A stretch of 64,000 nt of DNA, from the NCBI RefSeq assembly GCF_011058255.1, contig NZ_JAALFH010000067.1, positions 555,724 through 619,723 of the forward strand, read 5' to 3'. Shown here in pieces: positions 1 through 64,000 of the stretch. The notes below the pieces were generated by a model. It did no database searches. It was not told the DNA's origin and worked only from the letters and a program-made list of their open reading frames with translations. Source of the stretch: Thioalkalivibrio sp. XN8. Lineage in GTDB: Bacteria; Pseudomonadota; Gammaproteobacteria; Steroidobacterales; XN24. Position numbers and translations under genes: made by a program. Each line of letters starts with the position of its first letter. Position 1 is the first letter of the stretch.

Positions 1-1
1 C

Positions 2-364
2 ATCGTCGGGCGCTTCCTCGAGCACACGCGGATCTATTACTTCCGCAACGGCGGCGCGGAGGAGTACTTCATCGGCTCCGCCGACTGCATGAAGCGCAAC
101 CTCGAGGACCGGGTAGAGACCGTGGTCCCGGTCGACGACCCGGACTGCCAGCGCGCTCTGCGCGAAGTGCTGGACGTGCAGCTCAACGACCGGCGCAGCG
201 CCTGGGACATGCAGCCGGACGGCAGCTACGTGCAACGCACGCCCGGGGACGGCGACGACCCGCGCGGCGCCCAGGAGCAGCTGATCGCCCTGGCCCAGAA
301 GCGGGCGCGCGCCACCGGCCGCAAGAAGCTGCAGGGGCGCGGCAAGCGACGCGCGCGCGGCTGA
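2..364 (+). CDS. ppk1: Polyphosphate kinase 1, C-terminal end (partial)
   Basis: This is the last 120 codons of a polyphosphate kinase, the enzyme that reversibly polymerises ATP gamma-phosphate into polyphosphate. The 5' part lies outside the window. The visible start, IVGRFLEHTRIYYF followed by YFIGSAD and RNLEDRVE, matches the end of the PPK1 C-terminal catalytic domain, where families usually read SADWM-RN; here a Cys replaces that Trp (SADCM). The protein ends in a very basic tail (RKKLQGRGKRRARG). The gene converges on the short-chain dehydrogenase behind it with a 2-base gap and no visible terminator. The family call rests on recalled motifs. Confidence 0.88.
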   Translation: MVGRFLEHTRIYYFRNGGAEEYFIGSADCMKRNLEDRVETVVPVDDPDCQRALREVLDVQLNDRRSAWDMQPDGSYVQRTPGDGDDPRGAQEQLIALAQKRARATGRKKLQGRGKRRARG

Positions 365-366
365 GG

Positions 367-1209
367 CTAGGGCCAGCGCTCGCGGCCGCCCAGCTTCCGG
401 TAGCGCCGGGCAGCCGCCGCACTGACCGCGTCGACGGCTGCCGGGCAGAGCCGGTCCAGCCACCACAGCAGCCGGATCTCCCAGGGGAACACCACCCGGG
501 CGCGATCGCGGGCGACCCCGCGCAGGATCGTCCGCACGGACGGCTCGAGCTCGAGAAACCGGAACGGCACCGCCGCCTCGACGCGGGCCCGGTCCACGCC
601 GGTCATCACCGCGTTGTCCAGGATGCGCGTGCGCACGAAGCCGGGGCAGACGGCCGTAACACCGATGCCGAGATCCCGCCCCTCGGCGCGCAGCGCCCGC
701 GACAGGCCCACCACGCCGTGCTTGGTGGCCGTGTAGGCGGCGTACAGTGGCCCTGGCAGCAGGCCGAAGGCCGAGGCCGTGTTGACCACCTGGCCGCCGC
801 CGGCGTCCGCCATGCGCTGCCAGGCGGCGTGACAGCCATGGATCACGCCCATCAGGTTGATCTCCACCACGCGCCGCCAGGTGGCGAGGTCGACGTCCCG
901 GGCATCGCCGGCCGCGCCGATCCCGGCATTGTTGAACAGCAGGTCGACGCGTCCGTGTGCCGCCCAGGCCGCGGCGAAGCGGTCCTCGAACGCAGCCGCG
1001 TCGCAGACGTCCAGCTCGACCGCCGACGCGGTGCCGCCGGCGGCCGCGATCGCCCTGGCGGCGGTCGCGCTCGCCGCGCCGTCGATGTCCGCCAGCACCA
1101 CGCGGGCGCCCGAGGCCGCCAGCATCTGCGCCATGCCCAGGCCCAGCCCCGAGCCGGCCCCGGTGACGAACGCCGTCTTGCCCGCGAAGCCACCGATCCC
1201 CTCGCTCAC
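367..1209 (-). CDS. Short-chain dehydrogenase/reductase (second of a tandem pair)
   Basis: This 280-residue protein is a classical SDR oxidoreductase of unknown substrate. It has the Rossmann motif TGAGSGLG at residues 16-23, an Asp at 41 after beta-2 (ADID), NNAG at 93-96 and the catalytic set Ser146, Tyr159 and Lys163 (YTATK). The start chosen is GTG at 1209, which overlaps the stop of the upstream SDR as GTGA and follows a GGGGAAAG ribosome site. The reading frame stays open far upstream through the neighbouring genes, but that part has no homology-like sequence and lies antiparallel or out of frame to real genes. It shares an operon with the SDR at 1206-1979 and may act on a related substrate. 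Confidence 0.88.
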   Translation of the reverse strand: MSEGIGGFAGKTAFVTGAGSGLGLGMAQMLAASGARVVLADIDGAASATAARAIAAAGGTASAVELDVCDAAAFEDRFAAAWAAHGRVDLLFNNAGIGAAGDARDVDLATWRRVVEINLMGVIHGCHAAWQRMADAGGGQVVNTASAFGLLPGPLYAAYTATKHGVVGLSRALRAEGRDLGIGVTAVCPGFVRTRILDNAVMTGVDRARVEAAVPFRFLELEPSVRTILRGVARDRARVVFPWEIRLLWWLDRLCPAAVDAVSAAAARRYRKLGGRERWP

Positions 1210-1979
1210 TGCACTTTCCCCGGATAGCCCGACACCCAGCGCATCATGGTGCGCTTGGCCCCGCCGGGCAACGGCTCGGTCAGCGCCCGCAGCAGGCGAT
1301 AACGCCAGCCGACGTGCCAGCAGAGGCGACGGCCGTGGGCGGCGCGCCAGATCACCTCGGCCACCTGCCCGGGCTCGAGCTGGACGCCCAGGCGATCCAT
1401 GGCGCCGCTGCGCCCGCCGGCGATCATCGGCGTGCGCACGAATGCCGGCATGAGGTAGGCGACGCGAATGCCATGGCGCCGCCACTCGATGTCGAGCGCC
1501 TCGCTCAGCCCGCGCACGAACATCTTGGTGGCGGAATAGGTCGCGTAATCCGGCGAGCCGTAGGCGGCCGAGGCCGAGGCGACGTTGACGACTCCGCCGC
1601 GGGCCCGGGCCAGCAGCGGGAAGGCCGCCAACAGCGTCTCCACCGCACCGCGGGCGTTCACGTCGATGAGCTGGCGGTGGGCCGCCGCCGGCATTTCCTC
1701 GAACGGACCGATGTGCAGCACGCCCGCGTTGTTGACCAGCAGGTCCAGGCTGCCGTCGGGGCCGCACAGCGCAGCCAGCGCCCGCGCAATCGACTCGGGC
1801 TCGGTCACGTCGCAGGGACAGGCCACCGCGGCACTCGCGCCGAGCTGCCCGGCCAGGGCGGCGACTCCCGCCTCGTCCCGGTCGGCCAGCCCGACGCGCC
1901 AGCCCCGCGCGGCAAACAGCTCGGCAGTCGCCCGCCCGATGCCCGACGCCGCCCCGGTAATGAACACCTTCTGTTGCAT
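1206..1979 (-). CDS. Short-chain dehydrogenase/reductase (first of a tandem pair)
   Basis: This 257-residue classical SDR has TGAASGIG at residues 8-15, NNAG at 83-86 and catalytic Ser135, Tyr148 and Lys152 (YSATK). ADRDE after beta-2 (Asp33) suggests NAD preference, though that is a weak predictor. The ATG start follows a GGGGAG ribosome site at the right distance. Its TGA stop overlaps the GTG start of the next SDR, so the two are probably translationally coupled. The substrate cannot be told from sequence; the C-terminal region (about 210-257) is rich in Trp and Arg and resembles SDRs that sit on membranes or act on lipids, which is inference only. Confidence 0.88.
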   Translation of the reverse strand: MQQKVFITGAASGIGRATAELFAARGWRVGLADRDEAGVAALAGQLGASAAVACPCDVTEPESIARALAALCGPDGSLDLLVNNAGVLHIGPFEEMPAAAHRQLIDVNARGAVETLLAAFPLLARARGGVVNVASASAAYGSPDYATYSATKMFVRGLSEALDIEWRRHGIRVAYLMPAFVRTPMIAGGRSGAMDRLGVQLEPGQVAEVIWRAAHGRRLCWHVGWRYRLLRALTEPLPGGAKRTMMRWVSGYPGKVQ

Positions 1980-2039
1980 CTCGACTCCCCTGGTGACCGC
2001 GCCAGCTTAAAGCGGCCCGCAGGACAGGGATAGCCGGGC

Positions 2040-3173
2040 TCAGTCGTGATTGCCGCCCTCGCCCACGGGCAGGTGCGTGAAACCCTCGGGCGAACCGAGG
2101 CCGAGCCGGTCCCGGCGCGCCGTGGGCGGGCTCTGGACATAGAGTCCGAGCAGGTCCGCCAGTGCCTGTAACGCGCGCAGGTGACAGCGCTCGTAGCCGT
2201 GCGTCGCGTCGGTGCCGAAACAGACCAGCGCGGTGCGGATGTCGTTGCCGGCCTCGATGGCCGAGGCACTGTCGCAACGGTAATGGCGGAACACGTCGCG
2301 CTGGTGGCGGATGCCGTAGTCGCGGCACAGCTCCAGCAGCTTGTGGGTCAGGTGGTAGTCGAAAGGCCCGGCCGAGTCCTTCATGCAGATGGTCACGCCG
2401 AACTCGTCGCCCGCCTGGATCGGTGCCACGGGGCCGGTATCGACCGTCACCATCTCGGCCACGTCGCCGTGCAGCACGGCCGAGGCGCCCGAGCCGACCT
2501 CCTCGCTGATGGTGAACAGCAGGTGGCAGTCGACCGGCAGCCGGGTCTTGCTCTCGACCAGGGCCTTGGCCACGGCCAGGACCGTGGCCACGCCGCCCTT
2601 GTCGTCGAGATGGCGCGAGTTGATGAACCCCGACGGCGTGATCTCGGGCTGGGCGTCGATGGCGACGAAGTCGCCGCGGTTGAGGCCGAGCCGGACCAGG
2701 TCGGCGCGCCGGAAGCACTCTTCGTCCAGCCGGAGTTCCACGCACTCCCAGCTCACCGGCAGGCTGTCGATCTCCAGGTTGTAGGCATGACCGGACGCCT
2801 TCGTGGGCAGGATCGTGCCGCGATAGCTGCCGGCGTCGGTGTAGACGGTGGCCCGGGCGCCCTCGGCAAAGCGACTGGACCAGGTCCCGACCGGCAGGAG
2901 CTCGAGACGGCCGTTGTCTTTCAGGTCTGCCGTGATGGCGCCGATGGTGTCGAGATGCGTGACGATGGCGCGATCGGGGCTGCCCTGGGCGCCCTTGAGG
3001 TCCGCGCGGATGGCCCCGCGGCGCGTGATTTCCGCCGGGATGCCCAGCTCCTCGAGCCGGCCGAGCGTGTAGCGCACGGCCTCGTCGGTGAAGCCGGCCG
3101 GACTGGGAATCTCGACCAGTTCGACCAGCACCTGTTGCAGGTAATCGAGATCAATCTCCAGGGGTCGCATCAC
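2040..3173 (-). CDS. M42-family metallopeptidase of the NAGGN osmolyte cluster
   Basis: This 377-residue zinc aminopeptidase-like protein is the third gene of the N-acetylglutaminylglutamine amide cluster. Metal and catalytic motifs of the M42 fold are visible: His73-x-Asp75 (THLDT), Asp190-Asp191-Lys (LDDKGG), Glu224-Glu225 (SEEVGSG) and Asp245 (VDTG). The substrate is unproven; because it always travels with the dipeptide synthesis genes, turnover of the osmolyte dipeptide or trimming of a precursor is plausible. Its ATG-ATG start lies 23 bases inside the end of ngg, so translation is likely coupled. I recognise it from the three-gene trio described in proteobacteria (amidotransferase, GNAT/ATP-grasp, M42 hydrolase). 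Confidence 0.87.
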   Translation of the reverse strand: MMRPLEIDLDYLQQVLVELVEIPSPAGFTDEAVRYTLGRLEELGIPAEITRRGAIRADLKGAQGSPDRAIVTHLDTIGAITADLKDNGRLELLPVGTWSSRFAEGARATVYTDAGSYRGTILPTKASGHAYNLEIDSLPVSWECVELRLDEECFRRADLVRLGLNRGDFVAIDAQPEITPSGFINSRHLDDKGGVATVLAVAKALVESKTRLPVDCHLLFTISEEVGSGASAVLHGDVAEMVTVDTGPVAPIQAGDEFGVTICMKDSAGPFDYHLTHKLLELCRDYGIRHQRDVFRHYRCDSASAIEAGNDIRTALVCFGTDATHGYERCHLRALQALADLLGLYVQSPPTARRDRLGLGSPEGFTHLPVGEGGNHD

Positions 3174-4971
3174 TCACCTGTGCCGTCTGGGGGAAAAGAA
3201 AATCGATGAAGCGCTCGGCCGTCGGTTGCGGCTCGTGGTTGGCGAGGCCCGGCCGCTCATTGGCCTCGATGAACACGTAGTCCTCGCCGGCCGGGTCGGG
3301 CACCAGCAGGTCGAGCCCCACCACGGGGATTTTCAGCGCGCGGGCGGCCCGCTCGCAAACCTCGCGCAGGCGCGCCGACAACTGCTCGGTGACATCGTGC
3401 AGGGTGCCGCCGGTATGCAGGTTGGCCGTGGCCCGCACCCGCAGCGTCTCGCCGGGCAGCAGCACCTCGTCCATGGCGCGTCCCTGGCGCTCGACACAGC
3501 GCCGGGTTTCCTCGTCCAGCGGAATCTTGCTCTCGCCGCCGGTGGCCGCAGCGCGCCGCCGGCTCTGTTTGCGGATCAGCGTGCCGATGTCGTGCTTGCC
3601 GTCGCCGGTGATCTCGGCCGGCTTGCGCAGGGCCGCCGCCACCACCCGGTAATCGATGACGATCACCCGCAGGTCGTCGCCAGGCAGGTAGGACTCCAGG
3701 AGCACGCAATCGGACACCCTGGCGGCCGCGTCGATCGCGGCGGCGAGTTCCTCGGGCGTGCGCACGTCGACAGCCACTCCCCGGCCCTGCTCGCCGCGCG
3801 CCGGCTTGACCACCACTGCGCCATGCTCCGCCAGGAAAGCCCGGTCGGCGGCGGCGTCGCCGGCCACCTGCTGGGCCGGAACCTCCAGGCCCGCCTGCAC
3901 CAGCAGCTTGCGGGTGATGCGCTTGTCGTCGCAACGGCTCATCGCCACGGCGCTGGTCAGCTCGGACAGCGACTCGCGGCAGGTAATGCTGCGGCCGCCG
4001 AGCGTCAGGGCAAAGTATCCTTCCTCGGCATCCACCAGCTCGACGCCGATACCGCGGCGCCGCGCCTCGTCGACGATGATCCGCGCATAGGGATTGAGCG
4101 CGTCGTAGTTCTCGGGGCCGACGTAGAGCGGCTCGTTGATGGCGTTCTTGCGCTTGAGGGAGAACACCGGGACGCGCTCGAAGCCCATCTTCTCGTACAG
4201 CCGGATCACCGCCTCGTTGTCGTGCATCACGGACAGGTCCATGAAGGCGCGCCCGCGGGCCGCGTAGTGATCCGCGATCCAGGCCACCAGCGCGCGCCCG
4301 ATCCCCGGCTGCGCCGCCTGCGGGTCGACCGCCAGGCACCACATGCTGGAGCCCTTCTCCGGATCGCCGAAGGCGTGGAGGTGGTCCACGCCGGTGACCG
4401 TGCCGATGATCCGGCCGCTCTCCTCGTCCTCGGCCACGAAGAAGGACAGGGTCCTCGACTTGAGCCGCTCGAGCACGAACTCGGGGCTGGGCGGCACCAT
4501 GCGCCGGCTGCTGAGCAGGCGGTGCATGGCCTCCGCGTCGGCGCGGTTGCGCAGCCGCCGCACCCGGAAGCCGCGCGGCTGCACCCGGGCGGGCCGGTAG
4601 TTGAAGAACCACAGCCGGTAAGTGTGGGAGGGGTCCAGGAACAGGTCCTGCGGCGCCATGGCCAGCACCACGTGCGGGTCGCGCAGGTAGATGGCGATGT
4701 CGCGCCGGTCCTCCTGCTCCTGCAGCAATGTCCGCGCCAGTTCGGCGTTGTCGCTGAAGGTATGGGCGAAAATCAGCCGGCCCCAGCCGCAGTCCACCGT
4801 GGCGTTGGGCTTGAGAGGGGTGCCCTTGTGCTGCGGGTCCTCTTCCACGAACCCGTGCAGGGTCGCCGACCCCTGGCGCTCGAGCCGGTGCCGGTAGCGA
4901 TCCGGGGCAGCGCTTCCGCCCCGTCCCGCCCGGTCGCCGCCGCCCTTCTTCCTGGTTCCGGTCACCGTCAC
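3151..4971 (-). CDS. ngg: N-acetylglutaminylglutamine synthetase (GNAT plus ATP-grasp)
   Basis: This 606-residue fusion protein acetylates and ligates glutamine to form the osmoprotectant dipeptide backbone. Residues about 133-275 form a GNAT acetyltransferase with the acetyl-CoA loop QPGIGRAL (221-228). Residues about 345-595 form an ATP-grasp ligase with VKPARGEQGRGV (389-400), the metal-binding Asp554 (GLDLLVP) and Glu569/Asn571 in FIEANERPGL. The start is taken as GTG at 4971, which overlaps the asnO stop as GTGA; a second GTG six bases later is possible. An in-frame extension to 5016 is disfavoured because it lies inside asnO. Genes on both sides (asnO, M42 peptidase) are the known partners. 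Confidence 0.9.
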   Translation of the reverse strand: MTVTGTRKKGGGDRAGRGGSAAPDRYRHRLERQGSATLHGFVEEDPQHKGTPLKPNATVDCGWGRLIFAHTFSDNAELARTLLQEQEDRRDIAIYLRDPHVVLAMAPQDLFLDPSHTYRLWFFNYRPARVQPRGFRVRRLRNRADAEAMHRLLSSRRMVPPSPEFVLERLKSRTLSFFVAEDEESGRIIGTVTGVDHLHAFGDPEKGSSMWCLAVDPQAAQPGIGRALVAWIADHYAARGRAFMDLSVMHDNEAVIRLYEKMGFERVPVFSLKRKNAINEPLYVGPENYDALNPYARIIVDEARRRGIGVELVDAEEGYFALTLGGRSITCRESLSELTSAVAMSRCDDKRITRKLLVQAGLEVPAQQVAGDAAADRAFLAEHGAVVVKPARGEQGRGVAVDVRTPEELAAAIDAAARVSDCVLLESYLPGDDLRVIVIDYRVVAAALRKPAEITGDGKHDIGTLIRKQSRRRAAATGGESKIPLDEETRRCVERQGRAMDEVLLPGETLRVRATANLHTGGTLHDVTEQLSARLREVCERAARALKIPVVGLDLLVPDPAGEDYVFIEANERPGLANHEPQPTAERFIDFLFPQTAQVSDATPGD

Positions 4972-6737
4972 ACTCCGTGGGTCTGCAACCAGATTTCGAG
5001 CACCGCCAGCTGCCACAGCTTGGAGCCGCGCAGGGGGGTCAGGTGCTCCTCGGGCGCCGCCAGCAGCCGCTCGACGTACTCCGGCCGGAAGATGCCGCGC
5101 TGGCGGGCCGCCTGGCCCCGCAGGGCATCCTGTACCATCTCGAGGCTTTCGCCGCGCAGGTACTTCAGCGCCGGCACGGGGAAGTAGCCCTTGGGACGGT
5201 CGATGACGCCGTCGGGGATCACTCGCCGGGCCGCTTCCTTGAGGACGCCCTTGCCGCCCTGCGCCAGTTTCAGCGGCGCCGGGCAGCGCGCCGCCAGCTC
5301 CACCACCTCATGGTCGAGGAACGGCGTGCGGGCCTCGAGGCCCCAAGCCATGGTCATGTTGTCCACGCGCTTGACCGGGTCGTCCACCAGCATGACCGTG
5401 GTATCGAGATGCAGCGCCTTGTCGACCGGCGCCTCGGCCGTCGCCGCGGCGAAATGCGCGGCGACGAACTCGCGGCTGAAGTCCCGGCTGACCAGGCCCG
5501 GGTCGATGGCCTCCGCCAGCTCCTCGTGGTCCCGGTCGAAGAAGACCCGGGCGTAGTCGCCGATCGGGTCGGTGCTCTCCAGCAGCGGCGGGTACCAGTG
5601 ATAGCCGCCGAACACTTCGTCGGCGCCCTGCCCGCTCTGCACCACCTTGACGTGCTTGGAGACCTCGCGCGACAGCAGGTAGAAGCCGATGTTGTCGTGA
5701 CTGACCATCGGCTCCGCCATGGCGGAGAAACAGCCCGGCAGGTGCTTGAGCAGGGTGCCGGCGTCGATGAAGACCTGGTGATGCTCGGTGCCGAAGGTCT
5801 GCGCCACGAGGTCGGAGTAACGGAACTCGTTGCCCTCCTCCTTGCCGACGTCCTCGAAACCGACCGTGAAGGTATTCAGGTGCGGCACGCCCTCGCGGGC
5901 GAGCAGGCCGGTGATCAGGCTCGAGTCCAGGCCGCCCGACAGCAGCACGCCGACCGGCACGTCGCCGGTGAGGCGCCGGCGCACGGCCAGGCGCATCGAC
6001 TCCAGCACCGCGTCCTCCCATTCCCGCTCATCCCGCGGGTCGCCGTCCCGGGCGCCGAAGCTCAGCGTCCAGTAGCGGTGCTCCTCGACCGTGCCGTCGG
6101 TCGCCAGCCGCAGCCAGCAGCCCGGCGCCAGCTTCCGCACCGCCTTGAGCAGGGTCATCGGGGCGGGCACGACCGAGTGAAAACTCATGTAGTGATGCAG
6201 CGCGGCCGGGTCCAGCTCCCGCGTCGAAAGCCCGTCGCGCAGCAGCGCCGGCAACGAGGAGGCGAACCGGAACACGCCCTCGTCATGCGTGTAATACAGC
6301 GGCTTGATGCCCAGGCGGTCGCGCGCGAGGAACAGCCGCCCGCTGTCGTGCTCGCGGATGCAGAAGGCGAACATGCCCTTGAACTCGTCCACGCAACGCT
6401 CGCCCCAGGCGTGATACGCCTTGACGATCACCTCGGTGTCGCTGCGCGAGAAGAAGCGATAGCCCTCGCCGGTGAGGCGGCGGCGGAGCTCGTCATGGTT
6501 GTAGATGCAGCCATTGAAGACGATGGTCAGGCCCAGCTCGTGATCGCGCATCGGCTGCGCGCCGCGTTCCGACAGGTCGACGATGGCCAGCCGACGATGT
6601 CCCAGCGCCACCCGGCCCTGCGCCACGAGCCCGTCGTCGTCCGGGCCGCGGGCGCTCATCAAATCCAGCATCCGTTGCACGCGACCGGGGTCGGCCGCGG
6701 CGCCGTCGAAGCGCATTTCGCCGGCGATTCCACACAT
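4968..6737 (-). CDS. asnO: N-acetylglutaminylglutamine amidotransferase (AsnB-like)
   Basis: This 589-residue class II glutamine amidotransferase is the first gene of the NAGGN operon and forms the terminal amide of the osmolyte. The start at 6737 is fixed by two facts: it places Cys at position 2 (MCGIAGE), the N-terminal nucleophile after Met removal, and it follows an AAGGAG ribosome site. The glutaminase domain covers about 1-200; the synthetase domain carries the PP-loop SGGLDSS at 267-273. An upstream in-frame extension of 36 codons would bury the nucleophile and is rejected. Compared with ordinary asparagine synthetase B, the context with ngg and the M42 gene sets the function. Confidence 0.9.
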   Translation of the reverse strand: MCGIAGEMRFDGAAADPGRVQRMLDLMSARGPDDDGLVAQGRVALGHRRLAIVDLSERGAQPMRDHELGLTIVFNGCIYNHDELRRRLTGEGYRFFSRSDTEVIVKAYHAWGERCVDEFKGMFAFCIREHDSGRLFLARDRLGIKPLYYTHDEGVFRFASSLPALLRDGLSTRELDPAALHHYMSFHSVVPAPMTLLKAVRKLAPGCWLRLATDGTVEEHRYWTLSFGARDGDPRDEREWEDAVLESMRLAVRRRLTGDVPVGVLLSGGLDSSLITGLLAREGVPHLNTFTVGFEDVGKEEGNEFRYSDLVAQTFGTEHHQVFIDAGTLLKHLPGCFSAMAEPMVSHDNIGFYLLSREVSKHVKVVQSGQGADEVFGGYHWYPPLLESTDPIGDYARVFFDRDHEELAEAIDPGLVSRDFSREFVAAHFAAATAEAPVDKALHLDTTVMLVDDPVKRVDNMTMAWGLEARTPFLDHEVVELAARCPAPLKLAQGGKGVLKEAARRVIPDGVIDRPKGYFPVPALKYLRGESLEMVQDALRGQAARQRGIFRPEYVERLLAAPEEHLTPLRGSKLWQLAVLEIWLQTHGV

Positions 6738-6990
6738 GAAATAACTCCTTGTACCCGGCGCATGACTGCCGGTGTTCTCGTTCAGCGTCGTCAGGGATCG
6801 GCATCCACAGGCGCCCTGCTGCGGGGAGCGGCGGGGTCCAAGCACCGGCGTTGCCGGGCGGGCCTGCGGTCTGGTCCGGCGCGCATGATCGCTTACAGCG
6901 CCGCGCGAGCAGCGGTCTCCAGCTAGTGCTCAATACTGCATGCAGGGTAACATGCGGCGCATCATCCTTTCAAATCAATGGCTTCCGCGC
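6738..6990. promoter_or_regulatory. Divergent intergenic region of asnO and the crotonase gene
   Basis: This 253-base gap separates two divergent genes and must hold both promoters. Next to asnO is a clear AAGGAG ribosome site. No convincing -35/-10 pair stands out for the osmolyte operon, which in other bacteria responds to salt. On the plus-strand side, at 6938-6951, is the 14-mer GCATGCAGGGTAAC, which recurs upstream of the gene at 25987. I see no RNA gene or terminator here. Confidence 0.4.
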
Positions 6991-7821
6991 ATGCCCACGA
7001 AATCGGATCCCCCTCCCGGCGCTACTGTCCACAGCACCCGGCACGGCCCCGTGACCCTCGTCACCCTCGCTCGCCCGCGCCGCCGCAATGCCGTCGATCC
7101 GTCGACCGCGCGCGCGCTCTACCATGCAATGCTGGCCTTCGAGGCCGACGCAGACGCCCGGGTCGCGGTGCTGGCCGGCAGCGGTGACGCCTTCTGCGCC
7201 GGCTTCGACTTGGCCTGCGTGGCCGACGGCTCGGCGGAGCAGTGGCTGGAACAGCTGCATTTCGGCGAGCGCGGCGAGCCGCCGCTGGGACCCATGGGGC
7301 CGACTCGCCTGCGCCTGTCGAAGCCGGTGATCGCGGCCATCGCCGGGCCGGCCGTGGCCGGCGGGATGGAACTCGCGCTGTGGTGCGACCTCCGGGTGAT
7401 GGCGGAGGATGCCTGGATGGGCGTGCTCTGCCGCCGCTGGGGCGTGCCGCTGATCGACGGCGGCACCGTCCGGCTGCCGCGCCTGGTCGGTGCCGGGCGC
7501 GCGCTCGATCTCATCCTTACCGGGCGCCGCATCGACGCCGCCGAGAGCCTGGCCATGGGGCTGTGCGAGCGCGTGGTGCCGCCGGGCAATGCGGTCGCTG
7601 CCGCCCTGGCGCTGGCGGAGTCGCTCGCCGGGGCGCCCCAGCTGTGCCTGCGCGGCGACCGCGACTCGGCCCGCTACGGCGCCTTCCCGGACGAGATGGC
7701 GGCCCTGCAGGCGGAGTTTCACGCCGGCCTGGACGCGCTGCGCAGCGAGGCGACGGCCGGCGCACAGCGCTTTATCGCGGGTGCGGGCCGTCACGGCGCG
7801 CCGCAGGAGGAAAGCTCGTGA
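6991..7821 (+). CDS. Crotonase / enoyl-CoA hydratase family protein
   Basis: This 276-residue protein has the crotonase fold: the oxyanion-hole stretch GDAFCAGFDL and AGPAVAGGMELAL, and the later GGTVRLPRLVG. The first catalytic Glu of rat crotonase (in GGxELA) is present, but the second, normally in the P-E-x-x-x-G segment, is replaced by VLCRRWG. Loss of that Glu argues against ordinary enoyl-CoA hydration; the same CRRWGVPLIDGG signature marks a subfamily usually annotated only as enoyl-CoA hydratase. The start is ATG 6991; ATG 6940 is in frame, but the intervening residues do not look like part of the fold and neither start has a strong ribosome site. Confidence 0.82.
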   Translation: MPTKSDPPPGATVHSTRHGPVTLVTLARPRRRNAVDPSTARALYHAMLAFEADADARVAVLAGSGDAFCAGFDLACVADGSAEQWLEQLHFGERGEPPLGPMGPTRLRLSKPVIAAIAGPAVAGGMELALWCDLRVMAEDAWMGVLCRRWGVPLIDGGTVRLPRLVGAGRALDLILTGRRIDAAESLAMGLCERVVPPGNAVAAALALAESLAGAPQLCLRGDRDSARYGAFPDEMAALQAEFHAGLDALRSEATAGAQRFIAGAGRHGAPQEESS

Positions 7822-7829
7822 CGGGGTAA

Positions 7830-7905
7830 TGGTGGGCCGCCTGGGACTCGAACCCAGAACCAACGGGTTAAAAGCCCGCTGCTCTACCGATTGAGCTAAC
7901 GGCCC
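7830..7905 (-). tRNA. tRNA-Lys (TTT)
   Basis: The minus strand folds into a complete tRNA with acceptor GGGCCGT/GCGGCCC, D-arm GCTC/GAGC, anticodon stem GCGGG/CCCGT with loop CTTTTAA (anticodon TTT), T-arm CTGGG-TTCGAGT-CCCAG, discriminator A and an encoded CCA. It lies directly after queC; queuosine genes next to tRNA-Lys downstream of tol-pal is a common gammaproteobacterial arrangement. A TACACT box about 40 bases upstream could be its -10, but it may also be read through from queC. Confidence 0.97.
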
Positions 7906-7958
7906 CTCGAGGGGCTACGCAGGGCCGCCGGGCCCCGTGGGCGCGACAGTGTAGCCCA

Positions 7959-8660
7959 TCATCCCGGGACGCGGTATCGCGTTGGATCGGGCACGCCGGC
8001 AGCGGCAAAACCCTCGCGCCGCAGGCGGCAGGAATCGCAGCGGCCGCAGGCCGCCCCCGACTCGTCGGCCTGGTAACAGGACACCGTCAGCGCGTAATCG
8101 ACGCCGAGCACGATGCCGCGCCGGATGATCTCCGCCTTGCTCAGCGACAACAGCGGCGCACGCACGCGCAGCGGCTGGCCCTCGACCGCCCGGCGGGTCG
8201 CCAGCGCGGCGAGCTGCTCGAAGGCCGCAATGAACTCGGGGCGACAGTCCGGGTACCCGGAGTAATCGACCGCGTTCACCCCGAGATACAGCTCGTCGGC
8301 CTCCAGCACCTCGGCCAGCCCCATGCCCAGCGCCAGGAACACGCTGTTGCGCGCGGGGACATAGGTCACCGGGATACCGCTGGTCGGCGCCTCCGGCACC
8401 GCGATGGAGCGGTCGGTCAGCGCCGACCCGCCGACCGTGCCGAGATCGATACCGATCACCCGGTGGGAGACGGCCCCGAGGGCGCTCGAGACACGCGCCG
8501 CCGCCGCCAGTTCGGCATCGTGACGCTGGCCGTAGGCGAAACTGAGGGTGTGGCACTCGCGCCCCGCAGCCACGGCCTCGGCCAGCACGGTGGCGGAGTC
8601 GAGCCCGCCCGACAGCAGGACGACGGCGCGGGCGGATGCCTCTTCAGCGCCCGGGAACAT
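7959..8660 (-). CDS. queC: 7-cyano-7-deazaguanine synthase
   Basis: This 233-residue enzyme converts 7-carboxy-7-deazaguanine to preQ0 with ATP and ammonia in the queuosine pathway. The ATP pyrophosphatase P-loop SGGLDS is at residues 17-22. Near the C-terminus four cysteines in the order CYQAD...CGRCDSC form the expected zinc site. Its start overlaps the end of queE by 17 bases, so the two pathway enzymes are co-translated. The length matches the family. Confidence 0.95.
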
Positions 8661-9318
8661 CGCCCCACAAGACCTTGTGCAGCTGCAGCTGGAACCTCAC
8701 TGGCAGCCGGTCAGCCAGGATCCACTCGGCCAGCATGCCCGGCTCGAGCGTGCCCCAGCTTGGCGAGAACAGGACCTCGCAGCGCTCCGCCAGGTGCTGC
8801 GCGGCGACGAAATCGCGCGCCCATTGGTAGTCGCTCCGGTCACAGATGACGAACTTCGCGCAGTCGCCCGGACGCAGGTGCTCGAGGTTGCCGGCCAGGT
8901 TGCGACCGGCCTCCCCCGAGCCCGGCGTCTTGACGTCCATCACGCGCTGCGCGCGCGGATCGAGCACGCTGATGTCCAGGGCCCCGCTGGTCTCCACCGA
9001 TACCTGGTAGCCGGCGGCGCACAAGCGGCGCACCAGCGCGGCGCAGCCCCGCTGGGCCAGCGGCTCCCCGCCCGTGACGCAGACATGGCGGGCGCCGTAA
9101 CCGGCGACGCGGTCGAGGATCCGGTCGAGGTCGACCCGTTCCCCGCCGTGAAAGGCGTAGGCGGTATCACAGTAACCGCAGCGCAGCGGGCAGCCGGTGA
9201 GGCGGACGAACACGGTCGGCCAGCCGACGCTGGTCGCCTCCCCCTGTACCGACAGGAAGATCTCGGTGATGCGGAGCGACGTCTCCGGCCGCACGGCATC
9301 CGGCGACGCGGCCGCCAT
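8644..9318 (-). CDS. queE: 7-carboxy-7-deazaguanine synthase (radical SAM)
   Basis: This 224-residue radical SAM enzyme makes 7-carboxy-7-deazaguanine from 6-carboxytetrahydropterin. The iron-sulfur cysteines are Cys43, Cys47 and Cys50 in [10 protein letters not shown], followed by [10 protein letters not shown], which contacts S-adenosylmethionine. The N-terminal [14 protein letters not shown] motif is typical. It begins 5 bases after the cpoB stop and overlaps queC, placing it at the end of the Tol-Pal transcript. Confidence 0.94.
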
Positions 9319-9323
9319 GCCCG

Positions 9324-10118
9324 TCAGCGCCGCTCCGCGGCGATCCGCTCCAGGCGCTGGGTGGCGAGGCGCGCTGCGGTCGAGTCGGGATACTGCGCCA
9401 CCACGGACTCGAGGGTGGCCTGGGCGGCATCGAACTGCTTCAGCTCGTACTGGCAGAACCCGGCTTTGAGCAAGGCGTCCGGAGCCTTGCGTGAGTTGGG
9501 ATGCTCCTCCAGCACGCGCTGGAAAGTCGCCAGCGCGGTGTCGAAGTCACGGTTGACGTAATAGGTTTCCGCCAGCCAGTAGATCGCGTTGTCGATCAGC
9601 GCGCTGTCCGGGAAGTCGGCCAGGAAGCGCCGAAAGCCCTCCTCGGCCTGGGGATAGCGCCCCTGGCGGAGAAGTTCCAGGGCCGCCTGGTAACTGGCCT
9701 GGTCGCTGCCGCTCGGCGCCGGGGCCGGCCCGGCCACGACGGCACCCGGCACTGGCTCGCCGCCGGGTGGCAGCACCGCCGGCGGCAGGGCGTCGTCGCC
9801 GGCGCGCGTGCGGCGCTCCAGCGACTGCAGGCGCTGGTCGAGGTCCAGGTACTGGTCGCGCTGGCGGGTGGCCGCGTTTTCGGCCTCGTATTCCAGGGCT
9901 TCGGTAGCGCCGCGCAGCTCGCGCACTTCCTCGCGCAGGATCTCGAGCTCGCTGGCGATCCGCAACAGGCTTTCGTTGCGGACCACGCGTTCGATCGTGC
10001 CCACCCGCTGGTCGAGTTCGTCCAGCTTGAGCAGCACCGGGTCTTCCTCGGGCGGCAGGATGCAGCCGCCGACCAGGGCGGCGGCCACCAATGCCAGGCA
10101 GGGCTTCAGGATTTTCAT
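9324..10118 (-). CDS. cpoB: Tol-Pal system protein CpoB/YbgF, predicted lipoprotein
   Basis: This 264-residue periplasmic protein coordinates peptidoglycan synthesis with Tol-driven outer membrane constriction. The start at 10118 overlaps the pal stop as ATGA. It has a short signal ending in a lipobox, LVGGC, with Cys19, which would make it a lipoprotein; E. coli CpoB is a soluble periplasmic protein. Residues about 24-95 form a coiled coil rich in Glu, Leu and Arg, then a Pro/Gly linker (about 105-135), then tetratricopeptide repeats (ELLRQGRYPQAEEGFRRFL, AIYWLAETYYVNRDFDTAL, KAGFCQYELKQFDAAQ). Confidence 0.92.
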   Translation of the reverse strand: MKILKPCLALVAAALVGGCILPPEEDPVLLKLDELDQRVGTIERVVRNESLLRIASELEILREEVRELRGATEALEYEAENAATRQRDQYLDLDQRLQSLERRTRAGDDALPPAVLPPGGEPVPGAVVAGPAPAPSGSDQASYQAALELLRQGRYPQAEEGFRRFLADFPDSALIDNAIYWLAETYYVNRDFDTALATFQRVLEEHPNSRKAPDALLKAGFCQYELKQFDAAQATLESVVAQYPDSTAARLATQRLERIAAERR

Positions 10119-10663
10119 CGCAGGTAAATGATCTCCACGCGGCGGTTCATGGCCCACGCCTCTTCGTCGCTACCGGTCACGGCGGGGCGTTCCTCGCCAT
10201 AGCTCACGGTGCTGACCTGGCTGGCGCTGACGCCCTGGAGCATCAGCGCCTGGCGGACGGCCTGGGCGCGCCGCTCACCGAGGCCGATGTTGTATTCACG
10301 CGAGCCGCGCTCGTCGGTGTGGCCCTCGAGCCGGATCATCAGGCCCGGGTCCTCGACCAGGTTGGCCGCATGGGCGGCAATCGACTCGCTGTACTCCGGC
10401 CGGATGGCCGCCGAATCGAAATCGAAATAAATGATGGTGTGGCCGACCAGCGCGGCATCGGCCTCGCCCGCCCCGACGCCGCCGCCGACCGGCTGGCCGT
10501 CGACGAAGCTGCCGTCGTCGGGCAGCGGCTGCGTCACGAGGCCGTCGTCCCGGCCGCCAACCGCTTCGCGTTCTTCTCCCGGCGCTTCCGGCTCGGTCGT
10601 GGGCGTGCAGGCAGCCAGCACCATCGTGCCGGCGATCACCAGGGCCAATTTGCGTAACGACAT
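10115..10663 (-). CDS. pal: Peptidoglycan-associated lipoprotein Pal
   Basis: This 182-residue outer-membrane lipoprotein tethers the outer membrane to peptidoglycan and binds TolB. The start at 10663 gives a signal with lipobox LAAC (Cys19) and follows an AGAGGAA ribosome site; the reading frame extends upstream without sense. The OmpA-like domain (about 75-182) shows YFDFDSAAIRPEY, EGHTDERGSREYN and NRRVEI, including the Asp and Arg residues that bind diaminopimelate. The N-terminal linker is acidic and Gly-rich. It sits 74 bases after tolB, enough for a separate promoter, though none is clear. Confidence 0.95.
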   Translation of the reverse strand: MSLRKLALVIAGTMVLAACTPTTEPEAPGEEREAVGGRDDGLVTQPLPDDGSFVDGQPVGGGVGAGEADAALVGHTIIYFDFDSAAIRPEYSESIAAHAANLVEDPGLMIRLEGHTDERGSREYNIGLGERRAQAVRQALMLQGVSASQVSTVSYGEERPAVTGSDEEAWAMNRRVEIIYLR

Positions 10664-10737
10664 GGCGAGTGTTTCCTCTTGAGGTGTGTTCCCGCGACCA
10701 CGAGCGCGCGACCGGGGGACTATGTTAACTGTTCGCA

Positions 10738-12036
10738 TCATTGCGGGTAAGGCGACCACACGGGCTCGCGCACGTCGCCTTCCGTGGTGGCGATCCGTTG
10801 CCGGACGCGGCCGTCGGTCGAAGTCGCCGCCAGCACGCCGCGGGCGCCCTCCCGGGTGGCGTAGATGATCATGCTGCCGTTCGGCGCAAAACTGGGCGAC
10901 TCGTCCTGGCGCCCGTCCGACAGCACCCGGACGCCCCCGCGGCGCAGGTCGAACACGGCGATGCGGAAATTGCCGCGGTCGTTGTGCACCACCGCCAGCT
11001 GCTCCCCGTCCGGGGAAACCCGCGGGCGCGCATTGTAGCTGCCCTCGAAAGTCACGCGGCGCGGCGCGTCGCCGTCCAGCCCGACGCGGTAGACCTGCGG
11101 GCCGCCGGCCCGGTCGGAGGTGAAATACAGGCTGCGCCCGTCCGGCGCCCAGGCCGGCTCGGTATCGATGGCAGGGTGCCGGGTCAGGCGGCGGACCTGG
11201 CCGGAACCGAGCTCGACGACATGGATGTCCAGGTTGCCGTCGACGCCGCCGAGCACCAGCGCCAGCCGGCGGCCGTCGGGCGACCAGGCCGGGGCCGAGT
11301 TGATGCCGGGCCGTCCCGACACGACTTCACGGCGGCCGGTCGCCACTTCCTGGACGAACACCCGGGAGACACCGGACTCGAAGGACACATAGGCGATCCG
11401 CTTCCCGTCCGGCGCCCAGGCCGGCGACATGATCGGCTCCGGCGATTCGGCGATGGCCGTCTGGCGCGCGCCGTCCGCGTCCGCCAGCCAGAGCCGATAG
11501 CGGTTGCGCCCGTCGACCTGGTCCACCGTGACATAGGCGATGCGGGTGGAAAAGACGCCGGGCACGCCGGTGAGGCGCTCGAAGATCATGTCGGCGATCC
11601 GGTGGCCGGCGCCGCGCAGGTTGCCCGCCGCCGCCCGCAGGCTGAAGCCCATCAGCGGCTCGCCGCGAAACACGTCGAAGACATGAAACTCGATGTCGTA
11701 GCGGCCGTCGTCCGCCGGGCGGACCTCGCCGATCACCACGATATCGGTCTTCAGCAGCCGCCAGTCTTCCAGCCGCACCTCGTCCGGCCGGGTCGGCCGC
11801 GTCACCATGTCGCGCCGGTCCATCGGGGCGAAGCGGCCGCTGGAGGCGAGGTCGCTGTCCACCACCGCCGCGATGTCCAGCGGCGGCCGGCCGTCCCCGC
11901 CATAGCCGAAGGGCACGACCGCGATGGGCACGGCCTCGCTCACGCCCTGGGTGATCTCGATCCGCAGTTCGGCGCGGGCGGCGGGCGCGAGCAACAGCAA
12001 GGCCAGGGCGAACAGGGCGGTGATGCGAGTGGTCAT
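10738..12036 (-). CDS. tolB: Tol-Pal translocation protein TolB
   Basis: This 432-residue periplasmic protein links Pal to TolA. It has a signal peptide ending LLLLAPAARA, an N-terminal alpha/beta domain to about 165, and a C-terminal beta-propeller with repeated SPAWAPDGKRIAY-like blades (SPAWAPDG, APAWSPDG, EPAWAPDG, PRVSPDG, PSFAPNG). The ATG at 12036 is preferred. A TTG at 12048 overlaps the tolA stop as TTGA and stays in frame, but a GAGGA element abuts it too closely; either start gives an intact signal peptide. Confidence 0.95.
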   Translation of the reverse strand: MTTRITALFALALLLLAPAARAELRIEITQGVSEAVPIAVVPFGYGGDGRPPLDIAAVVDSDLASSGRFAPMDRRDMVTRPTRPDEVRLEDWRLLKTDIVVIGEVRPADDGRYDIEFHVFDVFRGEPLMGFSLRAAAGNLRGAGHRIADMIFERLTGVPGVFSTRIAYVTVDQVDGRNRYRLWLADADGARQTAIAESPEPIMSPAWAPDGKRIAYVSFESGVSRVFVQEVATGRREVVSGRPGINSAPAWSPDGRRLALVLGGVDGNLDIHVVELGSGQVRRLTRHPAIDTEPAWAPDGRSLYFTSDRAGGPQVYRVGLDGDAPRRVTFEGSYNARPRVSPDGEQLAVVHNDRGNFRIAVFDLRRGGVRVLSDGRQDESPSFAPNGSMIIYATREGARGVLAATSTDGRVRQRIATTEGDVREPVWSPYPQ

Positions 12037-12044
12037 AGGCGGGT

Positions 12045-12938
12045 TCAATCCTCGGGCTTGAAGACAAAGACAATACTGCGCTCGAAAAGTGCGGGATCCG
12101 ACGGCCGCGGCAGCGGCGAGGCGCGCTCGACGGCCGCGACGATCGAGCGGCGCGTCGCGTCGTCCCCATTACAACGCAGGATCTCGGCGCTCACCACCTC
12201 CATCCCGGGAATCAGGCTGACCCGGACTTCGCACTCCAGGCCCGGCCGCGCCGACGGCGGCCGGTTCCAGTTGCGGGTCACCTGGTCCTGGATCGCACCC
12301 AGCCAGGCGCCGTACTCCGCCGACTGGAGCAGCCGCAACCGCCGCTGCTCTGCTTCCACCTGGGCTGCCAGCTGGCGCTGCATTTCTTCCTGGGCCCGCC
12401 GCTCGGCCTCGCGGCGGGCGGCCTCCTCGGCCGCCTTGCGCGCCTCTTCGGCCTGCCGTGCTTCCTCGGCCTTCCTGGCCTCCTCGGCCTTTCGTGCTTC
12501 CTCGGCCTTGCGAGCCTCTTCCGCCTGCCGCGCTTCCTCCGCCTTCCTGGCCTCTTCCGCCTTTCGCGCCGCTTCGGCTCGCCGGGCCTCTTCGGCCTGG
12601 CGGGCCTCGGCCGCGCGTTGCTCGGCCGCCTCCCGCACCCGCTGCTCCGCAGCCTCGCGCTCGCGCTGCAGCCGCAGCTGCTCGAGCCGGCGCGCCTCCT
12701 CGGCCTCGCGCTGGCGGCGCTGCTCCGCGGCCTGCGCGGCGGCCCGCTGGTCTTCCACCGCCCGCAGGTCGGCCTCGCTCACTGCGACGGCCGGCACCGG
12801 GGGGCGCTCCACCCCGGGGGCGGGCACGGGCATGGTCGGCAGGCCGGGCAATCCCAGCACCAGGGCGGCAATGAGGGCCGCGTGCATGAGCCCTGCGAGG
12901 GCCAGCGCCGGGGCATGTTCGCGCAGGAAGCCGAGCAC
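12045..12938 (-). CDS. tolA: Tol-Pal protein TolA
   Basis: This 297-residue inner-membrane protein transmits proton-motive force from TolQR across the periplasm. A single membrane helix lies at about 12-33. Residues about 55-200 form a long Ala/Glu/Arg/Lys-rich helix that includes several near-perfect KAEEAR hexad repeats (about 125-165). The C-terminal domain (about 205-297) has WLGAIQDQVTRNW and the cysteine pair in LECEV and LRCNG expected to form a disulfide. It lies 3 bases after tolR. Confidence 0.94.
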   Translation of the reverse strand: MLGFLREHAPALALAGLMHAALIAALVLGLPGLPTMPVPAPGVERPPVPAVAVSEADLRAVEDQRAAAQAAEQRRQREAEEARRLEQLRLQREREAAEQRVREAAEQRAAEARQAEEARRAEAARKAEEARKAEEARQAEEARKAEEARKAEEARKAEEARQAEEARKAAEEAARREAERRAQEEMQRQLAAQVEAEQRRLRLLQSAEYGAWLGAIQDQVTRNWNRPPSARPGLECEVRVSLIPGMEVVSAEILRCNGDDATRRSIVAAVERASPLPRPSDPALFERSIVFVFKPED

Positions 12939-12941
12939 CGG

Positions 12942-13391
12942 CTACCGGCCTCCCGGGGCCCGCAGCTCCTCGGGGTCCGTCACCATGCCGATCTGGCGGG
13001 CGCCCGCATCCTGCAGCACCCGCATCGCCCGTGCCACGTCGCCGTAGCTGGCGCGCGCGTCGGCCCGGACCAGGACCGGCCGGTCGGGCCCGCGGTTGAG
13101 CAGCGCCGTGGCCCGCTCGGTGGCGATCTCGGGCGTGATCGGCGTCTCCGGTTCGCCCAGGTTGAGGAACAGCTGCCCGTCCTTGTCGACCGACAGCACC
13201 AGGGCCTCGGCGTCGAGGTAGTCCTCCGGGTCGAGCGGCTCGGCGCCGACCTGCGGCAGCTCGACCTCGATCCCCTGGGTCAGCAGGGGCGCCGTCACCA
13301 TGAAGATGATCAGCAGCACGAGCATCACGTCGATGTAGGGCACGACGTTGATCTCGCCCATCAGGCGACGGCGGTGCTGGCCGGCAGGCAT
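12942..13391 (-). CDS. tolR: Tol-Pal protein TolR
   Basis: This 149-residue ExbD/TolR family protein forms the proton channel with TolQ. One membrane helix covers about 18-39, with the functional Asp21 in VVPYIDVMLVLL. The periplasmic domain follows. It lies 4 bases after tolQ in the canonical order, and the length fits the family. Confidence 0.95.
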   Translation of the reverse strand: MPAGQHRRRLMGEINVVPYIDVMLVLLIIFMVTAPLLTQGIEVELPQVGAEPLDPEDYLDAEALVLSVDKDGQLFLNLGEPETPITPEIATERATALLNRGPDRPVLVRADARASYGDVARAMRVLQDAGARQIGMVTDPEELRAPGGR

Positions 13392-13395
13392 ATGC

Positions 13396-14082
13396 TCAGC
13401 CCTCCGCGGCGCGCCGCGCGTGCCGCTGCAGGATGGTGGAGAACTCCTCCACGAAGGTGTCGTAGCGGCTCTCGAGGCGCGCGACCGTGTCGGCGTAGCG
13501 GTTGTAGGCGATCACGGCGGGAATGGCCGCGAAAAGACCCATGGCGGTGGCGATCAGGGCCTCGGCGATGCCCGGGGCGACCATGGCCAGCGTGGCCTGC
13601 TGGACGTTCCCGAGCGCGATGAAGGCGTTCATGATCCCCCACACGGTGCCGAAGAGCCCGACGTAGGGGCTGGTCGAGCCGACCGTGGCGAGGAAGGCGA
13701 GGTTGCTCTCGAGCCGGTCTGCCTCGCGCATCTGCGACACCAGCATCGCCCGGCGCGAGCCCTCGACCATCTGGCTGGGCTGCAGGTCGGCCTGCTTGCG
13801 CAGGCGCGTGAACTCGCGGAACCCGGCCTCGAAAATCCCGGCCATGCCGCTCGAGCCGGCCTCGCGGGCCCCGACGCGCCGGTACAGGCCGTTGAGGTCG
13901 CCGCCGGACCAGAACTCCTTCTCGAAGCCGTCGGCCTGGCTGCGGGCGCGGCTGAGCACGCGGTTCTTCTGGATGATCACCGCCCAGGAAGCCACCGACG
14001 CCAGCAACAGCAGCAGCATCACCAGCTGCACCACCAGGCTGGCGTCGAGAACGAGACGGAGGATGGACATGTCGTGCTGCAT
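13396..14082 (-). CDS. tolQ: Tol-Pal protein TolQ
   Basis: This 228-residue MotA/TolQ/ExbB inner-membrane protein energises TolA. Three membrane segments are visible: about 10-35, 133-158 (GLFGTVWGIMNAFIAL) and 165-192 (APGIAEALIATAMGLFAAIPAV). The conserved VGSTSPYVGLFGTVWGI loop identifies the family. The gene begins 7 bases after ybgC and starts the tolQRAB-pal-cpoB series. Confidence 0.95.
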   Translation of the reverse strand: MQHDMSILRLVLDASLVVQLVMLLLLLASVASWAVIIQKNRVLSRARSQADGFEKEFWSGGDLNGLYRRVGAREAGSSGMAGIFEAGFREFTRLRKQADLQPSQMVEGSRRAMLVSQMREADRLESNLAFLATVGSTSPYVGLFGTVWGIMNAFIALGNVQQATLAMVAPGIAEALIATAMGLFAAIPAVIAYNRYADTVARLESRYDTFVEEFSTILQRHARRAAEG

Positions 14083-14089
14083 AGAGGCG

Positions 14090-14503
14090 CTACTCCGGGA
14101 ATAGATGCGGCGGGAAGGCCGTTGGTCGCATGTCCGCGGCGCGGAGGCACGCCGCTGTGACCCGCGCGGTGCACAGGAGTTCCGGCGCGCTGCCCTGGCG
14201 CAGGATGGTCTGCTGGAAGGACATGCTGGCCCGGCGCATCCGCTCCAGGGCCACCGTGACCACCAGCTCGTCCTCGAAGCGCGCCGGCTGGAGATAGCGG
14301 ATCTCGACCCCGGTGATGGCGAACAGCACGCCCTCCCCGGCCAGCAGCCGGGACTGCGACACGCCGAGGTGGCGCAGCCACTCGCTGCGGGCGCGCTCGA
14401 GGAACTTCAGGTAGTTGGCGTAGTACACGACGCCGCCGAGATCGGTGTCCTCGTAATACACCCGGACGGGCCAGGTGAACGGTGCGGCGAGGCGCGGTTC
14501 CAC
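14090..14503 (-). CDS. ybgC: Acyl-CoA thioesterase YbgC
   Basis: This 137-residue hot-dog fold thioesterase hydrolyses short acyl-CoA and interacts with acyl carrier protein in E. coli. The active motif YYEDTDLGGVVYYANYLKFLERAR contains the catalytic Asp and marks the 4-hydroxybenzoyl-CoA thioesterase family. It is placed between ruvB (1-base gap) and tolQ (7-base gap), as in most gammaproteobacterial tol operons. Confidence 0.93.
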   Translation of the reverse strand: MEPRLAAPFTWPVRVYYEDTDLGGVVYYANYLKFLERARSEWLRHLGVSQSRLLAGEGVLFAITGVEIRYLQPARFEDELVVTVALERMRRASMSFQQTILRQGSAPELLCTARVTAACLRAADMRPTAFPPHLFPE

Positions 14504-14504
14504 G

Positions 14505-15575
14505 TCAACCGGCCTCGTGGTCCGGCCCGTCGCCCTGCTCGAACAGCGACAGCGTGTCCGGGTCGAGCGCGCGCGTCGGCGCCGGCAGCCCGAAATGCAG
14601 GTAGGCCTGGCGGGTCGCCATGCGGCCCCGCGCCGTGCGCATCATCAGGCCCTGCTGGATCAGGAAGGGTTCCAGCACGTCCTCGATGGTGCCGCGCTCC
14701 TCGCCGATCGCCGCCGCCAGGCTGTCCACCCCGACCGGGCCGCCGTCGAACTTCTCGATGATGGTCAGCAGGAGCCGCCGGTCCTGCTGGTCGAAGCCGC
14801 GCGGGTCGACGTCGAGCATGTCCATGGCCGCCTTCGCCACGGCCGTGTCGATCCGGCCGCTGCCCTCGACCTGGGCGTAGTCCCGCACGCGCCGCAACAG
14901 GCGGTTGGCGATGCGGGGCGTGCCGCGCGAGCGGCGCGCGATCTCGTGGGCGCCGGCCTCGTCCGCCGGCACGTCGAGAATGCCGGCCGAGCGCCGCACG
15001 ATCCGCGTCAGGTCGGCGTCGTCGTAGAACTCGAGCCGCTGCACGATGCCGAAGCGGTCGCGCAGCGGCGAGGTCAAGAGGCCGGCGCGGGTCGTGGCGC
15101 CGACCAGCGTGAACGGCGGCAGGTCGATCTTGATCGAGCGCGCGCCCGGGCCCTCGCCGATGATGATGTCGAGCTGGAAGTCCTCCATGGCCGGGTAGAG
15201 GATCTCCTCGACCACCGGGCTGAGCCGGTGGATCTCGTCCACGAACAGCACGTCGCGGGGCTCCAGGTTGGTCAGGATCGCCGCCAGGTCGCCGGCGCGC
15301 TCCAGCACGGGACCGGAAGTGTGGCGCAGGTTCACGCCGAGCTCGTTCGCCACGATGTGGGCGAGCGTGGTCTTGCCCAGGCCCGGCGGGCCGAAAATCA
15401 GCAAGTGGTCGAGCGCCTCCTCCCGCTGCCGCGCGGCCTTGATGAAAATCTCCATCTGCCGGCGCACCGACGCCTGGCCGACGTAATCCGCCAGCAGCCG
15501 GGGCCGGATGGCGCGGTCCAGCGCATCGTCCTCGCCGGCGGCGGCCGCGTTCACCAGGCGGTCATGCTCGATCAT
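14505..15575 (-). CDS. ruvB: Holliday junction helicase RuvB
   Basis: This 356-residue AAA+ ATPase drives branch migration of Holliday junctions as part of RuvAB. Walker A is GPPGLGKTT at 62-70, Walker B is LFVDEIHRL, sensor 1 is VGATTRAG, and the arginine finger region is SPLRDRFGI. The C-terminal winged-helix domain (about 260-340) includes [15 protein letters not shown]. It starts 4 bases after ruvA and its length is normal. Confidence 0.97.
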
Positions 15576-15579
15576 CCGC

Positions 15580-16170
15580 TCACCTCGCCGCGGCCTGCAG
15601 CGCCGCCCGGATCATGGCCTCGGTCGTTGCCGCCTTGTCTTCCACCAGCTTCAGCAGGCGCTGGGCCTCCGCGGGGCGGTAACCAAGGGCCACCAGCGCG
15701 CCGAAGGCCTCGTCCGCCGGCGAACCGGCGCCGCTGCCGATGATCGACTGGGCCACGCCGGCGCCGGTCTGCCTGAGGCGGTCGCGCATTTCCACGATCA
15801 GCCGTTCGGCCGTCTTGCGGCCGACGCCGGGGATCTTGGTCAGGGACGCGGCGTCCTCCGCCTGCACGCAGCGCGCGAAAGCCTCCACGCTAATGCCCGA
15901 GAGGATCGCCAGGGCGATGCGGGCGCCGATGCCGCCGACCTTGATGAGGTTGCGGAACAGCTGGCGCTCCTCCTCCGTGGCGAAGCCGTACAGGACGTGC
16001 GCGTCCTCGCGCACCAGCAGGTGGGTCAGCAGCCGCACCGGGGCGCCCGCCTCGGGCAGCTGGTAAAAGGTGGACATGGGCGCCTCGACCTCGTAGCCGA
16101 CGCCGCCGACCTCCACCAGCAGCTGGGGCGGCTGCTTGGCCACCAGCACGCCGTTGAGAAACCCGATCAT
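15580..16170 (-). CDS. ruvA: Holliday junction branch-migration protein RuvA
   Basis: This 196-residue protein binds four-way junctions and loads RuvB. Domain I is an OB fold beginning MIGFLNGVL; domain II carries the helix-hairpin-helix motifs [16 protein letters not shown] and [13 protein letters not shown]; domain III (about 148-196) contacts RuvB. The start is ATG 16170, overlapping the ruvC stop as ATGA. The frame is open much further upstream, antisense-like through ruvC and yebC, and that extension is not real. Confidence 0.96.
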
Positions 16171-16685
16171 GCCTGCCCTCCTCCCGCCAGCCGCGCGCGC
16201 AGCAGGCGGCCCTGCCGCAGCTGGGCATGGGTGATGGCCACCGCCAGCGCATCCGCCGCATCGGCCGCCAGCGGCCCTTCCAGCGCGAGCAGCCGGCGCA
16301 CCATGTGCGCAACCTGGGTTTTCTCGGCGGCCCCGCTGCCGGTCACCGCCTGTTTCACTTCCCGCGCCGCGTACTCGTGCACCGGCGCCGCCCGCGTGAA
16401 GGTACCGCACAGCGCCGCCGCGCGCGCCTGGCCCAGCTTCAGGGCGCTGTCCGCATTGCGATGCATGAACACCCGCTCGATGGAAATCTCGTCCGGCTGG
16501 TATTCCGTCACCAGCCGGGCGGCGTTCTCGAAGATGACCTGCAGCCGGGCGGCCATCTCGCCGCCGCCGGTACGGATACAGCCGCTGGCGACATAGACCA
16601 GCGTGCTGCCGCGGGCCCGGATCACGCCGAAGCCGGTCACCTGGGAACCAGGGTCGATGCCGAGGATCGTCAGCGCCGCGGTCAT
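16167..16685 (-). CDS. ruvC: Crossover junction endodeoxyribonuclease RuvC
   Basis: This 172-residue nuclease resolves Holliday junctions. The four catalytic acids of the family are present: Asp11 (GIDPG), Glu70 (SIERVFM), Asp142 and Asp145 (AADAADALAVAITHA). It overlaps ruvA by four bases and follows yebC by 20 bases, giving the usual order yebC-ruvC-ruvA-ruvB. Confidence 0.97.
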   Translation of the reverse strand: MTAALTILGIDPGSQVTGFGVIRARGSTLVYVASGCIRTGGGEMAARLQVIFENAARLVTEYQPDEISIERVFMHRNADSALKLGQARAAALCGTFTRAAPVHEYAAREVKQAVTGSGAAEKTQVAHMVRRLLALEGPLAADAADALAVAITHAQLRQGRLLRARLAGGGQA

Positions 16686-16706
16686 CGCCCTCCGCCCGGG
16701 CCGGCC

Positions 16707-17450
16707 TCAGGCGCCCGCCAGCACATCGTCCGACAGTTCCGCGTTGCTGTACACGTCCTGCACGTCGTCGAGGTCTTCCAGCATCTCGAGCAGCTTCAGC
16801 ACCTGGTCGGCCTCTTCGCCGTCCACCTCGACGCCGGTAGCCGCCCGCATGGTGACCTCCGCATCGACCGGCGCCAGGCCGGCCGCCGTGAGCGCCTCGC
16901 GCACCGCCTCGAAGTCGCCCGGCGCGGTCAGCACGTCGAAAGACCCGTCGTCGTTGCTGACTACGTCCTCGGCGCCGGCCTCGAGTGCGGCGTTCAGCAA
17001 GCTCTCTTCCTGGGTGCCCGGTGGGTAGCTGAGCACGCCGCAGTGCTGGAACAGATAGGCGACGCTGCCGTCGGCGCCGAGATTCCCGCCGCACTTGCTG
17101 AAGGCGTGGCGCACCTCGCCCACGGTCCGGTTCCGGTTGTCGGTCAGGCACTCCACCAGCACCGCCACGCCGCCCGGGGCATAGCCCTCGTAACGGACTT
17201 CCTGGTAGTCGGCGCCGTCACCTTCGCCGGAGCCGCGTTTCCAGGCCCGCTCGATGGTGTCCTTCGGCACGCTGGCGGCCTTGGCCTTGTCGATCGCCAG
17301 CCGCAGCCGCGGGTTCATGCCGGGGTCGGGATCGCCGGCCCGGGCCGCGCTCGTGATCTCTCGGATCAGCTTGGTGAAGACCTTGCCGCGCTTCTTGTCC
17401 TGGGCGTCCTTGCGGTGCTTGATGTTCGCCCACTTGCTATGGCCAGCCAT
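16707..17450 (-). CDS. yebC: YebC/PmpR-family regulatory protein
   Basis: This 247-residue protein belongs to the YebC/TACO1 family, reported as DNA-binding regulators in some species and as translation factors that relieve polyproline stalling in others. The signature start [14 protein letters not shown] and [11 protein letters not shown]-like segment (here [12 protein letters not shown]) are clear, as is [14 protein letters not shown]. It heads the ruvCAB gene group. A TAAAAT box about 25 bases upstream may be its -10. Which role applies here cannot be told. Confidence 0.94.
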
Positions 17451-17517
17451 GGATTCCCCGTGGGATGGTTAAAGCGCCAATTTTAGCTGCGCCGCCGCAA
17501 GAGCGTCCACGCGCCGC

Positions 17518-18078
17518 TCAGAACTGGAGCCGCAGGCCGAGATGCATGCCGGTGTCGAAAGTCACTTCGGGGCTGAGCTCGAAGTCCGCCTTGATGCCCC
17601 GGACGCCCAGGTACACCTGGCCGCGGCGCACGACGCTGTAGGCCGCCCAGGCGTTGTACTCCGAGTACCTCCGCGTGTCCCCGAAGGACAGCACATCCGG
17701 CGAGTAGTAGACGCTGCCGCCGAGGCTGAACCGATCGTAGCCGGGGAAGCGGTAGTTCACGAAACCGCCGATGGGCAGCACGGTGCCGGAATCCCGCCCG
17801 CGGATGTCGGAGTCCACCCGGAGCAGGCGCACACCGAGGCCGGCCCGCAACGCGTTGCTGCCCGCCGTGAAAGGTCCGGTGACGTGCAACCCGGCACCGA
17901 ATACGTCGCCGCGATCGTCGTGATAGAAATAACTGCCGTCCACGACCAGGTCATTGCGCAAGTCGACCGCCACGGCGAGCCGCACGGCCTTATCATTGAC
18001 GTTCAGGTCGATCTCGTTCGCAGCCACGGCGAACGAAGAGAGTGCGAGAATCCCCGCCAGGAGCAACAACCGAGCCAT
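17518..18078 (-). CDS. YfaZ-like outer membrane beta-barrel protein
   Basis: This 186-residue protein has a signal peptide (about 1-20, ending FAVAAN) and then alternating beta strands rich in aromatic residues, ending with LGLRLQF, a typical barrel C-terminus with a final Phe. Segments such as DLNVNDKAVRLAVAVDL and YSPDVLSFGDTRRYSEYNAW resemble the YfaZ family of uncharacterised outer membrane proteins. It diverges from relA across a 69-base AT-rich gap and is followed by yebC 67 bases downstream. No substrate is known. Confidence 0.72.
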   Translation of the reverse strand: MARLLLLAGILALSSFAVAANEIDLNVNDKAVRLAVAVDLRNDLVVDGSYFYHDDRGDVFGAGLHVTGPFTAGSNALRAGLGVRLLRVDSDIRGRDSGTVLPIGGFVNYRFPGYDRFSLGGSVYYSPDVLSFGDTRRYSEYNAWAAYSVVRRGQVYLGVRGIKADFELSPEVTFDTGMHLGLRLQF

Positions 18079-18147
18079 TGCCAGACCTCCAAATTCACTT
18101 TAAGAACGAAGCTTAGGTTACGGATTATATAGGAATCCAACCACAGG

Positions 18148-20277
18148 ATGATGCCCCTGGAAGTTCCCGCCAATCCCGATGCCGAAGCCCTCCTCGCGGC
18201 CGCCGCGGCGGAGGCCGGTGCGCTCGCCGACGCCGGCCACGCCGAAGCCGCCAGCCGGGGGCTCGCGATCGCCGCCCTGCTGGAAGGCATCCGGGCCGAA
18301 CCGGACGTCCGCGCCGCAGCGGTACTGTACCCGCTGGTCGCTGCCGGCGCGATCACCGGCGAGGCCGTAGCCAAGCGTTACGGCACCGACCTGCGGCGGA
18401 TGGTCGAGGAACTGCAGCGCCTGGGTTCTTTCGGCCTGCCCGAGAACTGGCGCTCCGGCACGCCGCTGCCGGGGCCGCAGGCCGAGACGCTGCGCAAGAT
18501 GCTGCTGGCGATCGTGGCCGACGTGCGGCTCGTGCTGGTGCGGCTCGCCGACCAGCTGGACCGCCTGCACCGCGCCCGCGACGCGACGCCCGAGTTGCGC
18601 GAGCGCGTCGCCACCGAGACCCGCGAGATCTTTGCCCCGCTGGCCAACCGGCTGGGGATCTGGCACTTCAAGTGGCAGATGGAAGACCTGGCCTTCCGCT
18701 ACCTCGAAGCCGACACCTACCGGGGCATCGCGCAATACCTCAGGCAGACGCGCGAAGGCCGCGAGGCGCGCATCGAGGCAGTGCTCCGCATCCTGCGGGC
18801 CGAGCTGGAGCAGGCCGGCATCCGGGGCGAGGTGGAAGGCCGCCCGAAGCACATCTACAGCATCTGGCGGAAGATGCAGCGCAAGCGCGTCGGCATCGAC
18901 CAGGTCTTCGACATCAGTGCCGTCCGGGTGCTGGTGGACACCATCCCCGAGTGCTATGCGGTCCTCGGCCAGGTCCACAGCCTGTGGCCCTATATTGCGG
19001 GCGAGTTCGACGACTACATCGCCAACCCCAAGGGGAATTTCTACCGCTCGCTGCACACGGCCGTGCTGGGCCCCGGCCAGGAACCGCTCGAGGTCCAGAT
19101 CAGGACCCGGGAAATGCACGAGCACGCGGAACTGGGCGTGGCCGCGCACTGGCGCTACAAGGAGGGCGGCCGGGGCGACCCGGCCTTCGAGCAGAAGATC
19201 AACTGGCTGCGCCAGCTGCTCGCCCCCGGCGAAGAAGGCGATGCCGACCGCGACCTGCTCGAGCAGCTGCGGACCGAGATCTTCGAGGACCGGGTGTACG
19301 CATTCACGCCGGCCGGGGACGTGGTCGACCTGCCGGCCGGGGCCACGCCGCTGGACTTCGCCTACCAGGTCCACACCAGTGTCGGCCACCACTGCCGCGG
19401 CGCGCGGGTCAACGGCCGCATGGTGCAGCTGACGCATGCGCTGAAGAACGGCGACAAGGTCGAGATCCTGACGGCGAAGAACGCGCATCCCAGCCGGGAC
19501 TGGCTGTTGCCGCAGGCCGGCTACCTGGTTTCGCCGCGCAGCCGCAGCAAGGTCCGGGCCTGGTTCCGGCAACAGGACCAGGACCAGAACCGCCGCTCAG
19601 GCAAGCAGACGCTGGAGAAAGAACTCGCCCGGCTCGGCCTCGAGGTCGATCTCGGCGCGGTGGCCGGGCGCTTCGGGCTGAACAGCCAGGAACAACTCTG
19701 GCTTGCCGTCGGCGCCGGGGACCTGACGCTGCCCGCGGTGATCGCCGCCTGCGAGCGCGAGGCCCCGGCGCCGGAGCCGCAGGTGACCGAGGAAGTGCAG
19801 GTCAAGGCGCGCCGGCCAACCTACACCGAGGCCGCGGTCTCGATTTCGGGGGTCGGCGACCTGCTGACCAACTTCGCCCGCTGCTGCCGCCCGCTGCCGC
19901 CGGAGCCGATCGCCGGCTACATCACCCAGGGCCGCGGCGTCTCGATCCACAAGGCCGCCTGCAAGAACCTGCTGCGGCTGCAGGCCCAGCACCCGGAGCG
20001 GCTGATGTCGGTCGACTGGGGCGGGCGCGAGCACGCCAGCTACCCGGTGGAGATCGAGGTGCACGCCTGGGACCGCACCGGGCTGATCCGCGACATCTCG
20101 GCCCTGCTGGCGGACGAGAAGATCGACATCAACGCCATGACCACCCGCACCGAGCGCAGCAGCCACCAGGCCACCATCGACATCACCGCGGGCATCGGCA
20201 GCCTGGAGCACCTCAGCCGGCTGCTGCACCGGATCGGGCGGCTGCCGAACGTGATCGGAGTGCGGCGGAAGGCCTAG
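18148..20277 (+). CDS. relA: (p)ppGpp synthetase RelA (monofunctional)
   Basis: This 709-residue protein makes (p)ppGpp on stalled ribosomes during amino-acid starvation. The N-terminal hydrolase domain (about 1-165) lacks the active-site His-Asp motif, as in RelA. The synthetase domain (about 225-340) carries KHIYSIWRKMQRK and EFDD at 286-289; EXDD rather than RXKD marks monofunctional RelA against SpoT. A TGS domain follows (about 380-441), then a Cys-containing region (RCCRPLPPEPIAGYI) and a C-terminal ACT domain (about 635-709). Promoter elements probably lie in the AT-rich gap at 18100-18135. No hydrolase partner (spoT) is in this window. Confidence 0.95.
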   Translation: MMPLEVPANPDAEALLAAAAAEAGALADAGHAEAASRGLAIAALLEGIRAEPDVRAAAVLYPLVAAGAITGEAVAKRYGTDLRRMVEELQRLGSFGLPENWRSGTPLPGPQAETLRKMLLAIVADVRLVLVRLADQLDRLHRARDATPELRERVATETREIFAPLANRLGIWHFKWQMEDLAFRYLEADTYRGIAQYLRQTREGREARIEAVLRILRAELEQAGIRGEVEGRPKHIYSIWRKMQRKRVGIDQVFDISAVRVLVDTIPECYAVLGQVHSLWPYIAGEFDDYIANPKGNFYRSLHTAVLGPGQEPLEVQIRTREMHEHAELGVAAHWRYKEGGRGDPAFEQKINWLRQLLAPGEEGDADRDLLEQLRTEIFEDRVYAFTPAGDVVDLPAGATPLDFAYQVHTSVGHHCRGARVNGRMVQLTHALKNGDKVEILTAKNAHPSRDWLLPQAGYLVSPRSRSKVRAWFRQQDQDQNRRSGKQTLEKELARLGLEVDLGAVAGRFGLNSQEQLWLAVGAGDLTLPAVIAACEREAPAPEPQVTEEVQVKARRPTYTEAAVSISGVGDLLTNFARCCRPLPPEPIAGYITQGRGVSIHKAACKNLLRLQAQHPERLMSVDWGGREHASYPVEIEVHAWDRTGLIRDISALLADEKIDINAMTTRTERSSHQATIDITAGIGSLEHLSRLLHRIGRLPNVIGVRRKA

Positions 20278-20296
20278 GGCGCCGCGCCCCGGCGGC

Positions 20297-21724
20297 CTAC
20301 TTGTTGATGCCGTGCAGGGCCTTCCCGTCGGTGGCCAGGGCCGCCTCGTGGATCGTCTCGGCCAGCGACGGGTGGGCGTGGATGGTGCGCTGGATGTCCT
20401 CGATGCTGGCCTGGAACTCCATGGCGACGACCAGCTCGCCGATGAGCTCGCCGGCCATGGGCCCGATCACGTGGGCGCCGATCAGCGAGTCGTCCCGCTT
20501 GTTGGCCACCAGCTTGACCATGCCCGTCGCCTGCTCCATCGCCTTGGCGCGGCCGTTGGGGGCGAAGGGGAAGGTGCCGACCTTGTAGTCGATGCCTGCT
20601 TCCTTCGCCTGGGCCTCGGTCTTGCCGACCCAGGCGATCTCGGGCGCGGTGTAGATCACCGAGGGGATCACGTCGTAATTGACCTCGGCGATCTTGCCGG
20701 CGATCAGGTCGGCGGCCATGACGCCTTCCTCGGTGGCCTTGTGCGCGAGCATCGGCCCGCGCACGAGGTCGCCGACGGCCCAGGTATTCTTCACGCCGGT
20801 CCGGCACTCGTGATCCACCTTCACGAAGCCGCGCTCGTCAACTTCGACCCCGGTGCCCTCGGCCAGCAGGCCCGCTGAGCAGGGGCGGCGCCCCACGCAG
20901 ACGATGACCTTGTCGAACTTGAGCTCATGGGTCCCTTGCTGATCCTCGTAGCTCAGGGTCACGCCGTTCTTGCCCGCTTTCGCCCCCTGGACTTTCGCGC
21001 CCAGGCGGATATCGAGGCCCTGCTTCTTGAACTGGCGCTGGGCCTCGCGGGCGATCTGCTCGTCCGCCATCCAGAGGAACTTGTCCATCGCTTCGAGGAT
21101 GACCACCTCGGCGCCGAGCCGCTGCCAGACGCTGCCGAGCTCCAGGCCGATGACGCCGGCGCCGATCACCCCGAGCTTGCCCGGCACGGCGTCGAACTCC
21201 AGCGCCCCCCAGGAGTCCACGATGCGCTCGCCGTCAAACGGCACGCTCTTGAGCTCGATGGGCTGCGAGCCCGCAGCCAGGATCACGTGCTTCGCCGTGA
21301 GGGTCTGCTGCTTGCCGTCGGGGTCGGTGAATTCCACCTTGCCGTCGCCGAGGAAGCGGCCCCGACCCTGCATCCCGGTGACCCTGTTGGCCTTGAACAG
21401 CTGCCCGATGCCGCCGGTGAGCTGCTTCACGATCCCGGCCTTGCGCGCCTGCATCTGCGCCAGGTCGAACTCGAGCCCGCCGGTCTTGATGCCGTGGGCG
21501 CCGAACTCGCCCTGGGCGCGGTGGTACAGCTCGGATGATTCCAGCAACGCCTTCGACGGAATGCAGCCCGCGTTCAGGCAGGTGCCGCCGAAGGCGCGGC
21601 TGCCGTCGTAGTTCTGCCAGTCGTCGATGCAGGCCGCCTTGAGGCCGTGCTGCGCGGCGCGGATGGCCGCCGGATAACCGGCGGGGCCGCCGCCGATGAC
21701 GATGACGTCGAAGCTGTCGCTCAT
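20297..21724 (-). CDS. lpdA: Dihydrolipoyl dehydrogenase (E3)
   Basis: This 475-residue FAD enzyme reoxidises dihydrolipoamide of the 2-oxoglutarate dehydrogenase complex. The FAD motif GGGPAG is at 11-16, the redox-active pair is Cys49 and Cys54 (GGTCLNAGCIPSK), and the C-terminal HAHPSLAET holds the catalytic His. The ATG follows AAAGGTG. It is the last gene of sucA-sucB-lpdA, 13 bases after sucB, and converges on relA with a 19-base gap. Confidence 0.96.
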   Translation of the reverse strand: MSDSFDVIVIGGGPAGYPAAIRAAQHGLKAACIDDWQNYDGSRAFGGTCLNAGCIPSKALLESSELYHRAQGEFGAHGIKTGGLEFDLAQMQARKAGIVKQLTGGIGQLFKANRVTGMQGRGRFLGDGKVEFTDPDGKQQTLTAKHVILAAGSQPIELKSVPFDGERIVDSWGALEFDAVPGKLGVIGAGVIGLELGSVWQRLGAEVVILEAMDKFLWMADEQIAREAQRQFKKQGLDIRLGAKVQGAKAGKNGVTLSYEDQQGTHELKFDKVIVCVGRRPCSAGLLAEGTGVEVDERGFVKVDHECRTGVKNTWAVGDLVRGPMLAHKATEEGVMAADLIAGKIAEVNYDVIPSVIYTAPEIAWVGKTEAQAKEAGIDYKVGTFPFAPNGRAKAMEQATGMVKLVANKRDDSLIGAHVIGPMAGELIGELVVAMEFQASIEDIQRTIHAHPSLAETIHEAALATDGKALHGINK

Positions 21725-21737
21725 GCTTGCACCTTTG

Positions 21738-22970
21738 TCAAAGCTGGATCAGCAGCCGCGCCGGATCCTCGAGGCTTTCCTTGATGCTGACCAGGGTCTG
21801 CACCGCCTCGCGCCCGTCGATGATGCGGTGATCATAGGTGAGCGCGATGTACATCATCGGGCGCGCCTTGATCTCGCCGTTCACCACCATCGGGCGCTCC
21901 TGGATCTTGTGCATCCCGAGGATCGCGCTTTGCGGCGGGTTGATGATCGGGGTCGACATCAGCGAGCCGAACACGCCGCCGTTGGTGATGGTGAAGGTGC
22001 CGCCCGTGAGCTCGTCCACGCCGATCTTGCCCTCCCGGGCGCGCCCGGCGAAATCGCCGATGTTGCGCTCGATATCGGCGAAGCCCATCAGGTCGGCGTC
22101 CCGCAGCACCGGCACCAGCAGGCCGCGCTCGGTCGACACCGCCACGCCGATGTCGTAGTAGTCGTGGTAGATGATGTCGCCGTCCTCGACCGAGGCGTTG
22201 ACCACCGGGAACTTGCGCAGGGCCTCGATCGCGGCCTTGACGAAGAAGCTCATGAAACCGAGCTTCACGCCGTGCTTCTGCTCGAAGCTGTCGCGGTAGC
22301 GCTTGCGGATGTCCATCACGGCGCCGAGGTCCACCTCGTTGAAGGAGGTGAGCATGGCCGCCGTCGCCTGGGCATCGACGAGCCGCTCGGCGATGCGGGC
22401 GCGCATGCGCGTCATGGGCACGCGCCGCTCCTCGCGCGCGCCGCGCGCGGCAGGCGCAGTCGCGGCTGCCGGCGCCGCCGGGGCCGCCTTGCCGCCCTCG
22501 CCCTGGCGCTCCAGGTACTCCATTACATCGCCCTTGGAGATGCGGCCGTCGCGCCCGCTGCCGGGAATCTCCGCCGGGTCCAGGCCATGCTCCTCGACCA
22601 GCCGGCGCACCGAGGGGCTCAGCCGGCCCGCGGCCTTGCCCGACTCTTCGGCGGGCTCCTCGGCCGGAGCCGCCTCGGGGGCGGCCTTGGACTCGGGTTC
22701 GCCCGGCTCCGGGCCGGCTGCGGACGCCCCGGCGCCCTCTTCCAGGATCGCCAGGATCTCGCCGGCGGTCACGGTGGTGCCATCGGTGATGCGGATTTCC
22801 TTCAGGACGCCGGCGGCGGGCGCCGGCACCTCGAGGACGACCTTGTCCGTCTCCAGGTCCGCGAGGTTCTCATCGCGGCTGACAGTGTCGCCGGGCGACT
22901 TGTGCCACGCGACGAGCGTCGCGTCCGCCACCGATTCCGGCAGCTGGGGCACCTTCACTTCGATGGTCAT
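21738..22970 (-). CDS. sucB: Dihydrolipoyl succinyltransferase (E2 of 2-oxoglutarate dehydrogenase)
   Basis: This 410-residue E2 core transfers succinyl groups to CoA. The lipoyl domain (1-77) has the lipoylated Lys43 in ETDKVVLEV. An acidic Ala/Pro/Glu linker follows, then a peripheral subunit-binding domain (about 118-155, [18 protein letters not shown]). The catalytic domain (about 180-410) ends with the active-site [11 protein letters not shown]. The start ATG 22970 overlaps the sucA stop as ATGA. The frame stays open upstream through sucA but that is not coding. Confidence 0.96.
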
Positions 22971-25843
22971 GCTTTCTTCCTGGTCGCTTCGTTGCTGTTG
23001 CTGGTGACTTTCTTGCCGGTCGCGCCCCGCCCGTGGGTCTTGTTGCCGCTGAGGGCCGCATTCACCAGCGCCTCCTGCTGTTGCTGGTGCAGCTTGTAGT
23101 AGCCGGCAGCCGGCGCCGCGGCGCCCTTGCGCCCGGCATAGAACAACTGGTGCCTGGCGTGCAGGGGTTCCTGGAGCCGATGGCGGATCTGGTACCAGGC
23201 GCCCTGGTTCTGCGGCTCCTCCTGGCACCACACGACATCCTGCAGGCCGGGGAACTCCTCGATCAGGGCGGCGTAGCGCCGGATCGGGAAGGGATACAGC
23301 TGCTCGATCCGCACGATCGCCACATGGTCGAGGCCCTGCGCCCGCCGCGCCTCGAGCAGGTCGAAATACACCTTGCCGCTGCAGAGCACCAGCCGGCTCA
23401 CGGCCTCGGGCGCAATCTCGTCCACTTCGGGAATGATGCGCAGGAAACGCTCTTCCGACAGCGCCTGCAGCGGCGAAACCGAGAGCTTGTGCCGCAGCAG
23501 GCTCTTCGGCGTCAGCACGATGGTCGGCTTGCGGAAAGGCCGCAGCATCTGGCGCCGGATCAGGTGGAACATCTGCGCCGGCGTGGACGGCACCACGACG
23601 GACATGTTGTGCTCGGCGCACAGCTGCAGGAAGCGCTCCAGCCGCGCCGAGGAATGCTCCGGCCCCTGCCCCTCGTAGCCGTGAGGCAGGAACAGCATCA
23701 AGCCGCAATAGCGGCCCCACTTGGTCTCGCCGGAGCTGATGAACTGGTCGATCACCACCTGGGCGCCGTTGGCGAAGTCGCCGAACTGGGCCTCCCAGAT
23801 CACCAGCGTGTCCGGGTTGGTGGTGGCATAGCCGTACTCGAAACCCAGCACGGCTTCCTCGGACAACAGCGAGTCGGTGACGACGAAACGCTTCTGGTCT
23901 GGCGTCACGTGCTGGAGCGGCACCCAGGGCTCGCGGCCCTGCTGGTCGTGCAGCACGGCGTGGCGGTGAAAGAAAGTGCCGCGCCCGCTGTCCTGGCCCG
24001 TGAGGCGGACGTCGTAGCCGTCCGCCAGCAGGCCCGCATAGGCCATTGTCTCGGCGAAGCCCCAGTCCATCGGAATCTCGCCCGCGGCCATGCGGCGCCG
24101 GTCGGCCATGATGCGCTCGACGCGGGGGTGCAGCTTGTGGTCTGCCGGCACGTGGGTGATGGCGGCCGCATACTCGGCGACGTGCTCGGGACTGAGGCGC
24201 GTCCGGATGGGCTGGCTGAAGTTGACTTCGTCGAAACGGGTCCAGTCGACGGTGAACTTGTTGCCGACGAAGCCGACCGAGGCCGACACCACGCGGCCCT
24301 CGTCGAGGCCCTGCCGATAGGTCTCCACCATCTGCTCGGCCTCGCCCGCCCCGATCACGCCGTCGGCCTGCAGGCGGTCGGCATACAGCTTGCGGGTGGT
24401 CGGGTGGTTGCGCACCACGCCGTACATGGTCGGCTGCGTGGCGGCCGGTTCGTCGGCCTCGTTGTGGCCGTGGCGCCGGTAGCAGACCAGGTCGATGACC
24501 ACGTCCTTGCGGAACTTCATCCGGTAGTCGAACGCCAGCCGGCCGACCAGCGCCACCGCGTCCGGGTCGTCCCCGTTCACGTGGAAGATCGGGGCTTCGA
24601 TCATCTTGGCGACGTCGCTGCAGTACGGCGTGGAGCGCGCGTCCTCCGGATGGCTGGTGGTGAAGCCCACCTGGTTGTTGCAGATCACGTGCACGGTCCC
24701 GCCGGTGGCGAAACCGCGCGTCTGCGACATCTGAAAGGTCTCCATCACCACGCCCTGGCCGGCAAAGGCGGCGTCACCGTGGATCAGCACGGGCAGCACC
24801 GTGGAGCCCGTCCGGTCCCCGCGCCGGTCCTGGCGCGCCCGCACCGAGCCCGTGACCACCGGGTTGACGATCTCGAGGTGCGAGGGATTGAAGGCCAGCG
24901 CGACGTGGATGTTGCCGCCCGGCGTGCTGATGTCGGAGGAGAAGCCGAGGTGGTACTTGACGTCGCCGGAGCGGCGCTGCAGCGGATCGTAGGACGCGCC
25001 CTCGAACTCCGAGAACAGGTCCTTGGGGGGCTTGCCGAGCACGTTCACCAGGACGTTGAGACGGCCCCGGTGGGCCATGCCGATCATCACCTCTTCCATG
25101 CCCTGCGCGCCGGCCTGCTGGATGAAGTCGCCGAGCAGCGGGATCATGCTCTCGCCGCCTTCCAGCGAGAACCGCTTCTGGCCGACGTAGCGCGTGTGGA
25201 GGTAGCGCTCGATGCCCTCCGCGCCGGTCAGGCGCTCGAGAACGTGCCGGCGCTCGGCCGCCTCCAGCCGGCCGCCGGCGGCGGCGGCCTCGAAGCGGCG
25301 CTGCAGCCAGAGCCGTTCCTCGGTGTCGGTGATATGGCCGAGCTCGGCCGCAATGGTGCCCGTGTACACCTGGCGGAGCTTCGCCCGAATCTCGCTGAAC
25401 CGGAGCCGCTCCGCGCCGCCGAATCCCGCCGTGGCGAACACCGTGTCGTCGTCGCCGGCACCGAGGCCGTGGAACGCCGGGTCCAGCTCCGGCAGTGGCT
25501 GGGGCCGGGCCAGCCCGAGCGGGTCGAGCTGCGCCATGCGATGGCCGCGGAGCCGGTAAGCCTCGATCAGCCGCAGCACCGCGGCCTGCTTGTCGAGCGC
25601 CGCATCCGGTAACGCCGCGGCCGCCGCGGCGCGCGGCTGCCGGGCCCGGTCCGCGAAGTCCCGCTCGATCGGGCCGCGCGGCACCTCGGCGGCGCCGTTG
25701 GCGATGCCGTCGAACCACTGCCGGATCGCGGGCTCGACCGACCGGGGATCCTCGAGGTACTGCTCGTAAAGGGCTTCGACGTAGGGGGCGTTGCCGCCAA
25801 ACAGGGGACTGGAGGCGTAGCGTTCCTGCAGGGACTTGCTCAT
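22967..25843 (-). CDS. sucA: 2-oxoglutarate dehydrogenase E1
   Basis: This 958-residue thiamine diphosphate enzyme decarboxylates 2-oxoglutarate in the TCA cycle. The start [23 protein letters not shown] carries the short N-terminal element that binds E2. The cofactor region shows [15 protein letters not shown] and [11 protein letters not shown], and the C-terminal half contains [16 protein letters not shown] and [16 protein letters not shown], characteristic of E1o. The length is usual. It heads the sucA-sucB-lpdA operon with a candidate promoter at 25886-25914. Confidence 0.97.
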
Positions 25844-25885
25844 GGCGCGGAGCGGGACACTCGTGGCGGGTCAGTAATTTTACGC

Positions 25886-25914
25886 ATTCTAAGCCATGTC
25901 ACCCGTGGTTGGAA
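25886..25914 (-). promoter_or_regulatory. Candidate sucA promoter
   Basis: Read on the minus strand, TTCCAA (25909-25914) and TAGAAT (25886-25891) are separated by 17 bases. The -10 matches five of six consensus bases; the -35 is poor. It lies 43 bases upstream of the sucA start in an AT-rich patch of an otherwise GC-rich gap. Confidence 0.33.
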
Positions 25915-25986
25915 CGCGAACCACGTCTAGTTGCGGGGGCCGCCGCGCCTGCCTAGCATGCAGGGTAACGCCTCGAGGACCGCGCC

Positions 25987-26616
25987 ATGCTGCAACGGAC
26001 CCGATTCCTGGCCCTCCTGCTCCTCGCCTGGAGCGGGGCCTTCGCCCAGGACTTCCTGCCCCTGGATCACGGGCTCGGCTACACCGGCAAGGAAGGGATT
26101 CGCCCGGTGCAGGTCGAAATCACCCTGCGGGAGCAGCTCGACGGCACCCTCGAGTATGTCGAGTGGACGATCCCGCGGGGCTGGGCCCGCTGGGTGACGG
26201 GCACCCGGGTCCGCCGCGCCACGCTGGCTTACGACGACGGACAGCTCCGACCAGTGGCCTTCGACCCGGGCGACGGGGCCGTGGCGGCGCCTGCCGACCT
26301 GCCTGCCGGGACCCTGGACGAGCTCTCGGTCCGGCTGCGCGCCCGGGCGGACATCGCGCAGGGCCGGCGCTCGGCCGAGTACCCGGTCTGGCGGGCCGAC
26401 GGCACCGTCGAGCGCTGGACGCTGGAACTGGGCGAGGCGGACACCATCACCACGCCCGACGGCAACTACCAGGCGCTGCGCTTTCGCCTGGGCACCGCGG
26501 ACGAATGGCTGGATGGCTGGTCGGTCCCCTTGCTGGTGTTCCATTTCGCGCAGCTCGAGCACTGGCGCGACGGTGAACGCGTGAGTGCGCTGGCGCTGGA
26601 GGAGAAAGAGCTCTAG
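25987..26616 (+). CDS. Secreted protein of unknown function
   Basis: This 209-residue protein has a clear Sec signal peptide (about 1-20, cleaved after GAFA) and a mature part rich in beta-prone segments with conserved-looking Trp residues (EWTIPRGWARW, VWRADGTVERWTLEL). The overall pattern is loosely like DUF3108-type periplasmic proteins, but I do not recognise it firmly. It lies 17 bases after the 14-mer GCATGCAGGGTAAC shared with the region before 6991. Its stop overlaps the convergent metallo-hydrolase by four bases. It is a single gene in its orientation, divergent from sucA. Confidence 0.75.
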   Translation: MLQRTRFLALLLLAWSGAFAQDFLPLDHGLGYTGKEGIRPVQVEITLREQLDGTLEYVEWTIPRGWARWVTGTRVRRATLAYDDGQLRPVAFDPGDGAVAAPADLPAGTLDELSVRLRARADIAQGRRSAEYPVWRADGTVERWTLELGEADTITTPDGNYQALRFRLGTADEWLDGWSVPLLVFHFAQLEHWRDGERVSALALEEKEL

Positions 26617-28016
26617 GCCCGGCGCAGGCGCTCGAGCTCGATCATGTCGCCCGGCCCGGGCAACGTCACCCGGGCCCCGGCGGCGCGCCGGAGCTGCCGG
26701 CCCAGCGCCGCCCGCGCCTCGTCCTCGCCATGCACCAGCCACACCGGCGGCGAGCCGCGGATCGCCCGGTACCAGTCCACCAGGCCCTGCTGGTCGGCAT
26801 GCGCGGAAAACCCGCCGAGGGTATGGACGGTCGCCTTGACGCGGACCGGCTCGCCCCACAGCGACACGTAAGCGGCGCCGTCCACCAGCTTGCGGCCGGT
26901 CGTGCCACGTGCCTGGAAGCCGACGATGATCACGTGGGTGCGGGGTCGCCACAACAGGTTCTTGAGGTGGTGACGGACCCGCCCCCCCTCGCACATGCCG
27001 CTGGCCGCAATGATGACGAGGCCGGAGCGCGCCCGGTTCAGCGCCCGCGACTGCTGCGGCGTGCGGATCATCTCGAGCTTGGCGGCGAGCCGCAGGCCGG
27101 CCTCGCGCTGCAGCTGCAGCGTCTCCCGGTCGTAGAGCTCCTCGTGCTTCCCATAGACCTCCGTGGCCCGGATGGCCATCGGGCTGTCGAGGCATATGCG
27201 CCAGTGGTCGAGGCCCCAGTCGTCGTAGTGGCGGGCGAACTGGTACAGCAGCTCCTGCGTGCGGCCCACGGCGAAAGCCGGAATCAGGATGTTGCCGCCC
27301 TCGGCATGGGCAGCCGCGAACACCTCGCCCAGCTCAGCGATGCTGTCGTCGCGGGAGCGATGCAGCCGGTCGCCGTAGGTGGACTCCAGCAGCACGGCGT
27401 CGGCCTCCTCCACCACCGCCGGGTCACGCAGGATGGGCGTGCCGCGCAGGCCCAAATCACCCGAGAACACCACTTTCCGGCTGCGATCCTGTTCGCGCAA
27501 CCAAAGCTCCACGATAGCCGAGCCGAGGATATGGCCCGCGTCCCGCAGCCGGAGCTCGATGCCGGGCAGGATTTCCGTGCGCGCGTCGTAGGCGAGCGGC
27601 CTGAATTGCCGCAGCGCCCGCTCGGCATCGCGCATGGTGTAGAGCGGTTTGAGCCGGCGCAGGCCGCGCCGGGCCCGCTTGCGGTTCTCGGTCTCGCTGT
27701 CTTTTTCCTGCAGGTACGCAGCATCGCGCAGCATGATGTCGCACAGGTCGACCGTCGCGCGGTGGGTATAGATCGGGCCGTCATAGCCCGCCGCGACCAG
27801 CATTGGGATGCGTCCCGAATGATCGATGTGCGCGTGGCTGAGGACGACCGCATCCAGCGATCCGGCCGGCACCGGAAATGGCGCACGGTTGGCCTGGCGC
27901 GCGTCGTCGCCGCCCTGGACCAGGCCGCACTCGAGCAGGACGCGTCGCGCCCCGCATTCCAGCAGATAGCAGCTGCCGGTGACCCCGCCTACCGCGCCGT
28001 GAAAGCCAAGGCGCAT
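26613..28016 (-). CDS. Beta-CASP metallo-beta-lactamase-fold ribonuclease-like protein
   Basis: This 467-residue protein belongs to the MBL/beta-CASP family (RNA-processing exonuclease, YSH1-like). The metal motif HAHIDHSG has His61, His63, Asp65 and His66; later metal ligands are the His in RDAGHILGSA and the Asp in FSGDLG; the beta-CASP insert and the final motif TLGGFSAHADQQGLVDW are also present. Bacterial members are predicted to cut RNA, with few tested. It is the third gene of an operon behind two diheme cytochromes (9-base gap), an association without an obvious reason. Confidence 0.86.
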   Translation of the reverse strand: MRLGFHGAVGGVTGSCYLLECGARRVLLECGLVQGGDDARQANRAPFPVPAGSLDAVVLSHAHIDHSGRIPMLVAAGYDGPIYTHRATVDLCDIMLRDAAYLQEKDSETENRKRARRGLRRLKPLYTMRDAERALRQFRPLAYDARTEILPGIELRLRDAGHILGSAIVELWLREQDRSRKVVFSGDLGLRGTPILRDPAVVEEADAVLLESTYGDRLHRSRDDSIAELGEVFAAAHAEGGNILIPAFAVGRTQELLYQFARHYDDWGLDHWRICLDSPMAIRATEVYGKHEELYDRETLQLQREAGLRLAAKLEMIRTPQQSRALNRARSGLVIIAASGMCEGGRVRHHLKNLLWRPRTHVIIVGFQARGTTGRKLVDGAAYVSLWGEPVRVKATVHTLGGFSAHADQQGLVDWYRAIRGSPPVWLVHGEDEARAALGRQLRRAAGARVTLPGPGDMIELERLRRA

Positions 28017-28025
28017 CGAGCCGGC

Positions 28026-28664
28026 CTATTCGGCGGGCAGCGGCGCCGCGGCCGGACCCGAGTAGAACTCGGCCAGGGCGTCCAGCTGTTCCGGGGTGAA
28101 GCCCCGGATCGGTTCTTCCATGGCCGGGATGCCGATGACGCGGCGCCCCTGGTGGAAGTCCTCCAGCGCGGTACGCAGGTAGACCTTGCGCTGCCCGCGC
28201 AGCATGCTCGCGTCGTCCCGCGGGTCGGAGCCGAGCCGGGTGTGGCAGATCTCGCACTCCCGATCGTGCAGCTCGCGGCCGATCGCCGCCAGCTCTGCGT
28301 CATAAGGGTCCTGGTGCGGGGGAAACGGCTGCCCGCCGTACCAGTCGGCCAGCTCTTCCATCTGCTCGTCGTCCATGGCAGCGACGATGTCGCACATGCT
28401 CATGTCCGGACAGCGGCCGTCCTTCGAGCAGGCGGAGACCCGGCAGGGCCGGTAACCATCGCGATAGTCCGTCAGTGACGCCAGGATCACGCCTGCCGGC
28501 AGGCCATGGATCGTGGGGACGCCGAGGAAGGGGCTCGGGCCGGTGTCACCGTGACATACGCTGCAAAGCCCGATGATCGCGGGTGGCCCGTCCTCGTCCG
28601 CGCCGGCGGCCTGTGCCGCGAGCAGGCCAAGCAGGATCGCCCAACAATATCGCCCTGCTCGCAT
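28026..28664 (-). CDS. Diheme cytochrome c, with four-cysteine insertion
   Basis: This 212-residue exported protein (signal about 1-21) has two heme sites: CSVCH (Cys34, Cys37, His38) and CEICH (Cys137, Cys140, His141), in a cytochrome c4-like two-domain plan. Domain 1 contains an insertion with Cys74, Cys79, Cys85 and Cys91 (spacing X4, X5, X5) where the distal-ligand loop should lie; Met88 and Met90 are inside it. Domain 2 keeps a plausible distal Met (IPAME). The start follows GAGGGGAG. The paralogue at 28694-29308 has the same insertion. The partners are unknown; electron transfer in the periplasm is inferred. Confidence 0.85.
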   Translation of the reverse strand: MRAGRYCWAILLGLLAAQAAGADEDGPPAIIGLCSVCHGDTGPSPFLGVPTIHGLPAGVILASLTDYRDGYRPCRVSACSKDGRCPDMSMCDIVAAMDDEQMEELADWYGGQPFPPHQDPYDAELAAIGRELHDRECEICHTRLGSDPRDDASMLRGQRKVYLRTALEDFHQGRRVIGIPAMEEPIRGFTPEQLDALAEFYSGPAAAPLPAE

Positions 28665-28693
28665 CGGTCCACTCCCCTCGTTGGCGAACCTGG

Positions 28694-29308
28694 TCAGTCG
28701 CGCGGGCTGAGGTAGAACTCCACCAGCGCAGCCACCTCCTCCGCGGAAAGTTCCTGCAGCATCACGTGCATCTCGGCGACGGCGATGCGGCGTTCCTGAC
28801 GGAAGTCCCCGATAGCGTTGACCAGGTAGTCCCTGGGCTGCCCGCGCAGGATGCTGGCCTGGTCCTGGGGCCGGCTGCCGCCGCCCCCGTGGCAGTTCTC
28901 ACAGCGCGCGGCATGCAGCAGCGCACCACGCGCCGCCAGGCCCGGGTCGTACTCCTGCGGCAGCGGGACGTACTCGCGGCCGGCGTACCACTCCGCCAGC
29001 ACGGCGATGTCCTGATCCGAGAGCCCGGCGACGATGCTGCAGAAATCGAGCGGCGGGCAATCGGAGGGTTCGTCGCAGCCCGGCTTGCGGCAGGGGCGGA
29101 TGGTCGCGCGGTAATCGTACAAGGCGTTCTCGATCACCAGCTGGGGCATGCCGTGGATCGTGGGCACCCCCGGCAGGAGACTGGGCGCCTCGACGCCGTG
29201 GCAGGCGCTGCAGGACGCGGCCTGGGCCGGCGGATCGGCGGCGGGGAGCTCGGCAGCGCCGAGCAGCAGCACGGTGGCGGCAGCCACCAGAAGCGCGCTC
29301 CTGAACAT
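28694..29308 (-). CDS. Diheme cytochrome c, paralogue of the next gene
   Basis: This 204-residue exported protein (signal about 1-24) has hemes at CSACH (Cys33, Cys36, His37) and CENCH (Cys136, Cys139, His140). Domain 1 holds Cys73, Cys78, Cys84 and Cys90 with exactly the same X4, X5, X5 spacing as its neighbour, and no Met at the usual distal position, so the sixth ligand of heme 1 may be missing or replaced. Domain 2 has Met residues in VAEMHVML. The shared stretch GVPTIHG-P and the L-SD--I-LAEWY helix show recent common origin. The start follows AAGGAG; the gene leads an operon with 28026-28664 and the metallo-hydrolase. Confidence 0.85.
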   Translation of the reverse strand: MFRSALLVAAATVLLLGAAELPAADPPAQAASCSACHGVEAPSLLPGVPTIHGMPQLVIENALYDYRATIRPCRKPGCDEPSDCPPLDFCSIVAGLSDQDIAVLAEWYAGREYVPLPQEYDPGLAARGALLHAARCENCHGGGGSRPQDQASILRGQPRDYLVNAIGDFRQERRIAVAEMHVMLQELSAEEVAALVEFYLSPRD

Positions 29309-29357
29309 GAGCCTTCTCCTTGTGACAAGCCGAAAATATCACAGCGGGAAGGGTCGT

Positions 29358-29374
29358 GCTCGGCGGCTCCGAGC
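29358..29374 (-). terminator. Hairpin downstream of tRNA-Arg
   Basis: On the minus strand GCTCGG-AGCCG-CCGAGC forms a 6-bp stem five bases after the tRNA-Arg CCA end. There is no T-run, so intrinsic termination is doubtful; it may act in 3' processing of the tRNA transcript or mark its end. Confidence 0.35.
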
Positions 29375-29378
29375 AAGG

Positions 29379-29454
29379 TGGCGCCCCGGGCAGGAATCGA
29401 ACCTGCGACCTACCGCTTAGGAGGCGGTCGCTCTATCCCCTGAGCTACCGGGGC
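29379..29454 (-). tRNA. tRNA-Arg (CCT)
   Basis: A full cloverleaf is visible on the minus strand: acceptor GCCCCGG/CCGGGGC, D-arm GCTC/GAGC, anticodon stem ACCGC/GCGGT with loop CTCCTAA (anticodon CCT), T-arm GCAGG-TTCGATT-CCTGC, discriminator G and encoded CCA. It reads the rare AGG codon. It lies 30 bases after tRNA-Ala and is probably cotranscribed with it. Confidence 0.97.
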
Positions 29455-29484
29455 ATGACTTGGCTAGCCGGGAATTGAGAAGTA

Positions 29485-29560
29485 TGGTGGAGCCGATCGG
29501 AGTCGAACCGACGACCTCCTGGGTGCGATCCAGGCGCTCTCCCAACTGAGCTACGGCCCC
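29485..29560 (-). tRNA. tRNA-Ala (CGC)
   Basis: The minus strand folds as acceptor GGGGCCG/CGGCTCC (one G-U pair), D-arm GCTC/GAGC, anticodon stem CCTGG/CCAGG with loop ATCGCAC (anticodon CGC), T-arm GTCGG-TTCGACT-CCGAT, discriminator A and encoded CCA. The CGC isoacceptor reads GCG, a very frequent codon in this GC-rich genome. It is the first gene of a two-tRNA unit. Confidence 0.96.
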
Positions 29561-29574
29561 ACGAGAAGCCGAGA

Positions 29575-29604
29575 ATTCTATTGCATGGACATACTCGTTC
29601 GCAA
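29575..29604 (-). promoter_or_regulatory. Candidate promoter of the tRNA-Ala/tRNA-Arg unit
   Basis: TTGCGA (29599-29604) and TAGAAT (29575-29580), read on the minus strand, are spaced by 18 bases, and the -10 ends 14 bases before the tRNA-Ala 5' end. The -35 and part of the spacer lie inside the first codons of the divergent GNAT gene. Confidence 0.5.
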
Positions 29605-30058
29605 TGCCGAGGCGACCGACTGGGCGACGATCGCCGAATTCAACCGCGCCTTGGCCGCCGAGACCGAGGACAAGGCCCTCGACTGGGCAGTGCTGAGCGC
29701 CGGCGTCCGCCGCCTGCTCGCGGACCCGGCCAAGGGTCGCTACTTCGTCGCCGAGACCGGCGGCCGGATCGTCGGCACCACCATGATCACCTACGAGTGG
29801 AGTGACTGGCGGGACGGCTGGATCTGGTGGATCCAGAGCGTCTACGTCCATCCCGACCTGCGCGGCCGCGGCGTCTTCGGCCGGCTGTACCGTCATGTCG
29901 TGGGGCTGGCCGATAGCGAGAATGTGCGCGCCGTGCGTCTGTACGTACTGAAGAGCAACGAGCGGGCGCGCGCTACTTACCTCAAGCTGGGCATGCAAGA
30001 GACCGGCTACACCGTCCTGGAAGCTGGGGACAGTCCCCAGGGAGCGAACGATGCTTGA
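29585..30058 (+). CDS. GNAT-family N-acetyltransferase
   Basis: This 157-residue protein has the GNAT fold: WWIQSVYVHPDLRGRGVFGRLY contains motif A with the acetyl-CoA loop RGRGVFG, and RLYVLKSNERARATYLKLGM is motif B. The substrate is unknown. The C-terminal codons include a 17-base palindrome (30024-30040) that encodes GDSP, suggesting a repeat inserted at the end of the gene. It overlaps bcp by 8 bases, so the two are coupled. Confidence 0.88.
   Translation: MDILVRNAEATDWATIAEFNRALAAETEDKALDWAVLSAGVRRLLADPAKGRYFVAETGGRIVGTTMITYEWSDWRDGWIWWIQSVYVHPDLRGRGVFGRLYRHVVGLADSENVRAVRLYVLKSNERARATYLKLGMQETGYTVLEAGDSPQGANDA
30024..30040. repeat. Palindrome CTGGGGACAGTCCCCAG in the GNAT gene
   Basis: This perfect 17-base palindrome centred on one A lies in the last codons of the GNAT gene. 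The core GGGGACAGTCCC occurs twice in tandem inside rarA (47217-47241). I recall this core as a dispersed palindromic repeat in proteobacterial genomes, but I cannot confirm it here. Confidence 0.7.
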
Positions 30059-30515
30059 CCGTGGCGACCGCGCCCCCGATTTCACCCTCCCCGACCAGGA
30101 CGGCCGCGAGGTTTCCTTCCACGCCCTGCTGCGCGAGGGACCCGTGGTGCTCTATTTTTACCCGGCGGACTTCACGCCCGGCTGCACCAAGGAGGCCTGC
30201 TCGATCCGCGACATGCACGACGAGATCGCCGCCGCCGGGATGCGGGTGGTCGGCGTCAGCCCGCAGGACGCGGACAGCCACGCGCGCTTCCGCGACAAGC
30301 ATGGCCTGCCCTTCACGCTGGTGGCCGATCCGGACAAGGTCGCGGTCAAGGCCTACGGCGTCGACGGCCCGCTCGGCATCGGCGTCCGGCGCGCCACCTT
30401 CCTGATCGGGCCGGACGGAGTGATCCGCGACGCGGTCGTGGCCGATCTGCGGGTCGGGCGCCACGAGGATTTCATCCGCCGGGCGATCGCGGCGGCGGGC
30501 CAGTCAGGCACCTGA
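30051..30515 (+). CDS. bcp: Thioredoxin-dependent thiol peroxidase (BCP type)
   Basis: This 154-residue peroxiredoxin reduces hydroperoxides. The peroxidatic Cys45 lies in YPADFTPGCTKEAC and Cys50, five residues later, is the resolving cysteine of the atypical two-Cys BCP type. The arginine of the active site is in GVRRATFLIGPDG. The length matches the family. It starts inside the GNAT gene and its end overlaps the convergent chrA gene by 12 bases. Confidence 0.92.
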   Translation: MLDRGDRAPDFTLPDQDGREVSFHALLREGPVVLYFYPADFTPGCTKEACSIRDMHDEIAAAGMRVVGVSPQDADSHARFRDKHGLPFTLVADPDKVAVKAYGVDGPLGIGVRRATFLIGPDGVIRDAVVADLRVGRHEDFIRRAIAAAGQSGT

Positions 30516-31793
30516 AAGACTCAGCACGACGCCCGCCCCGACCGCCAGCCCCAGCACCGCCAGCATGCTCCAGCCGCGCCAGGCCAGCAGCGCCAGCGCC
30601 ACCACCGCAAAGGCGAGCGCCGCGAGGTCCAGCGTGGCGGGATCCGGGAGCAGCAGGCGGACGGGACCCGCATACGAGGCCTCGATGCTGCGGAACAGCA
30701 CGTGCAGCCCGAACCACAGCGACAGGTTCAGCACCGCGCCGACCACCGCCGCGCCGACACCGGCCATCGCCCCGGCCAGCCGCGGCTGGTAGAGGAGCCG
30801 CTCGATCCACGGCGCCCCGGTGAAGACCCAGAGGAAACACGGGACGAAAGTCACCCAGGTGGCCACGATACTGGCCAGGAGCCCGGCCAGCAGCGGGTCG
30901 AAGGGCACAGCGTCGCGCCAGGCGGCGAGAAAAGCCACGAACTGCAATACCTGGATCAGCGGTCCCGGGGTGGTCTCGGCCAGCCCGAGCCCGTCCACCA
31001 TCTCGGCAGGGCTGAGCCAGCCCTGTGCCTCGACCGCATGCTGGGCGACGTAGGCCAGCACCGCGTAGGCGCCGCCGAAACTCACCACCGCCACCTGGCT
31101 GAAGAACAGGCCGACCTGGCTCAGCACATGGGCGGGCCCCAGCCAGAAGACGATCATCCCGAGGGGCAGGAACCAGGCCGCCAGTCCGACCGCCGCAGTG
31201 GCGGCCGACCGCCGGATCCCGCCGGGGGATGCCGCCGGCGCGGGCGGGGCCTGCCGGCCCCGCACCTGCCACAGGCCCAGCGCCGCCGCAGCGAGAATCA
31301 CCAGCGGGAACGGCAGCCGCAGGAAGAACATCGCGACGAAGGCCCCGAGGGCGATGGCAACGCGAAACCCGTCGCGAAGTATCCGCCGGCGCAGCTGGTT
31401 GACGGCCACCAGCACGATCGCGAGGACGGCGGCCTGCAGGCCGAACAGCATCCCCGCGACGGCCGGCGTGTCGCCGAGCAGCACGTAGACATAGGACAGC
31501 GCCAGGATCGAGAGAAAGCCCGGCAGGACAAACAGCGTGCCGGCGATCAGCCCGCCCCGCAGCCCGTGCGTCATCCAGCCGACGTAGGTCGCCAGCTGCA
31601 TCGCTTCCGGGCCGGGCAGCAGCATGCAGAAGTTGAGCGCATTGAGGAACCGCCGCTCGTCGATCCAGCCCTTCTCCTCCACCAGCACGCGGTGCATCAC
31701 GGCGATCTGGGCCGCCGGCCCGCCGAAAGACAGCAGGGCGATGCGGGTCCAGGCCCACAGGGCCTCGCCGAAGGCCGGCGCGGGCTGGCTCAA
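30504..31793 (-). CDS. chrA: Chromate transporter ChrA (long, two-domain)
   Basis: This 429-residue inner-membrane protein belongs to the CHR family that exports chromate. Two homologous halves each begin with a conserved motif: LLSFGGPAAQIAVMHR (first half) and VVSFGGAYAVLAYVAQ (second half), each with PGP (MLLPGPEAMQLATYVG and TTPGPLIQVLQFVAF). About ten membrane segments are apparent. The start is TTG 31793, overlapping the yjbQ stop as TTGA; no ATG or GTG lies between it and the first conserved motif. Actual chromate resistance is not proved by sequence. Confidence 0.93.
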   Translation of the reverse strand: MSQPAPAFGEALWAWTRIALLSFGGPAAQIAVMHRVLVEEKGWIDERRFLNALNFCMLLPGPEAMQLATYVGWMTHGLRGGLIAGTLFVLPGFLSILALSYVYVLLGDTPAVAGMLFGLQAAVLAIVLVAVNQLRRRILRDGFRVAIALGAFVAMFFLRLPFPLVILAAAALGLWQVRGRQAPPAPAASPGGIRRSAATAAVGLAAWFLPLGMIVFWLGPAHVLSQVGLFFSQVAVVSFGGAYAVLAYVAQHAVEAQGWLSPAEMVDGLGLAETTPGPLIQVLQFVAFLAAWRDAVPFDPLLAGLLASIVATWVTFVPCFLWVFTGAPWIERLLYQPRLAGAMAGVGAAVVGAVLNLSLWFGLHVLFRSIEASYAGPVRLLLPDPATLDLAALAFAVVALALLAWRGWSMLAVLGLAVGAGVVLSLSGA

Positions 31794-32203
31794 GCGCCTT
31801 GCACCGTGACCGTGATGCGGCGGCGGTGCGGAGCGTGCCGGTGCTCGTAGAGATAGATTCCCTGCCAGGTGCCCAGGGCGAGCCGGCCGCCGGTCACCGG
31901 CACCGACAGACTGCAGCCGGTCAGCATGCTCCGGACATGCGCCGGCATGTCGTCCGGGCCCTCGGCGTCGTGCTCGAATTCCGGGTCGCCGTCAGGCGCC
32001 AGTCGCGCCAGTACCCGCTCGAGATCGCGGTGCACCGCCGGGTCGGCGTTCTCGGTGATCAGCAGCGAGGCGCTGGTATGGTGGACGAAGACATGTGCGA
32101 TCCCGGTGCTGACGGCCGCCTCCCGCGCCGCCTCGGTGACCTGGCCGGTGAGCTCCAGCAGCCCGCGGCCGCGGGTGGCGATCTCGTAACTGGCCTGGTA
32201 CAT
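31790..32203 (-). CDS. YjbQ/UPF0047-family protein
   Basis: This 137-residue protein belongs to the YjbQ (UPF0047) family, some members of which have weak thiamin phosphate synthase activity. The signature GIAHVFVHHTSASLLITENADPAV-type segment holds the conserved His pair and Asn. The start ATG 32203 follows GGGAGGGG; an in-frame extension to 32236 lacks such a site. The last bases overlap chrA as TTGA, so it is coupled to the transporter. Confidence 0.88.
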   Translation of the reverse strand: MYQASYEIATRGRGLLELTGQVTEAAREAAVSTGIAHVFVHHTSASLLITENADPAVHRDLERVLARLAPDGDPEFEHDAEGPDDMPAHVRSMLTGCSLSVPVTGGRLALGTWQGIYLYEHRHAPHRRRITVTVQGA

Positions 32204-32337
32204 CGCGCCCCTCCCAGTGCGGCTGCCGGAAGCCATCAGTGTAGCGTCCGGCTGGGCTGCCTTGGGAAAACCCGCATGGCCGCGCCGGCGCCCGCAGGGC
32301 AGGATGGAAACATGGGGAAATCTATGGAGACGCCGGC

Positions 32338-32889
32338 ATGACTTCCGTACTCGTGCTGTACATGAGCCAGGGGGGACACACCGCCCGCATCGCCCGCCGC
32401 ATCTGCGAGAGCATCGAGCGGACCGGCGCCAAGGCCGACATGATGAACCTGGTCGAAGCCACCAAGGAAGGCGTGGACTGGGCCAGGTATGACGTGGTCG
32501 CCTTCGGCGCGCCGGTCTACTACGGCACCTACCAGAAGCCGGTGTTCGAATTCATCGAGGATCACAAGGCGGAACTGGCGGCCAAGCCCAACAGCTTCTT
32601 CAACGTCTCGGTCGTCGCCCGCACGCCGGAGAAGGCGACGGTCGAGGGCAACCGCTACATGCAGAAGTTCCTCGAGCTCTCGCCCTGGAAACCCAGGGAC
32701 CTGAAGGTCATCGCCGGCAAGGTGGACTACCCGTCGTGGGGCTGGCTGGACACGATCATGATCCAGATGATCATGAAATTCACCAACGGCCCCACCGACC
32801 GCAAGACCGTGATCGATTACACCGACTGGGACGACGTGGCGGAATACGGGCGGCACCTGCTGACCCTCGCCAACCAGGCTCAGGCGTAA
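32338..32889 (+). CDS. hemG: Protoporphyrinogen IX dehydrogenase (flavodoxin-like)
   Basis: This 183-residue flavodoxin-fold protein resembles E. coli HemG, which oxidises protoporphyrinogen IX using quinone. Shared features are the FMN loop SQGGHTARIA near the start, GAPVYYGTYQ (HemG: GASIRYGHYH), VVARTPEKATVEGN with NRYMQKFL, KVIAGKVDYPSWGWLDTIMIQMIMKF and VIDYTDWDDVAEYGR, including the long insertion loop absent from ordinary flavodoxins. It overlaps the convergent transporter gene by 10 bases. The call is by alignment from memory. Confidence 0.9.
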   Translation: MTSVLVLYMSQGGHTARIARRICESIERTGAKADMMNLVEATKEGVDWARYDVVAFGAPVYYGTYQKPVFEFIEDHKAELAAKPNSFFNVSVVARTPEKATVEGNRYMQKFLELSPWKPRDLKVIAGKVDYPSWGWLDTIMIQMIMKFTNGPTDRKTVIDYTDWDDVAEYGRHLLTLANQAQA

Positions 32890-34247
32890 CCGATCCGCAC
32901 CGCGACCACGAGGGCCAGCGCGCCCGCCGCCATCAGCTTCAGGAACAGCGGCCAGGCGAAACGCATCCAGCGGTCGTAGGGCACGCCGACGACCCCGAGG
33001 ATCGCCATCAGCACCACGTTGGTCGGCACCACCAGGTTCGCGAAGCCATCCCCGAACTGGAAGGCCAGCACGGCCACCTGGCGGCTCACGCCTACGAGGT
33101 CGCCCACCGGCGCCATGATCGGCATGGTGACGAAGGCCTGGCCGCTGCCGGACGGCACGAAGAGATTGATCACGGCCTGCACCAGCATCATGCCGACGGC
33201 GGACAGCTCCGGGCCGAGCTGCTGCAGCGGCAGCGAGATACCGTGCACGATGGTATGCAGCACCCGGCCGTCTTCGAGAATGACCCCGATGCCGCGGGCG
33301 AAACCGACCAGCAGCGCCACTACGGCCAGCGATGCAGCGCCGGCCGCGAAGTTCCGGGCCGTCCCGTCGGCGCCGAGTCGGCCGAGCACCCCCGCCGCCA
33401 GCGCGAGGCCCAGCCACACGCCGCCCACTTCCACCAGGTACCAGCCCCGCGCCAGGATGCCGTAGACCATGCCGCCCAGGGCCAGCGCCGTGAGCCCGAG
33501 GATCGCCCAGTGGCGTGGCTCGACCGGCGGATAGGCCGGCGGCGGCGCCGGCTGCGCCTCCGGGATGTCGGCCACCAGGCTGTCGGCCGGCGCCCGGCGC
33601 ACCCGCTGGGCGTAGCGCCAGGTGTGGTGGACGCCGATGGCCACGAAGGGGAGGAACAGGGCCAGGCGATAGCCGATGCCCGAGGCCGGCGGCAGCTCCG
33701 CGATCCCCTGGGCGACGAGCACGGTGTAGGGATTGAGGGCCGCCACGCCGTAGCCGATGCAGTAGCCGCCGATCATGATTCCCATGGCCGTCATGGCATC
33801 CAGGCGCATGGCCACGCACAGGGCCACCAGCATGGCGGCGAAGGGGATGTACTCGGTGGATACGCCGAGCGTGCCCGAGCCGAGCGCGAACAGCGCCAGC
33901 CCGATGCCGATGAGCAGCGCCGGGCTGTGGCCGATGCGCCGCAGGATGGCGCCCAGCAGGGCGTCCATGGCGCCCGTCGCCTGCAGCACCGCGATCGTCC
34001 CGCCGACGATGAAGAGGAAAAAGATGATCACCTGGGCATCGGCCAGGGCCCGCGGCACGGCGGTGAAGATGGCCCAGGGCGGCAGCCAGACGCGCTCCTC
34101 GGCGAGCGTGAAGGTTCCCGGGACGACCATTGCCCGGCCCTGGTCGTTCAGCGCGGTCGCGAACTCGCCCTGCGGCAGCGTCCAGGTCATCACCAGCGCC
34201 AGCACCATCATCGCGAACAGCAGCGCGAGGGTATGGGGCACGCGCAT
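32880..34247 (-). CDS. YfcC-family membrane transporter
   Basis: This 455-residue protein has about 11-12 membrane segments and the YfcC/DcuC-like pattern: VIIFFLFIVGGTIAVLQATGAMDALL, GSGTLGVSTEYIPFAAML, NPYTVLVAQGIAELPPASG, and LFVPSGSGQAFVTMPIMAPVGDLVGVSRQ. Substrates of the family are poorly known; organic acids or peptides are suggested. The start at 34247 lies 2 bases after the histidine phosphatase stop; a 59-codon upstream extension overlaps that gene out of frame and is rejected. Confidence 0.88.
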   Translation of the reverse strand: MRVPHTLALLFAMMVLALVMTWTLPQGEFATALNDQGRAMVVPGTFTLAEERVWLPPWAIFTAVPRALADAQVIIFFLFIVGGTIAVLQATGAMDALLGAILRRIGHSPALLIGIGLALFALGSGTLGVSTEYIPFAAMLVALCVAMRLDAMTAMGIMIGGYCIGYGVAALNPYTVLVAQGIAELPPASGIGYRLALFLPFVAIGVHHTWRYAQRVRRAPADSLVADIPEAQPAPPPAYPPVEPRHWAILGLTALALGGMVYGILARGWYLVEVGGVWLGLALAAGVLGRLGADGTARNFAAGAASLAVVALLVGFARGIGVILEDGRVLHTIVHGISLPLQQLGPELSAVGMMLVQAVINLFVPSGSGQAFVTMPIMAPVGDLVGVSRQVAVLAFQFGDGFANLVVPTNVVLMAILGVVGVPYDRWMRFAWPLFLKLMAAGALALVVAVRIGYA

Positions 34248-34249
34248 GG

Positions 34250-34798
34250 CTAGTAGCGGAGTGCGAGCAGTCGCGTCCCGCGCAGGCGGGAGTACGTGAT
34301 CACCCAGAGACCGGAATATTCCTCGGCCTCGATGACACCGATCGGCGCCCCCAGCCCATCGGCGATCAGCGGCACGGTGTTGCTGTGCCCGACCACCAGC
34401 ACGACATCGCCGCGATGGCGCCATTTCAGCCGGCGCACGAGCCGCCCATGCCGCGCCGCCGGCATCACCTCTGCTTCCACGCCCGTCCGGCTGGCCACCG
34501 GCGCCGCCGTCTGCTGGGTCCGCCGGGTCTCGCTGGCGTAAATCGCGTCCAGCCCGGTGCCCTCCAGCATGTCCGCCAGGCGCTCGGCGCGGGTCTGCCC
34601 AGCGGGGGAAAGATCCGCATCGCGCGACTCGCTGACGCGTTCCGCATGCCGCACGAGGATCACCGTGGTCGTGCCCCAGGAGGCCACCAGCCAGGCCCCG
34701 AGGACCAGGGCGACCAGCACCGAGACCACCACGATGCCCAGCGGGGTATAGAGCGGCCGGCGCCGGAGGCCGCGATGGTCCTTCTTGAGTGCCGTCAC
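34250..34798 (-). CDS. Membrane-anchored histidine phosphatase (SixA/PGAM-like)
   Basis: This 182-residue protein has one membrane helix (about 18-41) and a histidine phosphatase domain with the phospho-acceptor motif VRHAE (Arg50-His51), the SETRRTQQTA segment and the second His in VVGHSNTVP. The domain would face the periplasm if the short basic N-terminus (KKDHRGLRRR) stays inside. The substrate is unknown. It sits directly between a small membrane protein gene and the YfcC-type transporter, in one transcription unit. Confidence 0.85.
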   Translation of the reverse strand: MTALKKDHRGLRRRPLYTPLGIVVVSVLVALVLGAWLVASWGTTTVILVRHAERVSESRDADLSPAGQTRAERLADMLEGTGLDAIYASETRRTQQTAAPVASRTGVEAEVMPAARHGRLVRRLKWRHRGDVVLVVGHSNTVPLIADGLGAPIGVIEAEEYSGLWVITYSRLRGTRLLALRY

Positions 34799-35167
34799 CT
34801 AGCCATTCTCTCCATCCGGGCGCTGGCCGTCAGGGCGCTGGGGGTCCCGCCGTCCCTCGCTCATCACACGGTACTCGCCCTCGATGACATCCTCGCTACC
34901 CCGCTCGCCGGGTCGTCGCGCTGTCGGCTGCTCGCCCCGGCGCATGGCGGCTTCCATCTGCCGGCGAAGCCACCACAGGCGGATGGACACGACAATGGTC
35001 GCAATGACGAAAAAGCCCAGCGCGGCGAGGAAGAACACGGCGCCCAGGAAAGCAGCCGAGGCCAGCACGATGACCGCCACGATGCTCAGGAGAATGCGGG
35101 CCAGCAGGCCCGGCGGCTTGCCCGGCCCTCCCCCTGGTCCCTGGATCTGGATACGTACCTGTTGCAT
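34799..35167 (-). CDS. Small membrane protein of unknown function
   Basis: This 122-residue protein starts with a Gly/Pro-rich stretch (QIQGPGGGPGKPPG), then two closely spaced membrane helices (about 21-45 and 48-65), then a charged Arg/Glu-rich tail with repeats of RPDGQRPDGE. I do not recognise a family. Its stop abuts the ATG of the histidine phosphatase gene, so it leads a three-gene unit. Confidence 0.7.
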   Translation of the reverse strand: MQQVRIQIQGPGGGPGKPPGLLARILLSIVAVIVLASAAFLGAVFFLAALGFFVIATIVVSIRLWWLRRQMEAAMRRGEQPTARRPGERGSEDVIEGEYRVMSEGRRDPQRPDGQRPDGENG

Positions 35168-35254
35168 GCGGCGTGGCGGCGGTTGGTTCGGCTCGACTCC
35201 CCGCCATCATACCGGGCCATGCGGCTTCCCGCGCGCCGGCCGCGACCCGGTTGC

Positions 35255-35284
35255 TTGCAGCGGCCCCGGGCACCCATGGACAAT
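35255..35284 (+). promoter_or_regulatory. Candidate tRNA-Ser promoter
   Basis: TTGCAG (35255-35260) and GACAAT (35279-35284) are spaced by 18 bases and end 9 bases before the tRNA 5' end. Each box matches four of six consensus bases. Confidence 0.38.
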
Positions 35285-35293
35285 GCCGCCCTC

Positions 35294-35383
35294 GGAGAGG
35301 TGGCAGAGCGGTTGAATGCACCGGTCTTGAAAACCGGCAAGGTGGCGACACCTTCGAGGGTTCGAATCCCTCCCTCTCCGCCA
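35294..35383 (+). tRNA. tRNA-Ser (TGA)
   Basis: This 90-base class II tRNA has acceptor GGAGAGG/CCTCTCC, an anticodon stem CCGGT/ACCGG with loop CTTGAAA (anticodon TGA), a long variable arm (GGTGGCGACACC), T-arm GAGGG-TTCGAAT-CCCTC, discriminator G and encoded CCA. The bases after it repeat its 3' end twice (see repeat units). Confidence 0.96.
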
Positions 35384-35492
35384 CCCCAGAGCCACGGGGC
35401 TAGCCAGGATTCGAACCCTCGAAGTAATGAATGATGGGTTCGAAGCCGAAGGCGGCGGTGCGAAGCGCCGCCTCATCCCTCCCTCTCCGCCA
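35384..35492 (+). repeat. tRNA-Ser-derived repeat, unit 1 (109 bases)
   Basis: The unit ends with an exact copy (35475-35492) of the last 18 bases of tRNA-Ser, ATCCCTCCCTCTCCGCCA. It also holds, at 35407-35424, an exact inverted copy of tRNA bases 35352-35369 (GGATTCGAACCCTCGAAG), and at 35436-35444 GGGTTCGAA, which can pair with it. A hairpin GGCGGCG/CGCCGCC (35451-35472) precedes the tRNA end copy. A CCCC/GGGG mini-stem opens the unit. The parts needed for a whole tRNA are missing, so it is not a tRNA gene. Confidence 0.88.
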
Positions 35493-35621
35493 GATTCCAA
35501 CCCCGTACCCGGCCGGGGATTCGAACCCCCGAACCAATAAATAGCGGGTTCGAAATCGGAGCCGGCGCCCGCCGGCGGAGATGCCGTCCCGCAGGGACGG
35601 CCCATCCCCCCCTCTCCGCCA
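35493..35621 (+). repeat. tRNA-Ser-derived repeat, unit 2 (129 bases)
   Basis: This unit has the same plan as unit 1: a CCCC/GGGG mini-stem, GGATTCGAACCC (35517-35528), an AT-rich loop with AATAAAT, GGGTTCGAA (35546-35554), hairpins, and at 35604-35621 the tRNA-Ser 3' end with one change (ATCCCCCCCTCTCCGCCA). It carries two hairpins, GCCGGC/GCCGGC (35561-35576) and GCCGTCCC/GGGACGGC (35583-35601); the extra one accounts for its greater length. Confidence 0.86.
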
Positions 35622-35951
35622 CCTGGAACTGCACCGGCGCCGGCGCGAAGCGCCACCGAATAGCCACAATGCCGCAACAATCGCCGCCTATAAGGTGGGA
35701 CATGAAAGCTTCGAGATCCCGCCGCCTGGCGCTCGCTTCGGCGGCGCAGAACCGCAGGCTGAGGCTCAACCGCGCGGCCCGCTCCGTGCACTCGCGTCGC
35801 TGCGCGAGCATTCCCCTGCCGGCGCCGCGCCAGTAAAGCAGGCCGCCGGTGGTCGCTCGGGGATATACGAACGGAACTTCAGGCTTCCCGCCTGGTCTGG
35901 TAGACTGAGTCCAGTTTTCACCAGCCATCATTCCGGAGAGGCCGAAACGCT
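35622..35951. other. Gap between the tRNA-Ser repeats and yccA
   Basis: No gene is firmly supported in these 330 bases. A hairpin-like GGCGCGAAGCGCC lies at 35643-35655, resembling the hairpin of repeat unit 1. An open frame of 44 codons (35702-35836, +) starts behind AAGGTGG and would encode a very Arg-rich peptide. For yccA, TTCAGG (35878-35883) and TAGACT (35901-35906) are spaced by 17 bases and may be its promoter; GGAGAGG lies 12 bases before its ATG. Confidence 0.4.
35702..35836 (+). CDS. Possible 44-residue Arg-rich small protein
   Basis: An ATG behind AAGGTGGGAC opens a 44-codon frame with 12 Arg residues (begins MKASRSRRLALAS, ends PLPAPRQ). The ribosome site is good and a TATAAG box precedes it by few bases. 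The frame is short and the composition is what GC-rich noncoding DNA can produce, so coding status is uncertain. Confidence 0.2.
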   Translation: MKASRSRRLALASAAQNRRLRLNRAARSVHSRRCASIPLPAPRQ

Positions 35952-36623
35952 ATGGAACCTGTTCGCACGACCTACACCTCGATCGCCCAGCCGGGCGTGC
36001 TCGAGACCAACAAGGTCCTCAAGAACACCTACCTGCTGCTCGCCGCGACGCTGCTGTTCAGCGCCGCCACGGCCGGCATCGCCATGTTCACGGGCATGCG
36101 GCCCCTGAATCCCTTTATCGTGCTGGCGGTGTACTTCGGCCTGCTCTTCGCCACGGCCAAGACGCGCAACAGCGCCATGGGCCTGCTGTGGGTGTTCGCC
36201 CTGACCGGCTTCATGGGCCTGACGCTCGGGCCGATCATCAGCCTGTATCTCACCGTCGTGCCGAACGGCAGCCAGGTGGTGATGACGGCGCTGGGCACCA
36301 CGGGTGCCGTGTTCCTCGGCCTGTCGGCTTACGCCGTCAAGTCCAAGCGCGACTTCAGCTTCATGGGCGGGTTCCTGTTCGTCGGCATCCTCGGCGCCTT
36401 CATCCTCGGCATCGTGGCGCTGCTGTTCAACATGCCGACGCTGTCGCTGGCCGTCTCGGCGATGTTCGTGCTGGCCATGGGCGGCCTGATCCTCTACCAG
36501 ACCAGCGAGATCGTGCGCGGCGGCGAGGACAACTACATCATGGCCACCGTCACGCTGTACGTCAGCATCTACAACCTGTTCACCAGCCTGCTGCACCTGC
36601 TCGGGGTGTTCAGCGACGAATAG
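35952..36623 (+). CDS. yccA: Bax inhibitor-1 family membrane protein YccA
   Basis: This 223-residue protein has seven predicted membrane helices and the BI-1/TMBIM pattern seen in E. coli YccA, a substrate and modulator of the FtsH protease. Typical segments are VLKNTYLLLAATLLFSAATAG near the N-terminus and ILYQTSEIVRGGEDNYIMATVTLYVSIYNLFTSLL at the end. It is a single gene followed by an intrinsic terminator at 36645. Confidence 0.92.
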   Translation: MEPVRTTYTSIAQPGVLETNKVLKNTYLLLAATLLFSAATAGIAMFTGMRPLNPFIVLAVYFGLLFATAKTRNSAMGLLWVFALTGFMGLTLGPIISLYLTVVPNGSQVVMTALGTTGAVFLGLSAYAVKSKRDFSFMGGFLFVGILGAFILGIVALLFNMPTLSLAVSAMFVLAMGGLILYQTSEIVRGGEDNYIMATVTLYVSIYNLFTSLLHLLGVFSDE

Positions 36624-36644
36624 GTCAGCGCGGTCCCGATAAGG

Positions 36645-36680
36645 AAGGGGCGCACCCTCCGGGGCGCGCCCCTTTTGTTT
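36645..36680 (+). terminator. Intrinsic terminator after yccA
   Basis: AAGGGGCGC (36645-36653) pairs with GCGCCCCTT (36666-36674), giving a 9-bp stem with a 12-base loop, followed by TTTTGTTT. It lies 22 bases after the yccA stop and, because the stem begins with AA and ends with TT, could also stop the convergent gene at 36698. Confidence 0.85.
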
Positions 36681-36697
36681 GCGGCATAGCGCCGTCG

Positions 36698-37741
36698 CTA
36701 CTTGTTCAGGCCCTTCTTGCCGTTATTGCTCTTTGGTGCCTTCGGCTTGCCACCGCCGCCGCCGCCGCCGGCCACCGCCTGCACGTCCACGTAGCTGAGA
36801 TTGAGATCGTGGTCCACCACCGGCGTCGCCGCACCCTCGTCGCCATCGTCCGACTCGGCCGCCGCCGGTTCTTCGGGCGGCACGACGCCGAAGTCGCCGT
36901 AGTTGCCGATCGCCGCCGTCGCAAGGCTCATGCTCGTCTCGACAGGGCTGTAGAAGGTGATGCGGTAGAACCCGGCGCTGGCCGGCTTCCAGCCGCCCTG
37001 GGACCCGCCGAAGATCAGCTTGCCCCCGACGTTCAGCTCGACGGCGAAGGAGATCGGCACGTCGGCGCAGGAGCTCGCCGGTGACAACCACATGCTGGTC
37101 GCGGTATCCCAGTAAAGATCGCCGGGCACCTCGCTGCCGCAATACTGCACCCGCAGCTTCCACAGGTCGGACACGACCGTGGCGAAGTTCCCTTCGTAGG
37201 TCGCTGTATTGGTGCCCTGCAGCTCGTTCGCGCTGCTCGGGTACTCGAGTTCGGCCATGACGTAGCCCGTCATGGTCATGCCTTCCTCGATTTCGGCCAG
37301 CCGCTTGTAGAGCTGGATTTCCAGCCGGAAGGGCCGGCGAACCTTGGGATCGACGGCCTCGATATTGTCGCCCCAGTCGACGTAAGACACCTCGACTGGC
37401 AGCCCGACGAAATACTCGGCCTGCCAGGTATTGCCTTCCGTCTTCTGGGCGTACCAGGGACCCCCGGCTTCGCGCTCGGCGATTTCTTCCGGTGTCAGGC
37501 CGGGGTACTCGCCGCTGTATACGACGTCGAAAGTGGTTGTCTCGACCTCGGCGATTGCATAGCCATCCACCGCGAAAGCCGGGAACGACAGGTTGTTGCC
37601 CTGTGTTTCTTCACCGCCTGGTGGCCGGTTGCCACCGCCACCGCCAACGCCCGCCGGGGGCGCTGCCCAAACCATCGCGCTGAAGAGCATGGCGCAGCCG
37701 AGCAGCACCATCCTGCCCATTGTTTTCATCATGATGTTCAT
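36698..37741 (-). CDS. Secreted glycine-rich protein of unknown function
   Basis: This 347-residue protein has a signal peptide (about 1-26, ending AMVWA) and a Gly/Pro-rich start of the mature chain (VGGGGGNRPPGG). The centre (about 50-300) is a beta-rich domain with aromatic strands (YFVGLPVEVSYVDWG, PFRLEIQLYKRL, GFYRITFYSP) and two cysteines (QYCGSE, SSCADV). An acidic stretch (EEPAAAESDDGDEG) follows, and the chain ends with seven Gly and a Lys-rich tail (KPKAPKSNNGKKGLNK). I recognise no family. The ATG follows AAGGAGG. It is a lone gene, diverging from the Nudix gene. Confidence 0.8.
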   Translation of the reverse strand: MNIMMKTMGRMVLLGCAMLFSAMVWAAPPAGVGGGGGNRPPGGEETQGNNLSFPAFAVDGYAIAEVETTTFDVVYSGEYPGLTPEEIAEREAGGPWYAQKTEGNTWQAEYFVGLPVEVSYVDWGDNIEAVDPKVRRPFRLEIQLYKRLAEIEEGMTMTGYVMAELEYPSSANELQGTNTATYEGNFATVVSDLWKLRVQYCGSEVPGDLYWDTATSMWLSPASSCADVPISFAVELNVGGKLIFGGSQGGWKPASAGFYRITFYSPVETSMSLATAAIGNYGDFGVVPPEEPAAAESDDGDEGAATPVVDHDLNLSYVDVQAVAGGGGGGGKPKAPKSNNGKKGLNK

Positions 37742-37833
37742 GGCCTGCCTCCTTGAGGCTCAGGATCAGTCCGTCCACTCCGAAGAACTGCCAGCAGCGA
37801 TAAGAACATCGCGCAGGGCCATCGGAACGGTGC

Positions 37834-37854
37834 CAGGGGTAAAATCCACCCCTG
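37834..37854. promoter_or_regulatory. Inverted repeat with embedded -10-like box before the Nudix gene
   Basis: CAGGGGT-N7-ACCCCTG is a perfect inverted repeat whose centre contains TAAAAT (37840-37845). It could be a promoter with an operator laid over it. A second palindrome, GGGCG-AA-CGCCC, lies at 37890-37901. Either might also just be a hairpin in a leader. Confidence 0.35.
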
Positions 37855-37925
37855 TCATCAGGCTAGTCGCCTCATGTCAGAGTTAAATGGGGCGAACGCC
37901 CTATGCCAACGGACCCGGGAGCAAC

Positions 37926-38582
37926 ATGGACCGCTTCACCCGCAAGGAACTCAAGCATGCGCCCGCGCCGCGCCCCGACGGCTCGGCGCTGGCCGAAACG
38001 CCCTGGCGCCGGGACGAGCGCCGCGAGCGTTTCGCCAATCCCTATTTCAGGATCTTCGAAGACCAGGCCTGGAACGGCCGGGCCGGGCGGCATTTCGATT
38101 ACGGGATCATCGCCTTCCGCAACCGCGCCGTCGGCATCCTGCCGCTGGAGCCGGACGGCCGGGTCTGGCTGGTAGGCCAGCACCGCTATGCCGTCGACGA
38201 ATTCACCTGGGAGCTGCCGATGGGCGGCGTGCCGCTCGAGGCCAACCTGCTCGAGGGCGCCCAGCGGGAGCTCCGCGAGGAGACCGGGCTGACGGCGGCG
38301 CACTGGGAGCTGCTGCTGCCCGAGGTCCAGCTCTCCAATTCGGTCACCGACGAAGTCGGGACCGTGCTGCTCGCGCGGGAGCTCACGCCGGGCGCCATGG
38401 CGCCCGAGGCCAGCGAGGAGCTGTGGGTGATCACCGTGCCGTGGCAGGAAGCGGCCTGGGCGGCGCTCGACGGCCGGATCACCGATTCACTGACAGTCGC
38501 CGGCCTACTCGCGCTGGCGGCCCGGGCCGAAGACTTCGGCCTGGCACCGCTGGCGGGCGGGGCCGGCGGCGGGCCGGGTTAG
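37926..38582 (+). CDS. Nudix hydrolase (ADP-ribose pyrophosphatase-like)
   Basis: This 218-residue Nudix protein probably cleaves a nucleoside diphosphate derivative. The Nudix box is GGVPLEANLLEGAQRELREETG, with the catalytic RELREETG; the first Glu sits one residue off the strict spacing. The N-terminal strands and ELPMGG before the box resemble ADP-ribose or GDP-mannose pyrophosphatases (NudE/NudF type). The start ATG 37926 follows GGGAG; an ATG at 37887 is in frame but has no good ribosome site. It converges on pilE with a 4-base overlap. Confidence 0.87.
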   Translation: MDRFTRKELKHAPAPRPDGSALAETPWRRDERRERFANPYFRIFEDQAWNGRAGRHFDYGIIAFRNRAVGILPLEPDGRVWLVGQHRYAVDEFTWELPMGGVPLEANLLEGAQRELREETGLTAAHWELLLPEVQLSNSVTDEVGTVLLARELTPGAMAPEASEELWVITVPWQEAAWAALDGRITDSLTVAGLLALAARAEDFGLAPLAGGAGGGPG

Positions 38583-39019
38583 CGGCGCCAGCAGTCGTTC
38601 CCCAGCGAGCCGGTCGCCGTCTGGACGCCGGCCTGGGTCAGCGAGAAACTGGTGCAGCGCGTGTCCCCGGCCTGCACGCCGCCCGCTACCGGCGTCGCCG
38701 TCAGCGTGAACTGCGTGGCGTTGCGCACCGGGGCCGTGATCTCGTAGTGCCCCTCCGGCGAGTTCTGCGGAAACGCCACCCCGCAGTTGGCATTGTTGTA
38801 GGCCGCGAACTGCGTGAAACAGCGCTCGAGCTGCTGTGACACATTGAGCAGCCCCGCGGTCGCATCCGCCCGCCGCGCCTGCCGGACCTGTTCCGTATAC
38901 GCCGGGAAAGCGATGCTGGCGAGGATCGCGATCACGACCACCACGATCATCACCTCGATCAGGGTGAAGCCGCGCATGCCGGCGCCGGCAGTGGCCTTGG
39001 CCTTGATGCTGTTACTCAT
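38579..39019 (-). CDS. pilE: Type IV pilin PilE-like minor pilin
   Basis: This 146-residue prepilin is the last gene of the minor pilin operon. The peptidase PilD would cut after Gly17, before Phe18, in GFTLIEVMIVVVVIAIL, leaving the key Glu at +5. The mature globular part has Cys residues in RCFTQ, NCGVAF, RCTSFS and NDCWRR for the D-region loop. The start ATG 39019 follows GGAG; the reading frame extends 15 codons further up but without a ribosome site. Confidence 0.92.
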   Translation of the reverse strand: MSNSIKAKATAGAGMRGFTLIEVMIVVVVIAILASIAFPAYTEQVRQARRADATAGLLNVSQQLERCFTQFAAYNNANCGVAFPQNSPEGHYEITAPVRNATQFTLTATPVAGGVQAGDTRCTSFSLTQAGVQTATGSLGNDCWRR

Positions 39020-39045
39020 TTGTCTGCTCCGCATCGACGGGCGCC

Positions 39046-42000
39046 TCACCGCAACTGCTGCCATGACTGGCGTCCACCGAGCCCTTCCTCACCGAGGCCG
39101 CGCACGAACTCGCCCTCGCCGGTATAGATGAACTCGGGCGGCTCGCCAGCGGCATCGGCGGGCGTAAGCGTCAGTGCCCGCTCCCCCTGGCCCCAGTTCA
39201 GCCCCGAAATGACGTCACCGCCGAGCTTGTCCAGGTCGTCGTACATGCTGTCGCGGTTCAGGTCGAACACCGCGTACTGCGTCCGCCCGCCAGCCACGAT
39301 ATCCAGGTCCATGATGAAACCCCGGCGCCCAGTGCCGCAGGGATCGTAGTCCGGGATCAGTGTACTGAACCGCACGCGCCGCTGCTGCGGGCCCGTCGGG
39401 AAAGTGGCCTCGCTGATCACGCGTTCTCCATCCTCGAAGTCCAGGTCGATATACCAGCCGTCGTGCAGCGAACGGTCGAACACGTTCTCGGACACCACGC
39501 GCACGACCACAGGCTCACCGCCGAAAGTCTCGAGCGACTGGGACTCGATCTCCTGCTCCAGGAGGTCGCCGCGCAGCACGCCCGGCGTACCCGCCACGGT
39601 GTCAACGATGCCATACAGGCTCTGCACCGGCGCGCCCGGCATGTCCTGGTCTCCGACCCGGAAGTAGCTGCCGGTCCCGAAGGACAGGATTACTTCGTCC
39701 TCGTTGATCGGGCTCAAAGCGATAATGGGCTTCGACGTGATCGGTTGGGGGTTGCCCATGGGCCCGGTCGCCGCAAACATCCGGGTGATATTGGTTGCGT
39801 TGTTCCAGGTGCCGGGCGAGCCGCCGATATTGAAGCGCCACATGTTGCCCAGGAGGTCACCGGCGTAGACGCGGTTGGCTCGCAGATTGCTGACCGGCCA
39901 ATCGGTGACGATCGGGGCGGCCAGGCCATTGGGTGTTGCGCCTGAGCCTTCGCCCGTATCGATCTTCTCGATCAGCGTACCCGTCTCCAGGTCAACAACG
40001 AACAGCATGGCGCGGTCGTTGTCCGAACTGTAGCCATTGCCGAACACGGCCGCGACCCGGCCGTCGCTGATCTTGACGATCGCCGGCTGGCCCACGTTGT
40101 AACCCAGGTCCGGATCGGTGAACTCCCACAGCACATCCGCGGTACCGAAACTGGCCGGGTTGCTGACGTCCAGCGCAAAAACTGTCCGTCCACCCGCGCC
40201 CATGGTGCCCACCAGCACGGTCCGGTCCACCCCCATGAAGCTGAGGTCCTCGACGGCCACGGTACCGTCCATGAAATAGCGATGGGCATAGTTAGGATCC
40301 GGCAGGCGCGACAGCGGCGCGAAATCCTGGCCGGGCTCGGGCTGCAGCAGCATGCTCGGGATATAGGCAAACAGTTCTTCGCCGGTCGCGGCATCAAAAG
40401 CATGCAGCATCCCGTCGTTCGCCCCGACGTAAAGAACACCCTGCTCGAACTGCGGATTCGAACTCACGATGTCGCCGAGCAGCCGCGGGCTGCCGGTGGA
40501 AGAACGATCCCGGAAGGAGGCATGGGCGCTCTCATCGCCCTTCAGCCAATCCACGCGCTGTGCACCCAGGCCGTCCGATGTACCGTCCGGCGCGTAGTCG
40601 AGCGCATTTTGCTGCGCGACGCTGAGATTGGTGAAGCTGAAGCTGACCGCTGTCCCGTCCTCACGACTGGTGAAAATATTCCGTGTGTACGGATTGCGCA
40701 GGGCCAGCTTGCTCTCTGCATCCCACGCCAGGATTCCGAGTGAGCCGTCGGCGTTGACGACGCGCGCATCCAGCCGCCCCGACCAGTCGGTGCTGCGGAA
40801 ACCTGCAGTGTAGAGCAGCGTATCCGTCTGCAGCACCGCCGAGCTCGTCGCCGCCGACGTCGCGGAAGCTTCTATCCTGGCGCCGATCGAGGCCAGCACC
40901 TCGCCGAAACGCTGGCCCAGCAGGGCCGGCACCTCGACATCCAGCAGCTCGCCCCGGCTGTTCAGCGTCGCGTGCCACAGGTCGTCGACGTTGACGGGAT
41001 TGCGCTGCGGGAACGCGGTAGGCCAGCTCGGCGGGTTGGTGTAGGGGTCGTCGGTGGCATCCTGGTCGATCTTGAATATCGTGCCGGGCGCTCCAAGCGT
41101 CACGGCAAACAGGTTGGCATGCAGGTCGGTGTTGCAGTCCAGCCGCGGGTCCGGATTCGGGCTGTTGCAGCCTGACGGCACGGGAACCTGGCCGACCGGG
41201 AGGTCCGGACGCAAGTTGGTCAGGTACATGGCCGCCGCGATATCGGCCATGGTATTCGACACGGAGTCGGCAAACGGGGATCCCATCCCGCCGTCGGCGT
41301 TGCCCACACCGGGGTTGTAGGGATTCGAGTAACCGTCGGTAAACAGCACGCCGAAGTTCATCTGGCAGGACTGGATGATCGGCGCCCCCGAGTCGGTGCG
41401 CTGGAATTGCCCAATCATGTGCTGCACGGCCTGCTTGTTGGGCGTGCCGCCGGCGTTGATGAAGTTGGTATAGATGTCGAAGAAAAAGTCGTCGCGATCC
41501 GCGCTCACCAACAAGTCCCGCATATTCACATTGATGCGGTTGTTGATGCGATAAGCACCGACCCGGAAGCCCTCCAGCGGCGCGAAGGCTTCGCCGATGG
41601 CGCCGCGCGCAGCAATGTGGCGCTTCCGGTAATAGGTGAACCAGTTGGCGAAATTCTGGATGGCCCGGTCGTAGGCCTCGGGCGTGACGAAGTTGCCCGG
41701 CTGGATCTCGTAGCGGACCAGCGGCGAGCCGTCCGGGGCCTCACCGTCGATAATGACGTCCGGCCCGCCTTCCATGCGCGCCGGGTCGTAGCCGAAATCC
41801 GGCGGCAGCGGCGTACCCACCGGGAGATAGAACGTAGCGGGGAAGTAGCTGATCGGCACGCCAATACCACCGTTGTTGTCGTCCACCCCCGTGACCACGA
41901 TATCGCTGGCCGCGGTGGTCCAGGTGCTGGTGTTCCAGTCCCGGTAACGCGTGCCCGCCGGGATCACCATGCCGTTGAAGAAACGGAACACCTGGTTGGC

Positions 42001-42615
42001 GCCGGTGCGCTCCTGGAGAACCGTCAGGTTTAATACCTCGCTGCCCCGCGTTGGGTCGGTAGGTGCCGCCGTGGGGTCGGAGTCGGTGAACGTATAACCC
42101 CCGAGATCGAGCCAGGGATCGTAAGTGATGGCCGGATCGAAATAACTGAAGTTGAATGCCGGCGACCGTACATACGCGTATGGCCCGACCGGCGGAACCG
42201 CGAAATGATCGTGGCGGGAGTCGGCGTAAGCCCGGCGGCCGTTCGTGAGCCCCGTTCCATTGGGGAAAAGATAGACGAACTTCTTCCACGTGTTGTTGGC
42301 GCCACCGTTGATGTTGAAGTTGATAGCCCCGAACTCAACCGCATCGCTCTGGTTGCGCCCGGTGAAGGACTGGTCGCCGGTGTTCCACCAGGCAGCGCCA
42401 TCGTTGGCGCGCATCAGGATCTCGGAATCCATTGAGCCGGAGTCGTCCACCGCCAGCAGCAGCGCCGGCGTCACCGGCTGCAGTACGAACAGCGGCGAGG
42501 TCGCGATGTTGACATCTGCCTGTGCGGTGCTCGCAGCAAACAGTGCCAGGGCGAAGGCGCTCACGCCGGAGACGGTGCGCTGCTTCCATTTGCGAAGGGT
42601 GTTCATTGCGTTCAT
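39046..42615 (-). CDS. pilY1: Type IV pilus tip adhesin and assembly factor PilY1
   Basis: This 1189-residue secreted protein promotes pilus assembly and adhesion. A signal peptide (about 1-33, ending STAQA) is followed by a von Willebrand A-like region starting with the metal motif DDSGSMD (Asp57, Ser59, Ser61). The C-terminal half (about 700-1150) is the PilY1 beta-propeller with VLYVGANDGMLHAFDAATGEE, RVYAGDLLGNMWRF and a calcium-binding-like loop DLNRDSMYDD. The start at 42615 has GAGGA seven bases upstream. A GTG at 42678 overlaps the pilX stop as GTGA but lacks a ribosome site and would lengthen the signal region by 21 residues. Confidence 0.93.
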   Translation of the reverse strand: MNAMNTLRKWKQRTVSGVSAFALALFAASTAQADVNIATSPLFVLQPVTPALLLAVDDSGSMDSEILMRANDGAAWWNTGDQSFTGRNQSDAVEFGAINFNINGGANNTWKKFVYLFPNGTGLTNGRRAYADSRHDHFAVPPVGPYAYVRSPAFNFSYFDPAITYDPWLDLGGYTFTDSDPTAAPTDPTRGSEVLNLTVLQERTGANQVFRFFNGMVIPAGTRYRDWNTSTWTTAASDIVVTGVDDNNGGIGVPISYFPATFYLPVGTPLPPDFGYDPARMEGGPDVIIDGEAPDGSPLVRYEIQPGNFVTPEAYDRAIQNFANWFTYYRKRHIAARGAIGEAFAPLEGFRVGAYRINNRINVNMRDLLVSADRDDFFFDIYTNFINAGGTPNKQAVQHMIGQFQRTDSGAPIIQSCQMNFGVLFTDGYSNPYNPGVGNADGGMGSPFADSVSNTMADIAAAMYLTNLRPDLPVGQVPVPSGCNSPNPDPRLDCNTDLHANLFAVTLGAPGTIFKIDQDATDDPYTNPPSWPTAFPQRNPVNVDDLWHATLNSRGELLDVEVPALLGQRFGEVLASIGARIEASATSAATSSAVLQTDTLLYTAGFRSTDWSGRLDARVVNADGSLGILAWDAESKLALRNPYTRNIFTSREDGTAVSFSFTNLSVAQQNALDYAPDGTSDGLGAQRVDWLKGDESAHASFRDRSSTGSPRLLGDIVSSNPQFEQGVLYVGANDGMLHAFDAATGEELFAYIPSMLLQPEPGQDFAPLSRLPDPNYAHRYFMDGTVAVEDLSFMGVDRTVLVGTMGAGGRTVFALDVSNPASFGTADVLWEFTDPDLGYNVGQPAIVKISDGRVAAVFGNGYSSDNDRAMLFVVDLETGTLIEKIDTGEGSGATPNGLAAPIVTDWPVSNLRANRVYAGDLLGNMWRFNIGGSPGTWNNATNITRMFAATGPMGNPQPITSKPIIALSPINEDEVILSFGTGSYFRVGDQDMPGAPVQSLYGIVDTVAGTPGVLRGDLLEQEIESQSLETFGGEPVVVRVVSENVFDRSLHDGWYIDLDFEDGERVISEATFPTGPQQRRVRFSTLIPDYDPCGTGRRGFIMDLDIVAGGRTQYAVFDLNRDSMYDDLDKLGGDVISGLNWGQGERALTLTPADAAGEPPEFIYTGEGEFVRGLGEEGLGGRQSWQQLR

Positions 42616-42674
42616 TCCACTATCCTCGGCGCCATCGGCGGGCATCAGGCCGAAAGCCGGTTTGGGTTCGCCAC

Positions 42675-43193
42675 TCACTGCGGCGGCTCGAAAGTCGACT
42701 GCAACACCACGACCGAAACGTCGGAGGCGCCTTCGCCACGCGCGGTCACGGGATAGATGCGCCGGAAGTCCGGCGGCAGCTGGATGCCGACCCGCCGCAG
42801 GCTGGGCGGGCCGACGTAAAAGTCGGGGTCATCGGCCAGCTGGGCGTCCAGCGCCGGGACAGTGCCTGTCGGCACCGGCGCCGTGCCGTCCCAGTTGGCC
42901 GGGTTTACGGTGTCGGTGATCGGGTTGTTCAGGTCGGCGGCCTGCTGGTTGGCCAGCCCCAGCAGCCAGGTTTCCCCGGCCCGCAGCGCCGCCTCCGCCG
43001 ACTGGAAAGCCATGTTGCGGTCCCGCAGGTTGCCGGCCATGCGCTCCTGCATGTTGCTGCCGCGCATTGCGGAGACGCCCAGCAGGGTCATCAGCAGCAG
43101 GAAAATCAGCGCGATGGCCAGCGCCGAGCCACGCTGGCGCGACCTTGCGATCGACTTTTGGTGAATCGTGTTCGTCATGCCTTGGAGCCTCAT
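42675..43193 (-). CDS. pilX: Type IV pilus assembly protein PilX
   Basis: This 172-residue minor pilin-like protein has the PilX pattern QRGSALAIALIFLLLMTLLGVSAMRGS with one N-terminal membrane helix, followed by NMQERMAGNLRDRNMAFQSAEAALRAGE. It lacks the usual GFTLxE prepilin site, as PilX does. The ATG start overlaps the pilW stop as ATGA. It lies in the fimT-pilV-pilW-pilX-pilY1-pilE series. Confidence 0.92.
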   Translation of the reverse strand: MRLQGMTNTIHQKSIARSRQRGSALAIALIFLLLMTLLGVSAMRGSNMQERMAGNLRDRNMAFQSAEAALRAGETWLLGLANQQAADLNNPITDTVNPANWDGTAPVPTGTVPALDAQLADDPDFYVGPPSLRRVGIQLPPDFRRIYPVTARGEGASDVSVVVLQSTFEPPQ

Positions 43194-44152
43194 GGAAGTC
43201 TGTTGCGCAGGCCGATCGTGGTGGTCAGCACCTGCCGGTACCGGCCGTCCGCCGGCGCCACGGCCGCGCCGCGGAAGTCCACTGGCTGGGGCCCGCCGGT
43301 GACGTTGTCCTCGTTGCTCACCAGCAGCAGGGCGATGCGCACGCTGCGGATCCGGCTCCAGTCGATGACGGCGCCCGCATCGACATACGCGTCCGGCGCA
43401 CCGTCATTGTCGAGATCCTCGCCGTAGCGCACCCACAGGTCCTCGACCCCGTCGACCAGCTCCGTGTCGACGCCGTCGTCGCGCCGCCAGAGGGCGAGGT
43501 CGCCGCTCGCGCCGGGCGCGACGAAATAAGTCACTTCGCGGTACCGGCTCAGCTCGGCCCCGGTCACGTAGGCGACGCGCAGGGGCGCGTTCGGCGTCAC
43601 CGTGACAGGGCCCGCGCCGGCAACGGCGTTGACGGTGAAGAGGTCGACGTTATTACAGTCCGCCACGCCCACCACGTCACCGACCTGCACGCCCTGCAGG
43701 TTGGCCGGGACAGTGACGACATCGCCGGGGTTCAGCATGTCGACATTCAGGCGCATCGTCGCCGGCTCCAGCATCCGCAGGGTCAGGCTGTCGGTGCCCG
43801 GCGCCTGGGTCGCCGGCGCGCCGCCGGTCGGCACGGCCGCGATATAGGTGTCGCGCGTGTAGTCGACGGCCAGCGGCGGCACCGGGTTCGGCGTCACGCT
43901 GATCAGGGTGGTGCAGCCCACGAAGCCGGCCAGCCGCACGTCGCGGCTGATGGTCTCGGCCGCGAAGCGCCCGTTCTCCTGCACCCGCGCCAGGGCGTCC
44001 TGGAAGCGGTAGGTCTGGCGGGTGCCGACGAAAATCTGGATCACGCCGGCGATGAGAATCAGGCTGATGAGGATCGCCACCAGGATCTCCACCAGCGTCA
44101 GGCCCTGCTGCCGGGCAGGGCGACCGTGGTCGAACATGCTGCTCATCCTCAT
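43190..44152 (-). CDS. pilW: Type IV pilus minor pilin PilW
   Basis: This 320-residue minor pilin has a prepilin cut after Gly17 in QQGLTLVEILVAILISLILIAG, with Glu at +5, and the typical RFQDALARVQENGRFAAETISRDVRLAGFVGC that follows in PilW. The start ATG 44152 overlaps the pilV stop as ATGA; the frame extends upstream 13 codons without support. It primes pilus assembly with PilV, PilX and PilY1. Confidence 0.92.
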   Translation of the reverse strand: MRMSSMFDHGRPARQQGLTLVEILVAILISLILIAGVIQIFVGTRQTYRFQDALARVQENGRFAAETISRDVRLAGFVGCTTLISVTPNPVPPLAVDYTRDTYIAAVPTGGAPATQAPGTDSLTLRMLEPATMRLNVDMLNPGDVVTVPANLQGVQVGDVVGVADCNNVDLFTVNAVAGAGPVTVTPNAPLRVAYVTGAELSRYREVTYFVAPGASGDLALWRRDDGVDTELVDGVEDLWVRYGEDLDNDGAPDAYVDAGAVIDWSRIRSVRIALLLVSNEDNVTGGPQPVDFRGAAVAPADGRYRQVLTTTIGLRNRLP

Positions 44153-44640
44153 AGCACGGTCTCGACGCGGAAGCCCATGGTGCCGCCGCACTCGGCCGGC
44201 GCGCCCGCCACGCCCTCGCCGCGCGTGTCGTCCCAGCAGACGATGACCGTCAGGTTGTTATCCACGGCGTTCACCGCGACGCCGCCGGTTCCCGCCGGCA
44301 GGCTGTTCTGCAGCGCCGTGCGCCACTCGTTGAGGTCGGTCTCCGCCAGCGTGCCCGCCGCCGGGGTGGCGTCGGCGACGGCCAGGTTGTAGGCCCCGAC
44401 GTTGATGGCCGCGCGGCGGTTGGCGCGCACGCGGTCCGCCATGTCGTAGGCCAGGTTGGTCGCCTGCGAGCGCAGGTAAGCGCTGTTGTTGAACTGGAGC
44501 GCCACGCCCTGCAGGCTCGCCAGCCCGATCAACCCGATCGAGAGCACCAGCACGGCGATCAGCACCTCGACCATGGTGAAGCCGCCCTGCCCCGCACGCG
44601 GGGCGGCGGCGCCGTTCGAATTCATGTCCAGACCAGCCAT
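44149..44640 (-). CDS. pilV: Type IV pilus minor pilin PilV
   Basis: This 163-residue prepilin has the cut site after Gly20 in GGFTMVEVLIAVLVLSIGLIGLASLQ and a short globular part with two Cys (VCWDD, ECGGT). It begins 1 base after the fimT stop and overlaps pilW by four bases. An internal ATG five codons in is an alternative start. Confidence 0.92.
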   Translation of the reverse strand: MAGLDMNSNGAAAPRAGQGGFTMVEVLIAVLVLSIGLIGLASLQGVALQFNNSAYLRSQATNLAYDMADRVRANRRAAINVGAYNLAVADATPAAGTLAETDLNEWRTALQNSLPAGTGGVAVNAVDNNLTVIVCWDDTRGEGVAGAPAECGGTMGFRVETVL

Positions 44641-44641
44641 G

Positions 44642-45160
44642 TCAGCAATCCACCCTGGTGACGAGCGCGCGGCCCGCCTGGTTCACGGTGATGTCCCGGC
44701 CCTCGCCAGCCCCACAGGCCGGCAGGCGGTGCTCAAACGGCGCGCCCGGCGGGACGGCATTGATCACGTCGCCCAGCGGCCGGAAGCGCACGTTGACGGG
44801 CCCGGTTAGCGCGGCGTTGCCGCCCAGTGGCGCCCAGACCCGGAGCGGGTCGCCGCCGACGACCGGCGGCGACGCGTCGTTGGCCGCAGTGTCGAGGAAC
44901 ACGATCCAGCCGTCGGCCCAGTCCGTCCCGCCGGTGCAGGAGGCCTGGTCGGTCGAAGGACACAGCGAGACCCGGGCACCACGCCGCACCGCCTCGCTGC
45001 GCGCGAGACCGAGCGCGGCCACCAGCTCGTTGGACTGGGTCGCCGCGCGGTTGTTGCGGATGATGTCCTGGAAGCCGGGTACGGCCAGGGACAGGATGAT
45101 CGCCGCCAGCGCCAGCGTGATCATCAGCTCCACGAGGGTAAAGCCACGAGATCGTTTCAT
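44642..45160 (-). CDS. fimT: Minor pseudopilin FimT/GspH-like
   Basis: This 172-residue prepilin leads the minor pilin operon. The cut site is after Gly6 in RSRGFTLVELMITLALAAIILSLAVPGF, with Glu at +5, and SNELVAALGLARSEAVRRG is the FimT/GspH signature; FimT proteins can bind DNA for uptake in some species. Cysteines occur in SLCPST, ASCTGG, PACGAG and RVDC. The start ATG 45160 replaces a long in-frame upstream extension (to 45295) that overlaps serS. Confidence 0.9.
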   Translation of the reverse strand: MKRSRGFTLVELMITLALAAIILSLAVPGFQDIIRNNRAATQSNELVAALGLARSEAVRRGARVSLCPSTDQASCTGGTDWADGWIVFLDTAANDASPPVVGGDPLRVWAPLGGNAALTGPVNVRFRPLGDVINAVPPGAPFEHRLPACGAGEGRDITVNQAGRALVTRVDC

Positions 45161-45269
45161 GAGCGTGATCCTGGGGAGGTGAGAACGGAAAATCACGGCT
45201 TTCCCGACGAACGGCCAGTTTCGGGGGATAACCGGTCGATTTCGGGCCTTGCGCGGCCGCGAATCGCGC

Positions 45270-47891
<2,622 letters not shown>

Positions 47892-47895
<4 letters not shown>

Positions 47896-48287
47896 GGCTC
47901 GACCCCCTCCGGCCGGCCCAGCAGCCGGTCCAGCCGCGTGCGCCAGGCATGCGGCACCGCCATCGCGACGACCAGGCCGGTGGCGATACCCCCCAGGTTC
48001 GCCGCCAGGTCGACCCACTCCGCGCTACGCTGTCCCGGCAGCCACCATTGCAACAGCTCGATCACCGCGCCGAAGACCGCCAGGCGGGCCGCGATGCCGA
48101 GCCAGTGGCGCCGGCTGAAGGCGGCGGTGAACGCCAGGGCGAGCAGCATGTAGCCGAGGAAATGGAGCAGCTTGTCCGACACTGCCACCACCCCCCCCGG
48201 CATGCTCGGCAGCAGGCTGCCGACGGCGATCGCGAGCGCCATGCCCCAGGCGAGCAGGCGCCAGGCCAGCACCACGCGGGGATTCAC
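47892..48287 (-). CDS. VanZ-like membrane protein
   Basis: This 131-residue protein has four hydrophobic segments (about 10-28, 38-57, 62-82, 92-112) and the VanZ-family pattern SDKLLHFLGYMLLALAF followed by ELLQWWLPGQRSAEWVDLAANLGGIATG. Members include the teicoplanin-resistance VanZ, but most have unknown roles. It sits between lolA (1-base gap) and rarA (GTGA overlap), where many relatives have rarA directly after lolA. Confidence 0.8.
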
Positions 48288-48288
48288 C

Positions 48289-48963
48289 TCAGGGCCCTTG
48301 GTCGCTCAGGACGTCGGCCCCGGGCGGCGGCACGAACTGGAACAGCGCGGGATCCACGGGCCCGTTGACGGTCACGTCGTCGAAGCGGATGACGGTGGTC
48401 TGGCCGAGCGCGTCGACCAGCTCCATCGCTGCCAGCCGCTCCGCCACGAAGCCGACCCGCACCCCGGCGAAATCGGCGCTGTCGGCCAGCGGCGCGAGCT
48501 CCACCCAGTCGAAGCCGTCTTCCTGGTAGGCCGCGCCGATACGGAAGGTATCGTCGAGGGAACCGTCGCCGGACAGCAGCATGGCCGGCGTACTGGAGAG
48601 CCCGTCGTCCAGCCGCCGCACCGTGACCTGCTCCAGGTCCGGGTCGTACAGCCAGAGGTGCTCGCCGTCGGCCACCACGAGATGCGTTACCGGCTCCCGG
48701 TAGTCCCAGCGGAAGCGCTGCGGGCGGTGCAGGTAGAAGCGCCCGGTGCTGACCTGGGCGTGCGCGCTGTCAGCCTCCAGCAGCACCTGGCTGAAGGACG
48801 CCTCGAAGGTCACCGTCTCGGCCAGGAACGCCCGCAGCAGCTCGGGCGCCCGCCCGGTCGCGGCAGGATCCTGCGCCAGCGCCGCGCCCGGCGCGGCCAC
48901 GCCCAGCGAGGCCAGGGCGAAGAGCCCGGCCATCCAGCAGGAATGCAGGAGACTGCGCATCAT
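48289..48963 (-). CDS. lolA: Outer-membrane lipoprotein carrier LolA
   Basis: This 224-residue periplasmic chaperone carries lipoproteins from LolCDE to LolB. A signal peptide (about 1-30, ending GAALAQ) precedes the fold with ASFSQVLLEADSAHAQVSTGRFYLHRPQRFRWDYREP, a LolA hallmark including the hydrophobic cavity Arg region. The start at 48963 (or ATG 48960) follows GGGAG. It lies 35 bases after ftsK, the usual partner. Confidence 0.93.
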   Translation of the reverse strand: MMRSLLHSCWMAGLFALASLGVAAPGAALAQDPAATGRAPELLRAFLAETVTFEASFSQVLLEADSAHAQVSTGRFYLHRPQRFRWDYREPVTHLVVADGEHLWLYDPDLEQVTVRRLDDGLSSTPAMLLSGDGSLDDTFRIGAAYQEDGFDWVELAPLADSADFAGVRVGFVAERLAAMELVDALGQTTVIRFDDVTVNGPVDPALFQFVPPPGADVLSDQGP

Positions 48964-48998
48964 TGATTCGACTCCCACCGGCCGGAAAAGCTCCCGGC

Positions 48999-51299
48999 TC
49001 AGTCCTCCGGCGGCGGCGGCGCCAGCACTTCGCGGCTGCCGTTCGATTGCAGCGGCCCGACCAGGCCGGCCTCTTCCATGGTCTCGACCAGCCGCGCGGC
49101 GCGGTTGTAGCCGATCTTCAGCCGCCGCTGGACGCCGGAAATGGAGGCCTTGCGGGTCTCGGTGACGATCCGCACGGCCTCGTCGTAGAGCGGGTCCTGC
49201 TCGCCGTCGTCGGGCAGGCCGCCGCCCGCCTGCGGCGACAGCCCCGGCACCGGCTGGGAGGGCCCTTCCAGCACCTCATCGAGATACACGGGCGGCCCCG
49301 AGGCCTTGAGATGCTTGACCACGCGATGCACCTCGGCGTCCGAGACGAACGCGCCGTGCACACGCTGCGGCACGCCGGTCCCGGGCGGCAGGAACAGCAT
49401 GTCGCCGTGGCCGAGCAGGCTCTCCGCGCCCATCTGGTCGAGAATTGTGCGGGAATCGACCTTGGCCGAAACCTGGAAGGCAATGCGCGAGGGGATGTTG
49501 GCCTTGATCAGCCCGGTGATCACGTCCACCGAGGGGCGCTGGGTGGCGACGATCAGGTGAATCCCCGAGGCCCGCGCCTTCTGCGCCAGCCGCGCGATCA
49601 GCTCTTCCACCTTCTTGCCGACCACCATCATCAGGTCGGCCAGCTCGTCGATCACCACCACGATGAACGGCAGCGGCGCCAGCAGCGGTGCCTCGGTCCC
49701 CTCGACGTGATCTTCCGGGCGGAACAGCGGGTCGCGCAGCGGCTCGCCGCGCTGCTCCGCCTCCTTCAGCTTCCGGTTGAAGCCGCCGACGTTGCGCACG
49801 CCGAGCGTGGCCATCAGGCGGTAGCGCCGCTCCATCTCGCCCACGCACCAGCGCAGCGCGTTCGCGGCCTCGTTCATGTCGGTCACGACCGGCGCCAGCA
49901 GGTGCGGGATGCCCTCGTAGACCGAGAGCTCCAGCATCTTCGGATCCACCATGATCAGGCGGACCTGTTCCGGCGTCGCCTTGTAGAGCAGCGACAGCAC
50001 CATGGCGTTGATGGCGACCGACTTGCCCGAGCCCGTGGTGCCGGCGATCAGCAGGTGCGGCATCCGCGCCAGGTCGGCCACGGTCGGCAGGCCGCCGATG
50101 TCCTTGCCCAGCGCCAGCGCCAGCGGCGACTTCATCTCGTCGTAGGCCCGCGAGGTGAGGATCTCGCCGAGCGTCACCAGTTCGCGCACTTCATTGGGGA
50201 TTTCCAGCCCGACCGTGGGCTTGCCCGGGATCACCTCGACCACGCGCACCGCGATGGCCGACAGGGCCCGGGCGAGGTCCTTGGCGAGGTTGCTGATCTG
50301 GCTGACCTTCACCCCCGGGGCCGGCGCCAGCTCGAAGCGGGTCACGACCGGGCCGGGATGCACCGCCACCACTTCGACCTCGACCCCGAAGTCCCGCAGC
50401 TTGAGCTCCACCAGCCGCGACATGGCCTCGAGCGCGTCCTCGGAATAGCCGCCGGCCTTCGGCGGCGCCTCGTCCAGCAGGCCGAGCGGCGGGATCTCGC
50501 CGGGGGCCGGGGTCTCGAACAGCGGCACCTGCCGCTCCTTTTCCACCCGCTCGCTTTTCTCCATCGGCGCGATCACCGGCTCGATCCGCGGCGGCGACTT
50601 GCGCACCACGCTGCGCTTCTTGCGCTCCACGGCCTCCTGGCGGGCCTGGGCCGCCTTGCGGCCGGCCAGCCGGTCACGGAAACTCTCCACCCCCTGCTGG
50701 GCCGCCGCGACTGCCGCCAGGGTGAGCCGGCCGACCCGGTCCATCACCGCCAGCCACGACACCCCGGTGAACAGCGACACGCCTGCCAGCCACAAGGCCA
50801 GCAGCAGCAGGGTGGCGCCCAGGAAGCTCAGGACGGCGGCCAGGCCCAGCCCCGTCAGCTGGCCGAGAATGCCGCCGGCCGTCTCGGGCAGCCCGTTGCC
50901 CGCGAAATGCAGGGTGGCGAGGCCGCAGCTGGCCGCCAGCGTCACCAGGAAGCCGGCGCCACGCAGCGCCAGGACCTTGCTCTCCGGCAGGTCCGAGGCC
51001 GAGCCGCCCCGGGAGATGAACCAGCCGGCGCCGGCCAGCAGCACGGGGAACAGGTAGGCCGGATGACCGAACAGGACGTACAGGAAGCTCGCCACCCAGG
51101 CGCCGACCGGGCCCGCGGCGTTGCGCACGGTGTCCCCGGCGCCGGTCGAGGCGAAACCCGGATCGGCCGGATGGTAACTGGCCAGCGCCCACAACAGGAT
51201 CAGCGCCAGGGCCCACCCGATCCAGAGCGCACCCTCCCGTGCGGCCCGTCCCACGGACAGGCCCATCAGGCGGGGCTTGGTCTCAGTCGCCTTGGCCAA
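48999..51299 (-). CDS. ftsK: DNA translocase FtsK
   Basis: This 766-residue septal motor segregates chromosomes at division. The N-terminal part has four membrane helices (within about 24-190), then a short linker, and the motor domain has Walker A GTTGSGKS and Walker [12 protein letters not shown]. The C-terminal gamma winged helix (about 695-750) reads [34 protein letters not shown]. The TTG at 51299 is the likely start, since no nearer in-frame ATG has a ribosome site (GTGGA precedes the TTG by 8 bases); ATG 51266 is a weaker choice. The AT-rich gap at 51300-51353 probably holds its promoter. Confidence 0.95.
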
Positions 51300-51353
51300 T
51301 CGATGAATCCACGTGAGGTATCAGTTACAACTAATTGTTTTAAAAGCCAGAGA

Positions 51354-52412
51354 CTACTTGAAAAGCGCCGGATGGACAACCTTGCCGCCATCCACGTTGA
51401 TGCCCTTCACCAGCGACGGCACTTCGCGCCAGTTGCCCGCCGCCAGCCGCATCGCATAGGGCGCGATCGCCGCCGACAGGGCCTGCGACGAGGTCCGGGG
51501 CACGGCGCCCGGCATGTTGGTGACGGTGAAGTGCACCACCCCGTGCTCGATGTAGGTGGGGTCTTCCCAGGTCGTCGGCCGGGTCGTCTCCACGCAGCCG
51601 CCCTGGTCCACCGAGATGTCGGCGATCACGCTGCCCGGCTGCATCGCCCGCACCATGTCCGCGCTGATCACGTGCGGCGCGCGCTCGCCGGTCACCAGCA
51701 CCGAGCCGATCACGATGTCGGCCTGGGCCACGGCTTCCCCGACGTCATGGGTGTGGGGGTACAGGCCGGTCACGTTCGGCCCGATGGCGCGGGCCGCGAC
51801 CAGCTTGTCCCGGTCCATGTCGAAGATGGTGACCTCGGCGCCGAGGCCCGCGGCGATGATCGCCGAGTTGCTGCCGGCCACGCCGCCGCCGAGCACCACC
51901 ACCTTGCCGCGCTTGGCCGCGGGCACGCCGCCGAGCAGGATGCCCTTCCCGCCCTGGGGCTGGTGCAGCAGGTGGGTGGCGACCTGCATCGACAGCCGGC
52001 CGGCGATGTCGCTCATCGGCGCCAGCAGCGGCAGCCGGCCGCGCTCGTCCTCGACGGTCTCGAAAGCGACGGCGGTGCAGCCGATCTGGCACAACCGCTC
52101 GGTCAGTTCCGGCAGCGCGGCCAGATGGAGGTAACAGAACAGCAAATGATCCTTGCGCAGGTGCACCAGGTCGCCCTCGATGGGCTCCTTCACCTTGACG
52201 ATCATCTCGGCCTTGCCGTAGACGGCCGCCGCGTCCGGCAGGATCTCGACCCCGACGGCCGCGAAGGCCTCGTCGGCGTACCCGCTCTTCACGCCGGCCG
52301 AGGTCTGGATGAAGACCTCGTGACCTGCCCGCACCAATTCAGCACACGCAGCCGGGATGAGCCCGACGCGGCCCTCCAGCGGCTTGATCTCCCGCGGCAC
52401 ACCGATACGCAT
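51354..52412 (-). CDS. ald: Alanine dehydrogenase
   Basis: This 352-residue NAD enzyme interconverts alanine and pyruvate plus ammonia. [26 protein letters not shown] at the N-terminus, catalytic VKVKEP and CYLHLAA with the active His, and the Rossmann motif [13 protein letters not shown] support the call. The start ATG 52412 follows AGGAG; an upstream in-frame extension to 52526 overlaps the divergent trxB start and is rejected. It is followed by ftsK after 54 bases. Confidence 0.93.
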
Positions 52413-52453
52413 GATCGACTCCTGGCTAGTGGCGCTTGCACCCGCCGGCACGC

Positions 52454-52483
52454 TTGGCCGGGGGCTGTCGCTTCTCATACCAT
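52454..52483 (+). promoter_or_regulatory. Candidate trxB promoter
   Basis: TTGGCC (52454-52459) and TACCAT (52478-52483) are separated by 18 bases, 29 bases before the trxB ATG, in the 100-base divergent gap with ald. Both boxes are imperfect. Confidence 0.3.
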
Positions 52484-52485
52484 AG

Positions 52486-54655
<2,170 letters not shown>

Positions 54656-54659
<4 letters not shown>

Positions 54660-55390
54660 CGCGCGCCTTGCACTGGCTGGGCCCGGCCGGCAGCCCGATC
54701 ATGTTCCCGCCCCCGGCGGCGGCGCTGGCCGAGCCGAACGGGCTCTTGGCCGCCGGCGGCGACCTGGCCCCCGAGCGGGTGCTCGCCGCCTATCGCCACG
54801 GCATCTTCCCCTGGTACGAGGAGGGCCAGCCGATCCTGTGGTGGTCGCCGGACCCGCGCACCGTGATCCTCCCGGCCGAGCTGCACGTCTCGCGCCGTTT
54901 CCGTCGCGAGTTGCGGCGCCGGCCCTTCGAGGCCTCCTTCGATACCGACTTCGCCGCAGTCGTCCGGGGCTGCGCGCGGCTGGACGAGCCGCTCGCCGGC
55001 ACCTGGATCACGCCCGACATGATGGCCGCGTACCAGCGCCTGCACGAGCTGGGGCACGCGCACTCGCTGGAAATCTGGCAGGCGGGACGCCTGGTCGGCG
55101 GGCTCTACGGGGTGGCGCTGGGGCGCGCGTTCTTCGCCGAGTCCATGTACAGCCGCGTCAGCAATGCCTCCAAGGCTGCGCTGGCCCACCTGGCCGGCGT
55201 GCTCGGCGCGAACGGCTTCCGGCTGATCGACTGCCAGCTGCCCTCGGCCCATCTCGCCCGCCTGGGCGCCCGCGAGCTGCCGCGGCGGCAATTCCTGGCC
55301 CTGCTGCGGGAGGCGGTGGACGCCGGCGCACCCCCCGCGGGGTGCTGGTCGCGGGCCCGCGTCCCGGCGCTGCCGGGGTGCTCAGATTGA
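54656..55390 (+). CDS. aat: Leucyl/phenylalanyl-tRNA--protein transferase
   Basis: This 244-residue enzyme adds Leu or Phe to proteins with N-terminal Arg or Lys, making N-degrons for ClpS/ClpAP. Its signatures are [64 protein letters not shown], and LIDCQ. The start GTG 54656 overlaps the previous stop as GTGA; the frame extends upstream without homology. Its stop lies inside the infA promoter at 55387. The clpS-clpA genes that use its product are next door. Confidence 0.95.
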
Positions 55391-55415
55391 AAAGGGACCG
55401 GCCTTTCTGCACAAT
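55387..55415 (+). promoter_or_regulatory. Candidate infA promoter
   Basis: TTGAAA (55387-55392) and CACAAT (55410-55415) are spaced exactly 17 bases and lie 37 bases before the infA ATG. The -35 matches five of six consensus bases and overlaps the aat stop codon. Confidence 0.55.
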
Positions 55416-55451
55416 GCGCGCGGTCACCGCACCGGAGTTCCCGATTACCGC

Positions 55452-55670
55452 ATGGCGAAGGAAGACGCAATCCAGATGGAAGGCAAGGTCATCGAGACCC
55501 TGCCCAACACCACGTTCAGGGTAGAACTGGACAACGGTCATATCGTGACCGCCCACATCTCCGGCAAGATGCGCAAGCACTACATCCGGATCCTCACCGG
55601 CGACAAGGTCACCGTGGAGCTGACGCCCTACGACCTGTCGAAAGGCCGCATCGTCTACCGCGGCCGCTGA
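55452..55670 (+). CDS. infA: Translation initiation factor IF-1
   Basis: This 72-residue OB-fold (S1-like) protein blocks the ribosomal A site in initiation. The sequence [19 protein letters not shown] followed by [23 protein letters not shown] is near-invariant in the family. It lies 61 bases after aat with its own promoter and converges on clpA with a 13-base gap, a common arrangement in this class. Confidence 0.98.
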
Positions 55671-55683
55671 AGGGCCCTCCCGC

Positions 55684-57951
55684 CTAGACGGCCTCTTCGG
55701 CCTCCAGCGCCTCGGTCTCCAGCACCAGCTGGTTGCGGTCCGCATCCAGCCGCACGCGGATGTGGCCGCCGGCCACCAGCGAACCGAACAGCAGTTCCTC
55801 GGCCAGCGGGCGCTTGATGTGCTCCTGGATCACCCGCGCCATCGGCCGCGCCCCCATCTTCGGGTCGTAGCCCTTGGCGGCGATCCATTCGCGCGCGTCG
55901 TCGTCGAGCTCGAGCGTCACCAGTTTGTCCTGCAGCTGGGCTTCCAGCTCGACCACCAGCTTGTCGACCACGCGGCTGATGGTGTTGGCGTCCAGCGCCT
56001 GGAACTCGATGATGCCGTCGAGGCGGTTACGGAATTCGGGCGAGAACAGCCGCTTGATCGCCTCCATGCTGTCGGTGGCGTGGTCCTGCTCGGTGAAACC
56101 GATGCTGGCCCGGCTCGCCTCCTGGGCACCCGCATTGGTCGTCATCACGATGATGACATTGCGGAAATCCGCCTTGCGGCCGTTGTTGTCGGTCAGCGTG
56201 CCGTGGTCCATGACCTGCAACAGCAGGTTGAACACCTCGGGATGGGCCTTTTCGATCTCGTCCAGCAGCAGCACGCAATGCGGCGACTTGGTGACCGCTT
56301 CGGTGAGCAGGCCGCCCTGGTCGTAGCCGACGTAGCCCGGCGGCGCGCCGATCAGCCGCGACACGGTATGGCGCTCCATGTACTCCGACATGTCGAAGCG
56401 GACCAGTTCGATGCCCAGCGCCATGGCCAGTTGCCGGGTCACCTCGGTCTTGCCGACGCCGGTCGGGCCGGCGAACAGGAAGCTGCCCACCGGCTTGTTT
56501 TCGTCACGCAGGCCGGAGCGCGCCATCTTGATCGCGGACGCCAGCGTCTCCACGGCCGGATCCTGGCCGTAAATGACCAGCTTCAGGTTGCGCTCGAGGT
56601 TCTTCAGCAGGTCCTTGTCGGAGGCCGAGACGCTCTTGGGCGGGATGCGCGCCATCTTGGCCACGATCTTCTCCACCAGCTCCACGTCCACCACCGCATT
56701 GGCCGGGTCGGGCGTCTGCAGGCGCAGGCTGGCGCCGGCCTCGTCGATCACGTCGATGGCCTTGTCCGGCAGGTGGCGGTCGTTGATATGGCGCGCCGAC
56801 AGCTCCGCGGCGGCCTTGATGGCCTCCTCGGAGTACTTCACCCCGTGATGCTCCTCGAAGCGCGACTGCAGGCCCTTCAGGATCTCTATCGTCTCGGGCA
56901 CGCTCGGCTCCGGCACGTCGATTTTCTGGAAGCGCCGCGCCAGGGCGTGGTCCTTCTCGAAGATGCCGCGGTATTCCTGGTAGGTGGTCGAGCCGATGCA
57001 GCGCAGCTGGCCGTTGGCCAGCACCGGCTTGATCAGGTTGGAGGCGTCCATCACTCCGCCCGAGGCGGCGCCGGCGCCGATCACCGTGTGGATCTCGTCG
57101 ATGAACAGGATGGCGCCCGGGTTCTTCCGCAGGGCGGCGATCACGGCCTTCAGCCGCTTCTCGAAGTCGCCCCGGTACTTCGTCCCGGCCACCAGCGTGC
57201 CCATGTCGAGCGCGTAGATCACGGCGTCGCTGAGCACGTCGGGCACCCGGCCTTCCTCGATCATCAGCGCCAGGCCCTCGGCGAGCGCGGTCTTGCCCAC
57301 GCCGGCCTCGCCGACATAGAGGGGGTTGTTCTTGCGCCGCCGGCACAGGATCTCGACGGTGCGCTCGATCTCGAGCTGACGGCCGATGAGCGGGTCGATC
57401 CGGCCGTCGGCGGCCAGCTTGTTCAGGTTGGTGGCGTACTTCTCGAGCGGGTCGGCGTCCGCCTCCTTCTCGATCTCCGTGCCCTCGGGCGCTTCCTGCT
57501 TCTCTTCGGGCTCCTCGCCGCTGCGGGTCAGGCCGTGGGAGATGTAGTTCACCACGTCGAGCCGCGAGATGTCCTGCAGGCCCAGCAGGTAAACGGCATG
57601 CGACTGCTTCTCGCCGAAAATCGCCACCAGCACGTTGGCCGCAGTGACTTCCTTGCGGCCGCTGGACTGGACGTGGAACACGGCCCGCTGGAGCACCCGC
57701 TGGAAGCCCAGCGTGGGCTGCACGTCCTGCTCTTCATGGTCGCCGAGCCGCGGCGTGGTCTCGTCGATGAACTCGCTGAGCTCTTTCTGCAGCCGCGTCA
57801 GATTCGCGCCGCAGGCCTTCAGGATATCGATGGCCGCGGGCACGTCGAGGAGCGCGAGCAGCAGGTGCTCCACGGTCATGAACTCGTGGCGTTGCTCACG
57901 GGCGCGGCGGAACGCCTCGTTGAGACAGAATTCCAGTTCGCTGCTCAGCAT
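55684..57951 (-). CDS. clpA: ATP-dependent Clp protease ATPase subunit ClpA
   Basis: This 755-residue AAA+ unfoldase feeds substrates to ClpP. The N-domain (about 1-145) binds ClpS. Two AAA+ modules follow: GEAGVGKTALAEG with LFIDEIHTVIGAGA, and GPTGVGKTEV with LLLDEIEKAHPEVF. The IGF/L-like loop for ClpP lies in the second module. It starts 3 bases after the clpS stop. Confidence 0.97.
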   Translation of the reverse strand: MLSSELEFCLNEAFRRAREQRHEFMTVEHLLLALLDVPAAIDILKACGANLTRLQKELSEFIDETTPRLGDHEEQDVQPTLGFQRVLQRAVFHVQSSGRKEVTAANVLVAIFGEKQSHAVYLLGLQDISRLDVVNYISHGLTRSGEEPEEKQEAPEGTEIEKEADADPLEKYATNLNKLAADGRIDPLIGRQLEIERTVEILCRRRKNNPLYVGEAGVGKTALAEGLALMIEEGRVPDVLSDAVIYALDMGTLVAGTKYRGDFEKRLKAVIAALRKNPGAILFIDEIHTVIGAGAASGGVMDASNLIKPVLANGQLRCIGSTTYQEYRGIFEKDHALARRFQKIDVPEPSVPETIEILKGLQSRFEEHHGVKYSEEAIKAAAELSARHINDRHLPDKAIDVIDEAGASLRLQTPDPANAVVDVELVEKIVAKMARIPPKSVSASDKDLLKNLERNLKLVIYGQDPAVETLASAIKMARSGLRDENKPVGSFLFAGPTGVGKTEVTRQLAMALGIELVRFDMSEYMERHTVSRLIGAPPGYVGYDQGGLLTEAVTKSPHCVLLLDEIEKAHPEVFNLLLQVMDHGTLTDNNGRKADFRNVIIVMTTNAGAQEASRASIGFTEQDHATDSMEAIKRLFSPEFRNRLDGIIEFQALDANTISRVVDKLVVELEAQLQDKLVTLELDDDAREWIAAKGYDPKMGARPMARVIQEHIKRPLAEELLFGSLVAGGHIRVRLDADRNQLVLETEALEAEEAV

Positions 57952-57954
57952 GTT

Positions 57955-58272
57955 TCAGGCCTCTTCCAAGGTGCACATCAGCGGGTGCTGATGCTGGCGG
58001 GCGTAATCAGTCACCTGGACCACGCGGGTCTCGGCGATGTCGTAGGGGAACACGCCGCAGACGCCGCGTCCCCGGGTATGCACTTCCAGCATGACACGGG
58101 TCGCGCGGTTCCGGTCGAGCCCGAAGAACTTCTCCAGCACCTCGACCACGAACTCCATCGGCGTGAAGTCGTCGTTCAGCATGACCACCCGGAACAGCGG
58201 CGGCCGCTTGACCTTCGGGCGGGCCTCCTCGAGGGCCGTGCCGTGATCGGGCTTTTCACTGGGGTCAGACAT
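57955..58272 (-). CDS. clpS: ClpA adaptor ClpS
   Basis: This 105-residue adaptor recognises N-degron residues and hands substrates to ClpA. Signatures are [20 protein letters not shown] and [24 protein letters not shown], including the conserved His and Asp-Asp of the N-degron pocket. The start ATG 58272 is preferred; an in-frame ATG at 58347 falls in the -10 box of the promoter. It is transcribed with clpA. Confidence 0.95.
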
Positions 58273-58346
58273 ACGATTCGTGCGCTGGGTTCCTGCAAAC
58301 TGCGTGTTCCTCTGGAGGCTTCGCTTCGACCTCCCCTCCGGCTTCA

Positions 58347-58375
58347 TTTATAGGGACGGCTCGCGGGACTGACAA
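58347..58375 (-). promoter_or_regulatory. clpS-clpA promoter
   Basis: On the minus strand TTGTCA (58370-58375), 17 bases, TATAAA (58347-58352): each box matches five of six consensus bases. It is the best sigma-70-type match in the window. The start would be near 58340, giving a leader of about 68 bases that contains a GGAGG/CCTCC inverted repeat. Confidence 0.65.
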
Positions 58376-58438
58376 CCCCTTGACTTTCGGCTATCCACGA
58401 TACCGCCGCAACGACGCGGGCCACCTCCGGCAATTTGC

Positions 58439-58468
58439 TTGAGACTGGCTCCATCCACCGCGTATTAT
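58439..58468 (+). promoter_or_regulatory. Candidate gspC promoter
   Basis: TTGAGA (58439-58444), 18 bases, TATTAT (58463-58468), about 62 bases before the gspC start, in the 258-base divergent gap with clpS. Confidence 0.5.
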
Positions 58469-58530
58469 CGGCCGATGCGCGCAGACACATTAATGTGCCC
58501 GCGAACCGGCATCTCCAGTAACGGGGTCTC

Positions 58531-59487
58531 GTGGCTGCTCTAATCGACCGCGTCAACCAGTGGACACGCCTGCCGCCGGCCCAGCTTTGGGCGGAGGCCT
58601 CGCGCGTGCTGCCGCCCTGGGTGGTCCTGTTGCTGGTGGTCGCCATCGGCTGGCAGCTGGCCCGCGTGGGATGGCTGCTGGTGCCGGGGCCGGCGACGCC
58701 GGAGCTCCCGCCGGTCGCGGCCCAGGCCCGGACCGCGCAGCCGGCCGCGGGGGGCGCGATCAACGTCGAGCGCGTGATCGATGCCCACCTGTTCGGCGTC
58801 CCGCGGGCCGACGACGAGTCCGTCGCGCTGGTCGAGCAGGAGGATGCGCCGGACACGCAGCTCAACCTGGAGCTGCGCGGCACCATCGCCGCCACCGAGG
58901 AAGAGCGGGCCCTGGCGATCATCGCCCAGCGGGGCGGCGCCGAGAAAGTGTATTTCGTCGGCGACGCCGTGCCCGGCGGCGCAACCCTGCATGCCGTGCA
59001 GTTGGACCGCGTGCTGCTGCGCCGGGCCGGCCGCCTGGAAGCGCTGCGCCTGCCGCGCAGCGAGGACGGCCCGGCGCCGCGCCGCGCCGCCGCCCCGCCG
59101 CCGAGCCGCACCCCGTCGCTGTCCCCGCAGGCCGCGACCACGATCCAGCAGGTGGTGAGCCAGAACCCGGCCAGCCTGACCGAGATCATCCGGCCGCAGC
59201 CGGTGTTCAAGGACGGGCGCCAGCAGGGCTACCGGGTCTACCCCGGCCGCCAGCGCCAGCAGTTCGCGGAGCTGGGCCTGCGCCCCGGCGACCTGGTCAC
59301 CCAGATCAACGGCATGGCCCTCGACGACCCCGCCCGAGGGATGGAGATTTTTCGCGGCCTGGCGGACGCGACCTCGGTCACGCTGACGATCGACCGCAAC
59401 GGCCAGGTCGAAATGCTCACGCTCAATACCTCGGTCCTGCAGCAGAGCCTGCAGAACGCCAACGAAGGGACACCCCCCGATGATTAA
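58531..59487 (+). CDS. gspC: Type II secretion system protein GspC
   Basis: This 318-residue inner-membrane protein links the T2SS inner platform to the secretin. A membrane helix lies at about 30-52, an HR domain (about 80-175) has VERVIDAHLFGVP and LNLELRGTIAA, and a C-terminal PDZ domain (about 205-300) has YRVYPGRQRQQFAELGLRPGDLVTQINGMALDDP. The start is GTG, as no ATG lies before the conserved N-terminus; ribosome site is weak. It overlaps gspD by 8 bases. Confidence 0.93.
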   Translation: MAALIDRVNQWTRLPPAQLWAEASRVLPPWVVLLLVVAIGWQLARVGWLLVPGPATPELPPVAAQARTAQPAAGGAINVERVIDAHLFGVPRADDESVALVEQEDAPDTQLNLELRGTIAATEEERALAIIAQRGGAEKVYFVGDAVPGGATLHAVQLDRVLLRRAGRLEALRLPRSEDGPAPRRAAAPPPSRTPSLSPQAATTIQQVVSQNPASLTEIIRPQPVFKDGRQQGYRVYPGRQRQQFAELGLRPGDLVTQINGMALDDPARGMEIFRGLADATSVTLTIDRNGQVEMLTLNTSVLQQSLQNANEGTPPDD

Positions 59488-61525
59488 CTCGAGACCTCCC
59501 CGTGGCGCCGGACGGCGCCTGGCGGCACTCGCAGGCGCGCTCGCGCTGGCGCTCGCGGCCACCGTTGCGCCGGCCCAGGAACCGACGATCACGCCGAACT
59601 ACAAGGAAGCTGACCTGCGGCAGATCATCGAGGCGGTGAGCGCCATCACCGGCCGGAACTTCATCGTCGATCCCCGGGTTCGCGCCCAGGTGACGCTGCT
59701 GTCGTCGCAGCCGATGAGCCCGGATGCGTTCTACGAGGCCTTCCTGTCGATCCTCGAGGTCCACGGCTACGTGGCCGCGCCGGCCGGCGACCTGATCAAG
59801 ATCCTGCCCGATGCCAACGCCCGCCAGGTGCCCGGCCGGGAATCGGCCGCCGGGGCGCCCGGCGGCGCCGACGAAATCGTGACCCAGGTGATCACGGTGC
59901 GGAATGTGGGCGCGGCGCAGCTGGTGCCGATCCTGCGGCCGCTGATCCCGCAGTACGGCCACCTGGCGGCGCACCAGGCGTCCAACATGCTGATCATTTC
60001 CGACCGGGCCGCGAACGTGAACCGGCTGCTGCGCATCATCCAGCGCATCGACACCGGCGCCGACGCCGAAATCGAGGTGATCCCGCTCGAACACGCGTCG
60101 GCGAGCGACGTGGTCCGGGTGGTCACGGCGCTGCAGCAGGCCGCCTCCGGCGGTGAGACCGGCAAGCCGCTGGGGCTGGTGGCGGACGATCGGACCAACA
60201 GCGTCCTGATCAGCGGCGACGGCACGGCCCGCCTGCGCATGCGCGCCCTGATCTCGCATCTCGACACCCCGCTGGAAGACGGCGGCAACACCCAGGTGGT
60301 CTACCTGCGCTATGCCGACGCCGAGGATCTCGCGCAGCGGCTGCGCGACCAGGCCTCGGCGGCTGCCATGACGACAGCCGGGGGCGAAGGCGCCGGCCAG
60401 CCCGGCGCACCGTCCCGGGCCCGCGAGGATGCCGTGATCTGGGCCGACCCCGGCACCAACGCCCTGGTGATCACCGCCCCGGCTGAAGTGATGCGCAGCC
60501 TGCGCATGGTGATCGACAAGCTCGACATCCGTCGTGCCCAGGTGATGGTCGAGGCCTTCATCGCCGAGGTGGCCTACAACCGCGCCGCCCAACTGGGGGT
60601 GACCTGGGCCATCGACGGCAGCAACGACAACAGCATCATCGGCCTGACCAAGCTCGGCACCGGCGGTATCGTGGACATCGCCGGCGCGGCGCTGGGCGGC
60701 GATGCGGCGATCGGCCAGGCGGTGGCCAACCTGCCGCAGGGTATCCTGCTGGCGGGCGGCCGGATCGACAGCGAATCGGGGACTAACTGGGCCGTGGCCT
60801 TGCAGGCGCTGCTGAGCGACTCGGACACCAACGTGCTGTCGAACACCTCGATCGTGACCATGGACAACGAGGAAGCCGAGATCAAGATCGGCCAGGAAGT
60901 GCCCTTCGTCACCGGCCAGTTCACCAATACCGGCGCCGCCCAGGGCTCGGTCAACCCCTTCCAGACCGTCGAGCGCAAGGACGTCGGCCTGACCCTGAAG
61001 GTCACGCCGAAGATCAACGAGGGCGACGCGGTGGTGATGAACGTCTCGATCGAGACCTCGAACATCGCCGGCACCGCCGGCGGCGCCGTGGACCTGATCA
61101 CCAACCAGCGCACCATCACCCAGCGGGTGCTGATCGAGGACGGCGACCTCCTGGTGCTCGGCGGCCTCGTGTCCGACGACCTGATCCAGTCCGAGCAGAA
61201 AGTGCCGCTGCTGGGCGACATCCCATTGCTGGGCCAGCTGTTCCGCTCGCAAAGCGCGACCACCGAGAAGCGCACGCTGATGATTTTCCTGCGCCCGGTG
61301 ATCCTGCGCGACGGCGTGCAGTCGAGCATGGAGACCAACGCCAAGTACCGGCTGATGCAGGACGCCCAGTCGGAGGCCGCCGGCCGCAACACCCAGTTCC
61401 TCAACCGCAACGTGCCGCCACCCGTCATTCCGGACATCGAAGATTTGCGGCCGGCCTCCGAAGGCTACGAGCCGCCGCCGCCGGAGCCGGAGGACCGGGA
61501 GCGCGCGTCGGAGCGGCCCGACTGA
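59480..61525 (+). CDS. gspD: Type II secretion secretin GspD
   Basis: This 681-residue protein forms the outer-membrane secretion channel. A signal peptide (about 1-33) is followed by N0-N3 domains ([26 protein letters not shown], then repeated ring domains) and the secretin core with [17 protein letters not shown] and [18 protein letters not shown]. The C-terminal tail (about 645-681) is Pro/Glu-rich. It begins inside gspC and precedes gspE by 2 bases. Confidence 0.95.
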
Positions 61526-61527
61526 CC

Positions 61528-63087
61528 ATGGCCACCGAGAGCAGCGACATCACTGCGGCCGCGGTCGCCGAGGCAGGCGGGGCGGCGGAGCCGGTCGCAC
61601 CCCGGACCCGGGGCGGGCGCGGGCGCCTGCTGCCCTTTGCCTTCGCCAAGCGCCACGGCATTCTCATCACCGTGCTCGAGGACGAGCGGGGCGAGGCCGT
61701 GTGCCGGCCCGACCTGAAGCCGCTGAGCCTGGCCGAGGCCCGCCGCTTCGCCCGCGTGCCGCTGGCGCTGCGCGAGGTCAGCGAGGAAGAGTTCGACGAG
61801 CTGCTGAACCGCGCCTACGAGAGCGGCTCCAACGCCGCGATGCAGATGGCCGAAGGCCTGGAAAGCGAGACCGACCTCTCGCAGGTCGCCCAGGAGCTGC
61901 CCGAGCCCTCCGACCTGCTGGAGAGCGAGGACGACGCCCCGATCATCCGCCTGATCAACGCCATCCTGACCCAGGCGGTGAAGGAGAACGCCTCCGACAT
62001 CCACATCGAGCCCTTCGAGAACCGCCTGGTGGTGCGTTTCCGCATCGACGGCGTGCTGCGCGAAGTGGTGCAGTCCCGCCGCGCCGTGGCGCCGCTGGTG
62101 GTCTCCCGCATCAAGGTGATGTCGCGGCTCGACATCGCCGAGAAGCGGGTGCCGCAGGACGGCCGGATCTCGCTCAAGGTCGCGGGCCGCGCGGTGGACG
62201 TGCGCGTCTCCACCATCCCCTCGGGTCATGGCGAGCGGGTGGTGATGCGGCTGCTCGACAAGCAGGCCGGCCGGCTGGACCTGTCCAGCCTGGGCATGGA
62301 TCCGCAGACCGAGAAGCTGATGGGCCACCTCATCCATCGGCCGCACGGCATCATCCTGGTCACCGGCCCCACCGGCTCGGGCAAGACCACGTCCCTGTAC
62401 GCCGGGCTGGAGCGCATCAACCGCGCCAGCCGCAACATCATGACGGTCGAGGACCCGATCGAGTACTACATCGACGGCATCGGCCAGACCCAGGTGAACA
62501 CCAAGGTGGGCATGACTTTCGCCCGCGGGCTGCGCGCCATCCTGCGCCAGGACCCGGACGTGGTGATGGTGGGCGAGATCCGCGACCTCGAGACCGCGGA
62601 GATCGCGGTGCAGGCCTCCCTGACCGGCCATCTCGTCCTCTCGACCCTCCACACCAATACCGCCGTGGGCGCCGTGGCGCGGCTGCGCGACATGGGCGTG
62701 GAGCCCTTCCTGCTGGCCTCCAGCCTGCTCGGCGTGATGGCCCAGCGGCTGGTCCGGGTGCTGTGCACGGACTGCCGCCGGCCCGCCGCACCGAACGAGA
62801 GCGAGCGCCGGGTGCTCGGGATCGAGTCCGGGGCCGATGTCAGGATCTACCACGCGGTAGGCTGCCCCAGCTGCAACGCCAGCGGCTACCGCGGCCGCAC
62901 CGGCATCTACGAACTGATTCCGGTGGACGAGCACATGCAGGCCATGATCCACCAGGGCGAGAGCGAGCAGGCCCTCGAGCGCTACGCCCGCACCCTCAGC
63001 CCCGGCATCCGCGACGACGGCGTGCGCAAGGTGCTCGAGGGCGTCACCACCCTGGAAGAGGTCGTGCGCGTGACGCGCGACGACTGA
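61528..63087 (+). CDS. gspE: Type II secretion ATPase GspE
   Basis: This 519-residue cytoplasmic ATPase powers pseudopilus assembly. Walker [10 protein letters not shown] is at 280-288, followed by Asp box [11 protein letters not shown], Walker [15 protein letters not shown] and His box [15 protein letters not shown] cysteine metal-binding pair motif CTDCRR and CPSCNASG is present after it. It lies 2 bases after gspD and 13 before gspF. Confidence 0.96.
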
Positions 63088-63100
63088 GGCCGCCCAGCCC

Positions 63101-64000
63101 ATGGGAGCTTTCGAATACACCGCGGTCGACCAGGGCGGACGCCAGCACAAGGGCGTGGTCGAGGGCGACACCGCCCGCCAGGTCCGCCAGCTGCTGCGCG
63201 ACCGCGGCCTGCTGCCGACCCAGGTCAACGAGATCATGGAGCGCCAGCGCCGCAGCGCCGCCGCCGGCCGGACCAGCTTCAGCCTGCGGCGCGGCATCAG
63301 CGCCGGCGACCTGGCGCTGGTCACCCGCCAGCTGGCCACGCTGCTGCGCTCCGGCATGCCGCTGGAAGAGACCCTGCTCGCGGTCGGCCAGCAGGCCGAG
63401 AAGCCGCGGCTCAAGAGCATCCTGCTCGGCGTGCGCTCGCGGGTCATGGAAGGCCACACCCTGGCCTCGGGCCTGGGCGAGTTCCCGCAGGCCTTCCCCG
63501 AGATCTACCGCGCCACCGTGGCGGCGGGCGAGCAGTCCGGCCACCTCGACCCCGTGCTCGAGCGCCTGGCCGACTACACCGAGAACCGCCAGCAGCTGCG
63601 CCAGCGCGTCTCCCACGCGCTGATCTACCCCATCATCCTGGTGAGCCTGGCGCTCCTCATCGTCAGCGCCCTGCTGGTCTACGTGGTGCCCAAGGTGGTG
63701 GGCGTGTTCGAGAACACCGGCCAGGAGCTCCCGGCGCTGACCCAGGCGCTGATCGCCAGCAGCGACTTCCTGCGCGAATACGGCGTGGTCCTGCTGGCGC
63801 TGCTCGGCCTCGGCGTGTTCGTGTTCACCCGCCTGCTCCGCCGCCTCGAGTTCCGCCGGCGCTGGGACCGTTTCCTGCTCCGGCTGCCGCTGGTCGGCAA
63901 GCTCACGCGCGGCGTCAACACCGCCCGCTTCACCCGCACGCTCAGCATCCTCGCCGGCAGCGGCGTGCCGGTGCTCGATGCGCTGCGCATCTCCGGCGAC
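63101..64000 (+). CDS. gspF: Type II secretion inner-membrane platform protein GspF (partial)
   Basis: This gene runs off the right edge of the window after 300 codons. It begins MGAFEYTAVDQGGRQHKGVVEGDTARQ and shows DLALVTRQLATLLRSGMPLEETL and the PilC/GspF membrane segment YPIILVSLALLIVSALLVYVVPKVVGVFEN. The second GspF domain starts at the window edge (ARFTRTLSILAGSGVPVLDAL). The family size is about 400 residues. It continues the gspCDE operon. Confidence 0.93.
   Translation, partial: MGAFEYTAVDQGGRQHKGVVEGDTARQVRQLLRDRGLLPTQVNEIMERQRRSAAAGRTSFSLRRGISAGDLALVTRQLATLLRSGMPLEETLLAVGQQAEKPRLKSILLGVRSRVMEGHTLASGLGEFPQAFPEIYRATVAAGEQSGHLDPVLERLADYTENRQQLRQRVSHALIYPIILVSLALLIVSALLVYVVPKVVGVFENTGQELPALTQALIASSDFLREYGVVLLALLGLGVFVFTRLLRRLEFRRRWDRFLLRLPLVGKLTRGVNTARFTRTLSILAGSGVPVLDALRISGD

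Follow-up and report, generated by a model that had tools for sequence, protein, structure and literature searches.

The two repeat units that directly follow the tRNA-Ser(UGA) gene, on the same strand (35384-35621), in the 64-kb window (the whole stretch of DNA analyzed here) belong, in shortened form, to a class already described, the tRNA-linked repeats (TLRs) or RtT repeats. Each unit is made up of a trailer, the T-arm of the parent in inverted copy, the 5' half of the T-arm once more, an interior of hairpins in the position of the T-loop, and the T-arm 3' half with the acceptor 3' strand and CCA. In other genomes, the inverted copy takes in part of the acceptor stem as well. The class stands behind tRNA, tmRNA, and rRNA genes of many gammaproteobacterial lineages, and in most units the arms match the host tRNA. 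As to its origin, we consider it fairly probable that a hairpin module entered the T-loop of a duplicated tRNA piece and that the array then formed by local tandem duplication.

The layout of the array is given in Table 1. The lengths of both units, and the recurrence of the last 18 nucleotides of the tRNA at their ends, exactly in one and with a single change in the other, had been described correctly in the original prediction. The window contains no further copy of this 18-nt sequence on either strand when up to 2 mismatches are allowed. Not one of 2,000 dinucleotide shuffles of the downstream 400 nt yielded a copy with 1 mismatch or less, and a chance origin of the copies was rejected. The common inner plan that had been proposed for the two units also held, and could be refined. 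Each unit has an inverted T-arm, an A-rich spacer, GGGTTCGAA, and GC-rich hairpins, and the sequence GGATTCGAACCCTCGAAG in unit 1 is the inverted T-arm, taking in the end of the variable arm; the corresponding arm of unit 2 has 2 mismatches to the reverse complement of the tRNA. The stretch from 35517 to 35621 in unit 2 is 89% identical to the stretch behind tRNA-Ser(CGA) in the same genome. Predicted folds of the two units gave z values of -2.10 and -2.41 on the tRNA strand and -0.84 and -2.03 on the other strand, only modestly better than shuffled sequence, so folding alone is weak evidence. Neither a sigma-70-like promoter nor an intrinsic-terminator-like site was found between 35150 and 36000. 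The reverse strand was also considered as a tRNA-like RNA and rejected, as Rfam scores were weak (for example, 18.3 bits for tRNA-Sec). Separately, the Rfam families sX4 (sense, 35282-35463) and RF04351 (antisense, 35329-35380) gave below-cutoff scores on the window tRNA-Ser; both families seem to include tRNA-Ser-like sequence.

Table 1. Features of the tRNA-Ser(UGA) repeat array, in window coordinates
Feature	Position	Strand	Evidence
tRNA-Ser(UGA), parent of the repeats	35294..35383	+	ARAGORN; Rfam tRNA, 61.9 bits
Unit 1, 109 nt	35384..35492	+	Closed by exact 18-nt tRNA end; R1, 33.1 bits at 35397-35492
Unit 1, inverted T-arm	35407..35424	+	Sequence comparison; 18/18 reverse complement of 35352-35369
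Unit 1, copy of T-arm 5' half, GGGTTCGAA	35436..35444	+	Sequence; can pair with inverted arm in predicted fold
Unit 1, shortened hairpin interior at T-loop position	35445..35474	+	Predicted fold; no R2 match
Unit 1, closing tRNA 3'-end copy	35475..35492	+	Sequence comparison, 18/18
Unit 2, 129 nt	35493..35621	+	R1, 34.8 bits at 35507-35621
Unit 2, inverted T-arm	35517..35534	+	Fits tRNA-Ser(UGA) of sister species G002, together with the 3' end, better than own tRNA
Unit 2, two-hairpin interior	35555..35603	+	No R2 match
Unit 2, closing tRNA 3'-end copy	35604..35621	+	Sequence comparison, 17/18

Examination of the 3' flanks of all tRNA genes, a check that had been proposed along with the original prediction, found the arrangement elsewhere in this genome and in many others. 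The Rfam tRNA model marked 42 places in this genome, and ARAGORN reads 42 tRNA genes in the stretches around them. Six of the 42 genes (Ser-TGA, Ser-CGA, Ser-GCT, Ser-GGA, Gly-CCC, and Arg-CCG) are followed within 700 nt by their own final 18 nt, with 3 mismatches at most; the other 36 are not. A tmRNA gene carries a unit too. Several arrays of this genome hold runs of N, which makes copy numbers uncertain there. Among the 36 genes without units is tRNA-Arg(ACG), from which an array has been displaced by a 6,558-bp element with an integrase gene (PF00589) and 53-bp direct repeats that start at the anticodon stem; the array sits beyond the far repeat of this island. In the sister species G002 the array is directly 3' of tRNA-Arg(ACG), and in a second sister, G001, it is in the same place in degraded form. 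The Ser-TGA array is likewise degraded in G001. The island itself (L423, contig C38, positions 27120 to 33754, 6.56 kb) encodes an AAA ATPase and DUF4276 pair resembling HEC-01A/B and a NOV_C protein resembling PDC-S36, both of them candidate anti-phage systems by PADLOC.

BLAST and pattern searches located units 3' of tRNA-Ser genes in both sister species and in further families of the order. A BLAST search with the array matched 24 of 59 genomes, many of the matches covering the tRNA end only, and four other genomes of the family, with no BLAST match at the array, were reached solely by the covariance model R1 described below (R1 matches of about 53 nt represent the tRNA arms alone). The Rfam model RF00391 (RtT), at E values up to 1, matched 5 of 14 loci, with 132.9 to 137.5 bits in E. 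coli. Scores above its cutoff were obtained for tRNA-Ser units of three relatives in the order, namely L014 (71.5 bits), L006 (64.8 bits), and L005 (48.8 and 48.2 bits), and a fourth, L004, scored 38.2 bits, below the cutoff. The nine loci without a match at this E value included four from this genus, the Gly-CCC, Arg-CCG, and Ser-GCT loci of this genome among them. Across the class, RtT at E values up to 0.001 matched 65 of 369 genomes, 23 of them above the cutoff, and this genome was not represented, both statements applying to the matches listed; in the named controls, one of 14 genomes matched, that of E. coli. The class-wide list was made with stricter filters, and one match group (G627:C18) was left out of the loci that were read.

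The 106 loci around RtT matches divided into 78 with a tRNA whose last 18 nt recur downstream (3 mismatches at most), 13 with a tRNA and no recurrence, and 15 without a tRNA. Eighty tRNAs showed the recurrence, 67 of them exactly: 34 Ser, 27 Gln, 7 Tyr, 7 Arg, 2 Thr, 2 Glu, and 1 Val, the two Thr cases having 2 and 3 mismatches. Over all searches outside this genome, units stand behind tRNAs for Ser, Gln, Tyr, Arg, Glu, Lys, Pro, Met, and Val. A pattern scan of named genomes gave at least 119 stretches, and the matches listed include Enterobacter, Citrobacter, Pantoea, Serratia, Yersinia, Photorhabdus, Alteromonas, Rheinheimera, Marinobacter, Thioalkalivibrio, and one Mariprofundus bin. Certain unit-pattern matches (for example, L075 and L080) lie away from any tRNA and look like chance. 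A unit was found in 4,680 of 5,426 E. coli genomes, at 1 to 9 places in each, and was missing at this sensitivity from 746. This variation in presence and number, together with a 160-bp Yersinia typing locus considered below, indicates that arrays change in number and can be lost. The prediction had called for a second genome or locus with the arrangement, and many tRNAs in many genomes supply it.

The arms of the units are matched to their own tRNA. This was assessed in 112 of 113 units, the one left out being a whole second tRNA-Tyr. When the segment before the 3' copy was compared with the reverse complement of tRNA 3' regions, the mean score was 13.5 with the unit's own tRNA, 8.2 with tRNAs for different amino acids, and 6.4 with shuffled sequence. 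The own tRNA exceeded the mean of the other amino acid types in 108 of the 112 units; in 94 it also outscored the best of those types, and 5 units were ties. An alignment of 48 diverse units had double-sided changes that keep the pair at 13 of the 18 pairs predicted, 5 of them in the helix of the inverted arm with the tRNA end and the other 8 within hairpins of the interior. Because tRNA sequence supplies one strand of the first helix, the pair changes show co-change and not, in themselves, RNA function. Within the window, the arms of unit 1 fit the tRNA beside them better than that of G002, and the arms of unit 2 have 0/18 and 2/20 mismatches to the G002 tRNA-Ser(UGA) versus 1/18 and 4/20 to their own. 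On this comparison, the distal unit 2 appears to be the older one or to derive from a G002-like relative. In 112 arrays, the last copy was worse than the first in 19, better in 4, and equal in 89, a gradient that is only suggestive because these arrays include tRNA operons with several identical tRNA genes.

Two class-wide covariance models, a further check that had been proposed, were built from units picked as clear cases. R1 describes the whole unit and was made from 48 units, none of them from this genus; R2 describes only the four-hairpin core. The window units scored 33.1 and 34.8 bits with R1, clearly above what the tRNA arms alone provide, as the window tRNA itself scored 17.2 bits; other tRNA-Ser genes alone reached up to 27.0 bits. 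R2, at E values up to 1, gave no match to the four-hairpin core on the window array. In the same genome, R2 does match the Gly-CCC unit and a D-loop copy before Ser-GCT, and by reading, the first hairpin of unit 2 resembles the core subtype of two order relatives (L004 and L082). The interiors in the window are probably reduced canonical cores.

The canonical core also occurs in places where the arms of the unit are absent. With R2 at E values up to 1e-4, at least 124 of 321 class genomes were matched (14 candidates were scored per genome). We tabulated 78 of 84 hits, most of them 3' of a tRNA; L396, L398, L399, L400, and the second copies in L371 and L389 were left out as re-fetched or identical tandem sequence. 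In five loci (L022, from this genome, L342, L366, L391, and L403), the module sits in the D-loop of a partial tRNA-Ser-GCT copy that closely precedes the intact gene; in four (L350, with two modules, L357, L366, and L385), it sits in the T-loop of an upstream tRNA copy, and in L344 in a degenerate tRNA-Arg. In L418 it occupies the T-loop of a tRNA copy that, in its 5' part as far as this loop, is the same as the intact gene. The copy in this genome (L022, 1465-1645) reads as an extra tRNA-Ser with the module in the D-loop and a small hairpin at the T-loop, and it is absent in both sisters, G001 and G002. A module at L343 (475-546) lies within what reads as an IS91-type (Y2) transposase gene, both sides of which match the Y2_Tnp profile in order, the long side with 47.3 bits and the short side with 13.3 bits, below the Pfam cutoff of 20.9. 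A module at L345 (826-897), from another family, has flanks similar to those in L343, and its placement in such a gene was judged from these flanks. In genome G416 (L392 to L395), a dispersed repeat of 153 to 254 bp carries the module; the copies that were compared are 95 to 98% identical, and seven scattered places in this genome have nearly equal scores. Several R2 places have no tRNA in the stretch, and where no tRNA is listed, the module may in some cases be what is left of a decayed unit. Two modules in L402 (1095-1176 and 2063-2144) have conserved flanks and lie 968 nt apart, and one of them matches rsmX weakly (34.7 bits; cutoff, 56). The model also finds the argVYZQ region of E. coli, with three hits of 25.9 to 31.2 bits, and the space between the two terminators of E. 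coli rrnB T1-T2 (L421, 440-513), with 48.1 bits. The rrnB T1-T2 stretch is in wide use in cloning vectors. At 20 of 22 places outside downstream units, GA followed by C lies within an 18-nt segment around the start of the model, versus 19% of random windows; these places were hand-picked from the R2 table plus E. coli rrnB, and L393 and L394 were omitted as near copies of L392. Intact neighboring tRNA genes have the same GA followed by A, without a module.

These observations fit a history in which a small multi-hairpin module would enter the T-loop of a duplicated piece of a tRNA gene, after GA and before A, with invaded RNA gene copies surviving beside an intact one. Local tandem duplication would then enlarge the array, with the unit next to the tRNA as the younger one, and read-through RNA of a unit could take up a branched structure closed by a tRNA-like end. 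One of the alternatives raised in the original prediction, structured elements that spread with tRNA ends, agrees with the wider data. Against this history stand the R1 scores of 33 to 35 bits, of which about 17 come from the tRNA arms alone, and the silence of R2 in the window; neither a transposition event nor a responsible enzyme was seen. A broader proposal, which we hold tentatively and somewhat short of an even chance, is that the RtT/TLR core is a non-autonomous mobile module of about 70 to 85 nt with up to four hairpins. It would enter after GA and before A without target duplication and would strongly prefer the loops of genes for structured RNAs (T- and D-loops of tRNA, tmRNA, and 5S), also entering genes such as that of an IS91-type transposase. 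Duplicates of the invaded RNA gene would restore its function and leave TLRs behind, and in lineages that kept GGA loops the module would serve as a CsrA/RsmA-binding RNA. At places for which no empty counterpart is available, the GA that precedes the module could belong to it and not to the target. Mobility of the module, if real, would explain both an oddity described for E. coli in 1978 and the rrnB T1-T2 spacer. The origin of the repeats also becomes testable, through close relatives whose sites are filled in one and empty in another.

The same arrays might be selected RNAs, expressed by read-through from the tRNA promoter, that bind CsrA/RsmA or Hfq or engage tRNA-processing enzymes, an explanation that we regard as rather unlikely. 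The multi-hairpin consensus is conserved with pair-preserving changes, and covariation of RtT has been reported (PMC7657543, PMC8250186). In 97 tRNA-unit modules, GGA occurs in hairpin loops at a mean of 0.85 per module versus 0.37 in shuffled and 0.02 in antisense sequence, and in 17 modules outside downstream units at 2.18 versus 0.51 and 0, although the modules are related sequences and the shuffles therefore overstate significance. Two or more GGA loops are present in 33 of the 97. The data provide a list of units with CsrA-like loops for assay. The window units, however, have no GGA in their predicted hairpin loops. RtT-family RNAs were detected in Actinobacillus (PMC4986893), and the annotated RttR ends, by its sequence, at the CCA of the unit. 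The E. coli RNAs RrA, RrB, and RrF, which are TLRs after 5S, are described as CsrA and Hfq binders, but the same report gives CsrA-binding scores below 0.01 for the 19 E. coli TLRs in tRNA operons and records the retraction of a starvation-recovery claim for the tyrT TLR (PMC8144298). Selection also sits poorly with the E. coli genomes that lack a unit and the varying number of places in the others. In the pair table, G-U cells (22) do not outnumber A-C cells (28, or 14 without pairs 63-95 and 64-94), a comparison that favors neither strand. Terminator-like hairpins precede 48 of the 112 units, which argues against efficient co-transcription.

It is unlikely, in our estimation, that the arrays are simply neutral DNA. 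By that account, an inverted copy arose when replication switched templates at the palindromic T-loop TTCGAA, tandem duplication followed, and quasi-palindrome correction keeps the arms matched, with no mobile module and no function. The inverted arm of window unit 1, an exact reverse complement with the T-loop included, is what such switching would give, and the variable number of units, their absence in places, and the decay of the Ser-TGA array in G001 suit it as well. Left unexplained is the recurrence of one hairpin consensus after unrelated tRNAs and 5S, inside D-loops, and within a transposase gene. One exact pattern for an inverted-arm unit without an interior found none in the loci examined. 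Scars of integrase-driven integration at the tRNA T-loop, with repeated att cores, had been offered as another alternative and are very improbable. Direct repeats from the T-loop to CCA are found at many integration sites, and the repeats here span the same part of the tRNA; one viral contig (L331, 9960-12453) even carries the 3' half of a tRNA-Ser with four units behind it and an integrase gene after these. Yet an integrase-like open reading frame lay within up to 3.5 kb downstream on only 2 of 115 locus strands with units (by a crude regular expression, with some loci overlapping), and the core pattern was present in just two stretches of the viral collection. As had been noted beforehand, no integrase is nearby: integrase, transposase, and recombinase families were absent among the 10 neighboring window proteins, 2 of which matched no family. 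In place of an integrase and cargo between att repeats, there are units of only 109 and 129 nt. The real island at tRNA-Arg(ACG) differs from them, with its repeats from the anticodon stem, its 6.6 kb, its integrase gene, and an array beyond the far repeat. Site-specific integration alone, in addition, would not yield inverted arms matched to the unit's own tRNA.

Several described systems are close to the window array. The TLRs of E. coli number 22 copies at ten loci, they are described as a class with no known function, and their 3' end is identical over 18 to 19 bp to that of the gene just upstream (PMC8144298). Like the array studied here, they are located 3' of tRNA or rRNA genes, with 1 to 5 copies per locus (PMC8144298). 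They differ in that the parents here are four tRNA-Ser genes, Gly-CCC, Arg-CCG, and tmRNA, that the interiors behind the window tRNA are shortened to one or two hairpins, and that the inverted T-arm of window unit 1 is exact and starts 23 nt behind the tRNA. The analogy to the rtT repeats of tyrT, drawn in the original prediction, is borne out in plan, since the E. coli rtT units and the tyrT-tyrV spacer are built like the window units, with parts in the same order in Rfam RF00391 and rtT (RttR), and units of the three order relatives exceed the RF00391 cutoff; it does not extend to the score of the window units, which reach only 14.7 bits (E value, 3.6) at a cutoff of 45.

Related sequences have been described in other settings. 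RtT-family RNAs were reported near tRNA-Asn and tRNA-Lys in Pasteurellaceae (PMC4986893), and in enterobacteria, sequences like rtT that precede gatY, rbfA, and cvpA were reported as candidate attenuators (PMC2965389). The L402 and L350 modules score 28.1 to 30.0 bits with the Aggregatibacter sRNA AaHKsRNA22 (RF02902), short of its cutoff of 39.8. Typing locus D of Yersinia enterocolitica is a 160-bp repeat in which we read the 3' end of a tRNA-Arg and a core like that of RtT (PMC7828411, Table 2); it is presented there as a tandem-repeat typing locus. The letters of the core appeared in the text of the open-access literature searched only in this typing table, and that literature showed no link of TLRs to D-loop or transposase insertions, nor to tRNA-Ser outside Enterobacteria. 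Within the literature searched, the breadth of the class, the inverted arm matched to its own tRNA, and the evidence for the canonical core outside arrays are new. RrA, RrB, and RrF after 5S, and the rrnB T1-T2 spacer, share the same core module, at 48.1 bits, and copy the 3' end of the upstream RNA gene as the window units do; they differ in having 5S rRNA as the parent and in the CsrA and Hfq binding reported for these three RNAs (PMC8144298).
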